From positions 1 through 64,000 of the forward strand of contig CALMNW010000064.1 in assembly GCA_937872095.1 (NCBI GenBank): a DNA stretch of 64,000 nt, read 5' to 3'. The notes beneath the pieces were generated by a model. The model was not told the origin of the DNA, did no database searches, and worked only from the letters and a program-made list of their open reading frames with translations. The DNA is from an uncultured Verrucomicrobiota bacterium (GTDB lineage Bacteria > Verrucomicrobiota > Kiritimatiellia > CAIQIC01 > Lenti-01). Shown in pieces: positions 1-64,000 of this stretch (its first letter is position 1; each line of letters begins with the position of its first letter). Made by a program: the position numbers and the translations under genes.

Positions 1-67
1 ACATCTTCGTGCGCGTCTTCAGCTGCACGTGCACTTCCAAGCCGATGGAGGGAATGAAATCGCTCAT
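1..67 (-). CDS. gatB: Asp-tRNA(Asn)/Glu-tRNA(Gln) amidotransferase subunit B, N-terminal fragment (runs off window)
   Basis: Reverse complement of 1-67 reads MSDFIPSIGLEVHVQLKTRTKM, the GatB N-terminal GLEVHVQLKTxTKM signature; adjacent to gatA/gatC. Confidence 0.85.
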   Translation of the reverse strand, partial: MSDFIPSIGLEVHVQLKTRTKM

Positions 68-83
68 GTCAAAAACCTAAATC

Positions 84-124
84 CTCTCTCTCGCCAAGAA
101 CGCTAAGTTCGCGAAGAACTTCTT
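84..124 (+). repeat. CGCnAAG nonamer repeat copy R1 (CTCGCCAAG AACGCTAAG TTCGCGAAG)
   Basis: Three tandem NNCGCNAAG nonamers; inverted relative to copies at 206 and 652. Confidence 0.7.
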
Positions 125-194
125 CTCTCGTCCCACATGCATTTCCGCCTCTTGCCCGATTGAATTCCGTTCAGTTTGTTCATACCAGCCACGA

Positions 195-623
195 TCAAAC
201 TGTTGTTTCTTGGCGATCTTCGCGTTTTTGGCGAGAGATATCTTCCGGCAGACCGTTGACGATCCGTACGACGCCATTTTTCATGACGGCTTCGCCAAAG
301 TTCAGAAGAAATCCCAGTTTCTTATCGCCCAGTTTAAGATAGGTCAGCAACTGCTTCTTGTGGACATCCCGAATGGTTTCGATCGATTTCAGTTCCAATA
401 CGACCATATCGTTCACGACGATATCTGCTCGGTATCCATCATCGATCTGCTTCCCCTTGTAAAATATGGGCACCATGACTTGCCGAGCCACCTCAAGGCC
501 ACGAGCAGACAATTCATCCGCCAATACAGCTTCATAAACGGATTCCAAGAGGCCCGGTCCCAATTCCCGATGAACGGCAATGGCGGCATCCACCACCATC
601 CCTCCTATTTCATTCTCGTTCAT
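195..623 (-). CDS. GxxExxY family protein (PD-(D/E)XK-like fold)
   Basis: MNENEIGG...LGPGLLESVYEAVL...GYRADIVVNDMVVLELKSIE: GxxExxY motif and nuclease-like D...ELK core. Start chosen at internal ATG 623. Confidence 0.85.
   Translation of the reverse strand: MNENEIGGMVVDAAIAVHRELGPGLLESVYEAVLADELSARGLEVARQVMVPIFYKGKQIDDGYRADIVVNDMVVLELKSIETIRDVHKKQLLTYLKLGDKKLGFLLNFGEAVMKNGVVRIVNGLPEDISRQKREDRQETTV
206..244 (-). repeat. CGCnAAG nonamer repeat copy R2, forming the 3' end of the GxxExxY gene
   Basis: TTTCTTGGCGATCTTCGCGTTTTTGGCGAGAGATATCTT; codes for the SRQKREDRQETTV tail. Confidence 0.7.
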
Positions 624-651
624 CTTGGTTTGTCCCGCGCTCTCCATCGAA

Positions 652-693
652 CACTTCTTGGCGATCTTGGCGTCCTTTGCGAGAGATGTCCTA
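652..693 (-). repeat. CGCnAAG nonamer repeat copy R3, abutting the gatA stop codon
   Basis: CACTTCTTGGCGATCTTGGCGTCCTTTGCGAGAGATGTCCTAG. Confidence 0.7.
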
Positions 694-2157
694 GATCCCC
701 GGTTGTTTCCGGTGCCACTCCGTCGCATGCTGGTAGGCCGCGCCGATGGTCAGCGCCAGGTCTTCCCGGAACGCCGGCCCGACGACGTGCAGGCCCGCCG
801 GCAGGCCCGCCGCGGTGAAACCGCACGGCACGCTCAGGCCGCAGATGCCCGCCAGGTTCACGTTGACGGTGAAAACGTCGCCTAAATACATCTGCACCGG
901 ATCGGCCGTTTTCTCGCCCACGCGAAACGCCGGGGTCGGGGTCACCGGACCCAGGATCGCATCGCACCGCGCGAACGCCTGTTCGAAGTCGCCGCGGATC
1001 AGCGTGCGCACTTTCTGCGCGCGCAGATAGTAGGCGTCGTGGAATCCGCTGCTGAGCACGTACGTGCCCAGGATCACGCGGCGCTTCACTTCCGCGCCGA
1101 ACCCGCGCGAGCGGGTCTGCTCGTACATTTCCTGCAGGTCTTCCGCATCCGCGCGGAACCCGTAGCGCACGCCGTCGTAGCGCGCCAGGTTCGCCGAAGC
1201 CTCCGCCGGCGCCAGAATGTAGTAGCACGCGATGCCGTACCGCGAATGCGGCAACTCCACGTTCACGATTTCCGCCCCGAGCGCGCGGCACTGGTCCACC
1301 GCCGCCCGCGTCAGCTTTTCGATCTCCGGATCGAGGCCTTCCACGAAGTATTCCTTCGGCAGGCCCAGTTTCAGGCCCTTCAGGTCCTTCGCGGCGCGCA
1401 CCGCCGGCAAGACGTCGTCCACCGGCCGCGGCGAGGTCGTCGAATCGCGCGGATCGAGCCCCGCGATGACCTGATACACCGCCGCCGCGTCTTCGACGTT
1501 GCGGGCGATCGGTCCGACCTGGTCGAGCGAGGACGCGAACGCGGTGCAGCCGTAGCGCGGCACCCGCCCGTAGGTCGGCTTGAAGCCCGTCACGCCGCAA
1601 AATGCCGCCGGCTGGCGGATGCTGCCGCCGGTATCCGACGCCAGCGCCGCCGGCGCGAGGCGCGCGGCCACCGCCGCCGCGGAACCGCCGCTCGAGCCGC
1701 CCGGCACCCGCGCCACGTCCCACGGATTCCGCGTCGGGCCGTAGGCGCTCGTTTCCGTGCTGCCGCCCATCGCGAATTCGTCGGTGTTCGTGCGCGACAC
1801 GAAGACGCAGCCCGCCGCGCGCAACCGCGCGATCACCGTCGCGTCGTACGGCGCGACGTAGCCTTTCAGGACATTCGACCCGGCCGTGCAGGGCTGGCCC
1901 TTCACGTTCAGCAGGTCCTTGATCGCGATCGGCACACCCAGCAGCGGTCGGGCGTCGCCCGCCGCGCGCGTCGCGTCCGCCGCGCGCGCTTCCGCCAGCG
2001 CCGCCTCCCGGTCGAACCAGGTCAGTGAGTTCAACGCCGGATCCAGTTGCTCGGACCGGTCCAGCAGGGCCGCCGTAAGCTCCGCGGAAGAAACCGTCTT
2101 CCGCGCCAGCGCGTCCGCGGCATCCAAAAAACCCATTTCGTGCAAAGGCGCGCTCAT
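691..2157 (-). CDS. gatA: Asp-tRNA(Asn)/Glu-tRNA(Gln) amidotransferase subunit A
   Basis: Amidase signature ([46 protein letters not shown]); catalytic Lys in IKDLL. Confidence 0.97.
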
Positions 2158-2459
2158 TCGATCACCTTCGGCACCGCGAATTGCCCGTGCCGGGCCAGCG
2201 GCGCGTTCGCCAGCGCGGCGTCATGTTCCAGACCCCGCTCCGGCACGTCTTCGCGCCAGGCGTTCCGGGCTTCCGTCGCCACGTCCGTGGCCGCCACGCC
2301 GGACACGTCCAGCTGCTTCAATTCGCCGATGAACGCCAGGATGTCGTCCAGCTGCCCCTGCAGCTGCGCCGCCTCCTCGTCCGACAGCGCCATTCGCGCC
2401 AGTCCCGCCACGTACCGGACGTCCATCCGGTCGGCGTTTTCCGAAAATTTCATCGCCAT
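2154..2459 (-). CDS. gatC: Asp-tRNA(Asn)/Glu-tRNA(Gln) amidotransferase subunit C
   Basis: About 100 aa, [38 protein letters not shown]; overlaps the gatA start by 4 nt. Confidence 0.95.
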
Positions 2460-2563
2460 GGGTCGTATACCTTCCGCCCCGTTCGCGGGGCATTCAACGG
2501 CCCTTCTTGTACCATCTCCCCGCGGCGCCCATCAATCCCGAACCGCCCCGCCCGGCAGGCAGC

Positions 2564-4699
2564 TTATTCCGCCAGTTTGGCGAGGAATTCTGCCTCTTCG
2601 AGCACCGGAATTCCCAGCGCGCGGGCCTTGTCCAGCTTGCTGCCGGCTTCCGCCCCCGCCACCACGACTTGCGTCGTTTTGCCGACGGTGCCGACCACCG
2701 CCGCGCCGCGTTGGCGCAATTCGTCCTGCGCCTGTTCGCGGGTGAAATTCGCCAGCGTCCCCGTCAGCACCACGCGCTTGCCGAAGAAATAGCCGTCCGG
2801 GCTGGCCCCGGCCGCGGCTGTTTCCACGCGGTCGAAGCGCACCCCCGCCTTCCGCAGTTTTTCGACGACGGCGCGGTTGCGCGCGTTGCCGAAGAATTCC
2901 CGCACGCTTTGCGCGACGATTGCGCCGACGTCGCGCACTTTCGCCAGCGTTTCCGCGTCCGCAGCCATCAAAGCGTCCAGCGACCCCAGTTCCTGCGCCA
3001 GCGTCCGCGCCAGGCCTTCGCCGACGTTCGGAATGCCCAACCCGTGGATCAGCCGCCACAGTTCGTTGTTCTTGCTGGCGGCGATGGCCGCGCACAACTT
3101 GGTGGCCAGCTTCATCTCCGCTTTTTTCGCGTCCGCCACGCGGTTCGGCCGCCGCAGCTCGACGTCGTCCGGCTTCAGCGCGTAGAGATCCGCCACGTCG
3201 CGCACGAGCGGCGGCAGAATCCGTTCTTCCGTCTGCGCGCCGAAGAGGCCGTCGTCCGTCGTCGTCGCGACCTTCGTTTCCGACGTCAGCGCCGCGACGA
3301 TGGCTTCGCCGAAGCCTTCGACGTCCATTGCCTTGCGCGAGACGAAATGCTCGATGCGGCCGCGGATCTGGGCGGGACAGCCGAGGTTTTCGCAGCGCCA
3401 GGCCGCCGCTTCCGGATCGCGCGCGATTTCCCCGCCGCAGGCCGGGCACCGGCCGCCCGCATGCGCGAACAAATCGAACGGCTGGGTTTTCGCAGGCCGT
3501 TTTTCGGGCACCACGGCCACCACGGCGGGGATCACCTCGCCGGCTTTTTCGATCACCACCGTATCGCCGACGCGGATGTCCTTGCGCTTGATCTCATCCT
3601 CGTTGTGGAGGGTCGCGCGGGCGATGGTCGAGCCGGCCAGCTCCACGGGTTCCAACTCCGCCACGGGCGTCAGCACGCCCGTGCGGCCGACCTGCAGCGT
3701 GATGGCCTTCAGCACGGTCTGCGCCTGCTTGTGAGCATACTTGTAGGCCATTGCGAAGCGCGGCGCCTTGGCCGTCGCGCCCAGTTGCCGCCAGTAGGCC
3801 AGGCGGTTCACTTTCACCACCACGCCGTCGATGTCGTATCCCAGCTCGTCCTTGCGTATATCCAGTTCATCTACATGTTCGATCACCTCGTCGATGCCGC
3901 GGCATTCCCACCACAGCTTCGCCGTCGGAAAGCCCAACTTCTTCAGCCCCCGCAAGACATCCGCCTGGGTTTCGAATTCCGCGCCGACGAGTTCGCCCGT
4001 CGCGTAGAGCACCGCGGCCAACGGCCGGGCCGCCACCACCTTCGGATCGAGCTGTTTCAGCGAGCCGGCCGTCGCGTTGCGAGGATTCGCAAACGATGGT
4101 TCGCCGTCTTGTGCTCTCATCGCATTCAACGCAATAAAATCCGCCGTGCCTAAATAGACCTCACCGCGCGCCTCGAAAACCGGCGCATCCGTCGGGATCC
4201 GCAACGGGATCGAGCGGATCGTCCTCGCGTTGGCGGTCACGTTGTCGCCGGTCTTGCCGTCGCCCCGCGTCGCGGCGACCGCCAGCCCGCCGTTTTCGTA
4301 GCGCAACGAAATGGACACGCCGTCCACTTTCGGCTCCAGCACGTAGTCCACCGACTCGACGCCCAGCGCCTTGCGGACGCGCGCGTCGAACTCGCGCATT
4401 TCCTCGATGCTGTAGGTGTTGTCGAGCGACATCATCGGCACCGCGTGCTTCACGGGCCGGAATCCCGCGAGCGGCGCGCCGCCCACGCGCTGCGTCGGCG
4501 AATCGGGCGTCGCCAGTTCCGGATGCGCCGTTTCCAGGTCCTGCAGCTCGCGCAGCAGCCGGTCGAATTCCCGATCGGAAATTTCCGGCCGCGCATCGAC
4601 GTAGTAGAGGCGGTTGTGGCGCTCCAGCTCCGCGCGCAGGAATTCCGCGCGGGTTTTCGCCGCGGCCGTACTCTTTGCAGGCGCTTCCATCGCCTCCAT
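2564..4699 (-). CDS. ligA: NAD-dependent DNA ligase
   Basis: LEPKVDGVSISLRYENG (catalytic Lys), zinc finger CPACGG...CENLGCPAQ, HhH and BRCT C-terminus. Confidence 0.97.
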   Translation of the reverse strand: MEAMEAPAKSTAAAKTRAEFLRAELERHNRLYYVDARPEISDREFDRLLRELQDLETAHPELATPDSPTQRVGGAPLAGFRPVKHAVPMMSLDNTYSIEEMREFDARVRKALGVESVDYVLEPKVDGVSISLRYENGGLAVAATRGDGKTGDNVTANARTIRSIPLRIPTDAPVFEARGEVYLGTADFIALNAMRAQDGEPSFANPRNATAGSLKQLDPKVVAARPLAAVLYATGELVGAEFETQADVLRGLKKLGFPTAKLWWECRGIDEVIEHVDELDIRKDELGYDIDGVVVKVNRLAYWRQLGATAKAPRFAMAYKYAHKQAQTVLKAITLQVGRTGVLTPVAELEPVELAGSTIARATLHNEDEIKRKDIRVGDTVVIEKAGEVIPAVVAVVPEKRPAKTQPFDLFAHAGGRCPACGGEIARDPEAAAWRCENLGCPAQIRGRIEHFVSRKAMDVEGFGEAIVAALTSETKVATTTDDGLFGAQTEERILPPLVRDVADLYALKPDDVELRRPNRVADAKKAEMKLATKLCAAIAASKNNELWRLIHGLGIPNVGEGLARTLAQELGSLDALMAADAETLAKVRDVGAIVAQSVREFFGNARNRAVVEKLRKAGVRFDRVETAAAGASPDGYFFGKRVVLTGTLANFTREQAQDELRQRGAAVVGTVGKTTQVVVAGAEAGSKLDKARALGIPVLEEAEFLAKLAE

Positions 4700-4746
4700 T
4701 TATATCCCGTTGTCCCCGCCGTCTCCAAGTCCAAACCCCTCCCCGC

Positions 4747-4774
4747 TTGATTTCCGCCCCCGCTCCCGTATCAT
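4747..4774 (+). promoter_or_regulatory. Candidate sigma70-type promoter TTGATT-N16-TATCAT for the fumarase gene
   Basis: ATG at 4782 lies 8 nt after the -10, consistent with a leaderless start. Confidence 0.4.
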
Positions 4775-4781
4775 GGCGGGC

Positions 4782-6170
4782 ATGAGCAATTCCACTCGCA
4801 TTGAAAACGACTCCCTCGGCCCCCGCAACGTCCCCGCCGACGCGCTGTACGGCGCGCAAACGTCGCGTTCCATCGAGAATTTCCGCCTTTCCGGCGCCCC
4901 CCTGCCCATCGAAATCGTCCACGGGATGGCCCTGCTCAAGCTGGCCTGCGCCCGCGCCAACGCCAAGTTGGGGCTGCTGGCCGCGAACAAGGAAAAGGCC
5001 GTCGCCGACGCCTGCCGCGCCATCCTCTCCGGCGCCCACGACCGCGAATTCCCCATCGATCTCTACCAGGCCGGATCCGGCACCTCTTCGCACATGAATC
5101 TCAACGAGGTGCTCGCCAACCTCGCCAACGAGGCGCTCGGCGGAAAACGCGGCGCGAAGGCGCCCGTGCACCCGAACGACGACGTGAACATGGGCCAGTC
5201 CACCAACAACTGCTTTCCCTCCGGCGCGAAGATCGCCGTCCTCGGCCAGACGCTCCTGCTGCTCGACGCCCTGGCCGCGCTGGAAAAGACCCTGCGCGCC
5301 AAGGCCGCCGAATTCGCGCACGTCCTCAAGACCGGCCGCACGCACCTGCAGGACGCCGTGCCCGTGACCCTCGGGCAGGAATTCGGCGCCTACGCCCGCG
5401 CCGTCCAGCTTGCCGCCGAACGCATCCGCGCGGCCGCCGCGCGCCTCCGGGAACTCGGCATCGGCGGCAACGCGGTCGGCACCGGCATCAACACCAAACC
5501 CGCCTTCCGCGCCGAGATCCTGGCCGCGCTCAACGAGGAAACCGGCGGCGAGTTCCGGCCCGCCGAGGACGGCATCTACCTCACGCAATTCATGACCGAT
5601 TTCGCCCACGTTTCCGCGGCCTTCCGTTCCTGCGCGCTCGATCTCCAGCAGATCGCCAACAACCTGCGCCTGCTGGCGTCCGGCCCGTTGACGGGCCTCG
5701 GCGAAATCCGCCTGCCGCCCGTCGAACCCGGCTCCAGCATCATGCCCGGCAAGATCAACCCCTCCATCTGCGAAGCCGTCAACATGGTGTGCTTCCAGGT
5801 GCAGGGCCTCGACCACGCCGTGGCCCTGGCCTGCGGCGCGGGCCAGCTCGAACTCAACACGCACATGCCCCTGATCGGCGCAAACGCCCTGCAAGCCGCC
5901 AAGCTGCTCTCCGCCGCCGTCCGCGCCCTCGCCGAAAAGTGCGTGGCGGGCATCGCCGCCGACGAGGCGGCCTGCCGCCGCCACCTCGAGCGGAGCGCGG
6001 GACTCCCCACCCTCCTGAATCCGCGGCTCGGTTACGACCGCGTCGCCCAGCTCGTGAAGGAAGGGCTCGCCACCGGCCAGACCCTCAAGGAACTCGTGCT
6101 GGAACAGAAATTGCTGACCGCCGCCGAATACGAGGCGCTGCTCGCCTCTTCCACCGGTCCGAACCTGTGA
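4782..6170 (+). CDS. fumC: Class II fumarate hydratase / aspartase family
   Basis: RIENDSLGPRNVPADALYGAQTSRSIENF; signature GSSIMPGKINPSICE. ATG also at 4773. Confidence 0.92.
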   Translation: MSNSTRIENDSLGPRNVPADALYGAQTSRSIENFRLSGAPLPIEIVHGMALLKLACARANAKLGLLAANKEKAVADACRAILSGAHDREFPIDLYQAGSGTSSHMNLNEVLANLANEALGGKRGAKAPVHPNDDVNMGQSTNNCFPSGAKIAVLGQTLLLLDALAALEKTLRAKAAEFAHVLKTGRTHLQDAVPVTLGQEFGAYARAVQLAAERIRAAAARLRELGIGGNAVGTGINTKPAFRAEILAALNEETGGEFRPAEDGIYLTQFMTDFAHVSAAFRSCALDLQQIANNLRLLASGPLTGLGEIRLPPVEPGSSIMPGKINPSICEAVNMVCFQVQGLDHAVALACGAGQLELNTHMPLIGANALQAAKLLSAAVRALAEKCVAGIAADEAACRRHLERSAGLPTLLNPRLGYDRVAQLVKEGLATGQTLKELVLEQKLLTAAEYEALLASSTGPNL

Positions 6171-7255
6171 CCTCCGCGCGCGCTCCAGCTCCGGGCGCGA
6201 ACGGACTTCGCCACGGCGCCTTGCAAACCAGCGGACTGCCGGCGCGCATTCTCGCCGTGCTCCGCGCAGGCGGTTTCGCGACGCTCGGCGACCTCTGCCA
6301 CCCGCTCCCCGCCGGCGAACAGCTCGACGCCGACGACCGCGCCCTGCTGGCGCGCGTGGCCGCCTACGCCTGCGCCACCGCCGAAGGCCGGACGCCGACG
6401 CTGAATCTCGTCGAATGGCTCGCGCTGTTCCTGCCCCCGCGCCTGGCCGACGTCGTCCATCTCCACTACGCCCTGGAAGAACCGGCCGCCGCCCTGGCCC
6501 GCCACGAAGCCAAGCTGCGCGACACCGGCTTCAAGCTCGGCGTCACCCGCGAACGCGCCAGGCAACTGCTGGGACTGGCCGTCGGTTCCTTGCGCCAGGC
6601 CCTGCCGCTGGCCGCCGCCGAGCCGCTCTATCGCGCCGCGCTCGCCGCGTTGCACGAAGCCGGCGGCGTCCTCGATGTCGCCGCCCTCGCCCGCCGCGCC
6701 GATCCCGCCTGGGGCGGCGCCTCGCCCGTCGGTGCTTTTCTGCTGCTGACGCATCTCGTGCCCGGCCGCCTGACGCTCTATCGCGGCTTCTTCAGCGAAT
6801 TCTCCGCCCCCCTCGTCGAACGCGCGGAAAAGACCCTGCGCGATCGACTGGCCGCCGCCGCCGAATTGCAGCCCATCGCCGAAATCGCCGCCGGCCTGCC
6901 TAAATCCGCGCGGCCGCCCGGCGTCCCGTCCGCGGAACCGCTGTTGTCCGCCCTTCTGCGCCACCTGCCCGACACCCTGGCCACGCGCGACGGACGCGGC
7001 GGACTCGCAACGCGCCATGGCGCCCAGCTCCTGCGCGAAGCCCTCGCCGGGGCCGGCGAGCTGCCGCTGCGCACGTTGGTGGCGGCCTTCAACGAACGCG
7101 TCCGGCCCGAATGCCGGCGCGGCGCCGGCTACGTGCGCGACGTCCTCCGGGGCGATCCGCGCATCCGCAAGCCCGCCCCCGGCCGTTTTGCCTTCCCCGG
7201 CGGCCGCCAAACCGACTTGCCGATTCAGGTCTGGGAACCCACCCGGAAAACGTGA
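6167..7255 (+). CDS. DNA-binding protein with alpha-CTD-like, sigma-70 region-4-like and C-terminal HARE-HTH-like segments
   Basis: GTG start overlapping the fumC stop; LPARILAVLRAGGFATLGDL (HhH), FKLGVTRERARQLLGLAVGSLRQAL (sigma r4), C-terminal winged-helix-like DPRIRKPAPGRFAFPG. Confidence 0.6.
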   Translation: MTSARAPAPGANGLRHGALQTSGLPARILAVLRAGGFATLGDLCHPLPAGEQLDADDRALLARVAAYACATAEGRTPTLNLVEWLALFLPPRLADVVHLHYALEEPAAALARHEAKLRDTGFKLGVTRERARQLLGLAVGSLRQALPLAAAEPLYRAALAALHEAGGVLDVAALARRADPAWGGASPVGAFLLLTHLVPGRLTLYRGFFSEFSAPLVERAEKTLRDRLAAAAELQPIAEIAAGLPKSARPPGVPSAEPLLSALLRHLPDTLATRDGRGGLATRHGAQLLREALAGAGELPLRTLVAAFNERVRPECRRGAGYVRDVLRGDPRIRKPAPGRFAFPGGRQTDLPIQVWEPTRKT

Positions 7256-7274
7256 CGGCGAAGCGCGGCGGACG

Positions 7275-7303
7275 TTGACGAGCGCGGCGAACGCCGCTAT
7301 CGT
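7275..7303 (+). promoter_or_regulatory. Candidate promoter TTGACG-N17-TATCGT for the response regulator operon
   Basis: Near-consensus -35, 17-bp spacer, 29 bp upstream of ATG 7332. Confidence 0.45.
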
Positions 7304-7331
7304 ACATTGTGAATCGGTAAAGGAGCACGTT

Positions 7332-8027
7332 ATGACGCGAGAAACGATCCTGCTGGTCGAAGACGAACACGATATCCGGGAACTCCTGAAGTTCCATCTC
7401 GAACGCGAAAATCTCTCCGTCAACGCCGTCGAAAACGGCGAAGACGCGCTGGCCGCCGTCAAAACCAGCAGTCCTTCCCTGATCCTGCTCGACCTGATGT
7501 TGCCGGGCATCGACGGACTCGAAGTCTGCCGCCGCCTCAAGGCCCAGCCGGAAACGCGCGACATCCCCATCATCATGCTCACGGCCAAGGACAGCGAAGC
7601 CGACATCGTTTCCGGCCTCGAGATGGGCGCCGCCGACTACGTCTGCAAGCCGTTCAGCCCGCGCGTGCTCATGGCGCGCATCCACGCGGTGCTCCGCCGG
7701 CCCACGACCGACGTCGCGGCGGAAAACGACGGCCCCGCCATCACCATCGGCCCGCTCACCGTGGATCCCGGCCGCCACAAGGTCGAGATCAAGGGCAAGG
7801 AAATCCCGCTGACCTACACCGAATTCCGCATCCTGCGGATGCTGGTCGAAAGCCCCGGCCGCGCGTTTTCCCGCCAGCAGATCGTGGACCAGGTGCGCGG
7901 CGAATCCTATTCCGTCACCGAGCGCATCGTCGACGTGCAGATGGTCAGCCTGCGGAAGAAACTAGGCTCTCTCGGCGACTGGATCGAAACCGTGCGCGGC
8001 GTCGGCTACCGGTTCCGGGAAGCCTGA
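7332..8027 (+). CDS. OmpR/PhoB-family response regulator
   Basis: ILLVEDEHDIRELL, LDLMLPGIDGLE, MLTAKD, winged-helix C-terminus (ERIVDVQMVSLRKKLG). Confidence 0.93.
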   Translation: MTRETILLVEDEHDIRELLKFHLERENLSVNAVENGEDALAAVKTSSPSLILLDLMLPGIDGLEVCRRLKAQPETRDIPIIMLTAKDSEADIVSGLEMGAADYVCKPFSPRVLMARIHAVLRRPTTDVAAENDGPAITIGPLTVDPGRHKVEIKGKEIPLTYTEFRILRMLVESPGRAFSRQQIVDQVRGESYSVTERIVDVQMVSLRKKLGSLGDWIETVRGVGYRFREA

Positions 8028-8031
8028 GTCC

Positions 8032-9762
8032 GTGCCCCGCGCGTTTTCCACGCGACGCTTCACCTTCGCCTATGCCGGGGTGGTGGCGTTGCTGGTCGCG
8101 CTGGGGGCGAATCTGGCCAATTTCTATCGGCTCCAGCGGCAGGAGGGCCTGCTCCAGCTGCGGTTCGAATCCCTCCAGCACCTCACGCTCACCGCCTACC
8201 GGAGTCTCCCCGCCGACCGCTTCATTCCCTGGCTGGAGCGCATCGATTTCCGGGCCTGGGAAGCGCCCGGCTGGAACCTGATCTGGCTCGCACCCGACCT
8301 GACCGTCCGCTGGTCCGTCCATCCGGCGCGGTCGGACGAATGGCCGCCCGAAATCCCCGCCGCGATCCGCGCGCTGGACGAGCAGCAGGTTCTTTCCAAA
8401 CACCATCTCCACCTGCGGAAAAACGGATACAACTGCCTCGTCGACATCCACCGCCTCTCCCCGGACGATCCCGCGGCCGGCGTGCTCCTGCTGCGCATTC
8501 CCCTGCCCCGCTTCTGGGCCGACTCCGCCGGCATCTGGTCCGCCGCGGCGATCCTGTTCGTCTTGCTGCTGGCCACGTTCGTCTTTTATCAGCAATCGCT
8601 GCTGCTCCACATCCGGCGCATCGTCAAAAACTCCGGCCTGTCCGGCACCCCGCCGCCCAATCCCGACCAGCCCATCGAAACCTGGGCCGAACAGCACGCC
8701 ACCCTCGCCTCCCGCCGGATCACCGAAGAACGCGACCATTTCGACGCCCTCTTCGACCTCCTTCAGGACGGCACCCTGGTGCTCGACGCCGACAACCGCA
8801 TCGTGCGCGCCAACGAAACCGCCAACCGGCTGCTGGGAGATCCGCTCGTGAGCTTGGTCGGCCGCGCGCTCGCCGAACTCGACGACGGCAAAGCCCTGGA
8901 AGCCTTGGTCGCCGACATCCGTTCCGCCGGCGCCTATTGCGCCGCCGAAATCCAATTGCAAGGCAACGGCACCTTGTGCAGCGCCGCCGGCGTGCCGATC
9001 CACGAGGAAGGCGAAGCGATTCCCCGGCACGTCATGCTCGTTCTGCGCGACATTTCCCGCGTCCGCCAGCTCGAGCGCGCCGGCGAGGAGTACGCCACCA
9101 ACGTCTCGCACGAGCTCAAAACGCCGCTGACCCTCATCCTCGGCTACACCGAAACCCTTCTTTCCCACGCCGACATGGAGCCCGAATTCCGCGACCGCTC
9201 CCTTCGCACCATCGAACACCACGCCAAGCGCATTTTGCGCATCATCGACGATCTGCTCCGGCTCGCGTGGCTCAAGAACGAACACGATGCGATCGGCAAC
9301 ATCCCCCGTTCGACCGTCTCGGTCGCGGCCGTCGTCGACGAAACCCTTTCCTTCACGCGCGAATGGGCGCGCAACGCCGGCATCACCATCGAAACCCACA
9401 TCCCGGAAGACCTCGTCTGGAACCTGAACGCCGGCTTGATGGAAGAAGCCCTCGCCAACCTCGTCAAGAACGCCATTCTCTACGCCCTCGTCGGCCCCGT
9501 CGAAATCCGCGCCCGCGTGCTCCCCAACGGGAACCTCGAGCTCGCCGTCGTCGACCGCGGCCCCGGCCTCAGGCCCGAAGACGCCAACCGCATCTTCGAC
9601 CGCTTCTACCGCGCCGACAAAGGCCGGTCGCGCGCCTCCGGCGGCAGCGGCCTCGGCCTGCCCATCGTCCAGCAGATCGTCGAAGCCCACCGCGGCAGCG
9701 CGCGCGTCGAATCCGTGCCCGGCGAAGGCTGCACCTTCATTCTCGAAATCCCGCCCGCCTGA
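8032..9762 (+). CDS. PhoR-like sensor histidine kinase (TMs, PAS, HisKA, HATPase_c)
   Basis: VSHELKTPLTLILGYTETLL H-box; NLVKNAILYA; GPGLRPEDANRIFDRFYRADKGRSRASGGSGLGLPIVQQIVEAHRG. Confidence 0.93.
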   Translation: MPRAFSTRRFTFAYAGVVALLVALGANLANFYRLQRQEGLLQLRFESLQHLTLTAYRSLPADRFIPWLERIDFRAWEAPGWNLIWLAPDLTVRWSVHPARSDEWPPEIPAAIRALDEQQVLSKHHLHLRKNGYNCLVDIHRLSPDDPAAGVLLLRIPLPRFWADSAGIWSAAAILFVLLLATFVFYQQSLLLHIRRIVKNSGLSGTPPPNPDQPIETWAEQHATLASRRITEERDHFDALFDLLQDGTLVLDADNRIVRANETANRLLGDPLVSLVGRALAELDDGKALEALVADIRSAGAYCAAEIQLQGNGTLCSAAGVPIHEEGEAIPRHVMLVLRDISRVRQLERAGEEYATNVSHELKTPLTLILGYTETLLSHADMEPEFRDRSLRTIEHHAKRILRIIDDLLRLAWLKNEHDAIGNIPRSTVSVAAVVDETLSFTREWARNAGITIETHIPEDLVWNLNAGLMEEALANLVKNAILYALVGPVEIRARVLPNGNLELAVVDRGPGLRPEDANRIFDRFYRADKGRSRASGGSGLGLPIVQQIVEAHRGSARVESVPGEGCTFILEIPPA

Positions 9763-9823
9763 CCCCCGTCCGGGACGCAATTTTCTTTTCTTCCCGCCGG
9801 CCGGGCGTAGACTGCGGCGTCCG

Positions 9824-10747
9824 ATGGCCCCTGTCGTTCCATCCAAATCGTTTTCCCTCGCGATCGGCGCGATGCTGCTGGCCTTGTTCTTCTGGTCGGT
9901 GGTGCCGCTGATGCTGGAGCATTTCACGCGTTGGGTGGACCCGTGGACGGCGAACGGCGCCCGGTATTTCTTCGCCGCCTCGTTCTGGTTTCCGTTCGTG
10001 GTGCGCACGCTGCGGCGGATGGCCCCGGCCGCGCGGCGCGCGGCGTGGAAAGCCGCGGTGGTGCCGGCGGCGGCGCACAGCGCCGCCCAGGTGTTCTTCG
10101 GCATCGCCCCCTACTACAACAACGCGACGATGCTGAACTTCGGTTGCCGCCTGTCCATTCCCTTCGCGACGCTGTTCGGGTTCTGGCTCCTGGCGAGCGA
10201 ACGGCCGCTGATGAAAGCCCCCCTGTTTTGGATCGGGCTGGCCTGCGCCCTGGGCGGATTCGGGCTGATGTTCGAAAAGGGCTTCGGCACGGACAGCACT
10301 TCGACGGCGGGCATGGCGTTGCTGCTGGGCTTCGCGGCGACATGGGGCCTCTACGCGGTGTTCGTGCGGCGCAACCTTTCGGACTATCCGGCGCATCTGG
10401 CCTACGGGATCGTCAGCCTGCTGACGTGCGTTCCCATGGTGGCCCTGATGTTCCGTTTCGGCGATTGGAGCGCGCTGCTGGGCCTGGCGCCGCACCAATG
10501 GTTCTGGCTGGTGCTGTCCGCGCTGCTGGGCCTGACGCTGGGCCACCTGTTCTACTACCGCGCCATCCGCATTCTCGGCCCCATCGCCTCCGAAGGCAGC
10601 ATGCTGCTGATTCCCTTCCAGACGGCGATCCTGGCGCATTTTTGGATGGGCGATCGCCTTTCCGCGCCGCAATGGGCGGCGGGCGGCATCTTGATCTTGG
10701 GCTGCACGCTGCTGCTGCGCGCGCGGTTCTCCGTCCGGCAGCGCTGA
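9824..10747 (+). CDS. EamA/DMT-family transporter
   Basis: About 10 hydrophobic segments, duplicated EamA architecture. Confidence 0.8.
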   Translation: MAPVVPSKSFSLAIGAMLLALFFWSVVPLMLEHFTRWVDPWTANGARYFFAASFWFPFVVRTLRRMAPAARRAAWKAAVVPAAAHSAAQVFFGIAPYYNNATMLNFGCRLSIPFATLFGFWLLASERPLMKAPLFWIGLACALGGFGLMFEKGFGTDSTSTAGMALLLGFAATWGLYAVFVRRNLSDYPAHLAYGIVSLLTCVPMVALMFRFGDWSALLGLAPHQWFWLVLSALLGLTLGHLFYYRAIRILGPIASEGSMLLIPFQTAILAHFWMGDRLSAPQWAAGGILILGCTLLLRARFSVRQR

Positions 10748-10777
10748 CGACGGAGGCGGGAATCCCCGGCGAAGCGC

Positions 10778-11053
10778 CTAGGGATTGGATTCTTCCGCCG
10801 GCGCGGTGCTGCCGATGTGCGGCATCCGGATTTTCGCGCCGGAAGGCGGACGGGAACAAATGGAATAGATGACCAAACCCACGACGATCAACACGATGAT
10901 CACCATGCCCGTCGTGGAGAACCAGTCCAGCGGGCGCCGGAGCATGGCGCCGCACCACGGACACTGCCCGGAATCGGGATGGTTCCGATTCCCGCAATTC
11001 TTGCAGACCTTGTATTTGATCGAAGGCTTAACTGTTTTTTCGCCGGAAGCCAT
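10778..11053 (-). CDS. Small zinc-ribbon single-TM protein
   Basis: CKNCGNRNHPDSGQCPWCG followed by one TM. Confidence 0.6.
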   Translation of the reverse strand: MASGEKTVKPSIKYKVCKNCGNRNHPDSGQCPWCGAMLRRPLDWFSTTGMVIIVLIVVGLVIYSICSRPPSGAKIRMPHIGSTAPAEESNP

Positions 11054-11181
11054 GAAGTCAATCCCTTGCGCAGAAGCCCGTTCGGACTGCTACCGCTTCG
11101 CTTGAATAGAGCAAATTAGCGATTTGCCGATTCGAATTCAACCGGGAACCTGCTCTTAATCGGAAATTTAAGTTTAACGTT

Positions 11182-11544
11182 TTAACGTTTTCCGTGGGAA
11201 TACCGCAAAATCTGCACGTTCTCCAGCGTGACCAAGCCCCCGCCGGCCGATTCCTCGAACAGCCGATCCACCACCGGAAGAAAGGCGGCGATTTTCGTTA
11301 CCTCGTCGGTGATTTCGATCACGACGGGCATGTCCACGGACAGATCCAGCAGTTTGGCCGTGCGGACTCGGCTGGACGGACCGAACCCCATAAGACCCCG
11401 CCAAGCGGTGGCGCCGGCCAGGCCGGCCGCCTTCGCTTCGCGCATCACCGCCTCGTAGAGCGGCACGTGGCGGATCTTGTCCGATTCGCCGACGAAGATC
11501 CTCAGCAATTGGGCTTCGCTTTTCGCTTGCATGCTCTCCTTCAT
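11182..11544 (-). CDS. DUF190 family protein
   Basis: LLRIFVGESDKIRHVPLYEAVMREAKAAGLAGATAWRGLMGFG; overlaps crcB by 4 nt. Confidence 0.85.
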   Translation of the reverse strand: MKESMQAKSEAQLLRIFVGESDKIRHVPLYEAVMREAKAAGLAGATAWRGLMGFGPSSRVRTAKLLDLSVDMPVVIEITDEVTKIAAFLPVVDRLFEESAGGGLVTLENVQILRYSHGKR

Positions 11545-11930
11545 CCTTTCAGCAGCAGGCGGATGGCCAGCGTTCCGGCCCAGAAGGCCAAGGCGCAGCC
11601 GGCGAGCGTCGCCGCAAAATAACCGGATGCCACCCAGTACTCCGCATCCTGTCCAAACCGGGACATTTCGTACATGAAGGTGGACATGGTGGTGAAGCCG
11701 CCGCACAGTCCCGTGGCCCAGAACAGGCGGACGGAAGGCGACAGGATTTCCGTCTCGGCCGCCACCGCCGTCACCGCACCCAACAGCAGGCAGCCGAGCA
11801 GGTTGGCCCAAAGCGTGCCGTGCGGAAAAGCGACCGAAATGCGTTGCCCCGCCAAGCTGAGCCCGTAGCGCAGGACGGAGCCGACGAACCCGCCCGTCCC
11901 GACCGCCAACATGGAGGCCATCATTTTCAT
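11541..11930 (-). CDS. crcB: Fluoride ion channel CrcB/Fluc
   Basis: GGFVGSVLRYGLS, GTLWANLLGCLLLG, GLCGGFTTMSTFMYE. Confidence 0.93.
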   Translation of the reverse strand: MKMMASMLAVGTGGFVGSVLRYGLSLAGQRISVAFPHGTLWANLLGCLLLGAVTAVAAETEILSPSVRLFWATGLCGGFTTMSTFMYEMSRFGQDAEYWVASGYFAATLAGCALAFWAGTLAIRLLLKG

Positions 11931-11985
11931 TCGCCGCGCATCTTATTCCTTGCGTCCGGACGGGTCAAGGAACTCGCCCCGGCGC

Positions 11986-12015
11986 TTGACTTGACGGCGG
12001 CGGCTTTGGCATAGT
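11986..12015 (+). promoter_or_regulatory. Candidate tRNA promoter TTGACT-N18-CATAGT
   Basis: 16 bp upstream of the tRNA 5' end. Confidence 0.5.
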
Positions 12016-12030
12016 CCGCGTTTCGTTGGC

Positions 12031-12106
12031 GCCAAAGTAGCTCAGCTGGCAGAGCACCGCATTCGTAATGCGACGGTCATCGGTTCGAATCCGATCTTTG
12101 GCTCCA
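12031..12106 (+). tRNA. tRNA-Thr (anticodon CGT)
   Basis: GCCAAAG/CTTTGGC acceptor, AGCTC D-arm, anticodon loop TTCGTAA, GGTTCGAATCC T-arm, encoded CCA. Confidence 0.95.
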
Positions 12107-12133
12107 CTTTTTTTGCCCGCCCCCCCCCTCTTG

Positions 12134-12601
12134 TCACGGCATGCGCCATGTCCGCGTGGCGGTCCGGGCGGCATCGTTCCGCTCGGCGACGGTCACGTCG
12201 ATGCCGGTCGCGGCGGACGCGGCAAACGAATAATCGTAGTCTTCGCTCTGGGGGGCCTCGGCGGCGGCCTCCGCGGCGATTTCCGCCGCAGTGGGGGCCA
12301 CCCCCTCGTTCTGCAGGACCAGACGGCCAAAGGTCATCGAGACGTGCGACAACCCGGTGGCCAGCGCGTTGTCCAGCGCTTTGGTGCGCGCGGCGTCCGT
12401 CAGGCTCAGGTAGCGAGGCATGGCCACGGCCACCAATACCGCCAAGATCACCAGCACCACGATGATTTCCAACAACGTGAAGCCGGCCCCGACCGGCGGC
12501 GTATCGCCCCGTGAAACGAAGCATCCTCTTTTTCGCATGGCAGTCGCGTTCGGCATGGTCTGTCGTCGGTCGAACCGGTGCCCTTTTCCCGCGCCAGGCA
12601 A
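12134..12601 (-). CDS. Type IV prepilin-like protein
   Basis: GAGFTLLEIIVVLVILAVLVAVAMPRYLSL prepilin cleavage motif. Confidence 0.85.
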   Translation of the reverse strand: MPGAGKGHRFDRRQTMPNATAMRKRGCFVSRGDTPPVGAGFTLLEIIVVLVILAVLVAVAMPRYLSLTDAARTKALDNALATGLSHVSMTFGRLVLQNEGVAPTAAEIAAEAAAEAPQSEDYDYSFAASAATGIDVTVAERNDAARTATRTWRMP

Positions 12602-12628
12602 AGCGGCCGGCGCCGGAAGTTCGTCGGG

Positions 12629-13768
12629 TCAATAGCCTCGGGGCCGGCCGTCCGAGGTTTTCGCGATCATCTCTTTCAGGCGGGACGGATTGCCGCTATT
12701 CGCCAAGGCTTCTTCCGGGGCGACGATCCCGCGTTTCACCAGATCCGCCAGCGCTTGGTTCATGGATTGCTTGCCTTCCGCGGCGCCTTGCTCGAGGTTG
12801 ATGGGGATTTCGAGGAGCTTGCCTTCGCGGATGATCCGCCGGATGCCCTCGGTGGCCGGCATGATTTCGAACGCGGCGACCCGGCCGCCGCCGATGCGGG
12901 GCAACAGCACCTGGGAAAGCACCGCCTCGAGCACCTGGGCGAACTGCAGCCGGATCTGCTGCTGCTGGGCGGGCGGAAAAATGTCCAAAATACGGTCGAC
13001 CGATTGCGCGGCATCGATGGTATGCATGGTGCCGATCACGAGGTGGCCGGTTTCGGCGGCGGTGATCGCGGTGCTGATCGTGGGCAAGTCGCGCATTTCC
13101 CCGATGACGATCACGTCCGGATCGTGGCGGAGGGCATGGACCAAGGCCGTATAGAACGTCTTGGTGTCGTAGCCCAGTTCCCGCTGGCGGATGAAGCACT
13201 TGTCGTTGTGAAACAGGAATTCGATCGGATCTTCGATCGTGATCACGTTGCGCGCCTGGGTTTCGTTCAGATGGCGGAGCATGGCGGCCAGCGTCGTGGA
13301 CTTGCCGCTGCCGCAGGCGCCCGTGACCAGGAGCAGCCCCCGGGGCTTGACGACGAACTGCTTGCAGATGGGGGGAATGCCCATCTCCTCGATCGAGGGA
13401 ATGACGAAAGGCACCCGCCGGAAGGCGAGGCTTTTCGAGCCGCGCTGCTGCAGGGCGCTGACGCGGAACCGGGCGATGCCGGGCAGGCTGTAGGCGAAAT
13501 CCAGTTCCAATTCCCGGTCGAACGCCGCCCGCTGTTCGTCCGAGGCTACATGCTTGAACATGGCCTGGGCCACGTTGGGCGCGATGGGCGGCAAGCCGGC
13601 CTGCGCCTCGAGACGGCCTTCCGTCCGGAAGATCGGCGGACTGGGAACGGTGATGTGCAGATCCGACGCGTCGGTGTGCGCCACGAGCGCCAGCAGTTCG
13701 TCGAGATACGCGCCGGGATCCCGATCGGGATGGAGATCGCCGACCGAAACGACGTTCGCCTGGGACAT
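12629..13768 (-). CDS. pilT: Type IV pilus twitching ATPase PilT
   Basis: GACGSGKSTTLAAML Walker A; EMRDLPTISTAITAAETGHLVIGTMHT. Confidence 0.93.
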   Translation of the reverse strand: MSQANVVSVGDLHPDRDPGAYLDELLALVAHTDASDLHITVPSPPIFRTEGRLEAQAGLPPIAPNVAQAMFKHVASDEQRAAFDRELELDFAYSLPGIARFRVSALQQRGSKSLAFRRVPFVIPSIEEMGIPPICKQFVVKPRGLLLVTGACGSGKSTTLAAMLRHLNETQARNVITIEDPIEFLFHNDKCFIRQRELGYDTKTFYTALVHALRHDPDVIVIGEMRDLPTISTAITAAETGHLVIGTMHTIDAAQSVDRILDIFPPAQQQQIRLQFAQVLEAVLSQVLLPRIGGGRVAAFEIMPATEGIRRIIREGKLLEIPINLEQGAAEGKQSMNQALADLVKRGIVAPEEALANSGNPSRLKEMIAKTSDGRPRGY

Positions 13769-13817
13769 GTTGCGCTCCTTTCCCGGCCGGACGACGGCCG
13801 TCCGGCCACCTTACTTC

Positions 13818-14303
13818 TCATGGGGCGCTGGTGCCCGTTTCTTCCGGATCGCCTTCCTGCCAGCGCTGCTCGATGGCGGCGATGCCTTCGCGCCCGGCCT
13901 GGTCGCGGACGACGACGTAGTTTTGCCCGCGCGGACCATAGCTTTCGTAGACGGCGGAATAGCCGCCGCTGGCCATGATGCGGCCCATGGCGGGATCGAG
14001 CACGCTCCATTCGAGCGGCAGCAGGATCTGGGCGGACAGGCTGTTCGTCCCGCTGACGTCGTAATCCATGGCGTCCTTGGCCCGTTGCGGAGTCGGTTCC
14101 CTTTCCTCCACGTTGTAGATGCCCGCATCGGGATCGTAGGCGGTCAGGAACACGGTGGCCCCGTCGGCGTAGACGGTCGACGTGGCCGGATACACGGCCA
14201 AGGCCGTGTCGGTTTCGGCGTCGTCGCCGCAGCCGGACGCGAACCCCGCCAACGCGGCCAGGACCAGTCCCGCTCCGATCATTTTCATCCATTTCGTTTT
14301 CAT
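13818..14303 (-). CDS. Hypothetical lipoprotein within the pilus cluster
   Basis: Lipobox-like LAGFASGC signal peptide. Confidence 0.65.
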   Translation of the reverse strand: MKTKWMKMIGAGLVLAALAGFASGCGDDAETDTALAVYPATSTVYADGATVFLTAYDPDAGIYNVEEREPTPQRAKDAMDYDVSGTNSLSAQILLPLEWSVLDPAMGRIMASGGYSAVYESYGPRGQNYVVVRDQAGREGIAAIEQRWQEGDPEETGTSAP

Positions 14304-14325
14304 GTGGTCCTCCTGTTTTTTGAAA

Positions 14326-15738
14326 CTACCATTGGATCTGGGTGCCGCCGTGCGGCGAACTGAATCCTTCCAACCGGATCGCGAAATCCTTGAAAAACGT
14401 CTCGTTGGCGCCGCCCCGGTCGTAGAAAATGTGCAGGCCGATCTCGGGCGGCTGGAGCACGTCGAAATTCCGCGACGTGATGCGGGCGTCCACGACGTTG
14501 GTCAGGGTGCCGGTGGCGGGGCTGATGGGGAGTTGATCCCACGTGATCGGCGCGGGATAATTGGTGGGGTTTTCCTGCCACACGGCGTTGGTGGCGCTGA
14601 AGTTCGGCCACTTGGGGTTGACGGAGGGGGGCTCCACGTAGGCCACGATGTGGTTCGCCCGGTTGGTATGCGAACCGTCCGTATAGACCTCGTCGAGCTG
14701 CAGCAGCAGCGTGCAGTAGTTGGTGATCTCATAGACCCCGTCGTAGAGATCCGTCTCGTAGAGGTGGTCGGACACCCGGATTTGGCGGGAGGTGATGAGC
14801 CGGATGGGCGCATTGGTGTTGGCGCGGTACCACAGCACGACGTAGCTGTTGGTGCCCCGCAGGGCCTGGAAATCGGCGTCGATCCGGTTGGCCCAGGGAG
14901 GGCGGTCGGCATCCGCGATGGCTTTCGCGCCGTCGTTCGTCATGGATCGGAAGAAGGACAGCCCGTAGCTTTCTCCGCCGTCGCGAAGGCGGAACGATAG
15001 GCCCATCATGTAATGCAGGCTCGGAACGTTCTCGAACGTCTGCACCTTCAGCTGCAAATCGTAGCTCAACCGTCCCGCCCCCGTCCCGCCGTGGGTCGCC
15101 CAGGCCCGGCCCAGATCCACGATGTCGGTGTTGTTCACCCAATCGAGCGTGATTTGCCCCGCAAACTCCGGCCTGTCCACCACGAGGTTCACGGCGGGCC
15201 CTTCCGACGGGCCGGTATCCTTGATGTGGACGTCGGTCGCATCGATGTTGTCGAGATTCCACAAATCGAAGTTGAACGAGTTTTCGTCGGAAAACAGCTC
15301 GCTGGCGGACGGCACATATCCGGTTTCATGCATGTCGAAATGGATCTGCTGCACGGACTCGAAGGTCGTGTTTGGATGGGCGACGCCGATCGAATCCCCC
15401 ACGACGTGCCAGGCTTCGTAGGTCGTGCCGTCGGCGTTCGTGACGACAAACGAAACCGGATAGGCCGAGACGACGAACCGGTCCCCGTTCGCCATGAGGT
15501 TCGTTTCGATCGACGGAAAATAGAAGGGGTCGATCTCGCGCCGGGCGCGGACGTAGGCCGCGCCGGATTCGGCGAGATAATAGGCCCGGTTGGTGATGCC
15601 GAACTGGACCCGTTCATAGCGCGAACTGGTGGCCATCGCCAGGATGGCGGTGCCGACCAAGCCGGCGGCGACCATCGACAGCACCACCACGACCAGCGCC
15701 GCGCCCGTTTTCCGTTGTGGATGCGCTTTCATGCTCAC
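14326..15738 (-). CDS. PilX/GspK-like pilus assembly protein
   Basis: KTGAALVVVVLSMVAAGLVGTAILAMA N-terminal helix; overlaps the next prepilin gene. Confidence 0.65.
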   Translation of the reverse strand: MSMKAHPQRKTGAALVVVVLSMVAAGLVGTAILAMATSSRYERVQFGITNRAYYLAESGAAYVRARREIDPFYFPSIETNLMANGDRFVVSAYPVSFVVTNADGTTYEAWHVVGDSIGVAHPNTTFESVQQIHFDMHETGYVPSASELFSDENSFNFDLWNLDNIDATDVHIKDTGPSEGPAVNLVVDRPEFAGQITLDWVNNTDIVDLGRAWATHGGTGAGRLSYDLQLKVQTFENVPSLHYMMGLSFRLRDGGESYGLSFFRSMTNDGAKAIADADRPPWANRIDADFQALRGTNSYVVLWYRANTNAPIRLITSRQIRVSDHLYETDLYDGVYEITNYCTLLLQLDEVYTDGSHTNRANHIVAYVEPPSVNPKWPNFSATNAVWQENPTNYPAPITWDQLPISPATGTLTNVVDARITSRNFDVLQPPEIGLHIFYDRGGANETFFKDFAIRLEGFSSPHGGTQIQW

Positions 15739-16193
15739 GGCCCTTGAATGTTCCGGGGAACGATGTGGTTGGAATACGCGTTGCCGCCCAATTCGCCGGC
15801 CATGGTCAGGACCACGTCGATGACCGCGGGGAACCCGGACGCATAGGCCAAATGGAAGCCGGCGACGTTGTCGCAGAGGGGAATGCCCTCGAGCTGCAGT
15901 TCATCGCCGTTCAAGGCCACCGTGTGGCGGAGGGTGGCGTACCAGGCGCCGGCGGGAACGAGGAAGTCGTAGGTGATGGCGCTGGAACTGCTCGACACCA
16001 CGTTGGTGATGGTGGTGAATTCCCGCGAAACGCGGGCCATGGCGAGGCGAGCCTTTTGCGCGGCGGCCGCGTTGTCGCGAACCTGCATCAACCCTTGGGC
16101 CATCGGCAGCAGCGATATCACCACCGAGACCGCCAAGATGGCGACCAGCAAAAGCGTCGCGATCATTTCGATCATCGTGAATCCCTTTTTCAT
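15735..16193 (-). CDS. Prepilin-like protein (minor pilin/pseudopilin)
   Basis: MKKGFTMIEMIATLLLVAILAVSVVISLL. Confidence 0.8.
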   Translation of the reverse strand: MKKGFTMIEMIATLLLVAILAVSVVISLLPMAQGLMQVRDNAAAAQKARLAMARVSREFTTITNVVSSSSSAITYDFLVPAGAWYATLRHTVALNGDELQLEGIPLCDNVAGFHLAYASGFPAVIDVVLTMAGELGGNAYSNHIVPRNIQGP

Positions 16194-16579
16194 AGCGGCG
16201 GCACCGTAAACAGGCGGGTGGCGGTTTCGCCCTGCGCGTTCCGCAGGACGATCTTGAGCAGATTGTTGGTGGCCGCGGCCGTTTCCACGCCGTTCGCGAA
16301 CGCCAGATAGTATTTGTCGACCACGGCCTGCCCTTGGAATTCGGCCCCGACGTGGCCGTACAGCCAGGCCAAGTTGTTGGTGTGGGCTTCGTGCAAGAAC
16401 ACCAGTTCGTCCATGGCGGCCTGCAGGGAGAGTCCGTCCTGGAGCGTCGTCCGCGGTTCGTGGCTCAATTGGAACACCCGGTCCAGCATCGGCAAAATGG
16501 CCGCCAAGGCGATCGCGGAAAGAACGATGGCCACGACGACCTCGATGAGGGTGAATCCGGCTGGACAATCTTTTTTCAT
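16190..16579 (-). CDS. Prepilin-like protein (minor pilin)
   Basis: CPAGFTLIEVVVAIVLSAIALAAILPML. Confidence 0.8.
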   Translation of the reverse strand: MKKDCPAGFTLIEVVVAIVLSAIALAAILPMLDRVFQLSHEPRTTLQDGLSLQAAMDELVFLHEAHTNNLAWLYGHVGAEFQGQAVVDKYYLAFANGVETAAATNNLLKIVLRNAQGETATRLFTVPPL

Positions 16580-17025
16580 GGAACCAATCCCGTGAATCCC
16601 GTGATGGAAACCTGCCGCTGCCGCGTCCCGTCGGACAGCACGACGACGTGGTCGGCGGCCGGCGCCCCCCATTCATCGAAGTCGATCGAACCGAAACCCG
16701 AGGCGATGGTCACGCCCGCCGGCAGCACGTAGGTGGCGGAAGATCCATTGGGCCAGGAAACGGGAGACGGACTGCCGTCGCGCATGAGGACGTAGGAACT
16801 GCCGCCGAACGCGACGCTCCAGTCGGCGATGTTGTTGGCCATGGCCAGCGATTGGGCATAGCCCAGATGGGCGCGAAGGATGTCGGCCTCGACGGCCACG
16901 GAAGCGTGGACGTCCATGCCGGAGACGAAAAAGACGGTCAGGATGCCCATCACCACCAGCACGACCACCACCTCGATCAGGGAAAACCCGTGCCGATTCA
17001 TGTCTGAATGGGACCGATTGGCCAT
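16576..17025 (-). CDS. GspH/FimT-like prepilin
   Basis: RHGFSLIEVVVVLVVMGILTVFFVSGM. Confidence 0.8.
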   Translation of the reverse strand: MANRSHSDMNRHGFSLIEVVVVLVVMGILTVFFVSGMDVHASVAVEADILRAHLGYAQSLAMANNIADWSVAFGGSSYVLMRDGSPSPVSWPNGSSATYVLPAGVTIASGFGSIDFDEWGAPAADHVVVLSDGTRQRQVSITGFTGLVP

Positions 17026-17111
17026 GATTCCCTCCGTCCGTACCGTGTACGCGCTCCAGCCGGCGGGAGGAGAAGGAAGCCTCCCCCTCCCGCGCTCCGC
17101 GGATTCCGTCT

Positions 17112-17498
17112 TTAGCCCGGACTGGCCCACGTCGCCGTGGTCGTGGCCGTGGCGTCGTCGTTGTCGGTGACGGTGATCACCACGTCGTTGCCGCTGGCCG
17201 CGAAGCCATAGGTGTAGTCCGTTTCGTCCATGGGGTTGGTCGTTCCGCATTCGGTGGCGAGTTCCGCCCCCGTCGGCTCCGCGTCGTTCTGCAGGCAGAG
17301 GCGTCCATAGGCCATGGACACGTGCGACAGCCCGGCGGCGACCGCCCCTTGCAGCGCCTGGTCCCGCGCATCATCGATCAGGCTGATGTAGCGCGGGATG
17401 GCCACGGCGGCCAAGACCGCCAAAATGACCAGCACGGCGATGATTTCAATCAGGGTAAACCCCGATTTTTGCTCTTTCCTGTCCTTCTTCATTGGCAT
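17112..17498 (-). CDS. Type IV prepilin, major pilin candidate
   Basis: KSGFTLIEIIAVLVILAVLAAVAIPRYISL; first prepilin gene downstream of a sigma54-like promoter. Confidence 0.8.
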   Translation of the reverse strand: MPMKKDRKEQKSGFTLIEIIAVLVILAVLAAVAIPRYISLIDDARDQALQGAVAAGLSHVSMAYGRLCLQNDAEPTGAELATECGTTNPMDETDYTYGFAASGNDVVITVTDNDDATATTTATWASPG

Positions 17499-17562
17499 CT
17501 CCTTTTGTTTCGTTCCCGTTTATCAAATCCAGCTTTTTCCATGTCCGCCGCCTCCTTTCCGG

Positions 17563-17578
17563 TGCACGATCCATGCCA
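17563..17578 (-). promoter_or_regulatory. Candidate sigma54 (-24/-12) promoter
   Basis: Minus strand TGGCATGGATCGTGCA versus consensus TGGCACGNNNNTTGCA: 10 of 12 constrained positions match; 10 bp between GG and GC. Confidence 0.65.
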
Positions 17579-17712
17579 AACCGGGAAAATGGATGGATAA
17601 CCTGCGCAAAAAGGCGAATGGAACGGCCGTAGGCCGCGTTCGGCCGGCCGCCAGACCGGACGGACCCGGCCGCACGCCCCGGGCCGCTGCTTTTTCCTCC
17701 GCATTTTGATGT

Positions 17713-19080
17713 TCATGGCTCCGCTTTCTGCAGGACGGGTTTCGGCCCCGACCGGTCCGGACGGATGGCCGCCACGTCGATCTGGTGCTTGGCGATGCGA
17801 TGCCACAGGCTGCGCTCCTTGATTCCCAGCAAGGCGGCGGCGCGCACCTGGACGCCGTCCGCCCGCATCAGGGCCTCCATGATCATGGCCTTTTCCATCG
17901 CGGCGATGCGCTCGTCGAGATTCCAGCTGCATCCCGCCGGCAGCGCGGAATCGGGCAGGAGGCATTCGGTAGGCAAGCGGATGCCGGCATGCAGGTGTTC
18001 CGGCCCGATGACGTCGGGAGCCAAGGCGGCCGCGGCTTCGATGGTGTTGATCAGTTCGCGGACGTTGCCCGGCCAGCGGTGGGCGGTCAAAGCCGCCAGG
18101 GCCTGCGGCGAAAACGAACCCTCCGGCTTGATCTGCCGCAGCAGATGGGTCGCCATCAGGGGAATGTCCTGGCTCCGTTCGCGCAGCGCGGGCAGGCGGA
18201 AGGAAAACACGTTGATGCGGAAAAACAGGTCTTCGCGGAACGCGCCTTCCTGGACCATCTTGGCCAAGTCCTTGTTCGTCGCCGCCAGGACGCGGATATC
18301 GACGGGGATGGGCTTGCCTCCCCCTACCCGCTCGATTTCCCGTTCCTGCAGGGCGCGCAGGATCTTGGCCTGGATCACCAGCGGCATGTCGGCGATTTCG
18401 TCGAGAAAGACGGTGCCGCCATCGGCGGCTTCGAGCTTGCCGATCTTGCGGGCGTACGCTCCGGTGAACGCGCCTTTCTCATGGCCGAACAGCTCGCTTT
18501 CGAGCAGGCCCTCGGGAATCCCGGCGCAATTGATGGCGACAAACGGCTTGTTCGCGCGACGGCTGTGGGAATGGATGTTGCGGGCAATGAGTTCCTTGCC
18601 GGTACCGCTTTCGCCGAGGATCAGCACCGTCGAATCGGTCGGGGCGATCTTCAGGACGAGGCCCAGCACCGAACGCATGGCGGGCGACGGCGCGACGACG
18701 TCGGGGAAAAGCGTCTGGGCCTCCAGCTGGCCGATCGCGTCCGTCATCCAGTTCAGGGTGTGGACGAGCGGTTCGATGGCTTCGTAGCCCGGCGCGCGGC
18801 GGCCGCGGAACGGCGCCGGCGCGGGCGCAGGCACGAGCGGCCGGGTTTCCTTCAGGAAGATTTCCACGGGGCGAAAAACGAGCCACAGGATGAGCAATCC
18901 GCACAGGAAGACGGTGGCGACCAGCAATCCCCCCGTCGCCAGCAGGGGCCACGTCCGCCCGGCGGCGACCGCGCCGGATTTCATCAGGTGGTAGGTCAGC
19001 TGCGCGGCCAGGGCGGTGAAACCGGCGAAGATCAGCGGCACCAACAGGTAGAACTGGATTTGGATGGATTGGACTTTCAT
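17713..19080 (-). CDS. Membrane-anchored sigma54-dependent activator (AAA+ and Fis-type HTH)
   Basis: Two N-terminal TM segments; GESGTGKE Walker A; GAFTGA in [14 protein letters not shown]-terminal HTH. Confidence 0.9.
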
Positions 19081-20306
19081 TGCGTTCGCGTGGCGAGTTT
19101 CGCCAAGTCCCACATCGGCATGTATACGGCGAGAGCGAAGAATCCGACCAAGACGGCCATCGCGACGATCAGGACAGGGCCCATCGCCGTGGTCAAACGC
19201 CGGGTGGCGTATTCCACTTCGGAGTCGTAGTGGAGGGACACCTCGCGCAGCATTTCGTCGAGGTTGCCCGCCTCCTCCCCCACGGCCACCATGTTGATGA
19301 GCATGGGCGTGAAATACTGGGCGGCCATGAGCGGCCGAGCCACCCCGTGGCCCTGCTCCAAGTGGACCTGCACCCCTTCCAGCTCCCGGCTGATGGCCGC
19401 GTTCCCGATGGTGCCGGAAAGGATCTTCAGCGCATCGAGGATGCCCACGCCGGAGGCCTGCAGAATGGAAAAGATGCTGGCGAAGCGGGAAAGCGCCGAC
19501 TTGAGCAGCAAGGGGCCGACCAGGGGAATCCGCAATTTCAGGCGATCCCACCAGTAGCGGCCGGCGGCGGTGCGCAGCGCGAAGAACACGGCAAGAGCGA
19601 GCGCCGCCAGAACCAAGAACAGGATCGGCCACTTTTCGTTGAACAGCTTGCTCAGGAACAGGCAGACCCGGGTCGGAAACGGCAACTGGACTTTCACCTT
19701 GGCATAGACTTTGGCGAACTGCGGAACCACGAACGTGATCAGTCCCACGAAGGCCGCGATCAGGGAAACCAGCACGATAAGCGGATACAGCAGCACGGAC
19801 CGGACCTCCGTCCGGACCTGGTACTCGTGGGTGATGATGTAGATGAGACGCTGCAGGATCTGCGGCAGCGCGCCGCTGCTCTCCCCGGCCTGGACCATGC
19901 TGCAATAGAGCGAGGAAAAGACGTCCGGATGCCGGCGCAGGGAACGCGACAAGGTGGTGCCGCTGCGGATATCCAGGCCGATCTGCCGGCTGATGGACTT
20001 GAGGCGCGGGTTTTCCGACTGGTTTTCCAGGATGTCCACCACCCGCAGGATCGGAATGCCCGCTTTCAGCATGGTGGCCAGCTGTTTGGTGTACAGGATC
20101 AGTTCTTCGGGGTGGACCACGTTGAACAGCAGCGCCAGAGCTTCCCAGCGCGGATGGCCGACGGCCGACGTTTCATCGCGGAGCGAGATCGGAATCAGGC
20201 CGCGGGCGCCCAGCAATTCGTTGGCATGGTCCGACGATTCGGCTTCGATCAAGCCCGAGACGGTCTTGCCCCCCTCGTTCACGGCCTCGTATCGATAACT
20301 GCTCAT
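19077..20306 (-). CDS. pilC: Type IV pilus inner-membrane platform protein PilC/GspF
   Basis: [16 protein letters not shown] and second T2SSF repeat; [11 protein letters not shown]. Confidence 0.9.
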
Positions 20307-20323
20307 GCTGCCACCGGCCCTTC

Positions 20324-22024
20324 CTAGACGTTCACGACGCTCATCGCCTCTTCGATGCTGGTGACGCCTTGGCGGAGCTTGTCCAAGGCGTCTTCCTTCA
20401 GGGTGCGCAAACGGCCCGCGGCCCGCGCCGCCTGGTTGATTTCCGCCGTGGTCGCCTTGCGGGCGATCAACTCGCGGATCATGTCGTCGATCATCAAGAC
20501 CTCGAAAATGCCGATGCGCCCCTGGTAGCCGGTGTGCTGGCACCGGGCGCAGCCCTTGGCCTGCATGACGGTGAATTCCTCCTTTTCCGGCACGCCCCAG
20601 AACACGCGGGACTGGCGACCGGGTTCCGTGCGGACCGCGCAATGCGGACAGACCTTGCGGACCAGGCGCTGGGCGAAGGAAACCAGCAGGACCGAGGCGA
20701 CCAGGAACGGCTCGATCCCCATGTCGATCAGGCGGGTAATGGCGCCGGCCGCGTCGTTGGTGTGGACGGTGCTCAGCACCCGGTGCCCGGTCAAGGCGGC
20801 CTGGGTGGCGATGCGGGCCGTCTCGCCGTCGCGGATTTCGCCGACCATGATGACGTCCGGATCCTGGCGAAGAATCGAGCGAAGACCGGAAGCGAACGTC
20901 ATCCCGGCCTTGGTGTTGAGCTGCACCTGGCGAATCTTGGCCACCCGATATTCCACCGGGTCTTCGACGGTGATGATATGGATATCGGGTTGGTTGAGCT
21001 CCTTCAGCATGGCGTAGAGGGTGGTCGTCTTCCCGCTGCCGGTCGGTCCGGTGCTGAGGATCATGCCGTAGGGCGCCTCGATCACCCGCGCGAGCTGCTC
21101 GCGGTCGCGTTCCGACATGCCGAGATCGTCGAGCGAATAGTTGAACGCGCCCATGTCGAGGAGGCGCAATACCACGTTTTCCCCGTTGGTGGTCGGAATG
21201 GTCGAAACGCGGATGTTGATTTCCCGGTTGTCGAGCTTGACGGTGAACCGCCCGTCCTGGGGAACGCGCGAAACGGCGATGTCCATCTGCGCGAGGATCT
21301 TGATGCGGGATACGATGGACAGGTGGAGGCTCTTGGGCGGCGCGGGCACCTCGCGCAGCTTGCCGTCGATCCGAAACCGCAGCTGCACGAAGTTGGTTTC
21401 GGGACTGATGTGGATGTCGCTGGCGCCTTCCCGGACCGCCTGGGAAATGATCCAGTTCACCATGCGGACGACGGGCGCGCCTTCGGCCATGTTCTTCAGC
21501 GAACCCACCTCCACGTCTTCGGCCATGTTGGGCAGGACCGGCGCGGCGCCGGCCAGTTCGCCGATTTTCTCCGCCACGTCGCCGATGCCCGCGAAGCTGC
21601 CGTACAGGCCGTTGGTGAGCTGGTTGATTTCCCGATCCGTGCAAATGACGGGCACGACTTCGCAGCGCGTCAGCTGCTCGACGGCGTCGATGGCGTCGAG
21701 ATCGGTGGGATCGCTCATGCCGAGCATGAGCCGGCCGTCCCGGCGGTTCAGCGGGACCACCTTGAGGCGTTGGGCCAGATCGACGGGCAGGAGGTTGGAA
21801 AGCGCCATGTCGATGGGATAGCGTTCGGGATCGTAGCGCGAAACCCGGAGCTGATGCCCCAGCAATTCGACCACCTGGTCCTCGTGGATGATGCCCTTGC
21901 CGCAGAGATATTCCCCCAGCCGTTCGGTCGTCGACGCGCAGGCTTCCACCGCCTGGGCCAGCTGCTCGGCATCCAGTAGACCGGCATCCACCAGCATCTT
22001 TCCCAGTTTTGGCCTCGACCTCAT
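20324..22024 (-). CDS. pilB: Type IV pilus extension ATPase PilB/GspE with N-terminal MshEN domain
   Basis: GPTGSGKTTTLYAML, GEIRDGETARIATQAALTGHRVLSTVHTND, tetracysteine CPHC...CARC; two LGxxL MshEN motifs. Confidence 0.92.
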   Translation of the reverse strand: MRSRPKLGKMLVDAGLLDAEQLAQAVEACASTTERLGEYLCGKGIIHEDQVVELLGHQLRVSRYDPERYPIDMALSNLLPVDLAQRLKVVPLNRRDGRLMLGMSDPTDLDAIDAVEQLTRCEVVPVICTDREINQLTNGLYGSFAGIGDVAEKIGELAGAAPVLPNMAEDVEVGSLKNMAEGAPVVRMVNWIISQAVREGASDIHISPETNFVQLRFRIDGKLREVPAPPKSLHLSIVSRIKILAQMDIAVSRVPQDGRFTVKLDNREINIRVSTIPTTNGENVVLRLLDMGAFNYSLDDLGMSERDREQLARVIEAPYGMILSTGPTGSGKTTTLYAMLKELNQPDIHIITVEDPVEYRVAKIRQVQLNTKAGMTFASGLRSILRQDPDVIMVGEIRDGETARIATQAALTGHRVLSTVHTNDAAGAITRLIDMGIEPFLVASVLLVSFAQRLVRKVCPHCAVRTEPGRQSRVFWGVPEKEEFTVMQAKGCARCQHTGYQGRIGIFEVLMIDDMIRELIARKATTAEINQAARAAGRLRTLKEDALDKLRQGVTSIEEAMSVVNV

Positions 22025-22060
22025 CCGCTCTCGTCTCCTTGCGCGGCTCCGGAACCCCTC

Positions 22061-23623
22061 CTAGCGGCGGTCGGCGATGATCTTGGGGGTGATGAAGATC
22101 AGCGTCTCGTCGAACTTCTTCGCCTGGCTCTTGTTCTTGAACAGGGCGCCGATGCCGGGAATGTCCATCAGCCATGGAATGCCGGTATGGCTATCGCTGT
22201 CGCTTTCCAGGGACAGGCCGCCGATGACGACGGTTTCGCCGTTGCGCAGCAGCACCGTGGTGCTGGCGTTCTTCTTGTTGACCGGATATTCGCCTCCGGA
22301 TTCCGGCTTGGTTTCGTCGAACGATTCCTTGCGGGCGACGATCTGGACCCGCAGGAATTCCCCGTCCACCACGTGGGGGGTCACCTTCAGCTCCAAAACG
22401 GCTTCTTTCCATTCGACCGTCAGATCGCCTTCGTTGCCGGTGCCGGTGGTTTTGCGGTAGGCGCGCTCCTCGCCGCTGGCGATGACGGCTTCCTCGTTGT
22501 CGAGAGTGGCGATCGAAGGACTGGACAAGATCCGGATGTTGCCTTTCCGCTGCAGCGCGGTGAGCTGCATGGCGAGCAGTTCGCTGCCGCCGATCTTCTC
22601 CGAGACCAGGCCGAGCGTCATGCCCACGGGCGTGAGCGCGGCGCCGGCTTGGGCGTATTGGGCCGGGAAATCGGAATTGTAGCCTCCGGCGGTGGCGCCG
22701 CGGCCGCCGATCGTCGTCAGCCGCCCGTCGTCCAACCGGGCCGAGTGAACGCCCCACTGCACCCCGAGCTGGCGCGCGGTATCCCGCGTCGCTTCCACGA
22801 TCCGCGCTTCGATGTGCACCTGCGCCTTCGCCCGGTCGAGCTGGTCGACCAGCGCGACCACTTTGGCCACGTCGTCGCGGATCGCATGCACGATGATCGC
22901 GTTGTTGTCTTCGTCGATGGACACGCTGGCCCGCGGGCCGGCCGCGGCGCCGTCGGCCCCGCTCCCCGGAACCGTCGCCGCCAGCAACGCCTTCACCGTG
23001 GCCCCGATGCTTTTCGCCTTCGAATACTTGATCGGGATCACTTGGATCAACATGGGCTCGACCTTGCGCTTTTCGGCCTTCACGTCTTCGCGCTGCTTGA
23101 GGACCGTTTCCATCTCGAGGCTGCGGCGCATGTCGTCGAGGGTCATCACCCGCAACACGTCGCCTTCCCAGGCGTAGGCCAACCCGGCGGAAATGATCAC
23201 GCTGCGGAAAGCCTGGTCCCAGGGCACGTCTTTGAAGGCGAAACTGACCTTGCCTTTCACCTGCGGGCTGACGAGCATGTTGACGCTGGCCGCCTTGGCC
23301 AGCGTGCGCAACACCATGGCCACGTCGGCTTCGTCGGTCAGCGCCAGATCGCTGATGAGGTTGGTCGGCAGCGCCGGTTCCGCCAGGACCCGGGCCAGCG
23401 CCTTCTGTTCCATGGGCGCGGTGGTCAACGCCGGCGGCAAGCCGGCTTTGGCCGGGCGCACCGGCGCCGGCGGCGTTTCTCCCGGCGGACGCCATTCGCT
23501 CAATCCGGGTGGCTTGTGGACGACGGTGGTGGATGGAGCCGCGCAGCCGGCCAGAATCGCGGCCAGCAGCAGGACGGAACCGATCGTGGGTCCGGAATAT
23601 CGCCGGCAGGATGACGTTTTCAT
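22061..23623 (-). CDS. pilQ: Type IV pilus secretin PilQ/GspD
   Basis: Signal/lipobox LLAAILAGC; secretin N1 and C-terminal secretin signature (GETVVIGGL...PGIGALFKN). Confidence 0.92.
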   Translation of the reverse strand: MKTSSCRRYSGPTIGSVLLLAAILAGCAAPSTTVVHKPPGLSEWRPPGETPPAPVRPAKAGLPPALTTAPMEQKALARVLAEPALPTNLISDLALTDEADVAMVLRTLAKAASVNMLVSPQVKGKVSFAFKDVPWDQAFRSVIISAGLAYAWEGDVLRVMTLDDMRRSLEMETVLKQREDVKAEKRKVEPMLIQVIPIKYSKAKSIGATVKALLAATVPGSGADGAAAGPRASVSIDEDNNAIIVHAIRDDVAKVVALVDQLDRAKAQVHIEARIVEATRDTARQLGVQWGVHSARLDDGRLTTIGGRGATAGGYNSDFPAQYAQAGAALTPVGMTLGLVSEKIGGSELLAMQLTALQRKGNIRILSSPSIATLDNEEAVIASGEERAYRKTTGTGNEGDLTVEWKEAVLELKVTPHVVDGEFLRVQIVARKESFDETKPESGGEYPVNKKNASTTVLLRNGETVVIGGLSLESDSDSHTGIPWLMDIPGIGALFKNKSQAKKFDETLIFITPKIIADRR

Positions 23624-24114
23624 TTCGACTCCCTTGTTTCTTTGGCCGTTTGCAAAGCCACGGTGATGCGGCGGCCGCCGCTGCCGGAAACGAGTTCCAC
23701 GTGGTCCGGATGGATCGACTCCACGCGGAAATCGGTCTGGGCGACCGGTTCCGAAACCCGGTATTCGCGGCCGTTGAGGATGGCGAACTGCTGCGATCCG
23801 ATCTGGACGAATCCCGTGTAGAAGAATTGCTGGACCGGTTCTTCGACCGCCGTGGCCAACGCTTCCCGGTCGATGAACGGGCTCTTCGCCCAGGCGGCAA
23901 TCGCTTCGTTCAAGACCATCCGTTCCCGTTCGCTCAACCGCAACGGAACCATCCGCGCCCGCTGCTGGTCCGCGAAGGTGCGGATTTCGGCCTGCAACAG
24001 GGTGCTCCTCTGCGCGGCGCGGTTTTTTTGGCAATAGCCCGCGCCCAAGGTCGCCGCGCCCCAGACGGCGGCGCCCGCCATCGCCGCGATCAACACGCGT
24101 TCTCGGGTTGTCAT
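23620..24114 (-). CDS. Pilus assembly protein, PilP-like position
   Basis: TM anchor, small periplasmic domain, overlapping order M-N-O-P-Q. Confidence 0.5.
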   Translation of the reverse strand: MTTRERVLIAAMAGAAVWGAATLGAGYCQKNRAAQRSTLLQAEIRTFADQQRARMVPLRLSERERMVLNEAIAAWAKSPFIDREALATAVEEPVQQFFYTGFVQIGSQQFAILNGREYRVSEPVAQTDFRVESIHPDHVELVSGSGGRRITVALQTAKETRESK

Positions 24115-24659
24115 GGCGCGCCTCCTTCCAAAGCCAGCCGCGTCCATACGCCGTATTCTTCCTGAAGCGCTTCCCGTTTGACTTCGAGCCGTTCGATCCG
24201 TTCCAGCACCGGCATCTGCGCCAGTCCCATCAGGAACGCCTTGAATTGCCGATAGGGTCCGGACGCATGCAGTTCGACCGCCAGATAGCGGCGATCCAAG
24301 GCGTCGGCCTCGACGCGCGGGCTGACCGCGCTGAGCTGCATCTGGCTGTGGGTGGCCACGGCCATGAAGCGTTCGGGAATGCCGGTGACGTCGGCCTCGG
24401 ACAGCTTGTCGGGAACGGGCAGCGCCAGTCCCGGCCACTGGGCGGGGTTGTCCAGATCGGTCAATTCCACGTACAGCGGATGCAGGACCCGGAGTTCGTC
24501 CAGGCGGGCGCGGGCGGCGGCGATTTCGCGGTTCAACCGGAACCAGTTCCGCACCGGCCCGTACAGATTGGTCCCGGCCAACAGCAACAAGGCGACGATG
24601 GCCAGATAGCCGATGCCGCTCAGAACCCCGTTGCCGCGGAGGCGAACGCGCGTTTTCAT
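24111..24659 (-). CDS. PilO-like protein
   Basis: Single TM plus coiled coil and ferredoxin-like region; position in cluster. Confidence 0.6.
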   Translation of the reverse strand: MKTRVRLRGNGVLSGIGYLAIVALLLLAGTNLYGPVRNWFRLNREIAAARARLDELRVLHPLYVELTDLDNPAQWPGLALPVPDKLSEADVTGIPERFMAVATHSQMQLSAVSPRVEADALDRRYLAVELHASGPYRQFKAFLMGLAQMPVLERIERLEVKREALQEEYGVWTRLALEGGAP

Positions 24660-26413
24660 GAAGAGCCGCCTTTCTTTTCCCCGAGCGCGGGCAGCACCCG
24701 CGATTCCCCGCCGAGATCGTCCATCTTCATTTCCAGATCGAACAGCAGAACCTGTTCCCCGCCCTCGCGACCTTCTTCCGAACGGTTCAGCCAAACCCGT
24801 TCGAACATCTCGGCGCCTTCCAGCCGCAGGACGTAGGACGCCAACTTGGATTCCTGGGAGCCGGGCGATCCCAGCACCATGCCTTGCAGCTGAATGCGGA
24901 TCTTGGGGGCGGCGGCCTCGGTATCTTTGCTTCTCTTGCCGGTCTTGGGCCCCGCATCCCGTTCGAGCACGATGGAGGTGAGCCGGATGTCCCGCGGAGT
25001 TTCCAGGGCCAATTGGTTCAATGCCGCCGCCGGCAAGCTGCGGGCGGCCATGCTTTTCATCTGCAGGCTGTTGGCCGTCGCTTCGCGCAGCATGGCTTGG
25101 ATCATCGCCCGGTCCGGATAGGGAGCGTATTGGCGGATTTGCGATTGGACGCTTTCCAATTCTGATCGCAGGCAGTGGTTCCGGCGACCGATCCAGCCGC
25201 CCGTGGCGGCCAGCACGATCAGACCGGCGATTCCCACGACGCCGCCGGCCAGCCGCCAGCGGGCGCGGCGCGCTTCCTGCGCCCGCTCCACGTAGGTGTG
25301 CAGCAAATTGGGCGTGTGCGCCGGATCCGAAAACGCCGCGCCCAACGCCACCGCCATCATGCCGGCTTCCTCCGGCCCCTCCGGCGGCTTCACACCCGCC
25401 TCCAACAGGCCCGGTCGGAACAAATCCAGCGGCAAACTGGCCAGCCCGAGCTTGACGCCCAGTTCCTTGACCAGACCCGTCAGTCCCGCCATGGATCCCG
25501 CCACGTAGATGTTCTGGATCTCTTCATCGCTCTTGCCGGCCAAATAGGCGGTAATCGAACGCTCCACCTGCTGGATCAGGCGATCGAAAGCGACATGGAC
25601 GGTTTCGGCGATCCGGACGGTCTCGTCGGGAACCGGTTCGGCCAGCGGTTCCGGAGAAGGCGCGGCGGCGAGGGCCTCGCGGATCGCCTGATAGGTCCGG
25701 GCCGGCGACCAATCCGGATGGCGGTCCCGCAAGACGTCGAGCATGACGTTCATGCCCGTCTTGAACACGCGGTGCGCCACCACCTGCTTGCCCTTGAAAA
25801 ACAGCAGGGACGACGAATTGCCCCCCACGTACAAGCCCAGCGCGGGCCCCGCCGCAGCCAGCGGACGGATGCCGAACAGATTCCGCAGCGCGAACGACGA
25901 GATCGCGATGCCGTCCACCGGATATCCGGCGGCGGCGAACAGATCCACGATCGCCTGGGCGTCGCTTTTCGCCACCGTGTAGGCCGTCGCTTCCGTCGTT
26001 TTCTTCGACGCCCCCGGAGTGGAGGCTTCGCTCTCCACGTCGTAGTCGAAAATCGTCTGCTTGGGATCGAAGGGAATTTCCTTGCGGAACGTCCAATAGA
26101 CCAGATTCGACAACTGGCGCGGACGCACGCGGGGCAACGACAGGAATCTCACCTGCAGGCTCGGCAGCGGTCCCACCACCCAGATGGATGCGCGGCGGAA
26201 CGCGGAATGGTATTCGGCCAGGTTCTTCTTCAAGAAGGCCGGAAATTCCGGCGAATCCGGCGACAAGCCGGCGGGATAGGACACGCAAGACCATCGGGCC
26301 ACGCGGCCCCGGCTCACCTCCGCCACCCGCAGGGAATCGATGTCCAGATGGACGCCTACGACGCAACGCCCCCCTTGCTCCTGAAGATCCGCCGAAGAAT
26401 CGATTGTGCTCAT
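24656..26413 (-). CDS. PilM-PilN fusion protein
   Basis: Actin-like PilM region (VVGVHLDIDSLRVAEV..., GLYVGGNSSSLLFFKG) followed by one TM and a PilN-like region. Confidence 0.75.
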   Translation of the reverse strand: MSTIDSSADLQEQGGRCVVGVHLDIDSLRVAEVSRGRVARWSCVSYPAGLSPDSPEFPAFLKKNLAEYHSAFRRASIWVVGPLPSLQVRFLSLPRVRPRQLSNLVYWTFRKEIPFDPKQTIFDYDVESEASTPGASKKTTEATAYTVAKSDAQAIVDLFAAAGYPVDGIAISSFALRNLFGIRPLAAAGPALGLYVGGNSSSLLFFKGKQVVAHRVFKTGMNVMLDVLRDRHPDWSPARTYQAIREALAAAPSPEPLAEPVPDETVRIAETVHVAFDRLIQQVERSITAYLAGKSDEEIQNIYVAGSMAGLTGLVKELGVKLGLASLPLDLFRPGLLEAGVKPPEGPEEAGMMAVALGAAFSDPAHTPNLLHTYVERAQEARRARWRLAGGVVGIAGLIVLAATGGWIGRRNHCLRSELESVQSQIRQYAPYPDRAMIQAMLREATANSLQMKSMAARSLPAAALNQLALETPRDIRLTSIVLERDAGPKTGKRSKDTEAAAPKIRIQLQGMVLGSPGSQESKLASYVLRLEGAEMFERVWLNRSEEGREGGEQVLLFDLEMKMDDLGGESRVLPALGEKKGGSS

Positions 26414-26453
26414 CGCGGCCTCCTGCTCGTTCGCTCGCCTGTCGTGCGCAGCC

Positions 26454-28586
26454 TCATTTCGCCCATACGTCCATGGCCAGTTCGTTGGCCTTTTCTTCGT
26501 ATTCCGCGGCCCCTTCCACGTCGCCCGCGGCCTGGCAATAGCGCATCATGGTGCGCATCACGACCAGCGCGTCGCCTTTGGGCAGGCCGCTTTTTTCGGC
26601 CAAGACCACCGCCCGCTGCAACAGCGGTCCGGCCTCGTCCAGTCGCCCTTGCTCCATCAGGAGCAAGGCGAGGTTGTGCAGCGGCACCACCAAATCGCCC
26701 GGATGCCGATCCGGATGCCGTTCGTAAATGTGGATGGCCATCCGGTAGAGCTCTTCCGCCTTCGCCGGACGCTGCTGTTCGCGACAGACGCGGGCCCAGC
26801 CGTTCAGCGCCGCGGCATGGCGGGGATGGGTATCGCCCAGCGCCGCGGAAAAACGCTGCGCCGCTTCTTCGTAGTACGACGCGGCGGAATCCAGGTCGCC
26901 CCCGGCCCAAGTCACTTCCGCCAAATGCTGGTAAAGCGTGCCGGCCGTCGCGCCGGTCCGGCCGCTGGTCCGTTCCAAGACCACCAACGCACGGCGATAC
27001 ATTTCCTCCGCCTGGTCCAGCTTGCCTTCCGACTGCAGCACGAGCCCCACGTCGTTCAGGGAGCCGATCAGCGCCTCGTTGTCCTCGGGTCCCAATTGTT
27101 CCCGAAGCGCCCGCCCCTCCCGAACCAGATTCTCATCCTGCAGTTGTACGCGCAGGCGCCGCAGGTCGTCCGCCGCTTTCATTTTTTGCTCCTCGGCCTC
27201 TCGCAGGGCTTCCTTGAGTTGCGCCCGGACCTCGGCCAATTCCTCCGTCTGCTCTTCTTCTTCTTTCTGGAGCTTCTGGAACTTGGCGATCAACTGCGCA
27301 TATTGCCGTTCCTTCGCTTCCAACCGCTGGGCTTGGCCCTCCTGTTTCTTTTCCAGCGCCGCGGCGGCGGCCGCTTGGCGCTCCAGCTGGGAACGCAGGA
27401 CGTCCATTTCGTCCCGCTGCTTTTTCTGCGCCGCGGCGATTGCTGCTTCTTCGGCCCGGCCCCGAGCTTTCTGCTCGGCGGCTTCCGCTTCCCATCGCTT
27501 CGCTTGCTCTCCGGAACGAGCCAGCGCTTTCTCCAATTCCTGCGCGCGCGCCGCCGCTTTCGCGTTCTCCCGCTCCAACGCCTGGACACGGGCTTCCGCC
27601 GCCGCCTTCGCCCGGACTTCCTTTTGCACAGCCGCGAGTTCGGCTTTCGTTCGGTCCAGCTGCTGGCCGGCTTGCGCCAGCGCTTTCTCCTTCTCCGCCA
27701 AACTCTCGCTCAGCGCGGCCCGCTCTTTTTCGTTCCGGACATCCTGCTCCTGCGCCACCCGCGCCTGCTCCGCCTGTTGGCGCTCCAGCGCCGCGACCGC
27801 CCGGCTTTTCTCCGCCGCCAACGCTTTCTCCAGTTCCTGCTCGCGCGCCGCCGCCTTCGCCTGGCCCTGCTTTTCCGCGGCCGCGAGTTCGGCTTTCGTT
27901 CGGTCCAGTTGCCGACCGGCCTGCGCCAGCGCTTTTTCCAATTCCTGCGCGCGCGCCGCCGCTTTCGCGTTCTCCCGCTCCAGCGCCTGGACGCGGGCGG
28001 CCGACGCCTGCCGGGCCGCTTCCGTTTTTTCCAGCGCCTGGGCCTGTTTCTTCAGGGATTCCTCGCTGGCTTGCGCCGCCGACTGATTCAGGCTTTGCGC
28101 GTCGGCCAAAGCCCTTTGGAACCGATCCGCATCCGCCTGGGTCTTGCGGATTCGCTCCGTCAACGCCGCGACCGATTCCGACTTCTTCTCCAATTGTTTC
28201 GCCAGATCGGCAGCCCGGCCCGCCGTCTTTTCGGCCGCGTCGCATTTCTTCCGCAGCTGCTCGACGTCCTGGCGGCTGGCGTTCAACTGATTCTGGGCGG
28301 CTGACAGATCGGCCGTCGCCTTTTCCCGGAGTTTCGTTTCCCGAGCCAGCGATTTTTCCAGTTCCGCCGCCTTGGCGCGCGCGGCCCCCAGCTCCCTTTT
28401 CGGAGACGGCTCTTTCGTCGGGGCCGGGGCGGCCGTCTTTTCCGCCGGCGACGCCGCGGGAACGTCCCAGACCACCGGTTCGGAGGCCTCGCCGCCGCGA
28501 CCCCGACCGCCGTATCCCAACAGCAAAACGGCTCCTGTGAAAACGAAGATCAACGGAATCCGGCGGCCTCGTTTCATCGGTTTCAT
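26454..28586 (-). CDS. Long coiled-coil / TPR protein
   Basis: Signal-like N-terminus, about 450 aa of heptad-rich coiled coil, C-terminal TPRs (ALIGSLNDVGLVLQSEGKLDQAEEMYRRAL). Confidence 0.8.
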   Translation of the reverse strand: MKPMKRGRRIPLIFVFTGAVLLLGYGGRGRGGEASEPVVWDVPAASPAEKTAAPAPTKEPSPKRELGAARAKAAELEKSLARETKLREKATADLSAAQNQLNASRQDVEQLRKKCDAAEKTAGRAADLAKQLEKKSESVAALTERIRKTQADADRFQRALADAQSLNQSAAQASEESLKKQAQALEKTEAARQASAARVQALERENAKAAARAQELEKALAQAGRQLDRTKAELAAAEKQGQAKAAAREQELEKALAAEKSRAVAALERQQAEQARVAQEQDVRNEKERAALSESLAEKEKALAQAGQQLDRTKAELAAVQKEVRAKAAAEARVQALERENAKAAARAQELEKALARSGEQAKRWEAEAAEQKARGRAEEAAIAAAQKKQRDEMDVLRSQLERQAAAAAALEKKQEGQAQRLEAKERQYAQLIAKFQKLQKEEEEQTEELAEVRAQLKEALREAEEQKMKAADDLRRLRVQLQDENLVREGRALREQLGPEDNEALIGSLNDVGLVLQSEGKLDQAEEMYRRALVVLERTSGRTGATAGTLYQHLAEVTWAGGDLDSAASYYEEAAQRFSAALGDTHPRHAAALNGWARVCREQQRPAKAEELYRMAIHIYERHPDRHPGDLVVPLHNLALLLMEQGRLDEAGPLLQRAVVLAEKSGLPKGDALVVMRTMMRYCQAAGDVEGAAEYEEKANELAMDVWAK
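27520..27593 (+). repeat. Intragenic 74-nt direct repeat, copy 1
   Basis: 71/74 identical to 27925-27998, offset 405 bp (135 codons). Confidence 0.85.
27925..27998 (+). repeat. Intragenic 74-nt direct repeat, copy 2
   Basis: See copy 1. Confidence 0.85.
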
Positions 28587-29719
28587 TCTGCGCCTCCTCG
28601 GGTCTTCCAGGTGTTCACGGGGGACGTCCCCTCGCCTTCGGCCGAACCGGCCTCCGGCATGTAGACGCCCAGCATGCGGGCGAGTTCCCGCGGACGGGGC
28701 GATCGTTCGATCGCCAAGTCCTGGTCGATCTTCCCTTCGCCCACGAGCCGCCGGAGCGACTCGTTCATCGTCATCATGCCTTCCGTCCGGCCGGTTTGGA
28801 TGACCGAATAGATCTGCTGGAGCTGCCGTTCGCGGATCAGGTTGGCGATGGCGTTGTTCATGCGCAGCACTTCGCAGGCCAGCACGCGGTGCGATTGGTC
28901 CGTCGTCAGCAGCAACGCCTGCGAAATGATGCCGGACAGCACCATGGAAAGCTGCGTGTAGACCTGCTGCTGGTGGGCCGGCGGGAAGATGTCCACGATG
29001 CGGTTGATGGCGTGCGTCGTGTCCTGCGTGTGCAAGGTGCCGAAGATCAGGTGGCCGGTTTCCGCCAGCGTCAGCGCCAACTGCATCGTCTCGAGATCGC
29101 GCATTTCCCCGACCATGATCACGTCCGGCGACTGGCGGAACACCGCCTGCAGCGCCACGGCGAACGACGGGGCGTCGTCGTGGATTTCCCGCTGTTCGAT
29201 GAGGCTCTTGCCGTGCGCGTGCAGATACTCGATGGGATCTTCGAGGCAGACGACGTGCTCCGACCGGTTCCGGTTGATGTATTCGATCATCGCGGCCAGC
29301 GTGGTGGATTTGCCGCTGCCGGCCGGGCCCGTGACCAGCACCAGCCCGTGCGGACAAAGCGCGAACTGCTGGACGACGGGCGGCAAGCCCAGCTCGCCGA
29401 ACGACGGTATCCGGTAGGGAATCAGTCGCGCAACCAGCGCGAGGGTTCCGCGCTGGTAGAACACGTTGAACCGAAACCGATTCAGTCCCGGAAATCCTTT
29501 CGAGAGATCCACGCTGCGCTTGTTTTCGAGAATGGCCCGTTGGGCCTCGTTGAGCACCGACAGCCCCAGCGTTCTCGTTTCCTCCTCTTCCAGCGGACGA
29601 TCCCCCACGGAGTGCATCACGCCCAGAATCTTGAGTTTGGGGGGCGCGCCGCAGGTGAGAATCAGATCGGAACCGCCGGAGGAAGACACCTTTCCGAGCA
29701 ACTCTTCTATTGTCCACAT
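28583..29719 (-). CDS. PilT/PilU-family ATPase, second copy
   Basis: GPAGSGKSTTLAAMIEYIN, GEMRDLETMQLALTLAETGHLIFGTLHT; start at MWTIEELL. Confidence 0.9.
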   Translation of the reverse strand: MWTIEELLGKVSSSGGSDLILTCGAPPKLKILGVMHSVGDRPLEEEETRTLGLSVLNEAQRAILENKRSVDLSKGFPGLNRFRFNVFYQRGTLALVARLIPYRIPSFGELGLPPVVQQFALCPHGLVLVTGPAGSGKSTTLAAMIEYINRNRSEHVVCLEDPIEYLHAHGKSLIEQREIHDDAPSFAVALQAVFRQSPDVIMVGEMRDLETMQLALTLAETGHLIFGTLHTQDTTHAINRIVDIFPPAHQQQVYTQLSMVLSGIISQALLLTTDQSHRVLACEVLRMNNAIANLIRERQLQQIYSVIQTGRTEGMMTMNESLRRLVGEGKIDQDLAIERSPRPRELARMLGVYMPEAGSAEGEGTSPVNTWKTRGGAE

Positions 29720-29760
29720 ATGACGGCCTCCAGCTTTTGGAGTACGACCCGCCGTCAAGT

Positions 29761-29785
29761 TCTGCAAACGGTTTGCAATTAAATT
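29761..29785. promoter_or_regulatory. Two overlapping palindromes, TGCAAACGGTTTGCA and GCAATTAAATTGC
   Basis: Perfect dyads sharing TTGCA, about 45 bp upstream of the pilT2 operon start; first resembles LacI/GalR operators. Confidence 0.5.
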
Positions 29786-30144
29786 GCGGTTAGATTTTTC
29801 CGGCGTAAAACAATTTTTACCGTTTCCGCACCAAGCGCTTACACGGATCGCTTTTCGCGCCAATCCCGCCGAACCCGCCGCACGAAAAGCCCCATTTCAT
29901 GCGGGGAATTCCACTCCGGCGCGGAATGTTTTAAATCGGTGAGTCTCGCAAGCGGCGCGAGATATGTTCCCCGTGTTTTTCGAACCGCGATGCCCCGCAA
30001 TCCGTTAGGATGCGGCCGTTGTTTGAACTGGCGGCATCGAAATCTGGAGCTTGCCCGCGACGGCTCTTCGGTTGCCGCGCTCAGCCGGCGCGGCGTCCGC
30101 GAACAACGAGATCTGGCGCCCCCCCCTTGCGCACGGCCGGATGA

Positions 30145-31677
30145 TTATCGCTTTTCCGCCGAATCGGCGGGCGCCGCCTTGGCCTCGGTCAGTTGACGCT
30201 CAAGCTCTTCGGCGCGCGCCGCGGCATTCGAGAGCTCCTTCTCCAACCGCTTTTCGAGCTCGCGGATTTTTTCCTCGCCCTGCGTCTTTTCCGCCGCCAG
30301 CTGTTTTTCGATCTTCGCAAGCTGCTTCGCCGACGTGCCGGACGTTTCCGAAAGCCGTTTCAGCTCGTCTTCCGTTTTCGCCAACGCCTGATCTTTCGCC
30401 GCCAGCTTTTTCTCCAGACCCTTCGCGCGCTTGGCGGCCCGTGCCTGCTCCTTCTCCAGCGCATTAGCCCGTTTTTCGGCGTCGGCGATTCGTTGTGCCG
30501 CTTTCTCGGTCTCCGCGTCATGCCGCTGCGCCTGCTGGCCGGCTTCGGTCAACGCCTTCTCTTTGGCCGCGAGATCCTCCCGAAGAGCGTCCATCTCTTT
30601 CGAAGCGCCCCCCGACGATGCGGCCAAAGCCCGGGCGTCGTCCGCCTGCGCCTTTGCCTCCTCCAAGCGCTTTTCGACATCCGCGAGCCGCTCCGTCGCC
30701 TTGGCGACTTCCGCTTCCAGCCGCTGCGCCCGCTGGTCGGCCTCGGCCAGCGCCTTTTCCTTCTCCGCCAGGCTGGACTGCAACTCCGCCACCGTCTTTT
30801 GGCTGTTCTCCGCCGCGGCCGAAGCGGCCTGGGCCTGATCCGCCTTTGCGCGGGCCAGAGCCTCCGCCCGCTGCGTTTCCGCCGCCAGCCGTTTTTCCAA
30901 ATCCTGCCGTTGCGCCGCCGCCTGCGCGTCGGTTTCCGCCCGGCGGCGTTCCGATTCTTTCGCCGCTTCCGCCGCTTGCGCCTGCTCCCGCGCCGACCGC
31001 TTTTCGATTTCCGCGATCTTCGCGGCCGCCTGCGCGACTTCTTTTTCCATCTCCCGCACCCGGTTTTCCGCCGCCAGGCGCGAAGCTTCCGTCTCCACGT
31101 TTTCGCGGATCCGGTTTTGGAGCATCAATTCCCGGGCCTGCACCAGCACCTCGTTTTGCTCCCGCACCTCGAGCAGCGAGCGGGCCAGGCGGGCGATCTC
31201 GTCCTGGGTCCGCTTGATTTGCTCTTTCAGGCCGGGAATCGTCGCCGCTTCTTCCCGCAGGGCGTCGCGTTCTTGCCGCAAGCGGAGTTGTTCGGACCGC
31301 GCCGACTCCAGCTGGCGATCCCGCTCGGCCACGGCCGCCGTTTGTTCCGCCAATCGCCGTTCGGTTTCCCGAACCTGGGCCACGGCCTGCTCGTTTTCCG
31401 CCAGTTGCCGGCGGAGGTCCTGCGCCTCGTCGCGCGCGGCGACCATCAGCTTCCACGCGCTCGACAAATCGTCCATCGCCCGTTTCCGCAGGGCCGTTTC
31501 TTTCGCCAGCGCTTGTTCGAAATCCGGTGCCGCGACGCGGGCGGCGGGCGGATCGAGGACGGCCGGAGCGGTAGGTTCGTCGGCTCCGCCCGCTCCCGCT
31601 CCCCCCAGCAGCAGCAGGGCCGCCGCCGCGGGAACGGAAATCCGGAAAAACCGTCGGAGGGGGTTGGATCTCTTCAT
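30145..31677 (-). CDS. Long coiled-coil protein with signal peptide
   Basis: Heptad-rich, same compositional style as 26454-28586 but lacks TPRs. Confidence 0.75.
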   Translation of the reverse strand: MKRSNPLRRFFRISVPAAAALLLLGGAGAGGADEPTAPAVLDPPAARVAAPDFEQALAKETALRKRAMDDLSSAWKLMVAARDEAQDLRRQLAENEQAVAQVRETERRLAEQTAAVAERDRQLESARSEQLRLRQERDALREEAATIPGLKEQIKRTQDEIARLARSLLEVREQNEVLVQARELMLQNRIRENVETEASRLAAENRVREMEKEVAQAAAKIAEIEKRSAREQAQAAEAAKESERRRAETDAQAAAQRQDLEKRLAAETQRAEALARAKADQAQAASAAAENSQKTVAELQSSLAEKEKALAEADQRAQRLEAEVAKATERLADVEKRLEEAKAQADDARALAASSGGASKEMDALREDLAAKEKALTEAGQQAQRHDAETEKAAQRIADAEKRANALEKEQARAAKRAKGLEKKLAAKDQALAKTEDELKRLSETSGTSAKQLAKIEKQLAAEKTQGEEKIRELEKRLEKELSNAAARAEELERQLTEAKAAPADSAEKR

Positions 31678-31821
31678 GCTGTCTCTCCTCGGGGATCGAT
31701 TCAGGGGTCAATTTCTCTGCGCCGTCGCTTTTTATACGCCATTTGCGGCCGCGCGGTCAATCGGCGCGTGCGGCAGGCCCGGCGATTCGTCGGCCGCAAG
31801 CGCCGCCGGACGCGGCGGACT

Positions 31822-33573
31822 TCAGGGCGCGGACCAGCCGCCGACGTCTTCGATTTCCGCCTGGCAGCTTTTCAGGGCTTCGACCACGGCGGGGTCGAAT
31901 TGGGTGCCGGAAAACCGGACGATTTCCGCCAAGGCTTCCTGCGCGCTGCGCCCTTTGGAATACGGCCGCTCGGACCGAATGGCGTCGTAGGTGTCGATGA
32001 CCGCGAAAATCCGGGCGCCGAGGCAAATCTCTTCGCCCTTGAGGCCGCGGGGATAGCCCGTGCCGTCGAAGCGCTCCTGGTGCGCCAGCACGATTTCCGA
32101 GGCGGGCTCGAGCCCCGGCCCCGCCTTGATGATGTTGTAGCCCAGATGCGGATGCGTCTTCATGATCTCGCGTTCGTCGTCCGTCAGCGGGCCGGTCTTG
32201 AGCAAGATGGAATCGGGGATGCCGACCTTGCCGATGTCGTGGAGCAGCGCGCCGGTGGCGATGTGCTCGATTTCCTCCAAGGAGGCGCCCATCCGGCGGG
32301 CAAGAACCACGGCCATGCGGGAAACGCGTTTGCTGTGCGCGCCGGTCTTCTTTTCCCGCGTGTCGAGCATGTCGGCCATGGCCTCGAGGGTGAACTGGTA
32401 GGAATCGGTGACCTGGTCGAGCGCGCGGGACAGCGCCGTGTTTTTTTCGCGAACCATGTCTTCCAGATGGCTCTGGTAGCGCTTGTTCTCCAACACGAGG
32501 CGGCGGTACTTGGTGGCGCGCTCCAGCACGGCGGCAAGCTGCGCGGGCGCCACCGGTTTCTGCACGAAATCGTAAGCGCCTTGCTGGAGCGAGGCCACCG
32601 CGTTCTCCAAGGTGGCCTGGCCGGTGATGACGATCCCGATGGTGGATTCGTCGACGCCCCGCAGCTTCTTGAGCAGGTCCAGCCCGTCCTCGTTGCCGAG
32701 GTGCAGGTCGACGAGCGCCACGTCGATCATCCCCCGCTCCCGTTCGGCGATGGCCAGCGCGTCCGCCGTCGTCTGCGCGTCCAGCACGGCGAACCCCGCG
32801 CGGGTCAGCATCCGCCGGAACAGAACGCACAGGGACGGTTCGTCGTCCACGACCAGCACGACGCGCCGGGGATTCGCCATTCCGGCGGGCGCGGGCGAAG
32901 CACCTTGCCCGGCGGGCGGATCGTCCCGGTCCGGACCTTCGCCGGCAAAACACAGCTTGTTGCGCCCCGTCTGCTTGGCCCGGTACAGCGCCCGGTCGGC
33001 CTGGATCAGGAAGGTTTCCGCGCTGTGGCCCGGGCCGGCGATCATGGTGCTGGCACCGATGGAGATGGTGGCCCGCAGTTCGTAGGTGTCCCGGCACAGC
33101 ACCGCGTCGCGGAACATCGCCAGCATCCGCTCGGCGATGCGGCGCGTTTCGGTTTCGTCGGCCAAGGGCAGGATCACCACCAGTTCGTCGCCGCCGTAAT
33201 AGCGGCAAACGACGTCGGACTCCCGCACGCTGGCCTTCGCCAGCGCCGCGCATTCCTTCAGCACCCGGTCGCCCACCACGTGGCCGTAGGAATCGTTCAC
33301 CGCCTTGAAATGGTCGATGTCGATGACCAGCAAGCCGACGGGAAACGGCTGGTCTTTCCCCTGCTTCCAGATCCAGCGCAAATGTTCATCGAAGGCGCGG
33401 CGGTTCAGCAGCCCCGTCAGCGGATCCCGGATCGCCAGCTGGAGCAGATCTTCGTCCGCCAGCAGGTCGCGCCAGGGCGGTTTGACCAATTTGTTCTTCC
33501 GCCGTTTGAGTTTATCGTTCGCCATGCGAAGCTCGCGCTTTCCTGGAACGAAAATTGCGCCAACTCGTCGCAA
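31822..33573 (-). CDS. GGDEF - REC - HD-GYP signalling protein
   Basis: RYYGGDELVVILP; REC VVLVVDDEPSL...VALVDLHLGNEDG; HDIGKVGIPDSILLKTGPL...ERFDGTGYP. Alternative start 33525. Confidence 0.9.
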   Translation of the reverse strand: MRRVGAIFVPGKRELRMANDKLKRRKNKLVKPPWRDLLADEDLLQLAIRDPLTGLLNRRAFDEHLRWIWKQGKDQPFPVGLLVIDIDHFKAVNDSYGHVVGDRVLKECAALAKASVRESDVVCRYYGGDELVVILPLADETETRRIAERMLAMFRDAVLCRDTYELRATISIGASTMIAGPGHSAETFLIQADRALYRAKQTGRNKLCFAGEGPDRDDPPAGQGASPAPAGMANPRRVVLVVDDEPSLCVLFRRMLTRAGFAVLDAQTTADALAIAERERGMIDVALVDLHLGNEDGLDLLKKLRGVDESTIGIVITGQATLENAVASLQQGAYDFVQKPVAPAQLAAVLERATKYRRLVLENKRYQSHLEDMVREKNTALSRALDQVTDSYQFTLEAMADMLDTREKKTGAHSKRVSRMAVVLARRMGASLEEIEHIATGALLHDIGKVGIPDSILLKTGPLTDDEREIMKTHPHLGYNIIKAGPGLEPASEIVLAHQERFDGTGYPRGLKGEEICLGARIFAVIDTYDAIRSERPYSKGRSAQEALAEIVRFSGTQFDPAVVEALKSCQAEIEDVGGWSAP

Positions 33574-33630
33574 AGCGCAAGTCCGATCCGACGACCCCTT
33601 TCGATTTTCGGCGAAACCGGACGGCGCCGC

Positions 33631-33660
33631 TTTACACGCCCCCCCCTTCTCTCCTATAGT
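33631..33660 (+). promoter_or_regulatory. Candidate promoter TTTACA-N18-TATAGT
   Basis: Upstream of ATG 33678. Confidence 0.45.
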
Positions 33661-33677
33661 CGGACCACTTGCAGGAC

Positions 33678-35981
33678 ATGAAATCTCTTTCCGACCAGCT
33701 GGACCTTCCGCCGTTCGCCGCGTTTTTCCTCCGCTGGAGCCGCCGGCTGGCGGCGGGCGTCGCCGTTCTGCTGGCCGCGCTGCTGGTGGTGGAACTGGCC
33801 GCCGCCCATTTCCTGCCGCGGCATCCCGCCCGTTTTCTGCGCGACGGCACGTCCAAAGGCCAGCCGGCCTGGATCGACAATCCGTTCTTCACCTATCGCT
33901 TCGCCATGGCGCGGGCGGCCCAACCGCCGCCGCCCGCCGTGGTGCCGAAAACGCCGGAGCCGGGCACGTTGCGCGTCTGCCTGCTGGGCGATTCTTCCGC
34001 GATGGGCTATCCCGATCCCTCCTTCGGAATCGGCCGCCAGCTGGAGCTCATGCTCCAGCACCGCTATCCCGACCATCCCGTCGAAGTGGTCCAGATGGCG
34101 CTCGCCGGCGGCAACAGCCACGTGCTGCGCGAGGTGGCCCGCGACCTGAAGCGGCTGCGACCGCAAGCCGTCGTCGTGATGACCGGCAACGAAGAAGTGG
34201 CCGGCCCCTACGGGCCCGCCTCCAGCCTCGGCCGCTTCCACCACAGCTCCCGCATCGCCCGCCTGCTCGTGCTGTTTTCGCGGACGCATTTGTCCCAGCT
34301 GTGCGCCGCCGCCCTCGAGCGCTTCTCCCCCGCGCGCGCCGATCTCCAGGCCTGGCGCAGCCTGGAGCCCATCACGCTCCAGGGCCGCATGTCTCCCGAC
34401 GATCCGCGCCTCCGCAGCGCCTACCGGTCGTTCCGCAAGAACCTCGCCGCGATCCTGCGGCAAGCCGCCGCGGCTTCGCCGGTGGTCGTCGTCTGCACCG
34501 TCCCCGTGAACCTGCGCGACTGCCCGCCGTTTTCCACCAGCTATCTGGAAGACGAAACCGGCGCCCAGGAAGTCCGCGAAAAAATGCGGGCGGCCGTCGC
34601 GGCCGAAACCGCCACCAACCGGACCGAGGCCTCGCGGCTCTACGCCGACGTCATCCGCCTCAATCCCAACCACGCCGAAGCGCTGTTCCGCGCCGCCCGG
34701 CTGGCCCTCGCGGCCAACCGCACCGCCGAAGCCGCCGCGCTCTTCTCCCGCGCGCGCGACGCCGACGCCCTCCGCCTGCGCGCCGATGCGCGCATCAATT
34801 CCCTGATCCGCGAATGCGCGGCGGAATCCGCGTCTTCGCTGCTCGACGCCGAAGCCCTTTTCGCCATCCGCTCGCCCCAGGGCATTCCCGGGCACGAACT
34901 GTTTCTCGACCACGTCCACTATACGTTCGCCGCCACCTACCTCCTGGCGTCGTCCATGCTCGACCGCCTGGAATTTCTCCGCGCCTTCGATCCGGAACCG
35001 ACCGGCGCCCTGCCCTCCGCCGAAACCCTCGCCGGCGAAACGCTGTTCGTCCCCTGGGGCCACGCCGCCCAGCTCGACGCCGTCATCGACCGCCAGTTCC
35101 GCCCCCCGTTCCGCCGCCAGATCGACAACGCCGAGACCCTGGCGCGCCTGACCGAGGAAAAACGCGCGGTGGACGCCCGCGTCGCCGCGATTTCGCAGGT
35201 CAACACCCGCGCCATCTTCGCGCGGCGGCAAGCCAGCCGGCCCGACGACGCCTGGCTGGCCGTCCAGACCGCCCACCAGCTGCTGGACGCCAACGCCCCG
35301 GCCCTCGCCGAAACCGCCGCGGCCGCCGCCCTCGACCGCTGGCCGCACCGCTTCGAAATCCGCGCCCTGCTGGCGCTCATCCGTTCGGTCGAAGGCCAGA
35401 ATCCCGAAGCCGGCATCGCCTTGCTGCGCGGCAAAGACGAGGACACCGGCTACTACGACGTCTCCCTGTCCATCCGCGTCGGCACCGAACTGCTGAAGAA
35501 AAAACAGGCGGCCGCGGCCCGGACGTGGCTCGAGTACGCCTTGCGCCGCGATCCCTGGAATTCCGAGGCGGCCATCGCGCTCGCGGACGCCTTCCACCAG
35601 CTCGAAGGCGGAACCGCGGCGGTCGGCATCCTCCAAAGCGCGATCGAGCGCAACCCCGACAATCCCCTCCTGTGGGAACACATCGCCTCCCACTATTGCC
35701 TGCTGGGCAACTGGGATTACGCCACCAAGTGCTTCCGCAAATCCGAAGAAATCGCCCCTTACCGCTACGAGCGCCTGCTGATCTGGGCCCAGGCCATGGT
35801 CCGCCTCCGGCAATACGCCCGCGCGCGGAATCCCATCCAAGGCTATCTCGCCGCCATGCCGGGCGATCCCGAAGGACTGGCGATTCTGGAAACCATCCAG
35901 CAGCATCTTCCCGCCCAGCCGGACGCGCCGGCCGAGCCCGACAAGAAGGAAGACGCTTCGCGCAGGTTCCCGTGGGAATAG
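33678..35981 (+). CDS. SGNH/GDSL-hydrolase-like protein with C-terminal TPRs
   Basis: N-terminal TM; LLGDSSAMG, VVVMTGNEE, FLDHVHYT; then TPRs. Confidence 0.7.
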   Translation: MKSLSDQLDLPPFAAFFLRWSRRLAAGVAVLLAALLVVELAAAHFLPRHPARFLRDGTSKGQPAWIDNPFFTYRFAMARAAQPPPPAVVPKTPEPGTLRVCLLGDSSAMGYPDPSFGIGRQLELMLQHRYPDHPVEVVQMALAGGNSHVLREVARDLKRLRPQAVVVMTGNEEVAGPYGPASSLGRFHHSSRIARLLVLFSRTHLSQLCAAALERFSPARADLQAWRSLEPITLQGRMSPDDPRLRSAYRSFRKNLAAILRQAAAASPVVVVCTVPVNLRDCPPFSTSYLEDETGAQEVREKMRAAVAAETATNRTEASRLYADVIRLNPNHAEALFRAARLALAANRTAEAAALFSRARDADALRLRADARINSLIRECAAESASSLLDAEALFAIRSPQGIPGHELFLDHVHYTFAATYLLASSMLDRLEFLRAFDPEPTGALPSAETLAGETLFVPWGHAAQLDAVIDRQFRPPFRRQIDNAETLARLTEEKRAVDARVAAISQVNTRAIFARRQASRPDDAWLAVQTAHQLLDANAPALAETAAAAALDRWPHRFEIRALLALIRSVEGQNPEAGIALLRGKDEDTGYYDVSLSIRVGTELLKKKQAAAARTWLEYALRRDPWNSEAAIALADAFHQLEGGTAAVGILQSAIERNPDNPLLWEHIASHYCLLGNWDYATKCFRKSEEIAPYRYERLLIWAQAMVRLRQYARARNPIQGYLAAMPGDPEGLAILETIQQHLPAQPDAPAEPDKKEDASRRFPWE

Positions 35982-36003
35982 CGCGCGGCCGCAGTGCCGG
36001 CGC

Positions 36004-36714
36004 TCAGGAATTCCCGCCGGCCGCGCGGCGGAAGCCCGTTTCCTTCGCCCGCCACATCACGTAGGCGGTCATCGCGTACGGCAGCAGGAACAGCATCCGC
36101 GCTTCCTCCGGCAATCCCGCGAGCTGCGCCAGCACCGTCGACCACCCCGCATCGAACAGTCCCGCGCGGTGGAACAGCCAGCCCAGGGCGCCCACCGTGC
36201 AGGCGCTCAGCCACAGCACCATCCCCAACCCCGCGGCGGCTTCTTTCCGCAGCGGCGCGTCGCCCAGCCCCCGCGCCGTTTCGCCCGCCAGCCGGGTCAA
36301 TCCCGCCAGCAGCGCGATCAGCGCGACGTAGTGCGCGGCCGCGTTGGCCGCGAAATAGATCCGCGCCGGCGCCAGCGGCCACCACGCCAGAAACGGACTC
36401 AGTCCGGCCGCCAGCAGCGCCAGCAGCGCAACGCGGCCGAGTTTCGTCCGCCAGGCCGGCGTCAGCGCCCCGCCCGCGCGCAGCAGCCAGAGCCCGCCCG
36501 CCAGCGGCACGAAACCGAGCGGCAGCAATCCCGGCGTCCAGCGCGTCAGCCACGTGTCGCCCAGCGCGGCCGCGTGCGCGGCCGCCAGCAGCGGCAGGCT
36601 CCAGAACAGGCACGAAAATCCCCGCGCGATCCGCAGCGCCTGCCCCGGCGAAAGTTTTGCCGCGGCTTCGGCGGCCGCCGGTTCCGGCGCGGCGCTGGAC
36701 GTTCCGGCCGTCAC
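36004..36714 (-). CDS. Hypothetical polytopic membrane protein
   Basis: About 7 hydrophobic segments; GTG start overlapping the glycosyltransferase stop. Confidence 0.6.
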   Translation of the reverse strand: MTAGTSSAAPEPAAAEAAAKLSPGQALRIARGFSCLFWSLPLLAAAHAAALGDTWLTRWTPGLLPLGFVPLAGGLWLLRAGGALTPAWRTKLGRVALLALLAAGLSPFLAWWPLAPARIYFAANAAAHYVALIALLAGLTRLAGETARGLGDAPLRKEAAAGLGMVLWLSACTVGALGWLFHRAGLFDAGWSTVLAQLAGLPEEARMLFLLPYAMTAYVMWRAKETGFRRAAGGNS

Positions 36715-37820
36715 GTCCGGCGCCCTTCCAGCGCCGCCGCGATTTCCGCGCGCAGGCCTTCGAGAAAACGCGCTTCGCCGAACGTTTCCGCATGCGCGCG
36801 GATCGCCGCGGGATCCCAGTCCGTTTTCTCCGCGAGCGCGGTCGCCGCGAGCAGCGCGTCCGGCGTCTGCTCCTGGAAAAATACGCCCGTGCGTCCCGCC
36901 AGCACGGTTTCGAGCAGGCCGCCCTTGCCGAACGCCAGCACCGGCTTGCCGCACGCCTGCGCTTCCAGCGGCACGATTCCGAAATCCTCTTCCCCGGGAA
37001 ACACCAGGAACCGGCAGCGCCGGTACAGGTCGCGAACGCCTTCGTCCGGCACGCGCCCCAGGAATTCCACGTTGGGCGCCGCCAGCTTCTCCAGCGCCGC
37101 CCGCTCCGTGCCCACGCCCGCGATCTTCAGGGGATATCCCGACCGCGCGTACGCCCGCACCGCCAGATCCACCCGCTTGTAGGGCACCAGCGCCGACACC
37201 ACCAGATCGTAGCCGTCGTGCCCCCCGCGGCCATCGGGCGTGAAATACCGCGTCGCGACCGGCGGATACACCACGGACGCTTCGCGGCCGTAGTATTCCG
37301 CGATGCGCGCCTTCACGTGCCGGCTGATCGCCACGAACCGGTCCACCCGGTCGCTCGCCGCGCGGTCCCACTTCCGCAGGCGCGCCAGCGCCAGCTCCAG
37401 CGCCGCGCGCTTGAGCCGGTTCCGTCCGAAGTATTCCTCCTGCAGCGACCACGCGTAGCGCATCGGCGTGAAGCAATAGCACACGTGCTTCGCGCCCGGC
37501 GGCGGCACGATTCCCTTCGCCACGCAATGGCTCGTGCTCAGCACCAGATCCGTGCCGGCCGGCAGCCGGAACGCTTCCATCGCGCGCGGGAACAGCGGCA
37601 GGAACCACCGGTAGCGTTCGCGGAAGCCCGGCAGGCGCTGCAGGCCCGACACGTGCACCTTCCGGTTCCGGATCGCGTCCGACACCAGCTCCGGCCGGAA
37701 CAGCAGCGTGTAGAGTTCCGCCTGCGGATATTCCTTGCAGATCAGATCGAGGCACCGCTCGCCGCCGCGCATGCCGTTGAGCCAGTCGTGCGCCAGCGCC
37801 ACCTGGAGCGCGCGGCTCAT
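36711..37820 (-). CDS. Family 4-type glycosyltransferase
   Basis: ALAHDWLNGMRGGERCL; GEEDFGIVPLEAQACGKPVLAFGKGGLLETV. Confidence 0.9.
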   Translation of the reverse strand: MSRALQVALAHDWLNGMRGGERCLDLICKEYPQAELYTLLFRPELVSDAIRNRKVHVSGLQRLPGFRERYRWFLPLFPRAMEAFRLPAGTDLVLSTSHCVAKGIVPPPGAKHVCYCFTPMRYAWSLQEEYFGRNRLKRAALELALARLRKWDRAASDRVDRFVAISRHVKARIAEYYGREASVVYPPVATRYFTPDGRGGHDGYDLVVSALVPYKRVDLAVRAYARSGYPLKIAGVGTERAALEKLAAPNVEFLGRVPDEGVRDLYRRCRFLVFPGEEDFGIVPLEAQACGKPVLAFGKGGLLETVLAGRTGVFFQEQTPDALLAATALAEKTDWDPAAIRAHAETFGEARFLEGLRAEIAAALEGRRT

Positions 37821-38977
37821 GCCGATGCCTCCCCGTAGAGCCGCAGCATCGTCTCCGCCGCCGCGCGCCACGAAAACCGTTTGGCCTGTTCCAGGCCCGC
37901 TGCGCGCAGGCGCGCCGCTTCCGCCGGATCCGTCAACACGTCCTGCAGCGCCGCCGCCGCGCCGGCGACGTCGTCCGGCGCCACGATCCGCGCCGCCGCG
38001 CCCGCCACTTCCGGCAGGCTCGCCGCGTTCGAGCACACCACCGGCGTGCCGCACGCCATGGCTTCCAGCACCGGCAGGCCGAAGCCTTCGTAGCGCGACA
38101 GCAGCGCCAGCGCGTCCGCGTCCTGGTAGACCCGCACCAATTGCGCGTCGTCCAGATAGCCCGCCCATTCCACGCGGTCCGCCACGCCCAGCCGCCGCGC
38201 CGTTTCGCCCGCTTCCGGATACCGCGCGTCCGGCGAGCCCACGATCCGCAGCCGCGCCGCGACGCCCCCTTCGCGCACCAGCCGCGCGAAAACCTCCACC
38301 AGCCCCGGCAGATTCTTGTACGGATCGCTCCGCCCCACGTAGAGCACCGTCTTCGGCCCGCCCCGCGCCGACGGCTTTTCGCCGCCGGGCCCGTAGCGCC
38401 CGTCCACGCCGTCCGGCGCCACCGCGATGCGCGCCTCGGGCACCCCCAGCCAGCTCACGATGTCGCGCTTCGCCGATTCGCTCCCCGTCGCCACCGCGTC
38501 CGCCCGCCGCGCGATCTCGTGCATCAGCCCCCGGTAGACGGGAAAGAACCGCGTCTTCAGCGCTTTCGGCGTGAACTCCGGATGCACCAGCGGGATCAGG
38601 TCGTGGACGTTGCAGATGCACCGGATCGCGTGCGGCTTCCGCCGCGGAAACGCCGGCAACGGCACCATGAAATTCGTCGAGTGGTAGACGGCGACGTCCC
38701 GTTCCCGCAGCAGGCGCGCCGCGGCGAACTGCCCCCGCAGCGAAAACGGGCCGTACGGCAGTTCCGCGAACTCGAAATTCGCTTTTCCCGCCAGCCCCGC
38801 TTCCCGTTCCACGAACGCCCGCCGTTCCCCGTCCCGCACCAGCACCAGATAGCGGAACGCCCCGCCGATTTCCCCCAGTTGCTTCAGCAGTTCCAGCGTG
38901 TAGCGGCCGATTCCGCTCAGCTCGCGGAATACCCACCGGGCATCCACCGCAACCCGCTTTTCCTGAACCGGATTCAT
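37817..38977 (-). CDS. Family 4-type glycosyltransferase
   Basis: VDARWVFRELSGIGRYTLELL; SRYEGFGLPVLEAMACGTPVVCSNAASLPEVAG. Confidence 0.92.
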   Translation of the reverse strand: MNPVQEKRVAVDARWVFRELSGIGRYTLELLKQLGEIGGAFRYLVLVRDGERRAFVEREAGLAGKANFEFAELPYGPFSLRGQFAAARLLRERDVAVYHSTNFMVPLPAFPRRKPHAIRCICNVHDLIPLVHPEFTPKALKTRFFPVYRGLMHEIARRADAVATGSESAKRDIVSWLGVPEARIAVAPDGVDGRYGPGGEKPSARGGPKTVLYVGRSDPYKNLPGLVEVFARLVREGGVAARLRIVGSPDARYPEAGETARRLGVADRVEWAGYLDDAQLVRVYQDADALALLSRYEGFGLPVLEAMACGTPVVCSNAASLPEVAGAAARIVAPDDVAGAAAALQDVLTDPAEAARLRAAGLEQAKRFSWRAAAETMLRLYGEASA

Positions 38978-38996
38978 TTCGCGCAGTGTATCCGGT

Positions 38997-39037
38997 TTTT
39001 CCACGCTGTGGAAAATATTTTTCCACGCCGTGGAAAA
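38997..39037. promoter_or_regulatory. Two TTTTCCACGnnGTGGAAAA palindromes (38997-39015, 39019-39037)
   Basis: Perfect 8-bp arms with 3-nt spacers; 22-bp centre-to-centre; in divergent promoter region. Confidence 0.75.
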
Positions 39038-39169
39038 CCGTCCCGGCCGTCGATCCGGCCGGCGGGGCGGCGCGAACCGCCACCGCCGTCCCGCTTCCGC
39101 GCCGGACGGATCCCGGGCCGCCGGATTTGGATATTGTTTTTGCGCCCGCACCTCCTATCCTTGTTTTCC

Positions 39170-41269
39170 ATGTCCTCGTTCGCCGAAAGCTGGAAAGCCC
39201 GACATCTCCGCCTGGTCGCCCTCGCGCGCTTGGCGCGCGGCGTGTTCCGGTCGTGGGTGGAGCGGGCGCGCGGCGGCGAATACGTGTTCCTGCTGTTCAC
39301 GGCCGCCGTCATCGGATTGTTGGGCGGCCTCAGCGCCATCGCCTTCAACGCGGCCATCCATCTGTTCCAGAGCGGCTTCTGGAACCTCGTCGAACCCGGC
39401 CTGGCCGACCTCCGCGCCATCGCCGCCTGGAAGATCGCGCTGGTTCCCGCCGTCGGCGGGCTGATCGTCGGCCTCATCACCACCTTCCTGGTTTCCGAGG
39501 CCAAGGGCCACGGCGTGCCCCAGGTCATCAAGGCCGTCGCCTTGGCCGGCGGCAAGATCCGCGGGCGCGTCGCCCTCGCGAAGATGCTGGCGTCGGCCAT
39601 CACCATCGGCAGCGGCGGTTCCGCCGGCCGCGAAGGGCCCGTCATCCAGATCGGCGCCGCGATCGGCTCGCGCATCGGCCAGGCCATGGGCATGTCGAAG
39701 CGCCGCCTGCGCACGCTCGTCGCCTGCGGCGCGGCCGCCGGCATCGCCGGCACCTTCAACGCGCCGGTCGCGGGCGCGCTGTTTTCCGTCGAAGTCATCC
39801 TCGGCGAATTCGGCGCGGCCCAGTTCAGCCCCATCGTCGTTTCGTCGGTCGTCGCCACCGTGGTGGCGCGCGCCTGGCGGGGCGACGCTCCGGTGTTCTC
39901 CCCGCCGCCCTGCGCGTTCGCCAGCGCGTGGGAACTCATTCCCTACGTCCTGCTCGGGCTGCTCTGCGGCCTCGTTTCCGTCGCCTACATCCGCTCCATC
40001 AGCTTCGCGGAGGGCCTGTTCGACCGCCACGTCCGCCTGCCGCGCTGGCTCCGGCCCGCGTTCGGCGGCCTCTTGCTCGGGCTCCTGGCCCTCGCCCTGC
40101 CCCAGGTGATGGGCGACGGCCGGCCGCTGTCCAACTCCGCCTTCGCGGGCGCCCTGCCCGCCTTGCTGCTGATCGCGCTGGCCTTCGCCAAGATGCTGGC
40201 CACCGGGCTTACCCTCGGCAGCGGCGGGTCCGGCGGCGTCTTCTCGCCGGCCCTGACCATCGGCGCGCTGCTCGGCGCCGGCGTGGGCACGCTGGCCGCG
40301 CCCCTGCTCGGCTCGCATTTCGGGGGCATCGCCGCCTACTCCGTCGTGGGCATGGGCGGCCTCATCGCCGGCGCCATGCTCGCGCCCATCACCGCCATCC
40401 TGATGATCTTCGAGATCACCTCCAACTACGCCATCATCCTGCCCGTCATGATCGCCTGCATCCTCAGCACGGTGCTCACGGCGCGGCTCACCGGCAACCT
40501 CTCCATCTACACCTTCAAGCTCGCCCGCGACGGCATCCGCCTCTTCCGCGGCGGCTCGCCCGACCTGCTCCAGGCCCATCCCGCCCGCGACCACATGCGT
40601 CCGGCCGTCGAAACCATCCGCCCCGACGAATCCGCCGACGCCCTCATGAAGCGCTTCCTCGCGGCCGACGTCTCCCAGTTCTACGTCGTCGACGCCGCCA
40701 CCGACGCCTTTCTCGGCGCCATCGCCCTGGCCGACGCCCGCCGCGTCCTGCTCTCCCCGCCCGGCCTCGCGAGCATCCTGCTCGCCGAAGACGTCATGCG
40801 CAAAAACGTGCCCTGCGTCCTGCCGGACGAAACGCTCAGCGCCACCCTCGCCAAGTTCGCCGCCGCCGGCCTGCAGGAATTGCCCGTCGTCCGTTCCGTC
40901 GAAGACCGGCGCATCCTCGGCACCCTGGCCCATGCCGACGTCCTGTCCGTCTACCAGGACGAGCTGCTGAAGGCCGACGCCCCCCAGGCCCTTTCCGGCG
41001 GCCTCGCCAACCTTTCGCGCCACCCCATCGAAATCGCCCCCGGCTTCGACCTCGTCGAATGGGAACCCCCGGCCTCCTTCCACGGCCAGACCCTCGCCCA
41101 GGTCCGCCTGCCCGATACCTGCCGCGTCCGCGTTCTGCTCATCAAGCGCCGCACCGCCGAAGACAAGATCGTCACCCGCCTGCCCCAGGCCCAGACCGTC
41201 ATCGCCCCCCAAGACGTCCTCGTCCTTCTCGGCACCCACGACGACATCGCCCATACCGCCGCCCTTTGA
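39170..41269 (+). CDS. ClC chloride channel/antiporter with CBS pair and TrkA_C-like C-terminus
   Basis: GSGGSAGREGPVIQIGAAIGS, GTFNAPVAGALFSVE, GGVFSPALTIGALLG. Confidence 0.93.
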   Translation: MSSFAESWKARHLRLVALARLARGVFRSWVERARGGEYVFLLFTAAVIGLLGGLSAIAFNAAIHLFQSGFWNLVEPGLADLRAIAAWKIALVPAVGGLIVGLITTFLVSEAKGHGVPQVIKAVALAGGKIRGRVALAKMLASAITIGSGGSAGREGPVIQIGAAIGSRIGQAMGMSKRRLRTLVACGAAAGIAGTFNAPVAGALFSVEVILGEFGAAQFSPIVVSSVVATVVARAWRGDAPVFSPPPCAFASAWELIPYVLLGLLCGLVSVAYIRSISFAEGLFDRHVRLPRWLRPAFGGLLLGLLALALPQVMGDGRPLSNSAFAGALPALLLIALAFAKMLATGLTLGSGGSGGVFSPALTIGALLGAGVGTLAAPLLGSHFGGIAAYSVVGMGGLIAGAMLAPITAILMIFEITSNYAIILPVMIACILSTVLTARLTGNLSIYTFKLARDGIRLFRGGSPDLLQAHPARDHMRPAVETIRPDESADALMKRFLAADVSQFYVVDAATDAFLGAIALADARRVLLSPPGLASILLAEDVMRKNVPCVLPDETLSATLAKFAAAGLQELPVVRSVEDRRILGTLAHADVLSVYQDELLKADAPQALSGGLANLSRHPIEIAPGFDLVEWEPPASFHGQTLAQVRLPDTCRVRVLLIKRRTAEDKIVTRLPQAQTVIAPQDVLVLLGTHDDIAHTAAL

Positions 41270-41343
41270 GCCTCCCGGCGATCGCCGCGCCGGCGGCGGC
41301 CGCAGATTCCCCGGCTCAAACGTCTCACCCCCCGATTGGGTAC

Positions 41344-41357
41344 TGTTTTATAAAACA
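41344..41357. promoter_or_regulatory. Perfect 14-bp palindrome TGTTTTATAAAACA
   Basis: Intergenic, upstream of the ssnA-like gene. Confidence 0.4.
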
Positions 41358-41439
41358 ATCTCCGGTTTATTCCACGGAACACGCCAGCTGGCTGCAGGTT
41401 CCGGGCGCTGCCGCCGGACGCCGCCCGCCCCACAAAACG

Positions 41440-41511
41440 TTTTCCACGATGTGGAAAAAGTGCTAAAAACTTTTCCACGGTGTGGAAAATATTTTTCCAC
41501 GGCGTGGAAAA
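41440..41511. promoter_or_regulatory. Three TTTTCCACGnnGTGGAAAA palindromes (41440-41458, 41471-41489, 41493-41511)
   Basis: Centre spacings 31 and 22 bp; ends 18 bp before ATG 41530. Confidence 0.75.
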
Positions 41512-41529
41512 ACCGACCCGGAGGCCCCC

Positions 41530-42846
41530 ATGACCGCTCTGCTGATCAAAAACGCCCTGGTCGTCACCCTCGACGACGCCGGCACCATTCTTCCCAAAGG
41601 CGAAATCCTCGTCGAAGGCTCGAAAATCGCGGCCGTCGGCCCCTCCGTGAAAGTCCCGGCCGGCGCGCAGATCGTCGACGCCGAAGGGCGGGTCGTCGTG
41701 CCCGGCCTGATCAACGCCCACCACCACCTCTATTCCTCTTTCGCCCGCGGCTTCGCCCCGCCCGGCGAGCCCGCCCGCAATTTCGTCGAGATCCTCGAGC
41801 GCATGTGGTGGAAGCTCGACCTCGCCCTCGACCCCGAGGCCGTCCGCTACTCTTCCTACGTCGCCCTGCTCGAAGCCATCCATACCGGCTGCACCACCAT
41901 CATCGACCACCACGCCTCCCCGTCCTGCACCGACGGCTCGCTCGATATCATGGAGGAAACCTTCCGCCAGGCCGGCCTCTCCGGCTGCCTCTGCTACGAA
42001 ACCTCCGACCGCAACGTGCCCGCCGACGGCGTCGCCGAGAACACCCGCTTCATCAAGAAGACCCAGGCCGCCGGCGACGGCCAGGTCACCGCGCTCTTCG
42101 GCCTCCACGCGCAGATGACCCTCTCCGACGCCACCCTCGAAGCCACGGCCCGCGTCTGCACCGAAACCAAGGCCGGCGTCCACATCCACGTGGCCGAAGA
42201 TCTCTCCGACGAAACCGACTGCATCGCCAAGCACGGCTCGCGCATCATCCAGCGCCTGCACCAGTTCGGCCTGACCGGGAAGAAATCCCTCTTCATCCAC
42301 GGCATCCACCTCGATGAATCCGAAATGGATCTCGTCGCCGAAACCGGCACCATGATGGTCCACAATCCGGAATCCAACATGAACAACGCCGTCGGCACCC
42401 AGAAGATGCTGACGCTGCTGAAGAAGGGCGTCCTGCTCGGCCTCGGCACCGACGGCATGACGTCGCACATGATTTCCGCCGCCCGCGTCGCCCACCTGCT
42501 CCAGCGCGCGACCCTCGCCGATCCGCGCGTGGCCTTCGTGGAAGCCTGCGACATGCTGCTCAACAAGAACGCGCAGATCTGCGCCCGCTGCTTCCCCGAA
42601 AAGCGCGGCCAGCTCGTTCCCGGCCAGCTCGCCGACGTCGCCATCTTCGACTACGTCCCCACCACGCCCCTCGAGCCCGGCCGCTACCTCGGCCACCTGC
42701 TCTACGGCCTCAACTACGCCCGCGTCCACACCACCATCGCCCGCGGCCAGGTCCTCATGCGCGATTCCAAGATCCTGACCCTCGACGAACAGGCCATCTG
42801 CGCCAAGGCCCGCGAAGCCGCGCAAGGGGTCTGGAAAAGGTTCTAG
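41530..42846 (+). CDS. ssnA: SsnA-like putative aminohydrolase (amidohydrolase superfamily)
   Basis: PGLINAHHHLYSSFARG; HNPESNMNNAVG; LGTDGMTSHM. Confidence 0.75.
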   Translation: MTALLIKNALVVTLDDAGTILPKGEILVEGSKIAAVGPSVKVPAGAQIVDAEGRVVVPGLINAHHHLYSSFARGFAPPGEPARNFVEILERMWWKLDLALDPEAVRYSSYVALLEAIHTGCTTIIDHHASPSCTDGSLDIMEETFRQAGLSGCLCYETSDRNVPADGVAENTRFIKKTQAAGDGQVTALFGLHAQMTLSDATLEATARVCTETKAGVHIHVAEDLSDETDCIAKHGSRIIQRLHQFGLTGKKSLFIHGIHLDESEMDLVAETGTMMVHNPESNMNNAVGTQKMLTLLKKGVLLGLGTDGMTSHMISAARVAHLLQRATLADPRVAFVEACDMLLNKNAQICARCFPEKRGQLVPGQLADVAIFDYVPTTPLEPGRYLGHLLYGLNYARVHTTIARGQVLMRDSKILTLDEQAICAKAREAAQGVWKRF

Positions 42847-42847
42847 C

Positions 42848-42966
42848 CAGAGGTCAGAAGTCAGCGGTCAGAGGCCAGAACAACCCATGTTGGATATTGA
42901 ATATTGGACATTGAATATTGAAAGCCTTCCCTGAACTCCGCCCTCTGAACTCTGCACTCTAAAGCT
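42848..42966 (+). repeat. Heptad tandem array, 17 units of 7 bp in three sub-families
   Basis: CAGAGGT CAGAAGT CAGCGGT CAGAGGC CAGAACA ACCCATG TTGGATA TTGAATA TTGGACA TTGAATA TTGAAAG CCTTCCC TGAACTC CGCCCTC TGAACTC TGCACTC TAAAGCT then ATG. Confidence 0.85.
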
Positions 42967-44136
42967 ATGAAAATCGGAATCGACCTCATCTCCTTCCACA
43001 CCCCCGCCTACGTCCTCGACCTGCGCGTGCTGGCCGAGAAGCGCGGCGCCGATCCCGAGAAGTTCATCGTCGGCATCGGCCAGGAGCGCATGGCCGTCGT
43101 GCCGCCCGACCAGGACATCGTGACCCTCGCCGCCAACGCCGCCCTGCCCATCGTCGAAAAAGCCGGCCGCGAAAACATCGAACTGCTGCTTTTCGCCACC
43201 GAATCGGGCATCGACCAATCCAAGGCCGCGGCGATGTTCTGCCACAAGCTGCTGGGCCTGCCCTCGACCTGCCGCTGCCTCGAGACCAAGGAAGCCTGCT
43301 ACGGCGCCACGGCGTCCCTGCGCATGGCCGCCGCCATGGTCGCCGCGCGGCCCCACACCAAGGCCCTCGTCCTCGCCGCCGACATCGCCCGCTACGACCT
43401 CGCCAGCCCCGGCGAACCCACCCAGGGCGCCGGCGCCGTCGCCATGCTCGTGTCCACCCACCCGCGCGTCCTCGCCCTCGATCCCGAAGCCGGCTTCCAC
43501 GCCGAGGACATCATGGACTTCTGGCGGCCCAACTACCGCGAAGAAGCCCTCGTCGACGGCAAGTACTCCACCAAGATGTACCTGACCACCCTCATCGACG
43601 CGTGGAACAACTACAAGGCGGCGTCCCATCGCGGCCTGGCCGACCACGCCCACTACGGCTTCCACATGCCGTTCACCAAGATCGCCTACAAGTCCTACGA
43701 GCGCCTCTGCAAAACCGAAGGCGTCCCGCCGCCGCCCAGGGAAGAACTCGAACGCCTGCTCGAACCGGCCCTCCAGTACAACCGCCAGACCGGCAACACC
43801 TATGCCGCCTGCGTCTACGAAGGCTTCGCGTCCCTCCTCGACAACGCCCCCGCCGCGCTCGACGACCAGCGCATCGGCTTCTTCTCCTACGGCTCCGGCT
43901 GCATGGCCGAATTCTTCTCCGGCGTCGTCCAGCGCGGCTACCGCGAGCACCTCTTCACTGACGCCCATCGCGCCCTGCTCGCCACCCGCACCCCCGTCAC
44001 CTACCGCCAGTACGAAGACATCTTCAACTACGGCGTCCCCAAAGACGGCGCCGACCACGTCTTCGCCCCCTACCGCGGCGGCCCCTTCCGCCTCGCCGGC
44101 ATCAAAGACCACAAACGCCGCTACGAAGCCAAGTAG
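42967..44136 (+). CDS. mvaS: Hydroxymethylglutaryl-CoA synthase
   Basis: MKIGIDLISFHTPAYVLDLRVLAEKRGADPEKFIVGIGQERMAVVPPDQD; KEACYGATASL. Confidence 0.92.
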   Translation: MKIGIDLISFHTPAYVLDLRVLAEKRGADPEKFIVGIGQERMAVVPPDQDIVTLAANAALPIVEKAGRENIELLLFATESGIDQSKAAAMFCHKLLGLPSTCRCLETKEACYGATASLRMAAAMVAARPHTKALVLAADIARYDLASPGEPTQGAGAVAMLVSTHPRVLALDPEAGFHAEDIMDFWRPNYREEALVDGKYSTKMYLTTLIDAWNNYKAASHRGLADHAHYGFHMPFTKIAYKSYERLCKTEGVPPPPREELERLLEPALQYNRQTGNTYAACVYEGFASLLDNAPAALDDQRIGFFSYGSGCMAEFFSGVVQRGYREHLFTDAHRALLATRTPVTYRQYEDIFNYGVPKDGADHVFAPYRGGPFRLAGIKDHKRRYEAK

Positions 44137-44145
44137 CGTCCCAAC

Positions 44146-44583
44146 ATGTTCGCCCGACCCAATCCCCTTTCCTTGAAAATCGTGGCGGGCCTTTTCATGC
44201 TGACAGGCCTCCTGGCGGCCATCGACGTCGTCGTTAAACTGTTCCACCAGCATCTCGACCTGAATCTGATGCTGCTGGGGCTCTGGATCGGCCCCGGACT
44301 GCTGCGCCACAGTCCCACTTGGCGCAAATGGGCCCTCGCGTTCCTGTGGCTCGGATTCTTCTCTTCGACCGTTCTTTTTCTGATGGCGCTGTTTCGTTCG
44401 CCCTTGGATTTATGGATCCTGGGCCAAGCCGCCCGTCCCATCCCCATGTTCCCCGTCTTGCTCTGCTCCTGCGCCATGTTCCTGCTGGTTTTGTGGCAAT
44501 ACCGCGTCTTGATCCGGCCGGACGTCAAACAACTCTTTGTTCCCCCCGTCGTCCCGTACCGCATCGTCCGGCCGCGCACCTAG
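44146..44583 (+). CDS. Small hypothetical membrane protein
   Basis: Several hydrophobic segments. Confidence 0.5.
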   Translation: MFARPNPLSLKIVAGLFMLTGLLAAIDVVVKLFHQHLDLNLMLLGLWIGPGLLRHSPTWRKWALAFLWLGFFSSTVLFLMALFRSPLDLWILGQAARPIPMFPVLLCSCAMFLLVLWQYRVLIRPDVKQLFVPPVVPYRIVRPRT

Positions 44584-44590
44584 CGCCCCC

Positions 44591-44639
44591 CCGTCTCGCC
44601 GGCATCAAAGCCCACAAACGCGGCTGCGAGGCAAAGTAA
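44591..44639 (+). repeat. Degenerate copy of the mvaS 3' end
   Basis: 42/49 identical to 44088-44136; encodes LAGIKAHKRGCEAK* versus LAGIKDHKRRYEAK*. Confidence 0.8.
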
Positions 44640-44662
44640 ACCCCGGCCTCCTTAACACATAA

Positions 44663-44690
44663 TTCGCAAGCGACGCAAACGGTCGCAAGC
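44663..44690 (+). repeat. CGCnAAG-family repeat, left copy
   Basis: TTCGCAAGCGACGCAAACGGTCGCAAGC; 16-nt core exactly inverted at 46538-46553. Confidence 0.6.
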
Positions 44691-44838
44691 GGATTCCAGC
44701 TTAGGTCAGGGGTGCCGACCCGGCTGGCCGCTTCATTAAAATGGAGGTGCCTCGATGACCGGAGTAAGGTGGACGAAGATCGTAATGCTACAATGCAAGG
44801 GCCGTTCCTTCCTCTTCATTTTTCCCTGATCTTTTCCT

Positions 44839-45421
44839 TCAAGCAGGCGGGATACCCTCACGGGTTGGAAAATACAATTTTTCAGGGATTAGCGTATAAA
44901 CCACTAAAAGGCATTTAAGCCCACACAAAACGGTGTTTGGAATATTTTCACATAACACATCTCCAAACCCGAATACCACATGATGACGTCCCCTAACCCG
45001 GTCCCGCAACATCCGCCGGTTGTGAGGGTAAAGTTTGGCTATTTGGCAGTCCGCACCGGTAAATACTCCAATAACATCATCGCCAACATCCATCGCAAAT
45101 ACAGACCACGAACTATCCAATCCATTTATTTCAATATATGGTTTTGATATGTCTGGCTGAACCTTGATCCCGCCAGACACCCCCCCCAGGACCACTCATA
45201 ATGCCCTCATAACTCGAAAAGGATGTGAGGAGTGAAAACATCCCCTTCCGTAGTCTACGGATATCGGCAGTGAAGTCATCCGATGAGAGTTGAAAGCGAT
45301 TGAAACTGGCTTTGAACGTTGATGTTACAAATGGAATATATTCAGGATATCCATATCCCAAAGAAATAGTCTTGATCGAAAACCCCAACTCCACAAGGGG
45401 TCCGTTCATTGTGTTTTTCAT
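44839..45421 (-). pseudogene. Orphan gene interrupted by a frameshift at a G8 (plus-strand C8, 45180-45187) tract
   Basis: ORFs 45131-45421 and 44839-45195 overlap at the homopolymer; removing one G gives a single 194-codon frame. Confidence 0.5.
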
Positions 45422-45507
45422 CGCCAGGACATCCTAGAATAAATGCACAACATTGAACACCCCAAACAAATTGGGCCAGAAAATTGGGGCCCGCCCTATA
45501 AATAAAA

Positions 45508-45591
45508 GTGAAGGGGTCAGCCCCTGCATTGTCGTGAAGGGGTCCTTGCATCGTGAAGGAGTGAAGGTTATCAGTCCTTGCATCGTCGCAT
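45508..45591. repeat. REP-like degenerate repeats (GTGAAGGGGTCAGyCCyTGCATyGTCG)
   Basis: Three imperfect copies; first contains hairpin AGGGG-TCAG-CCCCT. Confidence 0.5.
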
Positions 45592-45648
45592 TATGGCAAA
45601 ATCGGCTTGGGGATGGATCTGTCGATCCTCGATTTCTCGCGCCCCGTG

Positions 45649-45680
45649 CCTCCGCGTCTCTGTGAGACCCGGCTGTTCCT
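45649..45680 (+). repeat. Direct repeat CCTCCGCGTCTCTGTGAGACCCGGCTGTTCCT, copy 1
   Basis: Near-identical copy at 46626-46659 on the other side of the ICMT-like gene. Confidence 0.7.
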
Positions 45681-45823
45681 TTTCCGCGGTTGGCTTTCCT
45701 TCAATCCGCCGATTGACTTCCCCGTTGGCCCCGTCCTACCATGTCGCCCGCATGGTGGGGATTTCCACCGCATGAAGACGGCTTGAGGTCCGTTGTCGGA
45801 ACCGACGGCGCGGAGAATTCAGA

Positions 45824-46504
45824 ATGAGTGCATACGGCAAGGCGGCGAAACGATCCGCGGTGGCGCTGGTGCCGCTGTTCCTCGCCCTGTTCGCTTCGGC
45901 GGGAGACCTGGGGTGGCCGGCCGCGTGGTGCTATGTCGGAATCGTCCTCGGCAGCAGCGGACTGATGCTCTTCGGGCCGTTTCGCCTGGACGAGACGTTG
46001 GTCGAGGAGCGGTTGGGAAAGCCCAAAGCCGGCGCGGCGCGCTGGGACCGGATCTTCGTCGCCTTGGTCGGCGTGTTTTCCCTGGCGGAGCTGCTGGTTC
46101 CCGGATTCGACCGCCGCTTCGGCTGGACGACCGGAACGCAGCCGTGGGAGTTCTGGTGCGGACTCGCCGCCGTCGCAACGGGGACGGCCGGATTGATGTG
46201 GGCCATGCGGACCAACCGGTTTTTCTCGACGGTGATCCGCATCCAGAACGATCGCGGCCAGCACGTGGTCGAGGGCGGACCGTACCGCTACGTGCGGCAT
46301 CCGGGGTACGCCTTCTGGGCGATCAAGACGGTCGGCGTGCCGCTGCTGCTCGGTTCCCACTGGGCGTTTGGGGTCGCCGTACCTTTCATCGCCATGTTCG
46401 TCGTAAGGACGGCGCTGGAAGACCGGCTTCTGGCGAACGAGTTGCCCGGCTACTCCGAGTACGCGGCGCGAACCAAGTGGCGGCTGCTGCCCTGCGTCTG
46501 GTGA
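45824..46504 (+). CDS. Isoprenylcysteine carboxyl methyltransferase/phospholipid methyltransferase-like membrane protein
   Basis: GGPYRYVRHPGYAFW; ALEDRLLANELPGYSEYAARTKWRLLPCVW. Confidence 0.8.
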   Translation: MSAYGKAAKRSAVALVPLFLALFASAGDLGWPAAWCYVGIVLGSSGLMLFGPFRLDETLVEERLGKPKAGAARWDRIFVALVGVFSLAELLVPGFDRRFGWTTGTQPWEFWCGLAAVATGTAGLMWAMRTNRFFSTVIRIQNDRGQHVVEGGPYRYVRHPGYAFWAIKTVGVPLLLGSHWAFGVAVPFIAMFVVRTALEDRLLANELPGYSEYAARTKWRLLPCVW

Positions 46505-46527
46505 TGCCGCGATTCCCTCGGCCCCTC

Positions 46528-46556
46528 TTGCGATTCTTTTGCGTCGCTTGCGATAA
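46528..46556 (-). repeat. CGCnAAG-family repeat, right copy (inverted)
   Basis: CTTGCGATTCTTTTGCGTCGCTTGCGATA. Confidence 0.6.
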
Positions 46557-46625
46557 ATTTCTCCCGGCTGTTTCCCCATCTGTGAAGTGGTCGGTCCTAT
46601 AATTTGTAATTTCGTCTCCTCCGCG

Positions 46626-46659
46626 CCTCCGCGTCTCCGTGTGAGAACCGGCTGTTCCT
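46626..46659 (+). repeat. Direct repeat copy 2 (see 45649-45680)
   Basis: CCTCCGCGTCTCCGTGTGAGAACCGGCTGTTCCT. Confidence 0.7.
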
Positions 46660-46668
46660 CCCTTCCCC

Positions 46669-46698
46669 ATCCGTGTCGATCCGTGTCCATCCGTGGTC
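46669..46698 (+). repeat. Decamer tandem repeat ATCCGTGTCG ATCCGTGTCC ATCCGTGGTC
   Basis: Three consecutive 10-mers. Confidence 0.7.
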
Positions 46699-46764
46699 AG
46701 CCTTCTCCCCCTTGGCGTTTTCGGCCGTCTGCGGTACGCTTCTCCTGAATCCAAGGAGGCCTCC

Positions 46765-47169
46765 ATGCTGACGGGCAGTTGCCATTGCGGAAAAGTGCGC
46801 TACGAGAGCGCGGGCAAGATCCTGATCTTCGTGAACTGCCATTGTCCGGACTGCCGGAAGTTTTCCGGCTCCGCGTTTTCGTCGGTCCTGGCGGTGGAGG
46901 AAAGCGGGTTCAAGGTCGTGGCCGGCGCGGACAACCTGGTGCCCTACAACTCCTCGCCGGGCAAATACCGTTCGTTCTGCAAAACCTGCGGCTGCCATCT
47001 GTTCGCGCGCGCCGAGCAGCGGCCGGGCATGGTGCTCCTCCGCGCGGGCTCGCTGGACGTCGATCCCCGCCTGCAGCCCCAAAGCCACATCTGGGTCTCC
47101 ATGAAAGCCCCCTGGCACGAGATTTGCGATTCCGCCAAGCAATTCCCCGAAGGGTTTCCCAAAAAGTAG
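46765..47169 (+). CDS. GFA (glutathione-dependent formaldehyde-activating-like) family protein
   Basis: GSCHCGKVRYES, NCHCPDCRKFSGS, FCKTCGCHLF zinc ligands. Confidence 0.9.
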   Translation: MLTGSCHCGKVRYESAGKILIFVNCHCPDCRKFSGSAFSSVLAVEESGFKVVAGADNLVPYNSSPGKYRSFCKTCGCHLFARAEQRPGMVLLRAGSLDVDPRLQPQSHIWVSMKAPWHEICDSAKQFPEGFPKK

Positions 47170-47332
47170 GTTTACCCCCCGACGGGGTCGTCGGGGGCTC
47201 CAACATCACGAATCCCAAGGCTGTTTGGAGCCGGGACGACCTCGTCCCGGTCGGTTTCGTCATTGATCCTCCCGCCCCCAAGGCACATTCTCAAGTCGCG
47301 CCGGAGAAACGGACCCGAAAAAGGAGGCATCC

Positions 47333-47875
47333 ATGCAAATCCTGAAGCTGAGCCGGGCCTTCACCTGGATCGAGCCGGGGCCGGTCGTCCTGATTTCCAC
47401 CTGCGACGGCCGGAAGAACAACCTCATGACCATCTCCTGGACGATGGTGGTGGATTTCACGCCGCGGTTCGCCCTGACCACCGGCGCGTGGAACCACTCG
47501 TTCCGGGCCCTCGACAAAACGCGCGAATGCGTCGTCGCGATTCCCGGCGCGGACTTGCTGGACGTCGTGGTGGGCATCGGCACGTGCTCGGGCGCGGAGG
47601 TCGACAAATTCGCCAAATTCCACCTCACGCCCCTGCCGGCGAAAATCGTCCGGGCGCCCTTGATCCAGGAGTGCCTGGCGAATATCGAGTGCAAGGTCGT
47701 CGACATCGTCCGGCGGCACGACATCGTCGTGCTGGAAGCCGTGGCCGCGCATCGAACCGCGGGCCGAAAGGAAACGCGCATGCTCCATGCGGTCGGCGAC
47801 GGCACGTTCATCGCGGACGGCCGGCGGCTGGATCGCCGGAAGGCCATGGCCGCCAAACTGCCGCCCGGCGTCTAA
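47333..47875 (+). CDS. Flavin reductase-like FMN-binding protein
   Basis: PVVLISTCDGRKNNLMTISWTMVVDFTPRFALTTG. Confidence 0.85.
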   Translation: MQILKLSRAFTWIEPGPVVLISTCDGRKNNLMTISWTMVVDFTPRFALTTGAWNHSFRALDKTRECVVAIPGADLLDVVVGIGTCSGAEVDKFAKFHLTPLPAKIVRAPLIQECLANIECKVVDIVRRHDIVVLEAVAAHRTAGRKETRMLHAVGDGTFIADGRRLDRRKAMAAKLPPGV

Positions 47876-47884
47876 AATTGCCCA

Positions 47885-47985
47885 TTTTCGAGCATTTTCG
47901 GGCCAAAATGGCCGATTTTGGACCGTTTTAGACCGAATTTCGGCGATTTTTCGCGATTTTCGGCCATTTTCGGCGATTTTTCGCA
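47885..47985. promoter_or_regulatory. Phased A/T-tract array, likely intrinsically curved DNA
   Basis: T4/A4 tracts starting at 47885, 47895, 47905, 47916, 47926, 47936, 47947, 47957, 47967, 47977. Confidence 0.7.
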
Positions 47986-48145
47986 GTTGGAGCCGGTTTT
48001 CGCCCGCAAGCCGCGATTCCCCTCGCCCACGATGCCATTTCCGGAACAGCCGCAAGGGCGGCACGACAGCTGCGATTTTCTTCCTCGGAATAAAGCGGAT
48101 TGACAGGACCTGCCCGAGCGATGACTCTCCGAGGGAGGCAAGGCG

Positions 48146-48910
48146 GTGGCAAAAAATATGAAGCAGCCGATTCAATCGCAACCGGAAACGGGCCGGGAAT
48201 CCGGCTTCCCCGTTACGCAGTGGTCCCTGGTTTCGCAAGCCCGCGAAACCGACACGCACGTCCGGATGGCGGCCTTGGACAACCTGTTGGGCACGTATCG
48301 CCCGGTTTTGCTTCGGTATCTCGTCGGGGTTTGGCGCTTGAAAACGGAGCAGGCCGAGGACTTGCTTCAGAGCTTCATGGCCGAACGGATTCTGGAAAAA
48401 CAGCTGTTGGTCCAGGCGGATCGGACACGCGGGCGTTTCCGCTCCTTCCTGCTGAAATGCCTCGTCAATTACGTGAAAAGCTCCTTTCGGCGGGACCAGG
48501 CCCTCAAGCGCGGGCCGGACGCGAACCACCGGGTGAACGTGGACGACTATGCGGAGTCCATCCCCGACAAGCAGGCGGGCCATCAGGAGTTCGACGCGTG
48601 CTGGGCGCGCCAGGTGCTGGATCTGGCCATCGAGCGCATGCGGAAAGACTGCGAAGCCGCGGGGCGCCGCGATCTCTGGATCATGTTCCAGCGCAGAATG
48701 CTGGAGCCCACCTATTCGAACGCGGAACCGACGCCGTATGCGTCGCTGGTCGCGGAACTGGGCCTCCGATCTCCTGCGCAGGCCATGAACCTGCTGATTA
48801 CGGTCAAACGGAAATTCCGGAACATGCTGATCGAGACCATCCGGGAAACCGTCGCGGACGATGCGGACGTCGATCGGGAAATCATGGAATTGCAGCGCGC
48901 CTTAAAATAA
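48146..48910 (+). CDS. RNA polymerase sigma factor, ECF-like, kinase-associated type
   Basis: FPVTQWSLVSQA...LDNLLGTYRPVLLRYL...AEDLLQSFMAERILEKQLLVQADRTRGRFRSFLLKCLVNYV. Confidence 0.8.
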   Translation: MAKNMKQPIQSQPETGRESGFPVTQWSLVSQARETDTHVRMAALDNLLGTYRPVLLRYLVGVWRLKTEQAEDLLQSFMAERILEKQLLVQADRTRGRFRSFLLKCLVNYVKSSFRRDQALKRGPDANHRVNVDDYAESIPDKQAGHQEFDACWARQVLDLAIERMRKDCEAAGRRDLWIMFQRRMLEPTYSNAEPTPYASLVAELGLRSPAQAMNLLITVKRKFRNMLIETIRETVADDADVDREIMELQRALK

Positions 48911-48977
48911 TTTTCTTTCCCATGCAGGATTCCCGCCGCGACGGCTTAGTACAGGATGAGGAACAGAAAGGCAAAGC

Positions 48978-49505
48978 ATGAACCACTCATCCCCAGAAAC
49001 CGAAAAGACAGATCCCGCCAGTTTGGCCCGACTGTTCGACGGCACGAGCCGGGACGCGCCCTGGCAAGACGAGGAACTGAAACAGGTGTTTCGCCATCAG
49101 CTGACGGCGCCCGTTCAGTTCGACATGGCGGGCTTCAACCCGGATTGGGGAGAACGCCTGCGGTTGCTGGCGGCGGCGGAGGGCCTCCTGCTCCAAAGCT
49201 TCGGCGATTTGTTTGCGCATCCCCATCCGCCGGTCGAAATGCTGGAGATGGTGAAGGATTACGCGAAACGGTCGGCGGCTTCGCCCCGGCGGCACATTCC
49301 GAAAGACGTCGCCCGCGCGCTCTACTACCTGGCGATCGTCTCCGCGCGGCTGCGCTGCCGCCAACGGATCAGTTCGCTGGAGGATGAACAACTGATCCGC
49401 GGAGTGCAATGGCTGCTGGATCAACCGTGGCTGGACGACGCATCGAAGAGCCTTTTATCCGAGGGCTTGGCCATGCTGGGTGGCCGGCAGGAGGTGAATC
49501 CATGA
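48978..49505 (+). CDS. Hypothetical protein between sigma factor and kinase
   Basis: Overlaps the kinase start by 4 nt; soluble, no family recognised. Confidence 0.7.
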   Translation: MNHSSPETEKTDPASLARLFDGTSRDAPWQDEELKQVFRHQLTAPVQFDMAGFNPDWGERLRLLAAAEGLLLQSFGDLFAHPHPPVEMLEMVKDYAKRSAASPRRHIPKDVARALYYLAIVSARLRCRQRISSLEDEQLIRGVQWLLDQPWLDDASKSLLSEGLAMLGGRQEVNP

Positions 49506-51631
49506 AAACCCATCGCGACGATTCGGAACGCAACACCGTGCCCATGTCGAAAGGCCCGGGAGATATCGCGCACACCATGCTGCGGACGGGCATGCTGCAG
49601 GCCCCCGTCCAGCCCGGAGCGCAGGGTGCGGTCGACCGGTTCGAAATCATCCAGGCGCTCGAGGCCGGCGGCATGGGACAGGTTTTCCTGGCCCGCGAAC
49701 CCATTACGGGCGGCCGGGTCGCCCTGAAAATGATTCGTCCCGAACTGGCGGACAAAGACTGGGTCGTGCAGCGGTTCCTGACGGAAGCCCAGCACATGTA
49801 TCGCCTCTCGCACCCCAACATCCTGAAGGTTCTGGAGGTGTCGGATCGGAAAGCCGGCCCGTATTACGTGATGCCGTTTATTGAGGGAGGCAACCTGGCG
49901 CAGCGGATCCGTTCGGGCGTGCCGTTGCCGGAGGAGTTTATCCTCCCGGTTTCCCTTCAACTGGCCGAAGCCCTGAAGTTCGCCCACGGCCGCGGGATCA
50001 TCCATCGCGACCTGAAGCCGGCCAACGTGATGGTCGATCAAACGGGGTGCGTCTATCTGACGGACTTCGGACTGTTGCGCACCGTATTCAACGATGCCAG
50101 CATCGATGCCGGAAAGGACGTGGTCGAGGGCACCGCCGTATACCTGTCGCCGCTGGCCGCATCCGGAAAAGCGGAAGACACGCGGTGCGACATCTATGCC
50201 TTCGGCGCCATTCTGTATGAGATGCTGACCGGCTGGCGGCCGTACTCCGGAGAGACCAGCGAGGAAATCATCCGGGAAATCCTGGCCCACCCTCCCTGCC
50301 CCATCCTCGAGCTCAATCCGCAGGCTTCGAAAGGCCTGACCCTGATTGCCGAAGGCTGCATGGCACGGGAACTGCGCGACCGTTACGCGGAAATGGCCGA
50401 CGTCGTTCGCGACCTCCAACGAGTTGCCCGCAAGGAAACTCCGGCGGGGCCGCATGGCCGGCCGGCTTCCATGCGCACCGCTGGAAAATTCATAAAAGTG
50501 GCTTTGGTTGGCGTGGCTGGCGTGCTGGGCCTGGCCGTTGCCGCTTCGCTCTTCTGGTCGGCCCCGCTTGCCTTTCATGCGGGAACGCAACCGGAGTCAA
50601 AATTCTTCCGCAGCAAATTGGCTAAGATCGACAAAGGAGTTCCGCCACGGCCAAGCCTCGCCGAACTGCCCGATCCGGTGACCGAAAAGGCCAGGTATCT
50701 GGCGACGGAACCCAAAGAGGTTCTGCAGCAATACGTCTGGATTGAATCCGATCACTCGGTCTATTTTGCCCGGCGAATCATTTGCAAAAACTGGTCGCAG
50801 GACGCGATGACGGATATCACGATCCCCTGGACGAACGGGGTCGTCATGCAGGTGTTCGACTACAACGGAAATGCGCTACCATTGACGGAAGAGGCCGACC
50901 ATGCCCGCTGGCGGGTCACGCTGGAGGAACCGATTCCGCCGGACTGGACATTCAGACTGGTCGTGGTGGCCAGGCAAACCGACCTGCCGTTCTCATCGTC
51001 CAACGGCGTGACCACCTACTCATCCGACCTGATGGCATCCTCCGGCATTTTCTTCCCTCCGGGCGCTCGTCTGGTCGGGCAAATGCCCGCGACAAATATA
51101 AACGGACGCATGTTTTTCGTGAATAGACTCAACAGTCATGAGTGTTTCACCCATGCGGATGCGGCCAATCGCGCCTTCGATATTTACGAGCGGGAAGGCC
51201 GCAAGACGGACTCTCCCGCCGCCCATTGGAATCAGGCGCTGGCCGAGTTGGGCCTGGAAGAAAATCAATTGGTTCAACCCCCTCCCTTGCCGGAACAAAG
51301 CACCCATCGCCAGATCAGTTATACCTTACATTCTTCTGAACAAGCCGATGGAGAAGAGAAAACGCCGCCTCCCGCCATGTATTCCCTGCAATTCAAGCAA
51401 GCTCCCATTCGGCTCGTTACGGATTACTACGGGCAGCTTGCGGGACAAACCGTGCTGCTGAGCCAGCAGGTCGACCCTGCCGCGAACCTGACCCTGAAAT
51501 CCAATGACCGCATACCCAAATCGCAGGCCATGCGCATGATCGAAACCGCGCTGGCCGATCAGGGCATCCTGCTCATCGAAACGAACGGGTGCCGGATGGC
51601 TATACCGGCAGCAAAAACGCGCGCCCCCTAA
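49502..51631 (+). CDS. Ser/Thr protein kinase, TM, extracytoplasmic region ending in secretin-N1-like domain
   Basis: GGMGQVFLA, VALKMI, HRDLKPANVMVD, TDFGLL; TM VALVGVAGVLGLAVAASLFW; C-terminal APIRLVTDYYGQLAGQTVLL...LTLKSNDRIPKSQAMRMIETALADQGILLI. Confidence 0.88.
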   Translation: MKTHRDDSERNTVPMSKGPGDIAHTMLRTGMLQAPVQPGAQGAVDRFEIIQALEAGGMGQVFLAREPITGGRVALKMIRPELADKDWVVQRFLTEAQHMYRLSHPNILKVLEVSDRKAGPYYVMPFIEGGNLAQRIRSGVPLPEEFILPVSLQLAEALKFAHGRGIIHRDLKPANVMVDQTGCVYLTDFGLLRTVFNDASIDAGKDVVEGTAVYLSPLAASGKAEDTRCDIYAFGAILYEMLTGWRPYSGETSEEIIREILAHPPCPILELNPQASKGLTLIAEGCMARELRDRYAEMADVVRDLQRVARKETPAGPHGRPASMRTAGKFIKVALVGVAGVLGLAVAASLFWSAPLAFHAGTQPESKFFRSKLAKIDKGVPPRPSLAELPDPVTEKARYLATEPKEVLQQYVWIESDHSVYFARRIICKNWSQDAMTDITIPWTNGVVMQVFDYNGNALPLTEEADHARWRVTLEEPIPPDWTFRLVVVARQTDLPFSSSNGVTTYSSDLMASSGIFFPPGARLVGQMPATNINGRMFFVNRLNSHECFTHADAANRAFDIYEREGRKTDSPAAHWNQALAELGLEENQLVQPPPLPEQSTHRQISYTLHSSEQADGEEKTPPPAMYSLQFKQAPIRLVTDYYGQLAGQTVLLSQQVDPAANLTLKSNDRIPKSQAMRMIETALADQGILLIETNGCRMAIPAAKTRAP

Positions 51632-51796
51632 GCGCTACGCCCCCCATGTCGCTTGATCCAGCCGCGGATCCGCATGGGGGGCCGATGCAGGCGGACCATG
51701 GGATTGCCCAAGCGTTTTTCATCCGGAGGCCGGCACGGATTCTGCGGCTGCGCCTTCCGGCCCGGCCATGGTAAGCTGCGGAAAAGGAATCCCGCC

Positions 51797-52138
51797 ATGA
51801 CCCAACCATTTGCAAAGCGCTCCGACCACGGATACGGCAACCCCTTGCCGGGCATCCGGCAGAAAACCCTCGTCTTCGGCGAACGGACGCTGATGACCGA
51901 ATTCCGGCTGAAGAAGGACAGCGTTCTGCCCGACCACGCCCACCCGTACGAGCAAACGGGCTATCTGGTCGCCGGGCATATCGTCCTGAAAATCGGCGGC
52001 CAGGAACACGACGTCCATCCCGGCGATTCGTGGTGCATCCCCGCCGACGAAACGCACGGGGCGCGGATCGCCGAAGATTCCGTCGCCGTCGAAGTGTTCT
52101 CGCCCGTCCGGCCGGACTATCTGCCGGGCGCGACGTGA
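51797..52138 (+). CDS. Cupin-domain protein
   Basis: PDHAHPYEQTGYLVAGHIVLKIGGQEHDVHPGDSWCIPADETHG. Confidence 0.9.
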   Translation: MTQPFAKRSDHGYGNPLPGIRQKTLVFGERTLMTEFRLKKDSVLPDHAHPYEQTGYLVAGHIVLKIGGQEHDVHPGDSWCIPADETHGARIAEDSVAVEVFSPVRPDYLPGAT

Positions 52139-52264
52139 CCGGTTGCCGCGCGGCGGAAATATTTTCGCCCGCCCGGTTGACCCGTCTATCGCTTCACGGT
52201 TTAGGCTTTCTTCCGTCGCGGCGAATTGGGCCGCGGCGAAACCCCCAACAAGAAGGAGAAAACC

Positions 52265-52453
52265 ATGGGTGCGAAAATGACGGTGGAAGACTTCACGCAG
52301 CTGTTCCGCGAGATCGGCCTCGACGAGGCGGCCATGCTGAAATGGCACGCCCTGTTCGAGCGGCGCCATCCGGACGGCCACCAAAGCTTCCTCGAATGGC
52401 TCGGGCTGGACGCGGCGAAGATCGAACAGGTCCGAGCCCGCAGCCGGGGCTGA
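52265..52453 (+). CDS. Small protein homologous to the C-terminal domain of the adjacent MerR regulator
   Basis: MKWHALFERRHPDGHQSFLEWLGLDAAKIEQVRARSR versus MERWHQEFERRAPRDHHGFLASLGLPEAEIARIRAFSA; SD AAGGAG. Confidence 0.75.
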   Translation: MGAKMTVEDFTQLFREIGLDEAAMLKWHALFERRHPDGHQSFLEWLGLDAAKIEQVRARSRG

Positions 52454-52514
52454 GAACGCGCGGGGCGGCGGGGTTTCCCGCCGCCCCGCTTCCATGCTAG
52501 ACTGCCCTGCGCGC

Positions 52515-53042
52515 ATGAAAACCTACCGCATCACCGAACTGGCCCGCGCCGTCGGCCTCTCCCGCAGCGCGCTGCTGCACTACGACCGCATCGGGCTGCT
52601 GTCCGCTTCCGACCGCTCCCGCGCCGACTACCGGATCTATACGGAGCGGGATCGCCGGCGCCTCGAGCGCATTTGCCAATACCGCGCCGCCGGCCTGCCC
52701 CTCGCGGACATCCGCGCCTTGCTGGACGTCCCCGGTCGGCCCGCCGCCCGCGTCCTGGAGAAGCGCCTGCGCCAAACCAACGACGAAATCGGCGCGCTGC
52801 GCGGCCAGCAACGGCTCCTGGCCTCCCTGCTGCGCGTGGCCGGCAAAAAAATCCCGCCCGCCGTCGACAAGGACATGTGGGTCTCCATGCTCAAAGCCGC
52901 GGGCGTCAGTCCACAATCCATGGAACGCTGGCACCAGGAATTCGAACGCCGCGCGCCGCGCGACCACCACGGTTTTCTGGCTTCCCTCGGCCTGCCGGAA
53001 GCCGAAATCGCCCGCATCCGCGCGTTTTCCGCCCGTCCCTAA
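52515..53042 (+). CDS. MerR-family transcriptional regulator
   Basis: MKTYRITELARAVGLSRSALLHYDRIGLLSASDRSRADYRIYTERD. Confidence 0.92.
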   Translation: MKTYRITELARAVGLSRSALLHYDRIGLLSASDRSRADYRIYTERDRRRLERICQYRAAGLPLADIRALLDVPGRPAARVLEKRLRQTNDEIGALRGQQRLLASLLRVAGKKIPPAVDKDMWVSMLKAAGVSPQSMERWHQEFERRAPRDHHGFLASLGLPEAEIARIRAFSARP

Positions 53043-53074
53043 GGGGCCGGCGCGGGGTGCCGTTTCTTTCGGGG

Positions 53075-53104
53075 TTGCCAACCCGTCCGTTCCGCGCGTA
53101 GCCT
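53075..53104 (+). promoter_or_regulatory. Candidate promoter TTGCCA-N18-TAGCCT
   Basis: ATG at 53111 is 7 nt after the -10 (predicted leaderless). Confidence 0.45.
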
Positions 53105-53110
53105 TGGGGC

Positions 53111-54043
53111 ATGGGAAGGTTCGGATTCATCCTTTTTCTCCTTTTGGCCCTGGGCGCGGGGGCGCAGGAAGACCGTTTGCGCTTCGTGCAATTCATCCAT
53201 CCCGGCGCGGAACACGAACCGGACATGGAAGCGGGCCGTTCATGGAACGTCGAGGCGCACCGGCGGAAATTCCTCCAGCAGCCCGGGCGCTATCTCGCGG
53301 CCCTGGACGCCAAGCCGAGCGCGGCTTCGCTGATCTTCTGGGGCGAGTACGAGCCGCCCACGCGGCTGGTGAAAACCTACGCGAAGCCCGTCCCGGACGG
53401 ACCGCGATACCTGTTTGCCCCCGTGCCCGTGCCGTTCCACCCCAACGATCCGCCGCTCATGAACACGGATCCCTTCGTGTTCGGCGAGCATTTCTTCTAC
53501 GGCATCTGCAAGCAGAACAACAAGCGCGGCCCCACCGCCCTGCAGCGCCTCGCGCGCGGGTCGGTGATCCTGTTCGGGTCGGGCCTGCACCGGTCGCAGT
53601 TCGTCGTGGACACAGTCTTCGTCGTGGCGGATTACATCGATTGGAACCTGTCGAACTACCGCGAAAAACTGAAGGACGTGGTGCCGCCGGAATATTTCCA
53701 CGCGACGCTGGAGCCCATCGCCTACGAAATGAAGGTCCGCGATTTGTCTCCGTCGCAGACGTTCCGGCTGTATATCGGCGCCACGGTCGAGCAGCCGGTC
53801 GACGGCATGTTCAGCTTCTTCCCCTGCCGGACCGCCAAGGACGGCAAGGCCAAGGGCTTCGCGCGGCCGGTGCTCCGCCGGCCGGGCATCATCACCGACA
53901 GCCTGACCCAGGGCCAGCGCATGAATCCGACGAAGGAGGCGGCGACCGTTCGGGCTCTGTGGGCCGACGCCGCGAACCAAGTCCTGGCCCAGGGACTCTG
54001 CCTCGGCGTGCATGCCGATCTCCCGAAGCTGGACCAGCCATAG
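53111..54043 (+). CDS. Hypothetical secreted protein
   Basis: Signal peptide MGRFGFILFLLLALGAGAQ. Confidence 0.65.
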   Translation: MGRFGFILFLLLALGAGAQEDRLRFVQFIHPGAEHEPDMEAGRSWNVEAHRRKFLQQPGRYLAALDAKPSAASLIFWGEYEPPTRLVKTYAKPVPDGPRYLFAPVPVPFHPNDPPLMNTDPFVFGEHFFYGICKQNNKRGPTALQRLARGSVILFGSGLHRSQFVVDTVFVVADYIDWNLSNYREKLKDVVPPEYFHATLEPIAYEMKVRDLSPSQTFRLYIGATVEQPVDGMFSFFPCRTAKDGKAKGFARPVLRRPGIITDSLTQGQRMNPTKEAATVRALWADAANQVLAQGLCLGVHADLPKLDQP

Positions 54044-54064
54044 GCCCAGCCTCCGACCGGCGCC

Positions 54065-54943
54065 TCACGACGGCGCCGGCGCAAATACGTTCCGCCCCTC
54101 GAACCGCTTGGTGCCGTTGACGTAGCTGTAGTATTTGCGGCACTCGCAGCAGAGATATTCGACGTCGATCGGCGTGAACGGCCGGCGCGCTGCCGGCCAG
54201 TGGACGGCCTGGAGTTCGATCATCCGCCGCATCGTGGTCGCATGATCGGGCAGCCCGAGATGCCGCTGGAGAAGATCCATGAACGGCGCCGAACCGATGC
54301 CCGTCGGCACCGGACTGTCCGGCCGGATCAACGCGGGCTCGAACCACGCGACATCGGCCACGGCCATGAAAATCGGGAAGTCGTTGCCCATGCCGAACCG
54401 CACGTTGATGGCCCGCGTGGCGACGACGACATCCCCCGCCGCCTGGCGGACGCAGGCCTCCAGAAAGTCCAGGCAGCGCGGAAACAGGTCGATGCCGGCT
54501 TCGAGGCGATCGTAGGTCCGGCCTTCCCAGCGGACGTCCACGACGGGATAGGCTTCGGAAAACCAAGGGGGCGGGGTTTCGAACAGCAGAAACCGCCGCA
54601 GCCGCTCCGGTTGGCGCAGCCACGCGGGATCCAGCCGGTCGAGCGTGGAATGGAGGTTGCACCAGCGGGCGAAAAACAAGGCGTGCAGAAGTTCGGGCAC
54701 GGTCTTTCCCGCCCGGCCGACAAACCGCAGGATGGCCTTGGATCCTTTGTCGTCCTCGCGGAAAACGTTCAGGAACCGGCCGCGCTGGAAGATGGGATCG
54801 GCGGACCACGGCGGGGGCAGCCCTTGCTCCCGCTTGGCCCGGATGCGTTCCCGCTCGCGGCACCAATCGAAGAACGCCCGGACGGGATCGTCCAGTTTCA
54901 GACCCACGAGCGCATCGCGGTATGGATTCGGCGCGTTCTCCAT
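54065..54943 (-). CDS. alpha-glutamyl/putrescinyl thymine pyrophosphorylase (aGPT-Pplase)/HMUDK-helical-like protein
   Basis: FFDWCRERERIRAKREQGLPPPWSADPIFQRGRFLNVFREDDKGSKAI resembles the RERERI...PWTxDPI...xxFCNVxREDD core of base-modification proteins. Confidence 0.55.
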   Translation of the reverse strand: MENAPNPYRDALVGLKLDDPVRAFFDWCRERERIRAKREQGLPPPWSADPIFQRGRFLNVFREDDKGSKAILRFVGRAGKTVPELLHALFFARWCNLHSTLDRLDPAWLRQPERLRRFLLFETPPPWFSEAYPVVDVRWEGRTYDRLEAGIDLFPRCLDFLEACVRQAAGDVVVATRAINVRFGMGNDFPIFMAVADVAWFEPALIRPDSPVPTGIGSAPFMDLLQRHLGLPDHATTMRRMIELQAVHWPAARRPFTPIDVEYLCCECRKYYSYVNGTKRFEGRNVFAPAPS

Positions 54944-55000
54944 GTGCGCGGAAATCTTGTCACGCCCCGGCCTCCGCCCGCAAGATCCAACTCTCCGGTA

Positions 55001-55030
55001 TTGCCAATCCGGGCCTTTCTCCCCTACTCT
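55001..55030 (+). promoter_or_regulatory. Candidate promoter TTGCCA-N18-TACTCT
   Basis: Upstream of ATG 55063. Confidence 0.4.
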
Positions 55031-55062
55031 CCGGACCTTCGTATCGTATCGCGAGGTGTTCC

Positions 55063-55926
55063 ATGTCCCAGCCAGCCAGTCCAACCACGTTCAGCCCGTC
55101 GCTCTCGAAGGCGTACGGCGCCCGGATCTACCTGAAGCCGGAGATCCATTCGGCGACGGGTTCCTACAAGGACCGCATGGCCGCGGCGGCGGTCGAGGAA
55201 GCGCTGCGCGCCGGAGCGACGAAGGCAGTCGTGACGTCGAGCGGCAACCAGGGCATCGCGATCGCCCGCGCGGCGCAGGCGGCGGGGCTGCCGCTGCTCG
55301 TCGTCGCCACGCAGCACATCCTGCCGTTCTACCGCGACGAACTGCGGCGGTTCGGCGCCGAACTGGAAACCGTACCCGACATGAAGGCGCGCTCGGACCG
55401 TTTCCACGAGCGGGTCGCGGAAGGCTATTTCCCGCTGTCGGTGGTTCCCGAAGACCGCGGCCAGAAATCGCAGGCGGGCAAGAGCGGCTATGCCGCGATC
55501 GCCCGCGAGATCGTCGCGGCCCTGGGCGCGGCGCCGGACTTCCTGATCCTGCCGGTCTGTTTCGGCGACGGCTGCTCGGGCATCCTGAGCGGCTTCCGGG
55601 AGCTGGCCCGCGAGCGCGGCACCGGCATCCCGAAATTCTTCATGATCCGGGCCAAGAACACGGAAGACGTCGCGTTTTCCATCACGGCGGACATCACGAC
55701 GCCGGAAGTGGCCGCGACCTTGGAAGCCACGGGCGGCTGGAGCACGTATTTCACCAACGAGGAATTCCTGCTCGCGCAACGCCTGGGCCGCGAGGAAGGG
55801 CTGGATCTCGAACCCGCCGCCGCCGCGCCGTTCCTGGCGCTGCGCAAATGGGCCGCCGCATCCCCGGGCATTCCCGCGGGCGCGACCATCGTTTTGCTGT
55901 TCACGGCGATCAACCGCGAGCGTTGA
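55063..55926 (+). CDS. PLP-dependent threonine synthase/dehydratase-like enzyme
   Basis: EIHSATGSYKDRMA (Schiff-base Lys), VTSSGNQGIAIARAAQ, PVCFGDGCSGI. Confidence 0.85.
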   Translation: MSQPASPTTFSPSLSKAYGARIYLKPEIHSATGSYKDRMAAAAVEEALRAGATKAVVTSSGNQGIAIARAAQAAGLPLLVVATQHILPFYRDELRRFGAELETVPDMKARSDRFHERVAEGYFPLSVVPEDRGQKSQAGKSGYAAIAREIVAALGAAPDFLILPVCFGDGCSGILSGFRELARERGTGIPKFFMIRAKNTEDVAFSITADITTPEVAATLEATGGWSTYFTNEEFLLAQRLGREEGLDLEPAAAAPFLALRKWAAASPGIPAGATIVLLFTAINRER

Positions 55927-55940
55927 GTCCCGCCGTGTTC

Positions 55941-55966
55941 GGACCGCTCGGAGAGCGGTCCCTACC
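55941..55966 (+). repeat. GGACC-hairpin repeat, copy A
   Basis: GGACCGCTC-GGA-GAGCGGTCC-CTACC, 9-bp stem. Confidence 0.75.
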
Positions 55967-55989
55967 GCAGCCAATCCTCCCGATCGATA

Positions 55990-56015
55990 GGTAGGGATGC
56001 CTCTCCGAGGCGTCC
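55990..56015 (-). repeat. GGACC-hairpin repeat, copy B (inverted)
   Basis: Reverse complement GGACGCCTC-GGA-GAGGCATCC-CTACC. Confidence 0.75.
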
Positions 56016-56043
56016 GCGCGGAATGGGGATATCAATTTCTTCT

Positions 56044-56068
56044 GTAGCCGGCCGCGCGCGGCCGCTAC
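56044..56068. terminator. GC-rich inverted repeat at convergent gene ends (possible terminator/REP-like element)
   Basis: GTAGC(C)GGCCGCGCGCGGCCGCTAC, overlaps the deacetylase stop codon. Confidence 0.45.
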
Positions 56069-58842
56069 GGCAATTCGACGCGCAGCCGGTAATAGCGCCG
56101 CGAAACGCGATTGGTGTCGACCAGGACGTCGTCCGCGCCGGTGCCGCGCCGCGGGCCTTGGCCGGGCACGGGGAACCAAACGCCGTCCGTCAGGTTGCTC
56201 GCGGCATCGAGGGCGTAGAGGCGGTTCGTCGACGTCGCGCAGCGCACTTCGAAAGAGTCCGTCCCGGGAACCCCGGTGGTCTGGAAGCAGGAATCCGGAT
56301 TTTCCGGATCGGTGTCGGCGACGTATTCCTCCCGGTTGCCCACGCCGTCGTCGTCGCCGTCCCCATCCGCATCGCCGGCGGCTCCGGCGTCGAGATGGTG
56401 CTTTTTCTCCCAGACGTCGGGCATGCCGTCCAGATCGGAATCGGCGCCGACCCGGCCGATTCGTTGGCCGGCCAGCGTCACGAGGTTGAAACCGTAGTTT
56501 CCGTTGCCGTCGAAATCCCCGGCGGCGCCCGCGCCCAGGTAATTGGCGGACAAGTAGCGGTCGTTGCCGGAGACGCCGTCGCTCGCGATCAAACCCGACA
56601 GGCGGCAGGAGCCGACGGACGCCGCGCCCAGCGGCGCGTTCAGGCTGCTCCAGGGAATCGCGATTTCCCAGCGGTCGGTCTGGCGGTTGCCGTCGTCGTC
56701 GGTCGAAACGGTCGGGACGTTGGTCGCGCCGTCGAATTGCGCAAGCCGGACGCCCGGCACGGGGACGAACCGCCCGACGGAGGCATCGACGTAGAACGCG
56801 CCCTGGCCGACGTCGCTCCCGCTTTCCAGTTCGAAGTGCGGGAAGGTGCCGTCGCCGTATTCGTCGCCCAGCATCAGGACCAGGTTCACGCCGGGATCGA
56901 AGACGACGTTGTGGAGGAAATCGAGACCGTCGGGCGTGCCGGAGAAGTCCCACAAGGTGGTCGCGGGATTCGGCAGCGTGTCGATCTGCAGGAAGAGGAG
57001 GATGGCGTTGTTGTCTCCGCCCGGGTCGAGTTCCGTGCCGCCGAGATAGAGGTAGTCGGCGTCGACGTTGACCTGGATCCGGCCGAAGCTTCCGAAGCCG
57101 TCCTGGTTCGTGGTTTCGAGAACCCCGCCGTCCGGATCGAAATCCACGGTTTCGCCGATGGCGTTCTGGTCCCCATCCGCCTTGGTCGCCAGGACCGGCG
57201 CATGCTCCACGAAATCGATCGCGGCCGGCGTTTCCGCCACGCGGTGCCGGATGGCCAGCGACCAGTCGCTCCCGCCGTTGTCGTCCCAGACGTCGCCGCC
57301 GTCGAAGAACGCCCATTCGAGCGCCGAGACGCCGGCGGGCACGGAATAGACGCAGGCGAAGGTGCCGTCGCCCCGCGGAGAAAGCGCGAGATCCTGCACG
57401 TCCTGCCAGCCGTCGTGTCCGAGGTGGACGTAGAGGTTTTCCGCGCGGGAAAGCGCGTTGTCGCCGGGAGCGTAGATCAAGGTCACGGCGTCGCCGTCGA
57501 ACGGAATGGACGGCTCCGCCGAGACGCGGCCGGCCGGCCAGGTGACCGTCTTGCCGGGCGCGATGCGGATGAGCGCGTCGGCCGGCTTGGCCCAGACGGC
57601 GATGGAGGCCGACGGATTGTGGACGACGTTTTCCGCGGGCGCGGTCAGGGCCTGGATGGCGGCCAGATAGGCGCGGACTTCTTCCATGCCCGCGTACCAG
57701 ACGTCGCCGCGGCGGCCCAGCGTCCGGCAGAGCGCGGCCATGTAGTCCCAGCTGTTGTCCACGTATCCGTTGTCGAGCTCGTAGCTGTGCCCCCAGATGA
57801 ACAGGAGCGCCATTTCTTCCTGCGTGCGGGCGACGAAGGCATCGGCGAACGCCGACGCGTTGGCGTGGTGGCAGGTGGGATGCCACTTCAGCGGATCGGC
57901 GGGCAGGTAATCCAGCGAGAAGGTCGGCTCGACGGTGCGGGAGCAGGTGATGCCCTGCCCGGCAATCTGCCCCATCACGCGGACGTCGTAGCCGCCCATG
58001 GGATACGACATGCTGCACGTATCGTAGCCCGCGATTCCCGACAACACCCAGCGGCAATGCCCCACCTGCCAGCGGACGGTTTCGTCGTCCACGTAGGTCA
58101 GGTCGGGATGGTTGACCGAATGCACGGACACCTCGTGCGGGGCGTAGATCGTCCGCACGTCTTCCGTGCTGACGAACGTCGCCTGGTCGAACCATTCGGA
58201 GCACAGATGGAAGGTTCCTTTGATCCCGTTTTGGTCGAAGATGGGAATCAAGCCGCGATCCTGGTCGTGCCCGTCGTCGTAGCTCATGATCAGCGCCTTC
58301 CAACGGCCGCCGGGAAAAGCGAAGCGGGAGCGGTCGATGGCCACGACCTCGCGGGCGCGGACGCCGTTGACGCGGACGGCGGAGGCCTGGTCGATCAGCG
58401 TGCGGATCGGACCCGCATCGATCTCGACGACGTTGGCGGCGCCGGCCTGGATCGCCAGGCGAAAGTTGCCGTCGTTGGAACGGAAATCGGTCTTGATGAG
58501 CGTGCTGCCCGCGTCGCCGGCGGCGACGAAACGGAAACCGAGGTTGGCTCCGTCCGGCTTGTCGGCCCAGTCGCTTCCCAGGGCCGTCGGTTCGACGGCG
58601 GAAAAATCGAACCGCAAGGCGTGGCCGGAAACGACGGCGCTATTCCCGAGGGCCCAGCCGTTCAGCGTGCCGATCAACGCGACGGAGTCGCCGTCGGCGG
58701 TGCCCCAGGCCGACGGGATGTTGGTGACGAAAACGGTCAGGCTCGTGTCGGCGCGCGCACTCCGGGCCGCCAGCATCGCCAACACGCCCAGCGCGAGGAG
58801 GCCCTTGGAGAGAACCGGCAACGCCATGGCGAGGAATTTCAT
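56065..58842 (-). CDS. Secreted multidomain polysaccharide deacetylase
   Basis: NodB-like SYDDGHDQD and HSVNHPDL; CBM-like modules (WAFFDGGDVWDDNGGSDW); Ca-binding DSDLDGMPDVWEKKHHLD repeats. Confidence 0.85.
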   Translation of the reverse strand: MKFLAMALPVLSKGLLALGVLAMLAARSARADTSLTVFVTNIPSAWGTADGDSVALIGTLNGWALGNSAVVSGHALRFDFSAVEPTALGSDWADKPDGANLGFRFVAAGDAGSTLIKTDFRSNDGNFRLAIQAGAANVVEIDAGPIRTLIDQASAVRVNGVRAREVVAIDRSRFAFPGGRWKALIMSYDDGHDQDRGLIPIFDQNGIKGTFHLCSEWFDQATFVSTEDVRTIYAPHEVSVHSVNHPDLTYVDDETVRWQVGHCRWVLSGIAGYDTCSMSYPMGGYDVRVMGQIAGQGITCSRTVEPTFSLDYLPADPLKWHPTCHHANASAFADAFVARTQEEMALLFIWGHSYELDNGYVDNSWDYMAALCRTLGRRGDVWYAGMEEVRAYLAAIQALTAPAENVVHNPSASIAVWAKPADALIRIAPGKTVTWPAGRVSAEPSIPFDGDAVTLIYAPGDNALSRAENLYVHLGHDGWQDVQDLALSPRGDGTFACVYSVPAGVSALEWAFFDGGDVWDDNGGSDWSLAIRHRVAETPAAIDFVEHAPVLATKADGDQNAIGETVDFDPDGGVLETTNQDGFGSFGRIQVNVDADYLYLGGTELDPGGDNNAILLFLQIDTLPNPATTLWDFSGTPDGLDFLHNVVFDPGVNLVLMLGDEYGDGTFPHFELESGSDVGQGAFYVDASVGRFVPVPGVRLAQFDGATNVPTVSTDDDGNRQTDRWEIAIPWSSLNAPLGAASVGSCRLSGLIASDGVSGNDRYLSANYLGAGAAGDFDGNGNYGFNLVTLAGQRIGRVGADSDLDGMPDVWEKKHHLDAGAAGDADGDGDDDGVGNREEYVADTDPENPDSCFQTTGVPGTDSFEVRCATSTNRLYALDAASNLTDGVWFPVPGQGPRRGTGADDVLVDTNRVSRRYYRLRVELP

Positions 58843-58887
58843 GGGAACAGGCTAGCGCAGTTTCCCGGAATCCGTCAGTGACGCGAA

Positions 58888-59601
58888 TCACCGCGGATAA
58901 TCCCGGTAGACGATGAAATCGGCCAAGTCCGTGTCGGTGACCGTCTTCTGGAGCCATTCCTTGTCGACGACGGGATGCCCCCGGTTGAAGTCGACCGCCC
59001 CTTGCTCCTGGAGACGGGCGAACAGCCGGGTGACGTGTTCCCGGCTCATGTTCAGCAGGGAAGCGATTTCCGGCTGGAACACCTTGCTCCGGACATGGAA
59101 CTTGCCGTCCCGTTCTTCGGCATCCTCCAGGCAAAGCCGCCGCAGATAGAACGCGAGCATGCGCGTGCCGCTGCCGGACACCACGCTGAACAGCAGGTAT
59201 TTCGCGATCCGCGACAATTCGGACACCACGCGGTCCCGGATGCATTCGACGGCCATGAAGTGCTTCCGGAAATCGGCGGCGGCGATCCGCAGCAGTTCGC
59301 AATCTTCCAGCGCGGTCGCGGTGGTATGGGCCGCCGGCAACATGAATTCGCCGATCCCGAAACTTTCTCCGGAGTGCACGATGGCCAGCCGCATGGGTTC
59401 GCGCCCGTCGCCCCGTTCCTTTTCCAGGCCGACTTCCCCTTTCAGGACGACGTGGACGTGCCGCACCGGATCCCCTTCGCGGTAGATTTCGCAGTGCCGC
59501 TTGCAGCGCGTTTTCTCCGCGTACCGGGACAGCGCCTGGATCTGTTCGGGCGGACAACCCGCGAACAGCGGCAGCGCGGACATGGCGATTTCGGCGGTCA
59601 T
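58888..59601 (-). CDS. Crp/Fnr-family transcriptional regulator
   Basis: cNMP-binding beta barrel; HTH EIASLLNMSREHVTRLFARLQEQGAV. Confidence 0.92.
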   Translation of the reverse strand: MTAEIAMSALPLFAGCPPEQIQALSRYAEKTRCKRHCEIYREGDPVRHVHVVLKGEVGLEKERGDGREPMRLAIVHSGESFGIGEFMLPAAHTTATALEDCELLRIAAADFRKHFMAVECIRDRVVSELSRIAKYLLFSVVSGSGTRMLAFYLRRLCLEDAEERDGKFHVRSKVFQPEIASLLNMSREHVTRLFARLQEQGAVDFNRGHPVVDKEWLQKTVTDTDLADFIVYRDYPR

Positions 59602-60233
59602 TTTCCTCCGTCCCGCGCGGGACGTTGCGCGGCGCGTTCGAGCGCCTCGCGGCCGATGGGGCCCGGGCGCAGGATTTCGATCTTTCCTGCGGACACCCGG
59701 ACCACCGTGCTGGGAGCGCCTTGCGCGACGGGTCCCGCGTCCAGCGCCAAGGCGACGTGCGGCGCGAGCGCGTCCCACGCTTCCTGCGCCGTCCGGGCGG
59801 CGGGCTCGCCGCTGCGGTTGGCGCTGGTCACCGCCGGCACCGTTCCGCCCAGTTCCCGCAGCCACGCCAGCGCCGTCGCGTGGTCCGGCACGCGGAATCC
59901 AACCCATTCCCCCGCCGCGGCCGGCAGCACCAGCGTCAACGGCCCCGGCCAGAACGCCGCGGCCAGCCGTTCGGCGACGGCGTCCACCCGCGCGCCCGAA
60001 GCGCGCACGGATTCGATGCCGTCCGCGAAAAGCGCGATGCGCTTGGATTCGTCCCGGCCTTTGGCCGCGTAGAGTTTCGCCATGGCTTCCGGCGCATCCG
60101 CGCGCGCGGCGACGCCGTAAACGGTTTCCGTCGGCACGACGACCAATTCCCCATGGTTCAGCAGCTCCGCCGCGCGCCGGATGGTTTCCGGCGTGGCCGG
60201 AACGAGGCCGGGCCGCTCAACGCTGCGCGCCAT
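59598..60233 (-). CDS. L-threonylcarbamoyladenylate synthase (Sua5/YciO/YrdC)
   Basis: VVVPTETVYGVAARADAPEAMAKLYAAKGR; PAVTSANRSGEPAA. Confidence 0.93.
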   Translation of the reverse strand: MARSVERPGLVPATPETIRRAAELLNHGELVVVPTETVYGVAARADAPEAMAKLYAAKGRDESKRIALFADGIESVRASGARVDAVAERLAAAFWPGPLTLVLPAAAGEWVGFRVPDHATALAWLRELGGTVPAVTSANRSGEPAARTAQEAWDALAPHVALALDAGPVAQGAPSTVVRVSAGKIEILRPGPIGREALERAAQRPARDGGK

Positions 60234-61524
60234 AGCCGAGCGCCTTCAGGCCCAGCAGCACGTCCGTCGCCCGGCGCAGGTAGGTGTCGTTGCGCGTGCG
60301 GTCCCGCAGCGCCTTGTCGTCCTTCTCCTCGTCGGTCATCGTCTTGCCCTTGCGCAGCACGGGCGCGTCCGGTTCGTAGACCGTCTCGTCCAGCGCGGAA
60401 TCGGTGATGACCACGTCGGGCTGCACGCCGGCGGCGCCGGCATAGACCGCGCCGTCGGGCAGCTTGAGCTGGCGCGTGGCCAGCAGCGCGTAGCGGCCCG
60501 TGGACAGCTTTTTCGGTTCGCGGATCATGGGATCGCCGGCCGTTTCGCGGCCGATCAGCATCGCGCCCTTCACGCCGCCGCCGAGCACCGCCGCCAGCAG
60601 TTCCGCCGCGCCGCTCGTTTCCTCGTCCACCAGCACCATCAGCGGCAGCGACGCTTCCGGCGCGGGGCCGGCTTTCACGGCGGCGATTTCGCGGCCTTGC
60701 CGGTCGTCCATCGCGTACAGCGTCTCGCCGAAGGGCGCGAATCGAGCCGCCACGGCCGGAATTTCCCCTTCCGCCGTCCCGTCCGCGCCGCGCAGGTCGA
60801 GAATGGCCCCCAGCTTGCCCGCCGCCTGCCATTTCTCCAGCGTCGCGGCGATTTCTCCGCCCGCGCCGACGAAGATCCCCGCCGCCCGCATGTAGCCCAT
60901 GCCGGCCGGCAGCTCTTCCACGTCCGTCAGCGACGCGTCCGCGCGCCGCACGCGCTCCACGGCAACCGTCCGGCTCTGGGCGTCCTCGCCGCGCACGACG
61001 ATCTCCAGCGCGGCGGCCTCGCCGCCAGCCAGCAGCCCGCGCACCATTTTCAGGTTCGCGCCGGTGAGAATTTCGCGGTCGGCGACCTTCTCGATCATCT
61101 CGCCTGGCAGGATGCCGGCGGCGGCCGCGGGCGACTCCGCCCGCACCGCCGCCACCTTGGGCAAGCCGTCCGCCACCGACGTCAGCGTCAGGCCGACGTC
61201 CCATTCGCGTTCCGAGAGGCGCTCGGAGCGGGCGGCCAGTTCGGCCTCGCTCAAAAACGCCGCCGTGGGTTCGCTGACGCGGATCAACGCCTCCAACAGC
61301 GCTTCCTTCGCGGCCGCGCCGTCCGGGTTCAGCCGATTGTCCCGCAGCAGCTGCGCGCCTTCCGCGACGGCGGCGCACAGATCCCGCTCGATATCCGCCG
61401 GCGCGGCGGCCGCGGCCGGCGCCGCCGGTTCGGCGCGCGCCGGTTCCGTTTGGGCCATCGCCTGGATCGCCAGTCCCATTCCGACGGCGCACAGCGCCGT
61501 TCCCATTTTCATCGTCCGATCCAT
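60217..61524 (-). CDS. S41-peptidase-like protein with PDZ region
   Basis: Signal peptide; PDZ ESPAAAAGILPGEMIEKV; VDEETSGAAELLAAVL, RETAGDPM. Confidence 0.8.
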   Translation of the reverse strand: MDRTMKMGTALCAVGMGLAIQAMAQTEPARAEPAAPAAAAAPADIERDLCAAVAEGAQLLRDNRLNPDGAAAKEALLEALIRVSEPTAAFLSEAELAARSERLSEREWDVGLTLTSVADGLPKVAAVRAESPAAAAGILPGEMIEKVADREILTGANLKMVRGLLAGGEAAALEIVVRGEDAQSRTVAVERVRRADASLTDVEELPAGMGYMRAAGIFVGAGGEIAATLEKWQAAGKLGAILDLRGADGTAEGEIPAVAARFAPFGETLYAMDDRQGREIAAVKAGPAPEASLPLMVLVDEETSGAAELLAAVLGGGVKGAMLIGRETAGDPMIREPKKLSTGRYALLATRQLKLPDGAVYAGAAGVQPDVVITDSALDETVYEPDAPVLRKGKTMTDEEKDDKALRDRTRNDTYLRRATDVLLGLKALGYGAQR

Positions 61525-61545
61525 GCGAAGCCTTTTCTGCGGATG

Positions 61546-62559
61546 TTAGAACCGGTATCCGCCGCCCAGGGAAATAACCATGTATTCGTTCTCGATGCCC
61601 GCGACGTCGTCGTCGCCGAAACTTTCGCCCGTCGAAGCGTCGTACGCTTCCATGTCGCCGACGATCAGGTCGATCGTCTGGACGTCCACGGCCGCCGACA
61701 GGAACACGCCTTTCAGGCGGCCCTTGGTGAAGTCGTAACGGACGTCCAGCCCGAAGCCGAGCATTTCGCCGTCTTCGAACGTCTCCTTGAATTCGATGGA
61801 ACGCGCCACGTGCTCGTCCCAATCCGTCGCTTCCACGGAGGGGCTGTAGGTCAGGCGCCCGGAGATGGTGAAGTCGCCGAGCATGAAGTCCGCGCCCGCG
61901 CCGACGTACGGCATCCGGAATTCCTGCTCGTAGTTGATCATTTTCTCGCCGTACAGATCCTGCGGCACGTAACCGTATTCCGGATAGAGCAGATACTTGC
62001 CGTGGTCTTCCCACGTCCAGCCGTTCTGCTTGTAGCCCGCGAACACGCGGCCCGTCGCGAGATCTTTCCACTGGATGAAATCCCACGCGACGTTCACGTC
62101 GAGGACGTAGCCTTCCGTCACGTCCACGTCGGAGAGCGAATAGTGCGTCCAATCCGACGAGCCGTAGTCCAGCCAATCGTAGTCGTCCATTTCGCCGCTG
62201 CCTTCCGTCAGGGCGTTCCAATAGCCGAAGTTGAGCGTCACGCCGTTGGCGGTGTTGAAGGTCAGATTCTTGTTGAGATCGATGCCCTTGACCATGTTCA
62301 TCGGCCGCACCGAGAAGTTGATGCCGCCCATCACGATGTCCTTCAGGTCCCAGTCCAGGCGGCTCAGCTGCCGCCGGCTGCCCGTGTCGTAGTCGTAGAC
62401 GTGTTCCTTCGCTTGGCCGTTCAGCAACCCGAACGACAGCTGCCCCGCCACGGAAGGAATCTTGCCTTCCTTCGCCGGCGCGATCACGTCCGCCTGGAAC
62501 GCCCAAGCCGCCATCGGAAACACCGCTACCGCCAATCCTGCCAGGATCCGCTTCTTCAT
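61546..62559 (-). CDS. Omptin-family outer-membrane protease
   Basis: SFGLLNGQAKEHVYD...RLDWDLKDIVMGGINF, MDDYDWLDYGSSDWTHYS, QEFRMPYVGAGADF, TDWDEHVAR, AGIENEYMVISLGGGYRF. Confidence 0.85.
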   Translation of the reverse strand: MKKRILAGLAVAVFPMAAWAFQADVIAPAKEGKIPSVAGQLSFGLLNGQAKEHVYDYDTGSRRQLSRLDWDLKDIVMGGINFSVRPMNMVKGIDLNKNLTFNTANGVTLNFGYWNALTEGSGEMDDYDWLDYGSSDWTHYSLSDVDVTEGYVLDVNVAWDFIQWKDLATGRVFAGYKQNGWTWEDHGKYLLYPEYGYVPQDLYGEKMINYEQEFRMPYVGAGADFMLGDFTISGRLTYSPSVEATDWDEHVARSIEFKETFEDGEMLGFGLDVRYDFTKGRLKGVFLSAAVDVQTIDLIVGDMEAYDASTGESFGDDDVAGIENEYMVISLGGGYRF

Positions 62560-62754
62560 CGCCGTCTCTCCTCGTTGATGCGAGCCCCGATCCACCCGGC
62601 GGCGGGGGCCCATGCGCCGCATTCGATTATCGGCCAGTGTGATACTCCTCTCCCGCACCGTAAAGCCAAAAAAGACCCGGGTTCCGCTTTGCCGCCCCGC
62701 CCGTTTCTTCTTTTGCTTGTCCAACTCCATCTCCCGAGGCACAATCCGATTTCT

Positions 62755-63753
62755 ATGGACTCGACGTTCCATATGCCCATCCTGCTCCAGCCGGTGTACA
62801 AGGAATACATCTGGGGCGGCGACCGGCTCATCCACGAATTCCACCGGCGCCTCAACGCCGGCATCTATGCCGAAGCCTGGGAAATCGCCGACCACCCCGA
62901 CGGCCGCACCCGCATCATCAACGGCCCCGACGCCGGCGCCACCTTGACGGAAGCCATCGGCCGGCGCGGCGCCGAACTCCTGGGCACCGGCCGCACGGAC
63001 AAATCCTTCCCCTTGCTCGTCAAGCTCATCGACGCCCGCGAAACCCTGTCCGTCCAGGTGCATCCGGACGACGAGGCCGCCGCCCGCTACGGCGGCGAGG
63101 CCAAGAGCGAGATGTGGTACGTCCTGTCCGCCACGCCCGACGCCCACATTTATTCCGGCTTCAAGCCCGGCGTGGGCCCCGCCGACTTCGAGAAAGCCCG
63201 CGCGGCCGGCACCATTCCGGCGCTGCTGCAGCGCTTTCCGGCGCGCCCCGGCATGGTGTTCAACACGCCCGGCGGGCGCGTCCACGCCATCGGCGCCGGC
63301 TGTCTCCTGCTCGAAGTCCAGCAGGACGCCAACACGACCTACCGGCTCTACGACTGGGATCGCCTCGACAAAACCGGCCAGCCCCGCAACCTGCACGTCG
63401 AAAAAGCCCTGCAGGTCGTCAATTGGAACCTCACCGGCAGTCCCGTCGCGCCCATCCAGCCCGAAATCCAGCAGGCCGGCGGACATGCCGTGCGCCTCCT
63501 GCTCGACGATCCCCATTTCCACGTCGAAGAATGGACCATTCCGGCACCCTGCCAGATCGAGCACGATTCCCGCAGCTTCCTGATCCTGTTCCCCATCGAC
63601 GGCGACGTGCGCATCAAGACGCCGGGCCAGCCCGCCATGATCCTCCAGCACGGCACCACCTGCCTGCTGCCGGCCGTCCTCAACGCCTTCACCCTCCAGC
63701 CCGCCAAGGCGGGCAACGGCGCCGTCCGCGTCCTCGTCACCCGCCGGCCATGA
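62755..63753 (+). CDS. manA: Mannose-6-phosphate isomerase, type I
   Basis: YKEYIWGGDRL, LSVQVHPDDEAAARYGGEAKSEMWYVL, NTPGGRVHAIGAGCLLLEVQQ. Confidence 0.93.
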   Translation: MDSTFHMPILLQPVYKEYIWGGDRLIHEFHRRLNAGIYAEAWEIADHPDGRTRIINGPDAGATLTEAIGRRGAELLGTGRTDKSFPLLVKLIDARETLSVQVHPDDEAAARYGGEAKSEMWYVLSATPDAHIYSGFKPGVGPADFEKARAAGTIPALLQRFPARPGMVFNTPGGRVHAIGAGCLLLEVQQDANTTYRLYDWDRLDKTGQPRNLHVEKALQVVNWNLTGSPVAPIQPEIQQAGGHAVRLLLDDPHFHVEEWTIPAPCQIEHDSRSFLILFPIDGDVRIKTPGQPAMILQHGTTCLLPAVLNAFTLQPAKAGNGAVRVLVTRRP

Positions 63754-64000
63754 ATCCCGCCCCCGTCCACGACGTCGCCATCGTCGGCCTCGGTGCCATC
63801 GGCATCCTGTACGCCGCCCAGATCGCCGCGCGCGGTCCCGCGCGCCTCCGCATCGTCGCCGACGCCGACCGCATCGCCCGCTACCGGGCGGATCCCCCGT
63901 CCTTCAACGGCCGGCGCCTCGACCTGACCTACGCGACTCCCGACCGGCCCGGCCCGCCCGCCGACCTCGTCCTCGTCGCCGTCAAATCCACCGCCTTGCA
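63750..64000 (+). CDS. Ketopantoate reductase (PanE/ApbA)-like, N-terminal fragment
   Basis: VAIVGLGAIGILYAAQIAARG Rossmann motif; LVLVAVKSTAL. Confidence 0.75.
   Translation, partial: MNPAPVHDVAIVGLGAIGILYAAQIAARGPARLRIVADADRIARYRADPPSFNGRRLDLTYATPDRPGPPADLVLVAVKSTAL

Follow-up and report, generated by a model that had tools for sequence, protein, structure and literature searches.

What does a protein of no recognised family do between a sigma factor and a Ser/Thr kinase, and what might such a kinase detect when its extracytoplasmic end resembles part of a secretin? These questions are raised by three consecutive genes at positions 48146-51631 of the window, the whole 64,000-nucleotide stretch of DNA from an uncultured Verrucomicrobiota bacterium that was analysed here. 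A preliminary description of this DNA had placed three co-directional ORFs at the site and proposed that a sigma factor, an unknown protein and a kinase work as one system. The gene arrangement was confirmed, and because the three-gene synteny is conserved across the class, a chance association is ruled out and the view of a single system is supported. All conclusions on mechanism given below are based on sequence, and many of the relatives compared come from metagenome-assembled genomes.

Layout of the sigma factor, protein X and kinase genes

The first gene (48146..48910, + strand) encodes an ECF-like sigma-70 factor of 254 aa without a transmembrane helix (TM). It is a divergent member of its family, with weak profile matches to TIGR02937 (E=6e-4) and Sigma70_r2 (E=0.013) that both stay under the Pfam/NCBIfam cut-off, and it is 52% and 49% identical to the sigma factors of the related loci L028 and L029, respectively. 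Its start codon is GTG, with an in-frame ATG at 48158. Just 5' of the gene, low-complexity AT-rich tracts (attttcggcgattttt-like repeats) were seen at 47872-48010. The second gene (48978..49505, +) encodes protein X, a soluble, predicted all-helical protein of 175 aa, and its stop codon overlaps the ATG of the kinase gene as ATGA. This ATG at 49502 is most likely the true kinase start, rather than that of a longer ORF at 49409.

The third gene (49502..51631, +) encodes a transmembrane Hanks-type Ser/Thr kinase of 709 aa. Its kinase domain (49643..50386, +; Pkinase E=6e-42) carries the catalytic residues K76, E95, D170, K172, N175 and D188 expected of such kinases and is well conserved in near relatives, with 73% identity to that of L028. 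The Glu of the APE motif is replaced by Leu (L218; window 50153-50155); the same position is L, S, R or G in 13 near-member kinases and is kept as Glu in L116-L119. A single TM helix was predicted at residues 333-351 (50498..50554, +; Kyte-Doolittle). At the N-terminus, most of the L107-L115 kinases start with a zinc ribbon-like CxxC...CxxC segment, instead of which the kinases of the window, L028 and L029 have a conserved GMLQAP-type segment, with a similar one in L106.

Linkage of protein X to one sigma factor subfamily

X was present in 18 of the 346 genomes of the class (E<=0.001). One of these matches, in G257, was weak, frameshifted and without a neighbouring sigma factor or kinase gene; in the remaining 17 genomes the sigma factor, X and kinase genes stand side by side, 16 of these loci (the window, L028, L029, L106-L115 and L117-L119) having the order sigma-X-kinase and one (L116) a convergent kinase gene. 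The L116 locus also holds a second, divergent X copy (6535-7068, +) adjoining its sigma-X pair; another sigma factor gene was not seen in this locus. Searching with the sigma factor alignment showed how closely X follows this subfamily: all 16 complete matches of at least 215 bits, as well as a split gene in G079, have X, after which the scores drop to 154 bits or less. Among these more distant sigma relatives, X was found in none of the 13 loci examined, counted from short loci for which roughly 1.5 kb had been fetched, and a kinase gene was present in 8 of the 13, mostly directly 3' of the sigma factor gene. Because the distant relatives are without X and 8 of 13 have a kinase gene in the stretch fetched, it seems that X joined a two-gene pair of sigma factor and kinase in one lineage; the reverse history, in which the distant relatives lost X, could also account for this distribution.

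Trees of sigma factor, X and kinase have their main groups in common, with several forks weakly supported. X of the window is 52% and 48% identical to X of L028 and L029, and in a sample of 199 genomes from the phylum to which the Brocadiia genome belongs, X was present in 8. Genomes of the same genus gave no clean empty site, and the flanks there are not syntenic.

The preliminary description had called the middle protein unrecognised, and this was borne out, as Pfam and NCBIfam give nothing for X and no sequence relatives were found in Pfam or the PDB. X is therefore treated here as a new family. Its structural model is all-helical and without TM (pLDDT 84, pTM 0.77), and comparison with solved structures, anti-sigma domains included, returned no Foldseek match at E<=0.001, neither to a class I ASD nor to another known anti-sigma structure. 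An anti-sigma-like role of X is thus suggested by linkage and fusion, not by fold. The best evidence that X acts on the sigma factor is provided by the fusions: in L161, sigma factor and X form a single ORF of 468 aa (5316-6719, -) on a contig of 6.76 Mb, with X at the C-terminus, and in L164 a degenerate sigma factor and X share a single ORF (5133-6224, -). Since X is fused to sigma in these two other genomes, X probably acts on sigma; the L161 fusion is just as compatible with X serving there for activation or targeting. In the alignment of 28 X proteins, the strongest Ser/Thr column is position 132 (S132; 49371..49373, +), where 27 have one of these two residues; on this basis S132 is a candidate phosphosite, no more, and may have a structural role instead.

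How the kinase might act on the sigma factor depends on region 2.2. In ECF43 sigma factors, the kinase supplies a negative charge that is missing from this region (PMC8999054; PMC13147305), and the preliminary description had named EcfP-PknT as a known example of such a pair. A close parallel to it is not supported: the sigma factor of the window retains an acidic pair, E71 and D72, in the motif EQAED (48347..48361, +), and ED or DD was found in all 17 sigma factors of the class, whereas EcfP and ECF43 lack the acidic pair (PMC8999054). An EcfP-type loss of the DAED motif was accordingly rejected, and the STTA/QTTA motif is absent from region 2.2 of the same 17 proteins. Because the acidic residues missing from EcfP/ECF43 are kept, a mechanism like that of EcfP would not be the first choice here, and the sigma factor would need no phosphorylation for contact with RNA polymerase.

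This bears directly on an EcfP/EcfK-like scheme, in which the kinase phosphorylates and activates the sigma factor directly and X is a mere adaptor joining the two. Direct phosphorylation is the known mechanism of sigma-STPK pairs (PMC8999054; PMC13147305), in which phosphosites in the linker also matter (PMC13147305), and both an invariant threonine of the sigma factor, T24, and the distant relatives that adjoin a kinase without X are consistent with it. However, the conserved acidic pair and the missing STTA/QTTA motif argue against such a scheme, as does the strict tie of X to this sigma subfamily together with its fusion to sigma elsewhere, and we regard it as doubtful. A sigma factor that can bind RNA polymerase without help would have to be held back. 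Being encoded next to sigma throughout this subfamily, and sometimes fused to it, X is the natural candidate for holding it back, and inhibition would be its simplest role.

A GspD-type N0 domain at the end of the kinase

The extracytoplasmic part of the kinase begins with a juxtamembrane region of about 260 aa (50597..51385, +), which the structural model shows, at low confidence (pLDDT about 26-68 by blocks), as rich in beta structure and for which a 237-aa query retrieved only itself in 289 genomes of the phylum. It is followed by a C-terminal, STN-like N0 domain of the GspD type (residues 629-696; 51386..51589, +). The profile PF21305 (type_II_gspD_N0) matched the C-terminal piece with 28.8 bits against a cut-off of 27, and the kinase with 28.2 bits in the genome scan and 23.5 bits in the full-length scan. 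In addition, a profile of the kinase N0 and 18 relatives matched PDB entries of GspD N0 (best E=6e-7), AlphaFold modelled most of the domain at pLDDT 91-98, and the best-fitting chains of XcpQ and ETEC GspD N0 superposed on it at 1.3-1.8 A over about 80 residues in Foldseek, some other listed secretin chains fitting more loosely. The domain also retains the conserved residues of the family, and both profile and fold place it in the GspD N0 family (PF21305).

The preliminary description had assigned the kinase C-terminus to secretin N1 domains. Its recognition of a secretin-type extracytoplasmic domain stands, and the AlphaFold model agrees with the expectation that it had set for this end, an N0 or N1 fold; the domain is, however, N0 and not N1. 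The N1 identity was rejected on the PF21305 match, the GspD N0 structures and the XcpQ/GspD fits, and no PF03958 (N1) match was found in the kinase at E<=1, whereas the PilQ of the window does match PF03958. The PilQ peptide that had served as the N1 comparison lies in the STN/N0 part of that protein (PF07660 252-295, PF21305 234-268), the N1 of which is at 331-405.

Comparing the kinases of related loci showed different sensor ends. Those of L028 and L029 have four predicted TMs after the kinase domain, followed in L029 by apparent TPR repeats, while other relatives end in one TM and apparent TPR repeats (TPR assignments were made by eye), one has a different extracytoplasmic region and some have none. 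On sequence comparison, the sensor end of the kinase is swapped between relatives. Among 107 loci with a kinase match, a set of fetched loci rather than a survey of all genomes, N0 was found only on copies of the window's own kinase. As the related systems examined are without N0, detecting secretins cannot be what the module does in general.

N0 domains were also found on proteins other than kinases and secretins. The best match to the kinase N0, with 44% identity, is a tandem-N0 ORF in G128, the genome of L028. This ORF (L121 1-1401; G128:C296) is cut by the contig end and carries GspD-type N0 domains in tandem, at least two of them complete and one partial, followed by two Big_5 domains. 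Genes on its contig are 74-75% identical to those downstream of the L029 kinase, and because of these neighbours the N0-repeat gene is probably located downstream of the G128 kinase; the ends of the kinase contig and the N0-repeat contig share no 20-mers that would join them. Near the L029 kinase, a relative of the N0-repeat ORF has the Big_5 part without N0. Two exported proteins (L121 1911-3899 and L029 11270-12991), 75% identical to each other and C25 (gingipain-type) peptidase-like by eye, are encoded on the N0-repeat contig in G128 and, in L029, downstream of the kinase locus. The genome to which the window belongs encodes two small exported proteins (L167 5238-6032, -; L168 1798-2280, +) that have a single N0-like domain each, one above and the other below the Pfam cut-off, and no secretin pore domain. 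The same genome encodes a PilQ-like secretin, in the window, and GspD-like secretins elsewhere.

With both kinds of secretin encoded and the kinase N0 being GspD-type, the N0 could dock on PilQ or GspD and report on secretin or pilus assembly, the idea put forward in the preliminary description. Against this stand the non-secretin N0 proteins of the own and the sister genome, the other sensor ends of related kinases and the lack of any operon link to secretion genes seen, so that docking on a secretin is unlikely. Cell-surface signalling by a kinase, in which the ectodomain would bind the STN of an outer-membrane transducer as does the C-terminal domain of FecR/PupR, carries the same low probability. 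PupR regulates a sigma factor; its binding partner is a TonB-dependent transducer, of which it recognises the STN-type signalling domain, and its ectodomain consists of an all-beta juxtamembrane subdomain and a C-terminal STN (PMC7186176). Of the systems compared, PupR comes closest to the kinase in ectodomain layout, the kinase having a TM at 333-351, a region modelled as beta-rich and a C-terminal periplasmic STN-type domain at 629-696. Nevertheless, the beta region is modelled at low confidence, no PupR fold was among the best 50 matches listed and no TonB transducer was noticed adjoining the operon. Because the beta-rich region is poorly modelled, the PupR comparison is limited to layout and the N0/STN domain. 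A passive N0 domain, serving dimerisation or stability without a sensory role, would fit the free variation of sensor ends between close relatives and the single occurrence of N0 on a kinase among the loci examined, but is the least probable of these alternatives given that the domain retains the conserved residues of its family, unlike a decaying remnant.

The resemblance of the ectodomain layout to the periplasmic part of PupR suggests, by analogy, that N0 lets the kinase monitor a partner bearing N0/STN and the state that this partner is in. Since such domains also occur in L121, in the lone-N0 proteins and in PupR, a secretin is one candidate among several.

A three-part membrane-to-transcription switch as a model

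We propose that the three proteins form a switch from membrane to transcription, in which X is anti-sigma-like and the kinase changes the contact between X and sigma, and assign this reading a probability of roughly 0.45. The kinase would span the inner membrane once, and its ectodomain, the beta-rich region with the C-terminal N0/STN, would bind a periplasmic partner, probably one with an N0/STN-type or matching domain; a TonB-type transducer, a secretin and the exported lone-N0 proteins are candidates. Kinase activity would be altered when this partner binds or is released. X would be the dedicated partner of the sigma factor, most likely keeping it inactive; phosphorylation of X and/or sigma by the kinase would then change the X-sigma contact, and the sigma factor would direct a regulon. 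Direct support from the sequences covers the three-gene module with its strict conservation, the X-sigma fusions, the intact catalytic residues, the N0 fold and the sensor swap; that X inhibits, that X or sigma is phosphorylated, and what kind of protein N0 binds, we infer.

Parts of this module resemble known systems. In EcfP-PknT of Vibrio, EcfK-PknS of Xanthomonas and ECF43, an alternative sigma factor is likewise encoded beside a Ser/Thr kinase that spans the membrane and varies in its extracytoplasmic end, and the extracytoplasmic domains of ECF43 kinases are diverse (PMC13147305); in contrast to ECF43, the module described here keeps the acidic 2.2 motif and has X as a third conserved protein and an N0 sensor. 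In other ECF groups linked to kinases, an acidic 2.2 motif may be present, and how these groups work is described as an open question (PMC8999054). For the planctomycete STPK-linked groups ECF59, ECF61, ECF62 and ECF217, phospho-control is predicted in review despite a possible DAED-like motif. Their sigma-kinase neighbourhood, in related phyla, is like that of the window, but the reviews consulted describe no third component such as X. ECF41/ECF42-type sigma factors have regulatory C-terminal extensions, and X of L161 is likewise fused to the sigma C-terminus; X is, however, a different helical family and usually a separate protein. On the periplasmic side, profile and fold of the N0 are those of GspD/XcpQ, whereas the domain here is C-terminal on a kinase ectodomain that has neither N1-N2 nor a secretin pore domain. 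Like the kinase as modelled, FecR/PupR regulators are inner-membrane proteins in which a beta region precedes a C-terminal STN, and they control an ECF sigma factor; here, a cytoplasmic kinase takes the place of the anti-sigma domain, no FecR-type anti-sigma family being among the Pfam matches of the kinase, and the signal would be phosphorylation, not proteolysis.

Kinase-linked sigma factors are already known, and the three-part module with an N0 sensor is a variant of them; a limited, incomplete literature search found no reports of a third conserved component or an N0 kinase sensor. Only tentatively do we put forward that X represents a sigma-binding regulator of a new class, under Ser/Thr phosphorylation, and that this genome has made the module a kinase-type cell-surface signalling system by grafting a secretin/STN-type N0 domain onto the kinase. 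If this is true, it is a kinase, and not a FecR-type protein, that senses the condition of an outer-membrane machine or of a periplasmic N0 protein. For one subfamily, X points to a specific mechanism that can be tested, namely that the kinase may work through X and not on sigma. The fusion of N0 to a kinase suggests that a secretin domain is used as a receptor module, and makes it possible to ask if bacteria use phosphorylation to signal the state of their outer-membrane secretion machines.
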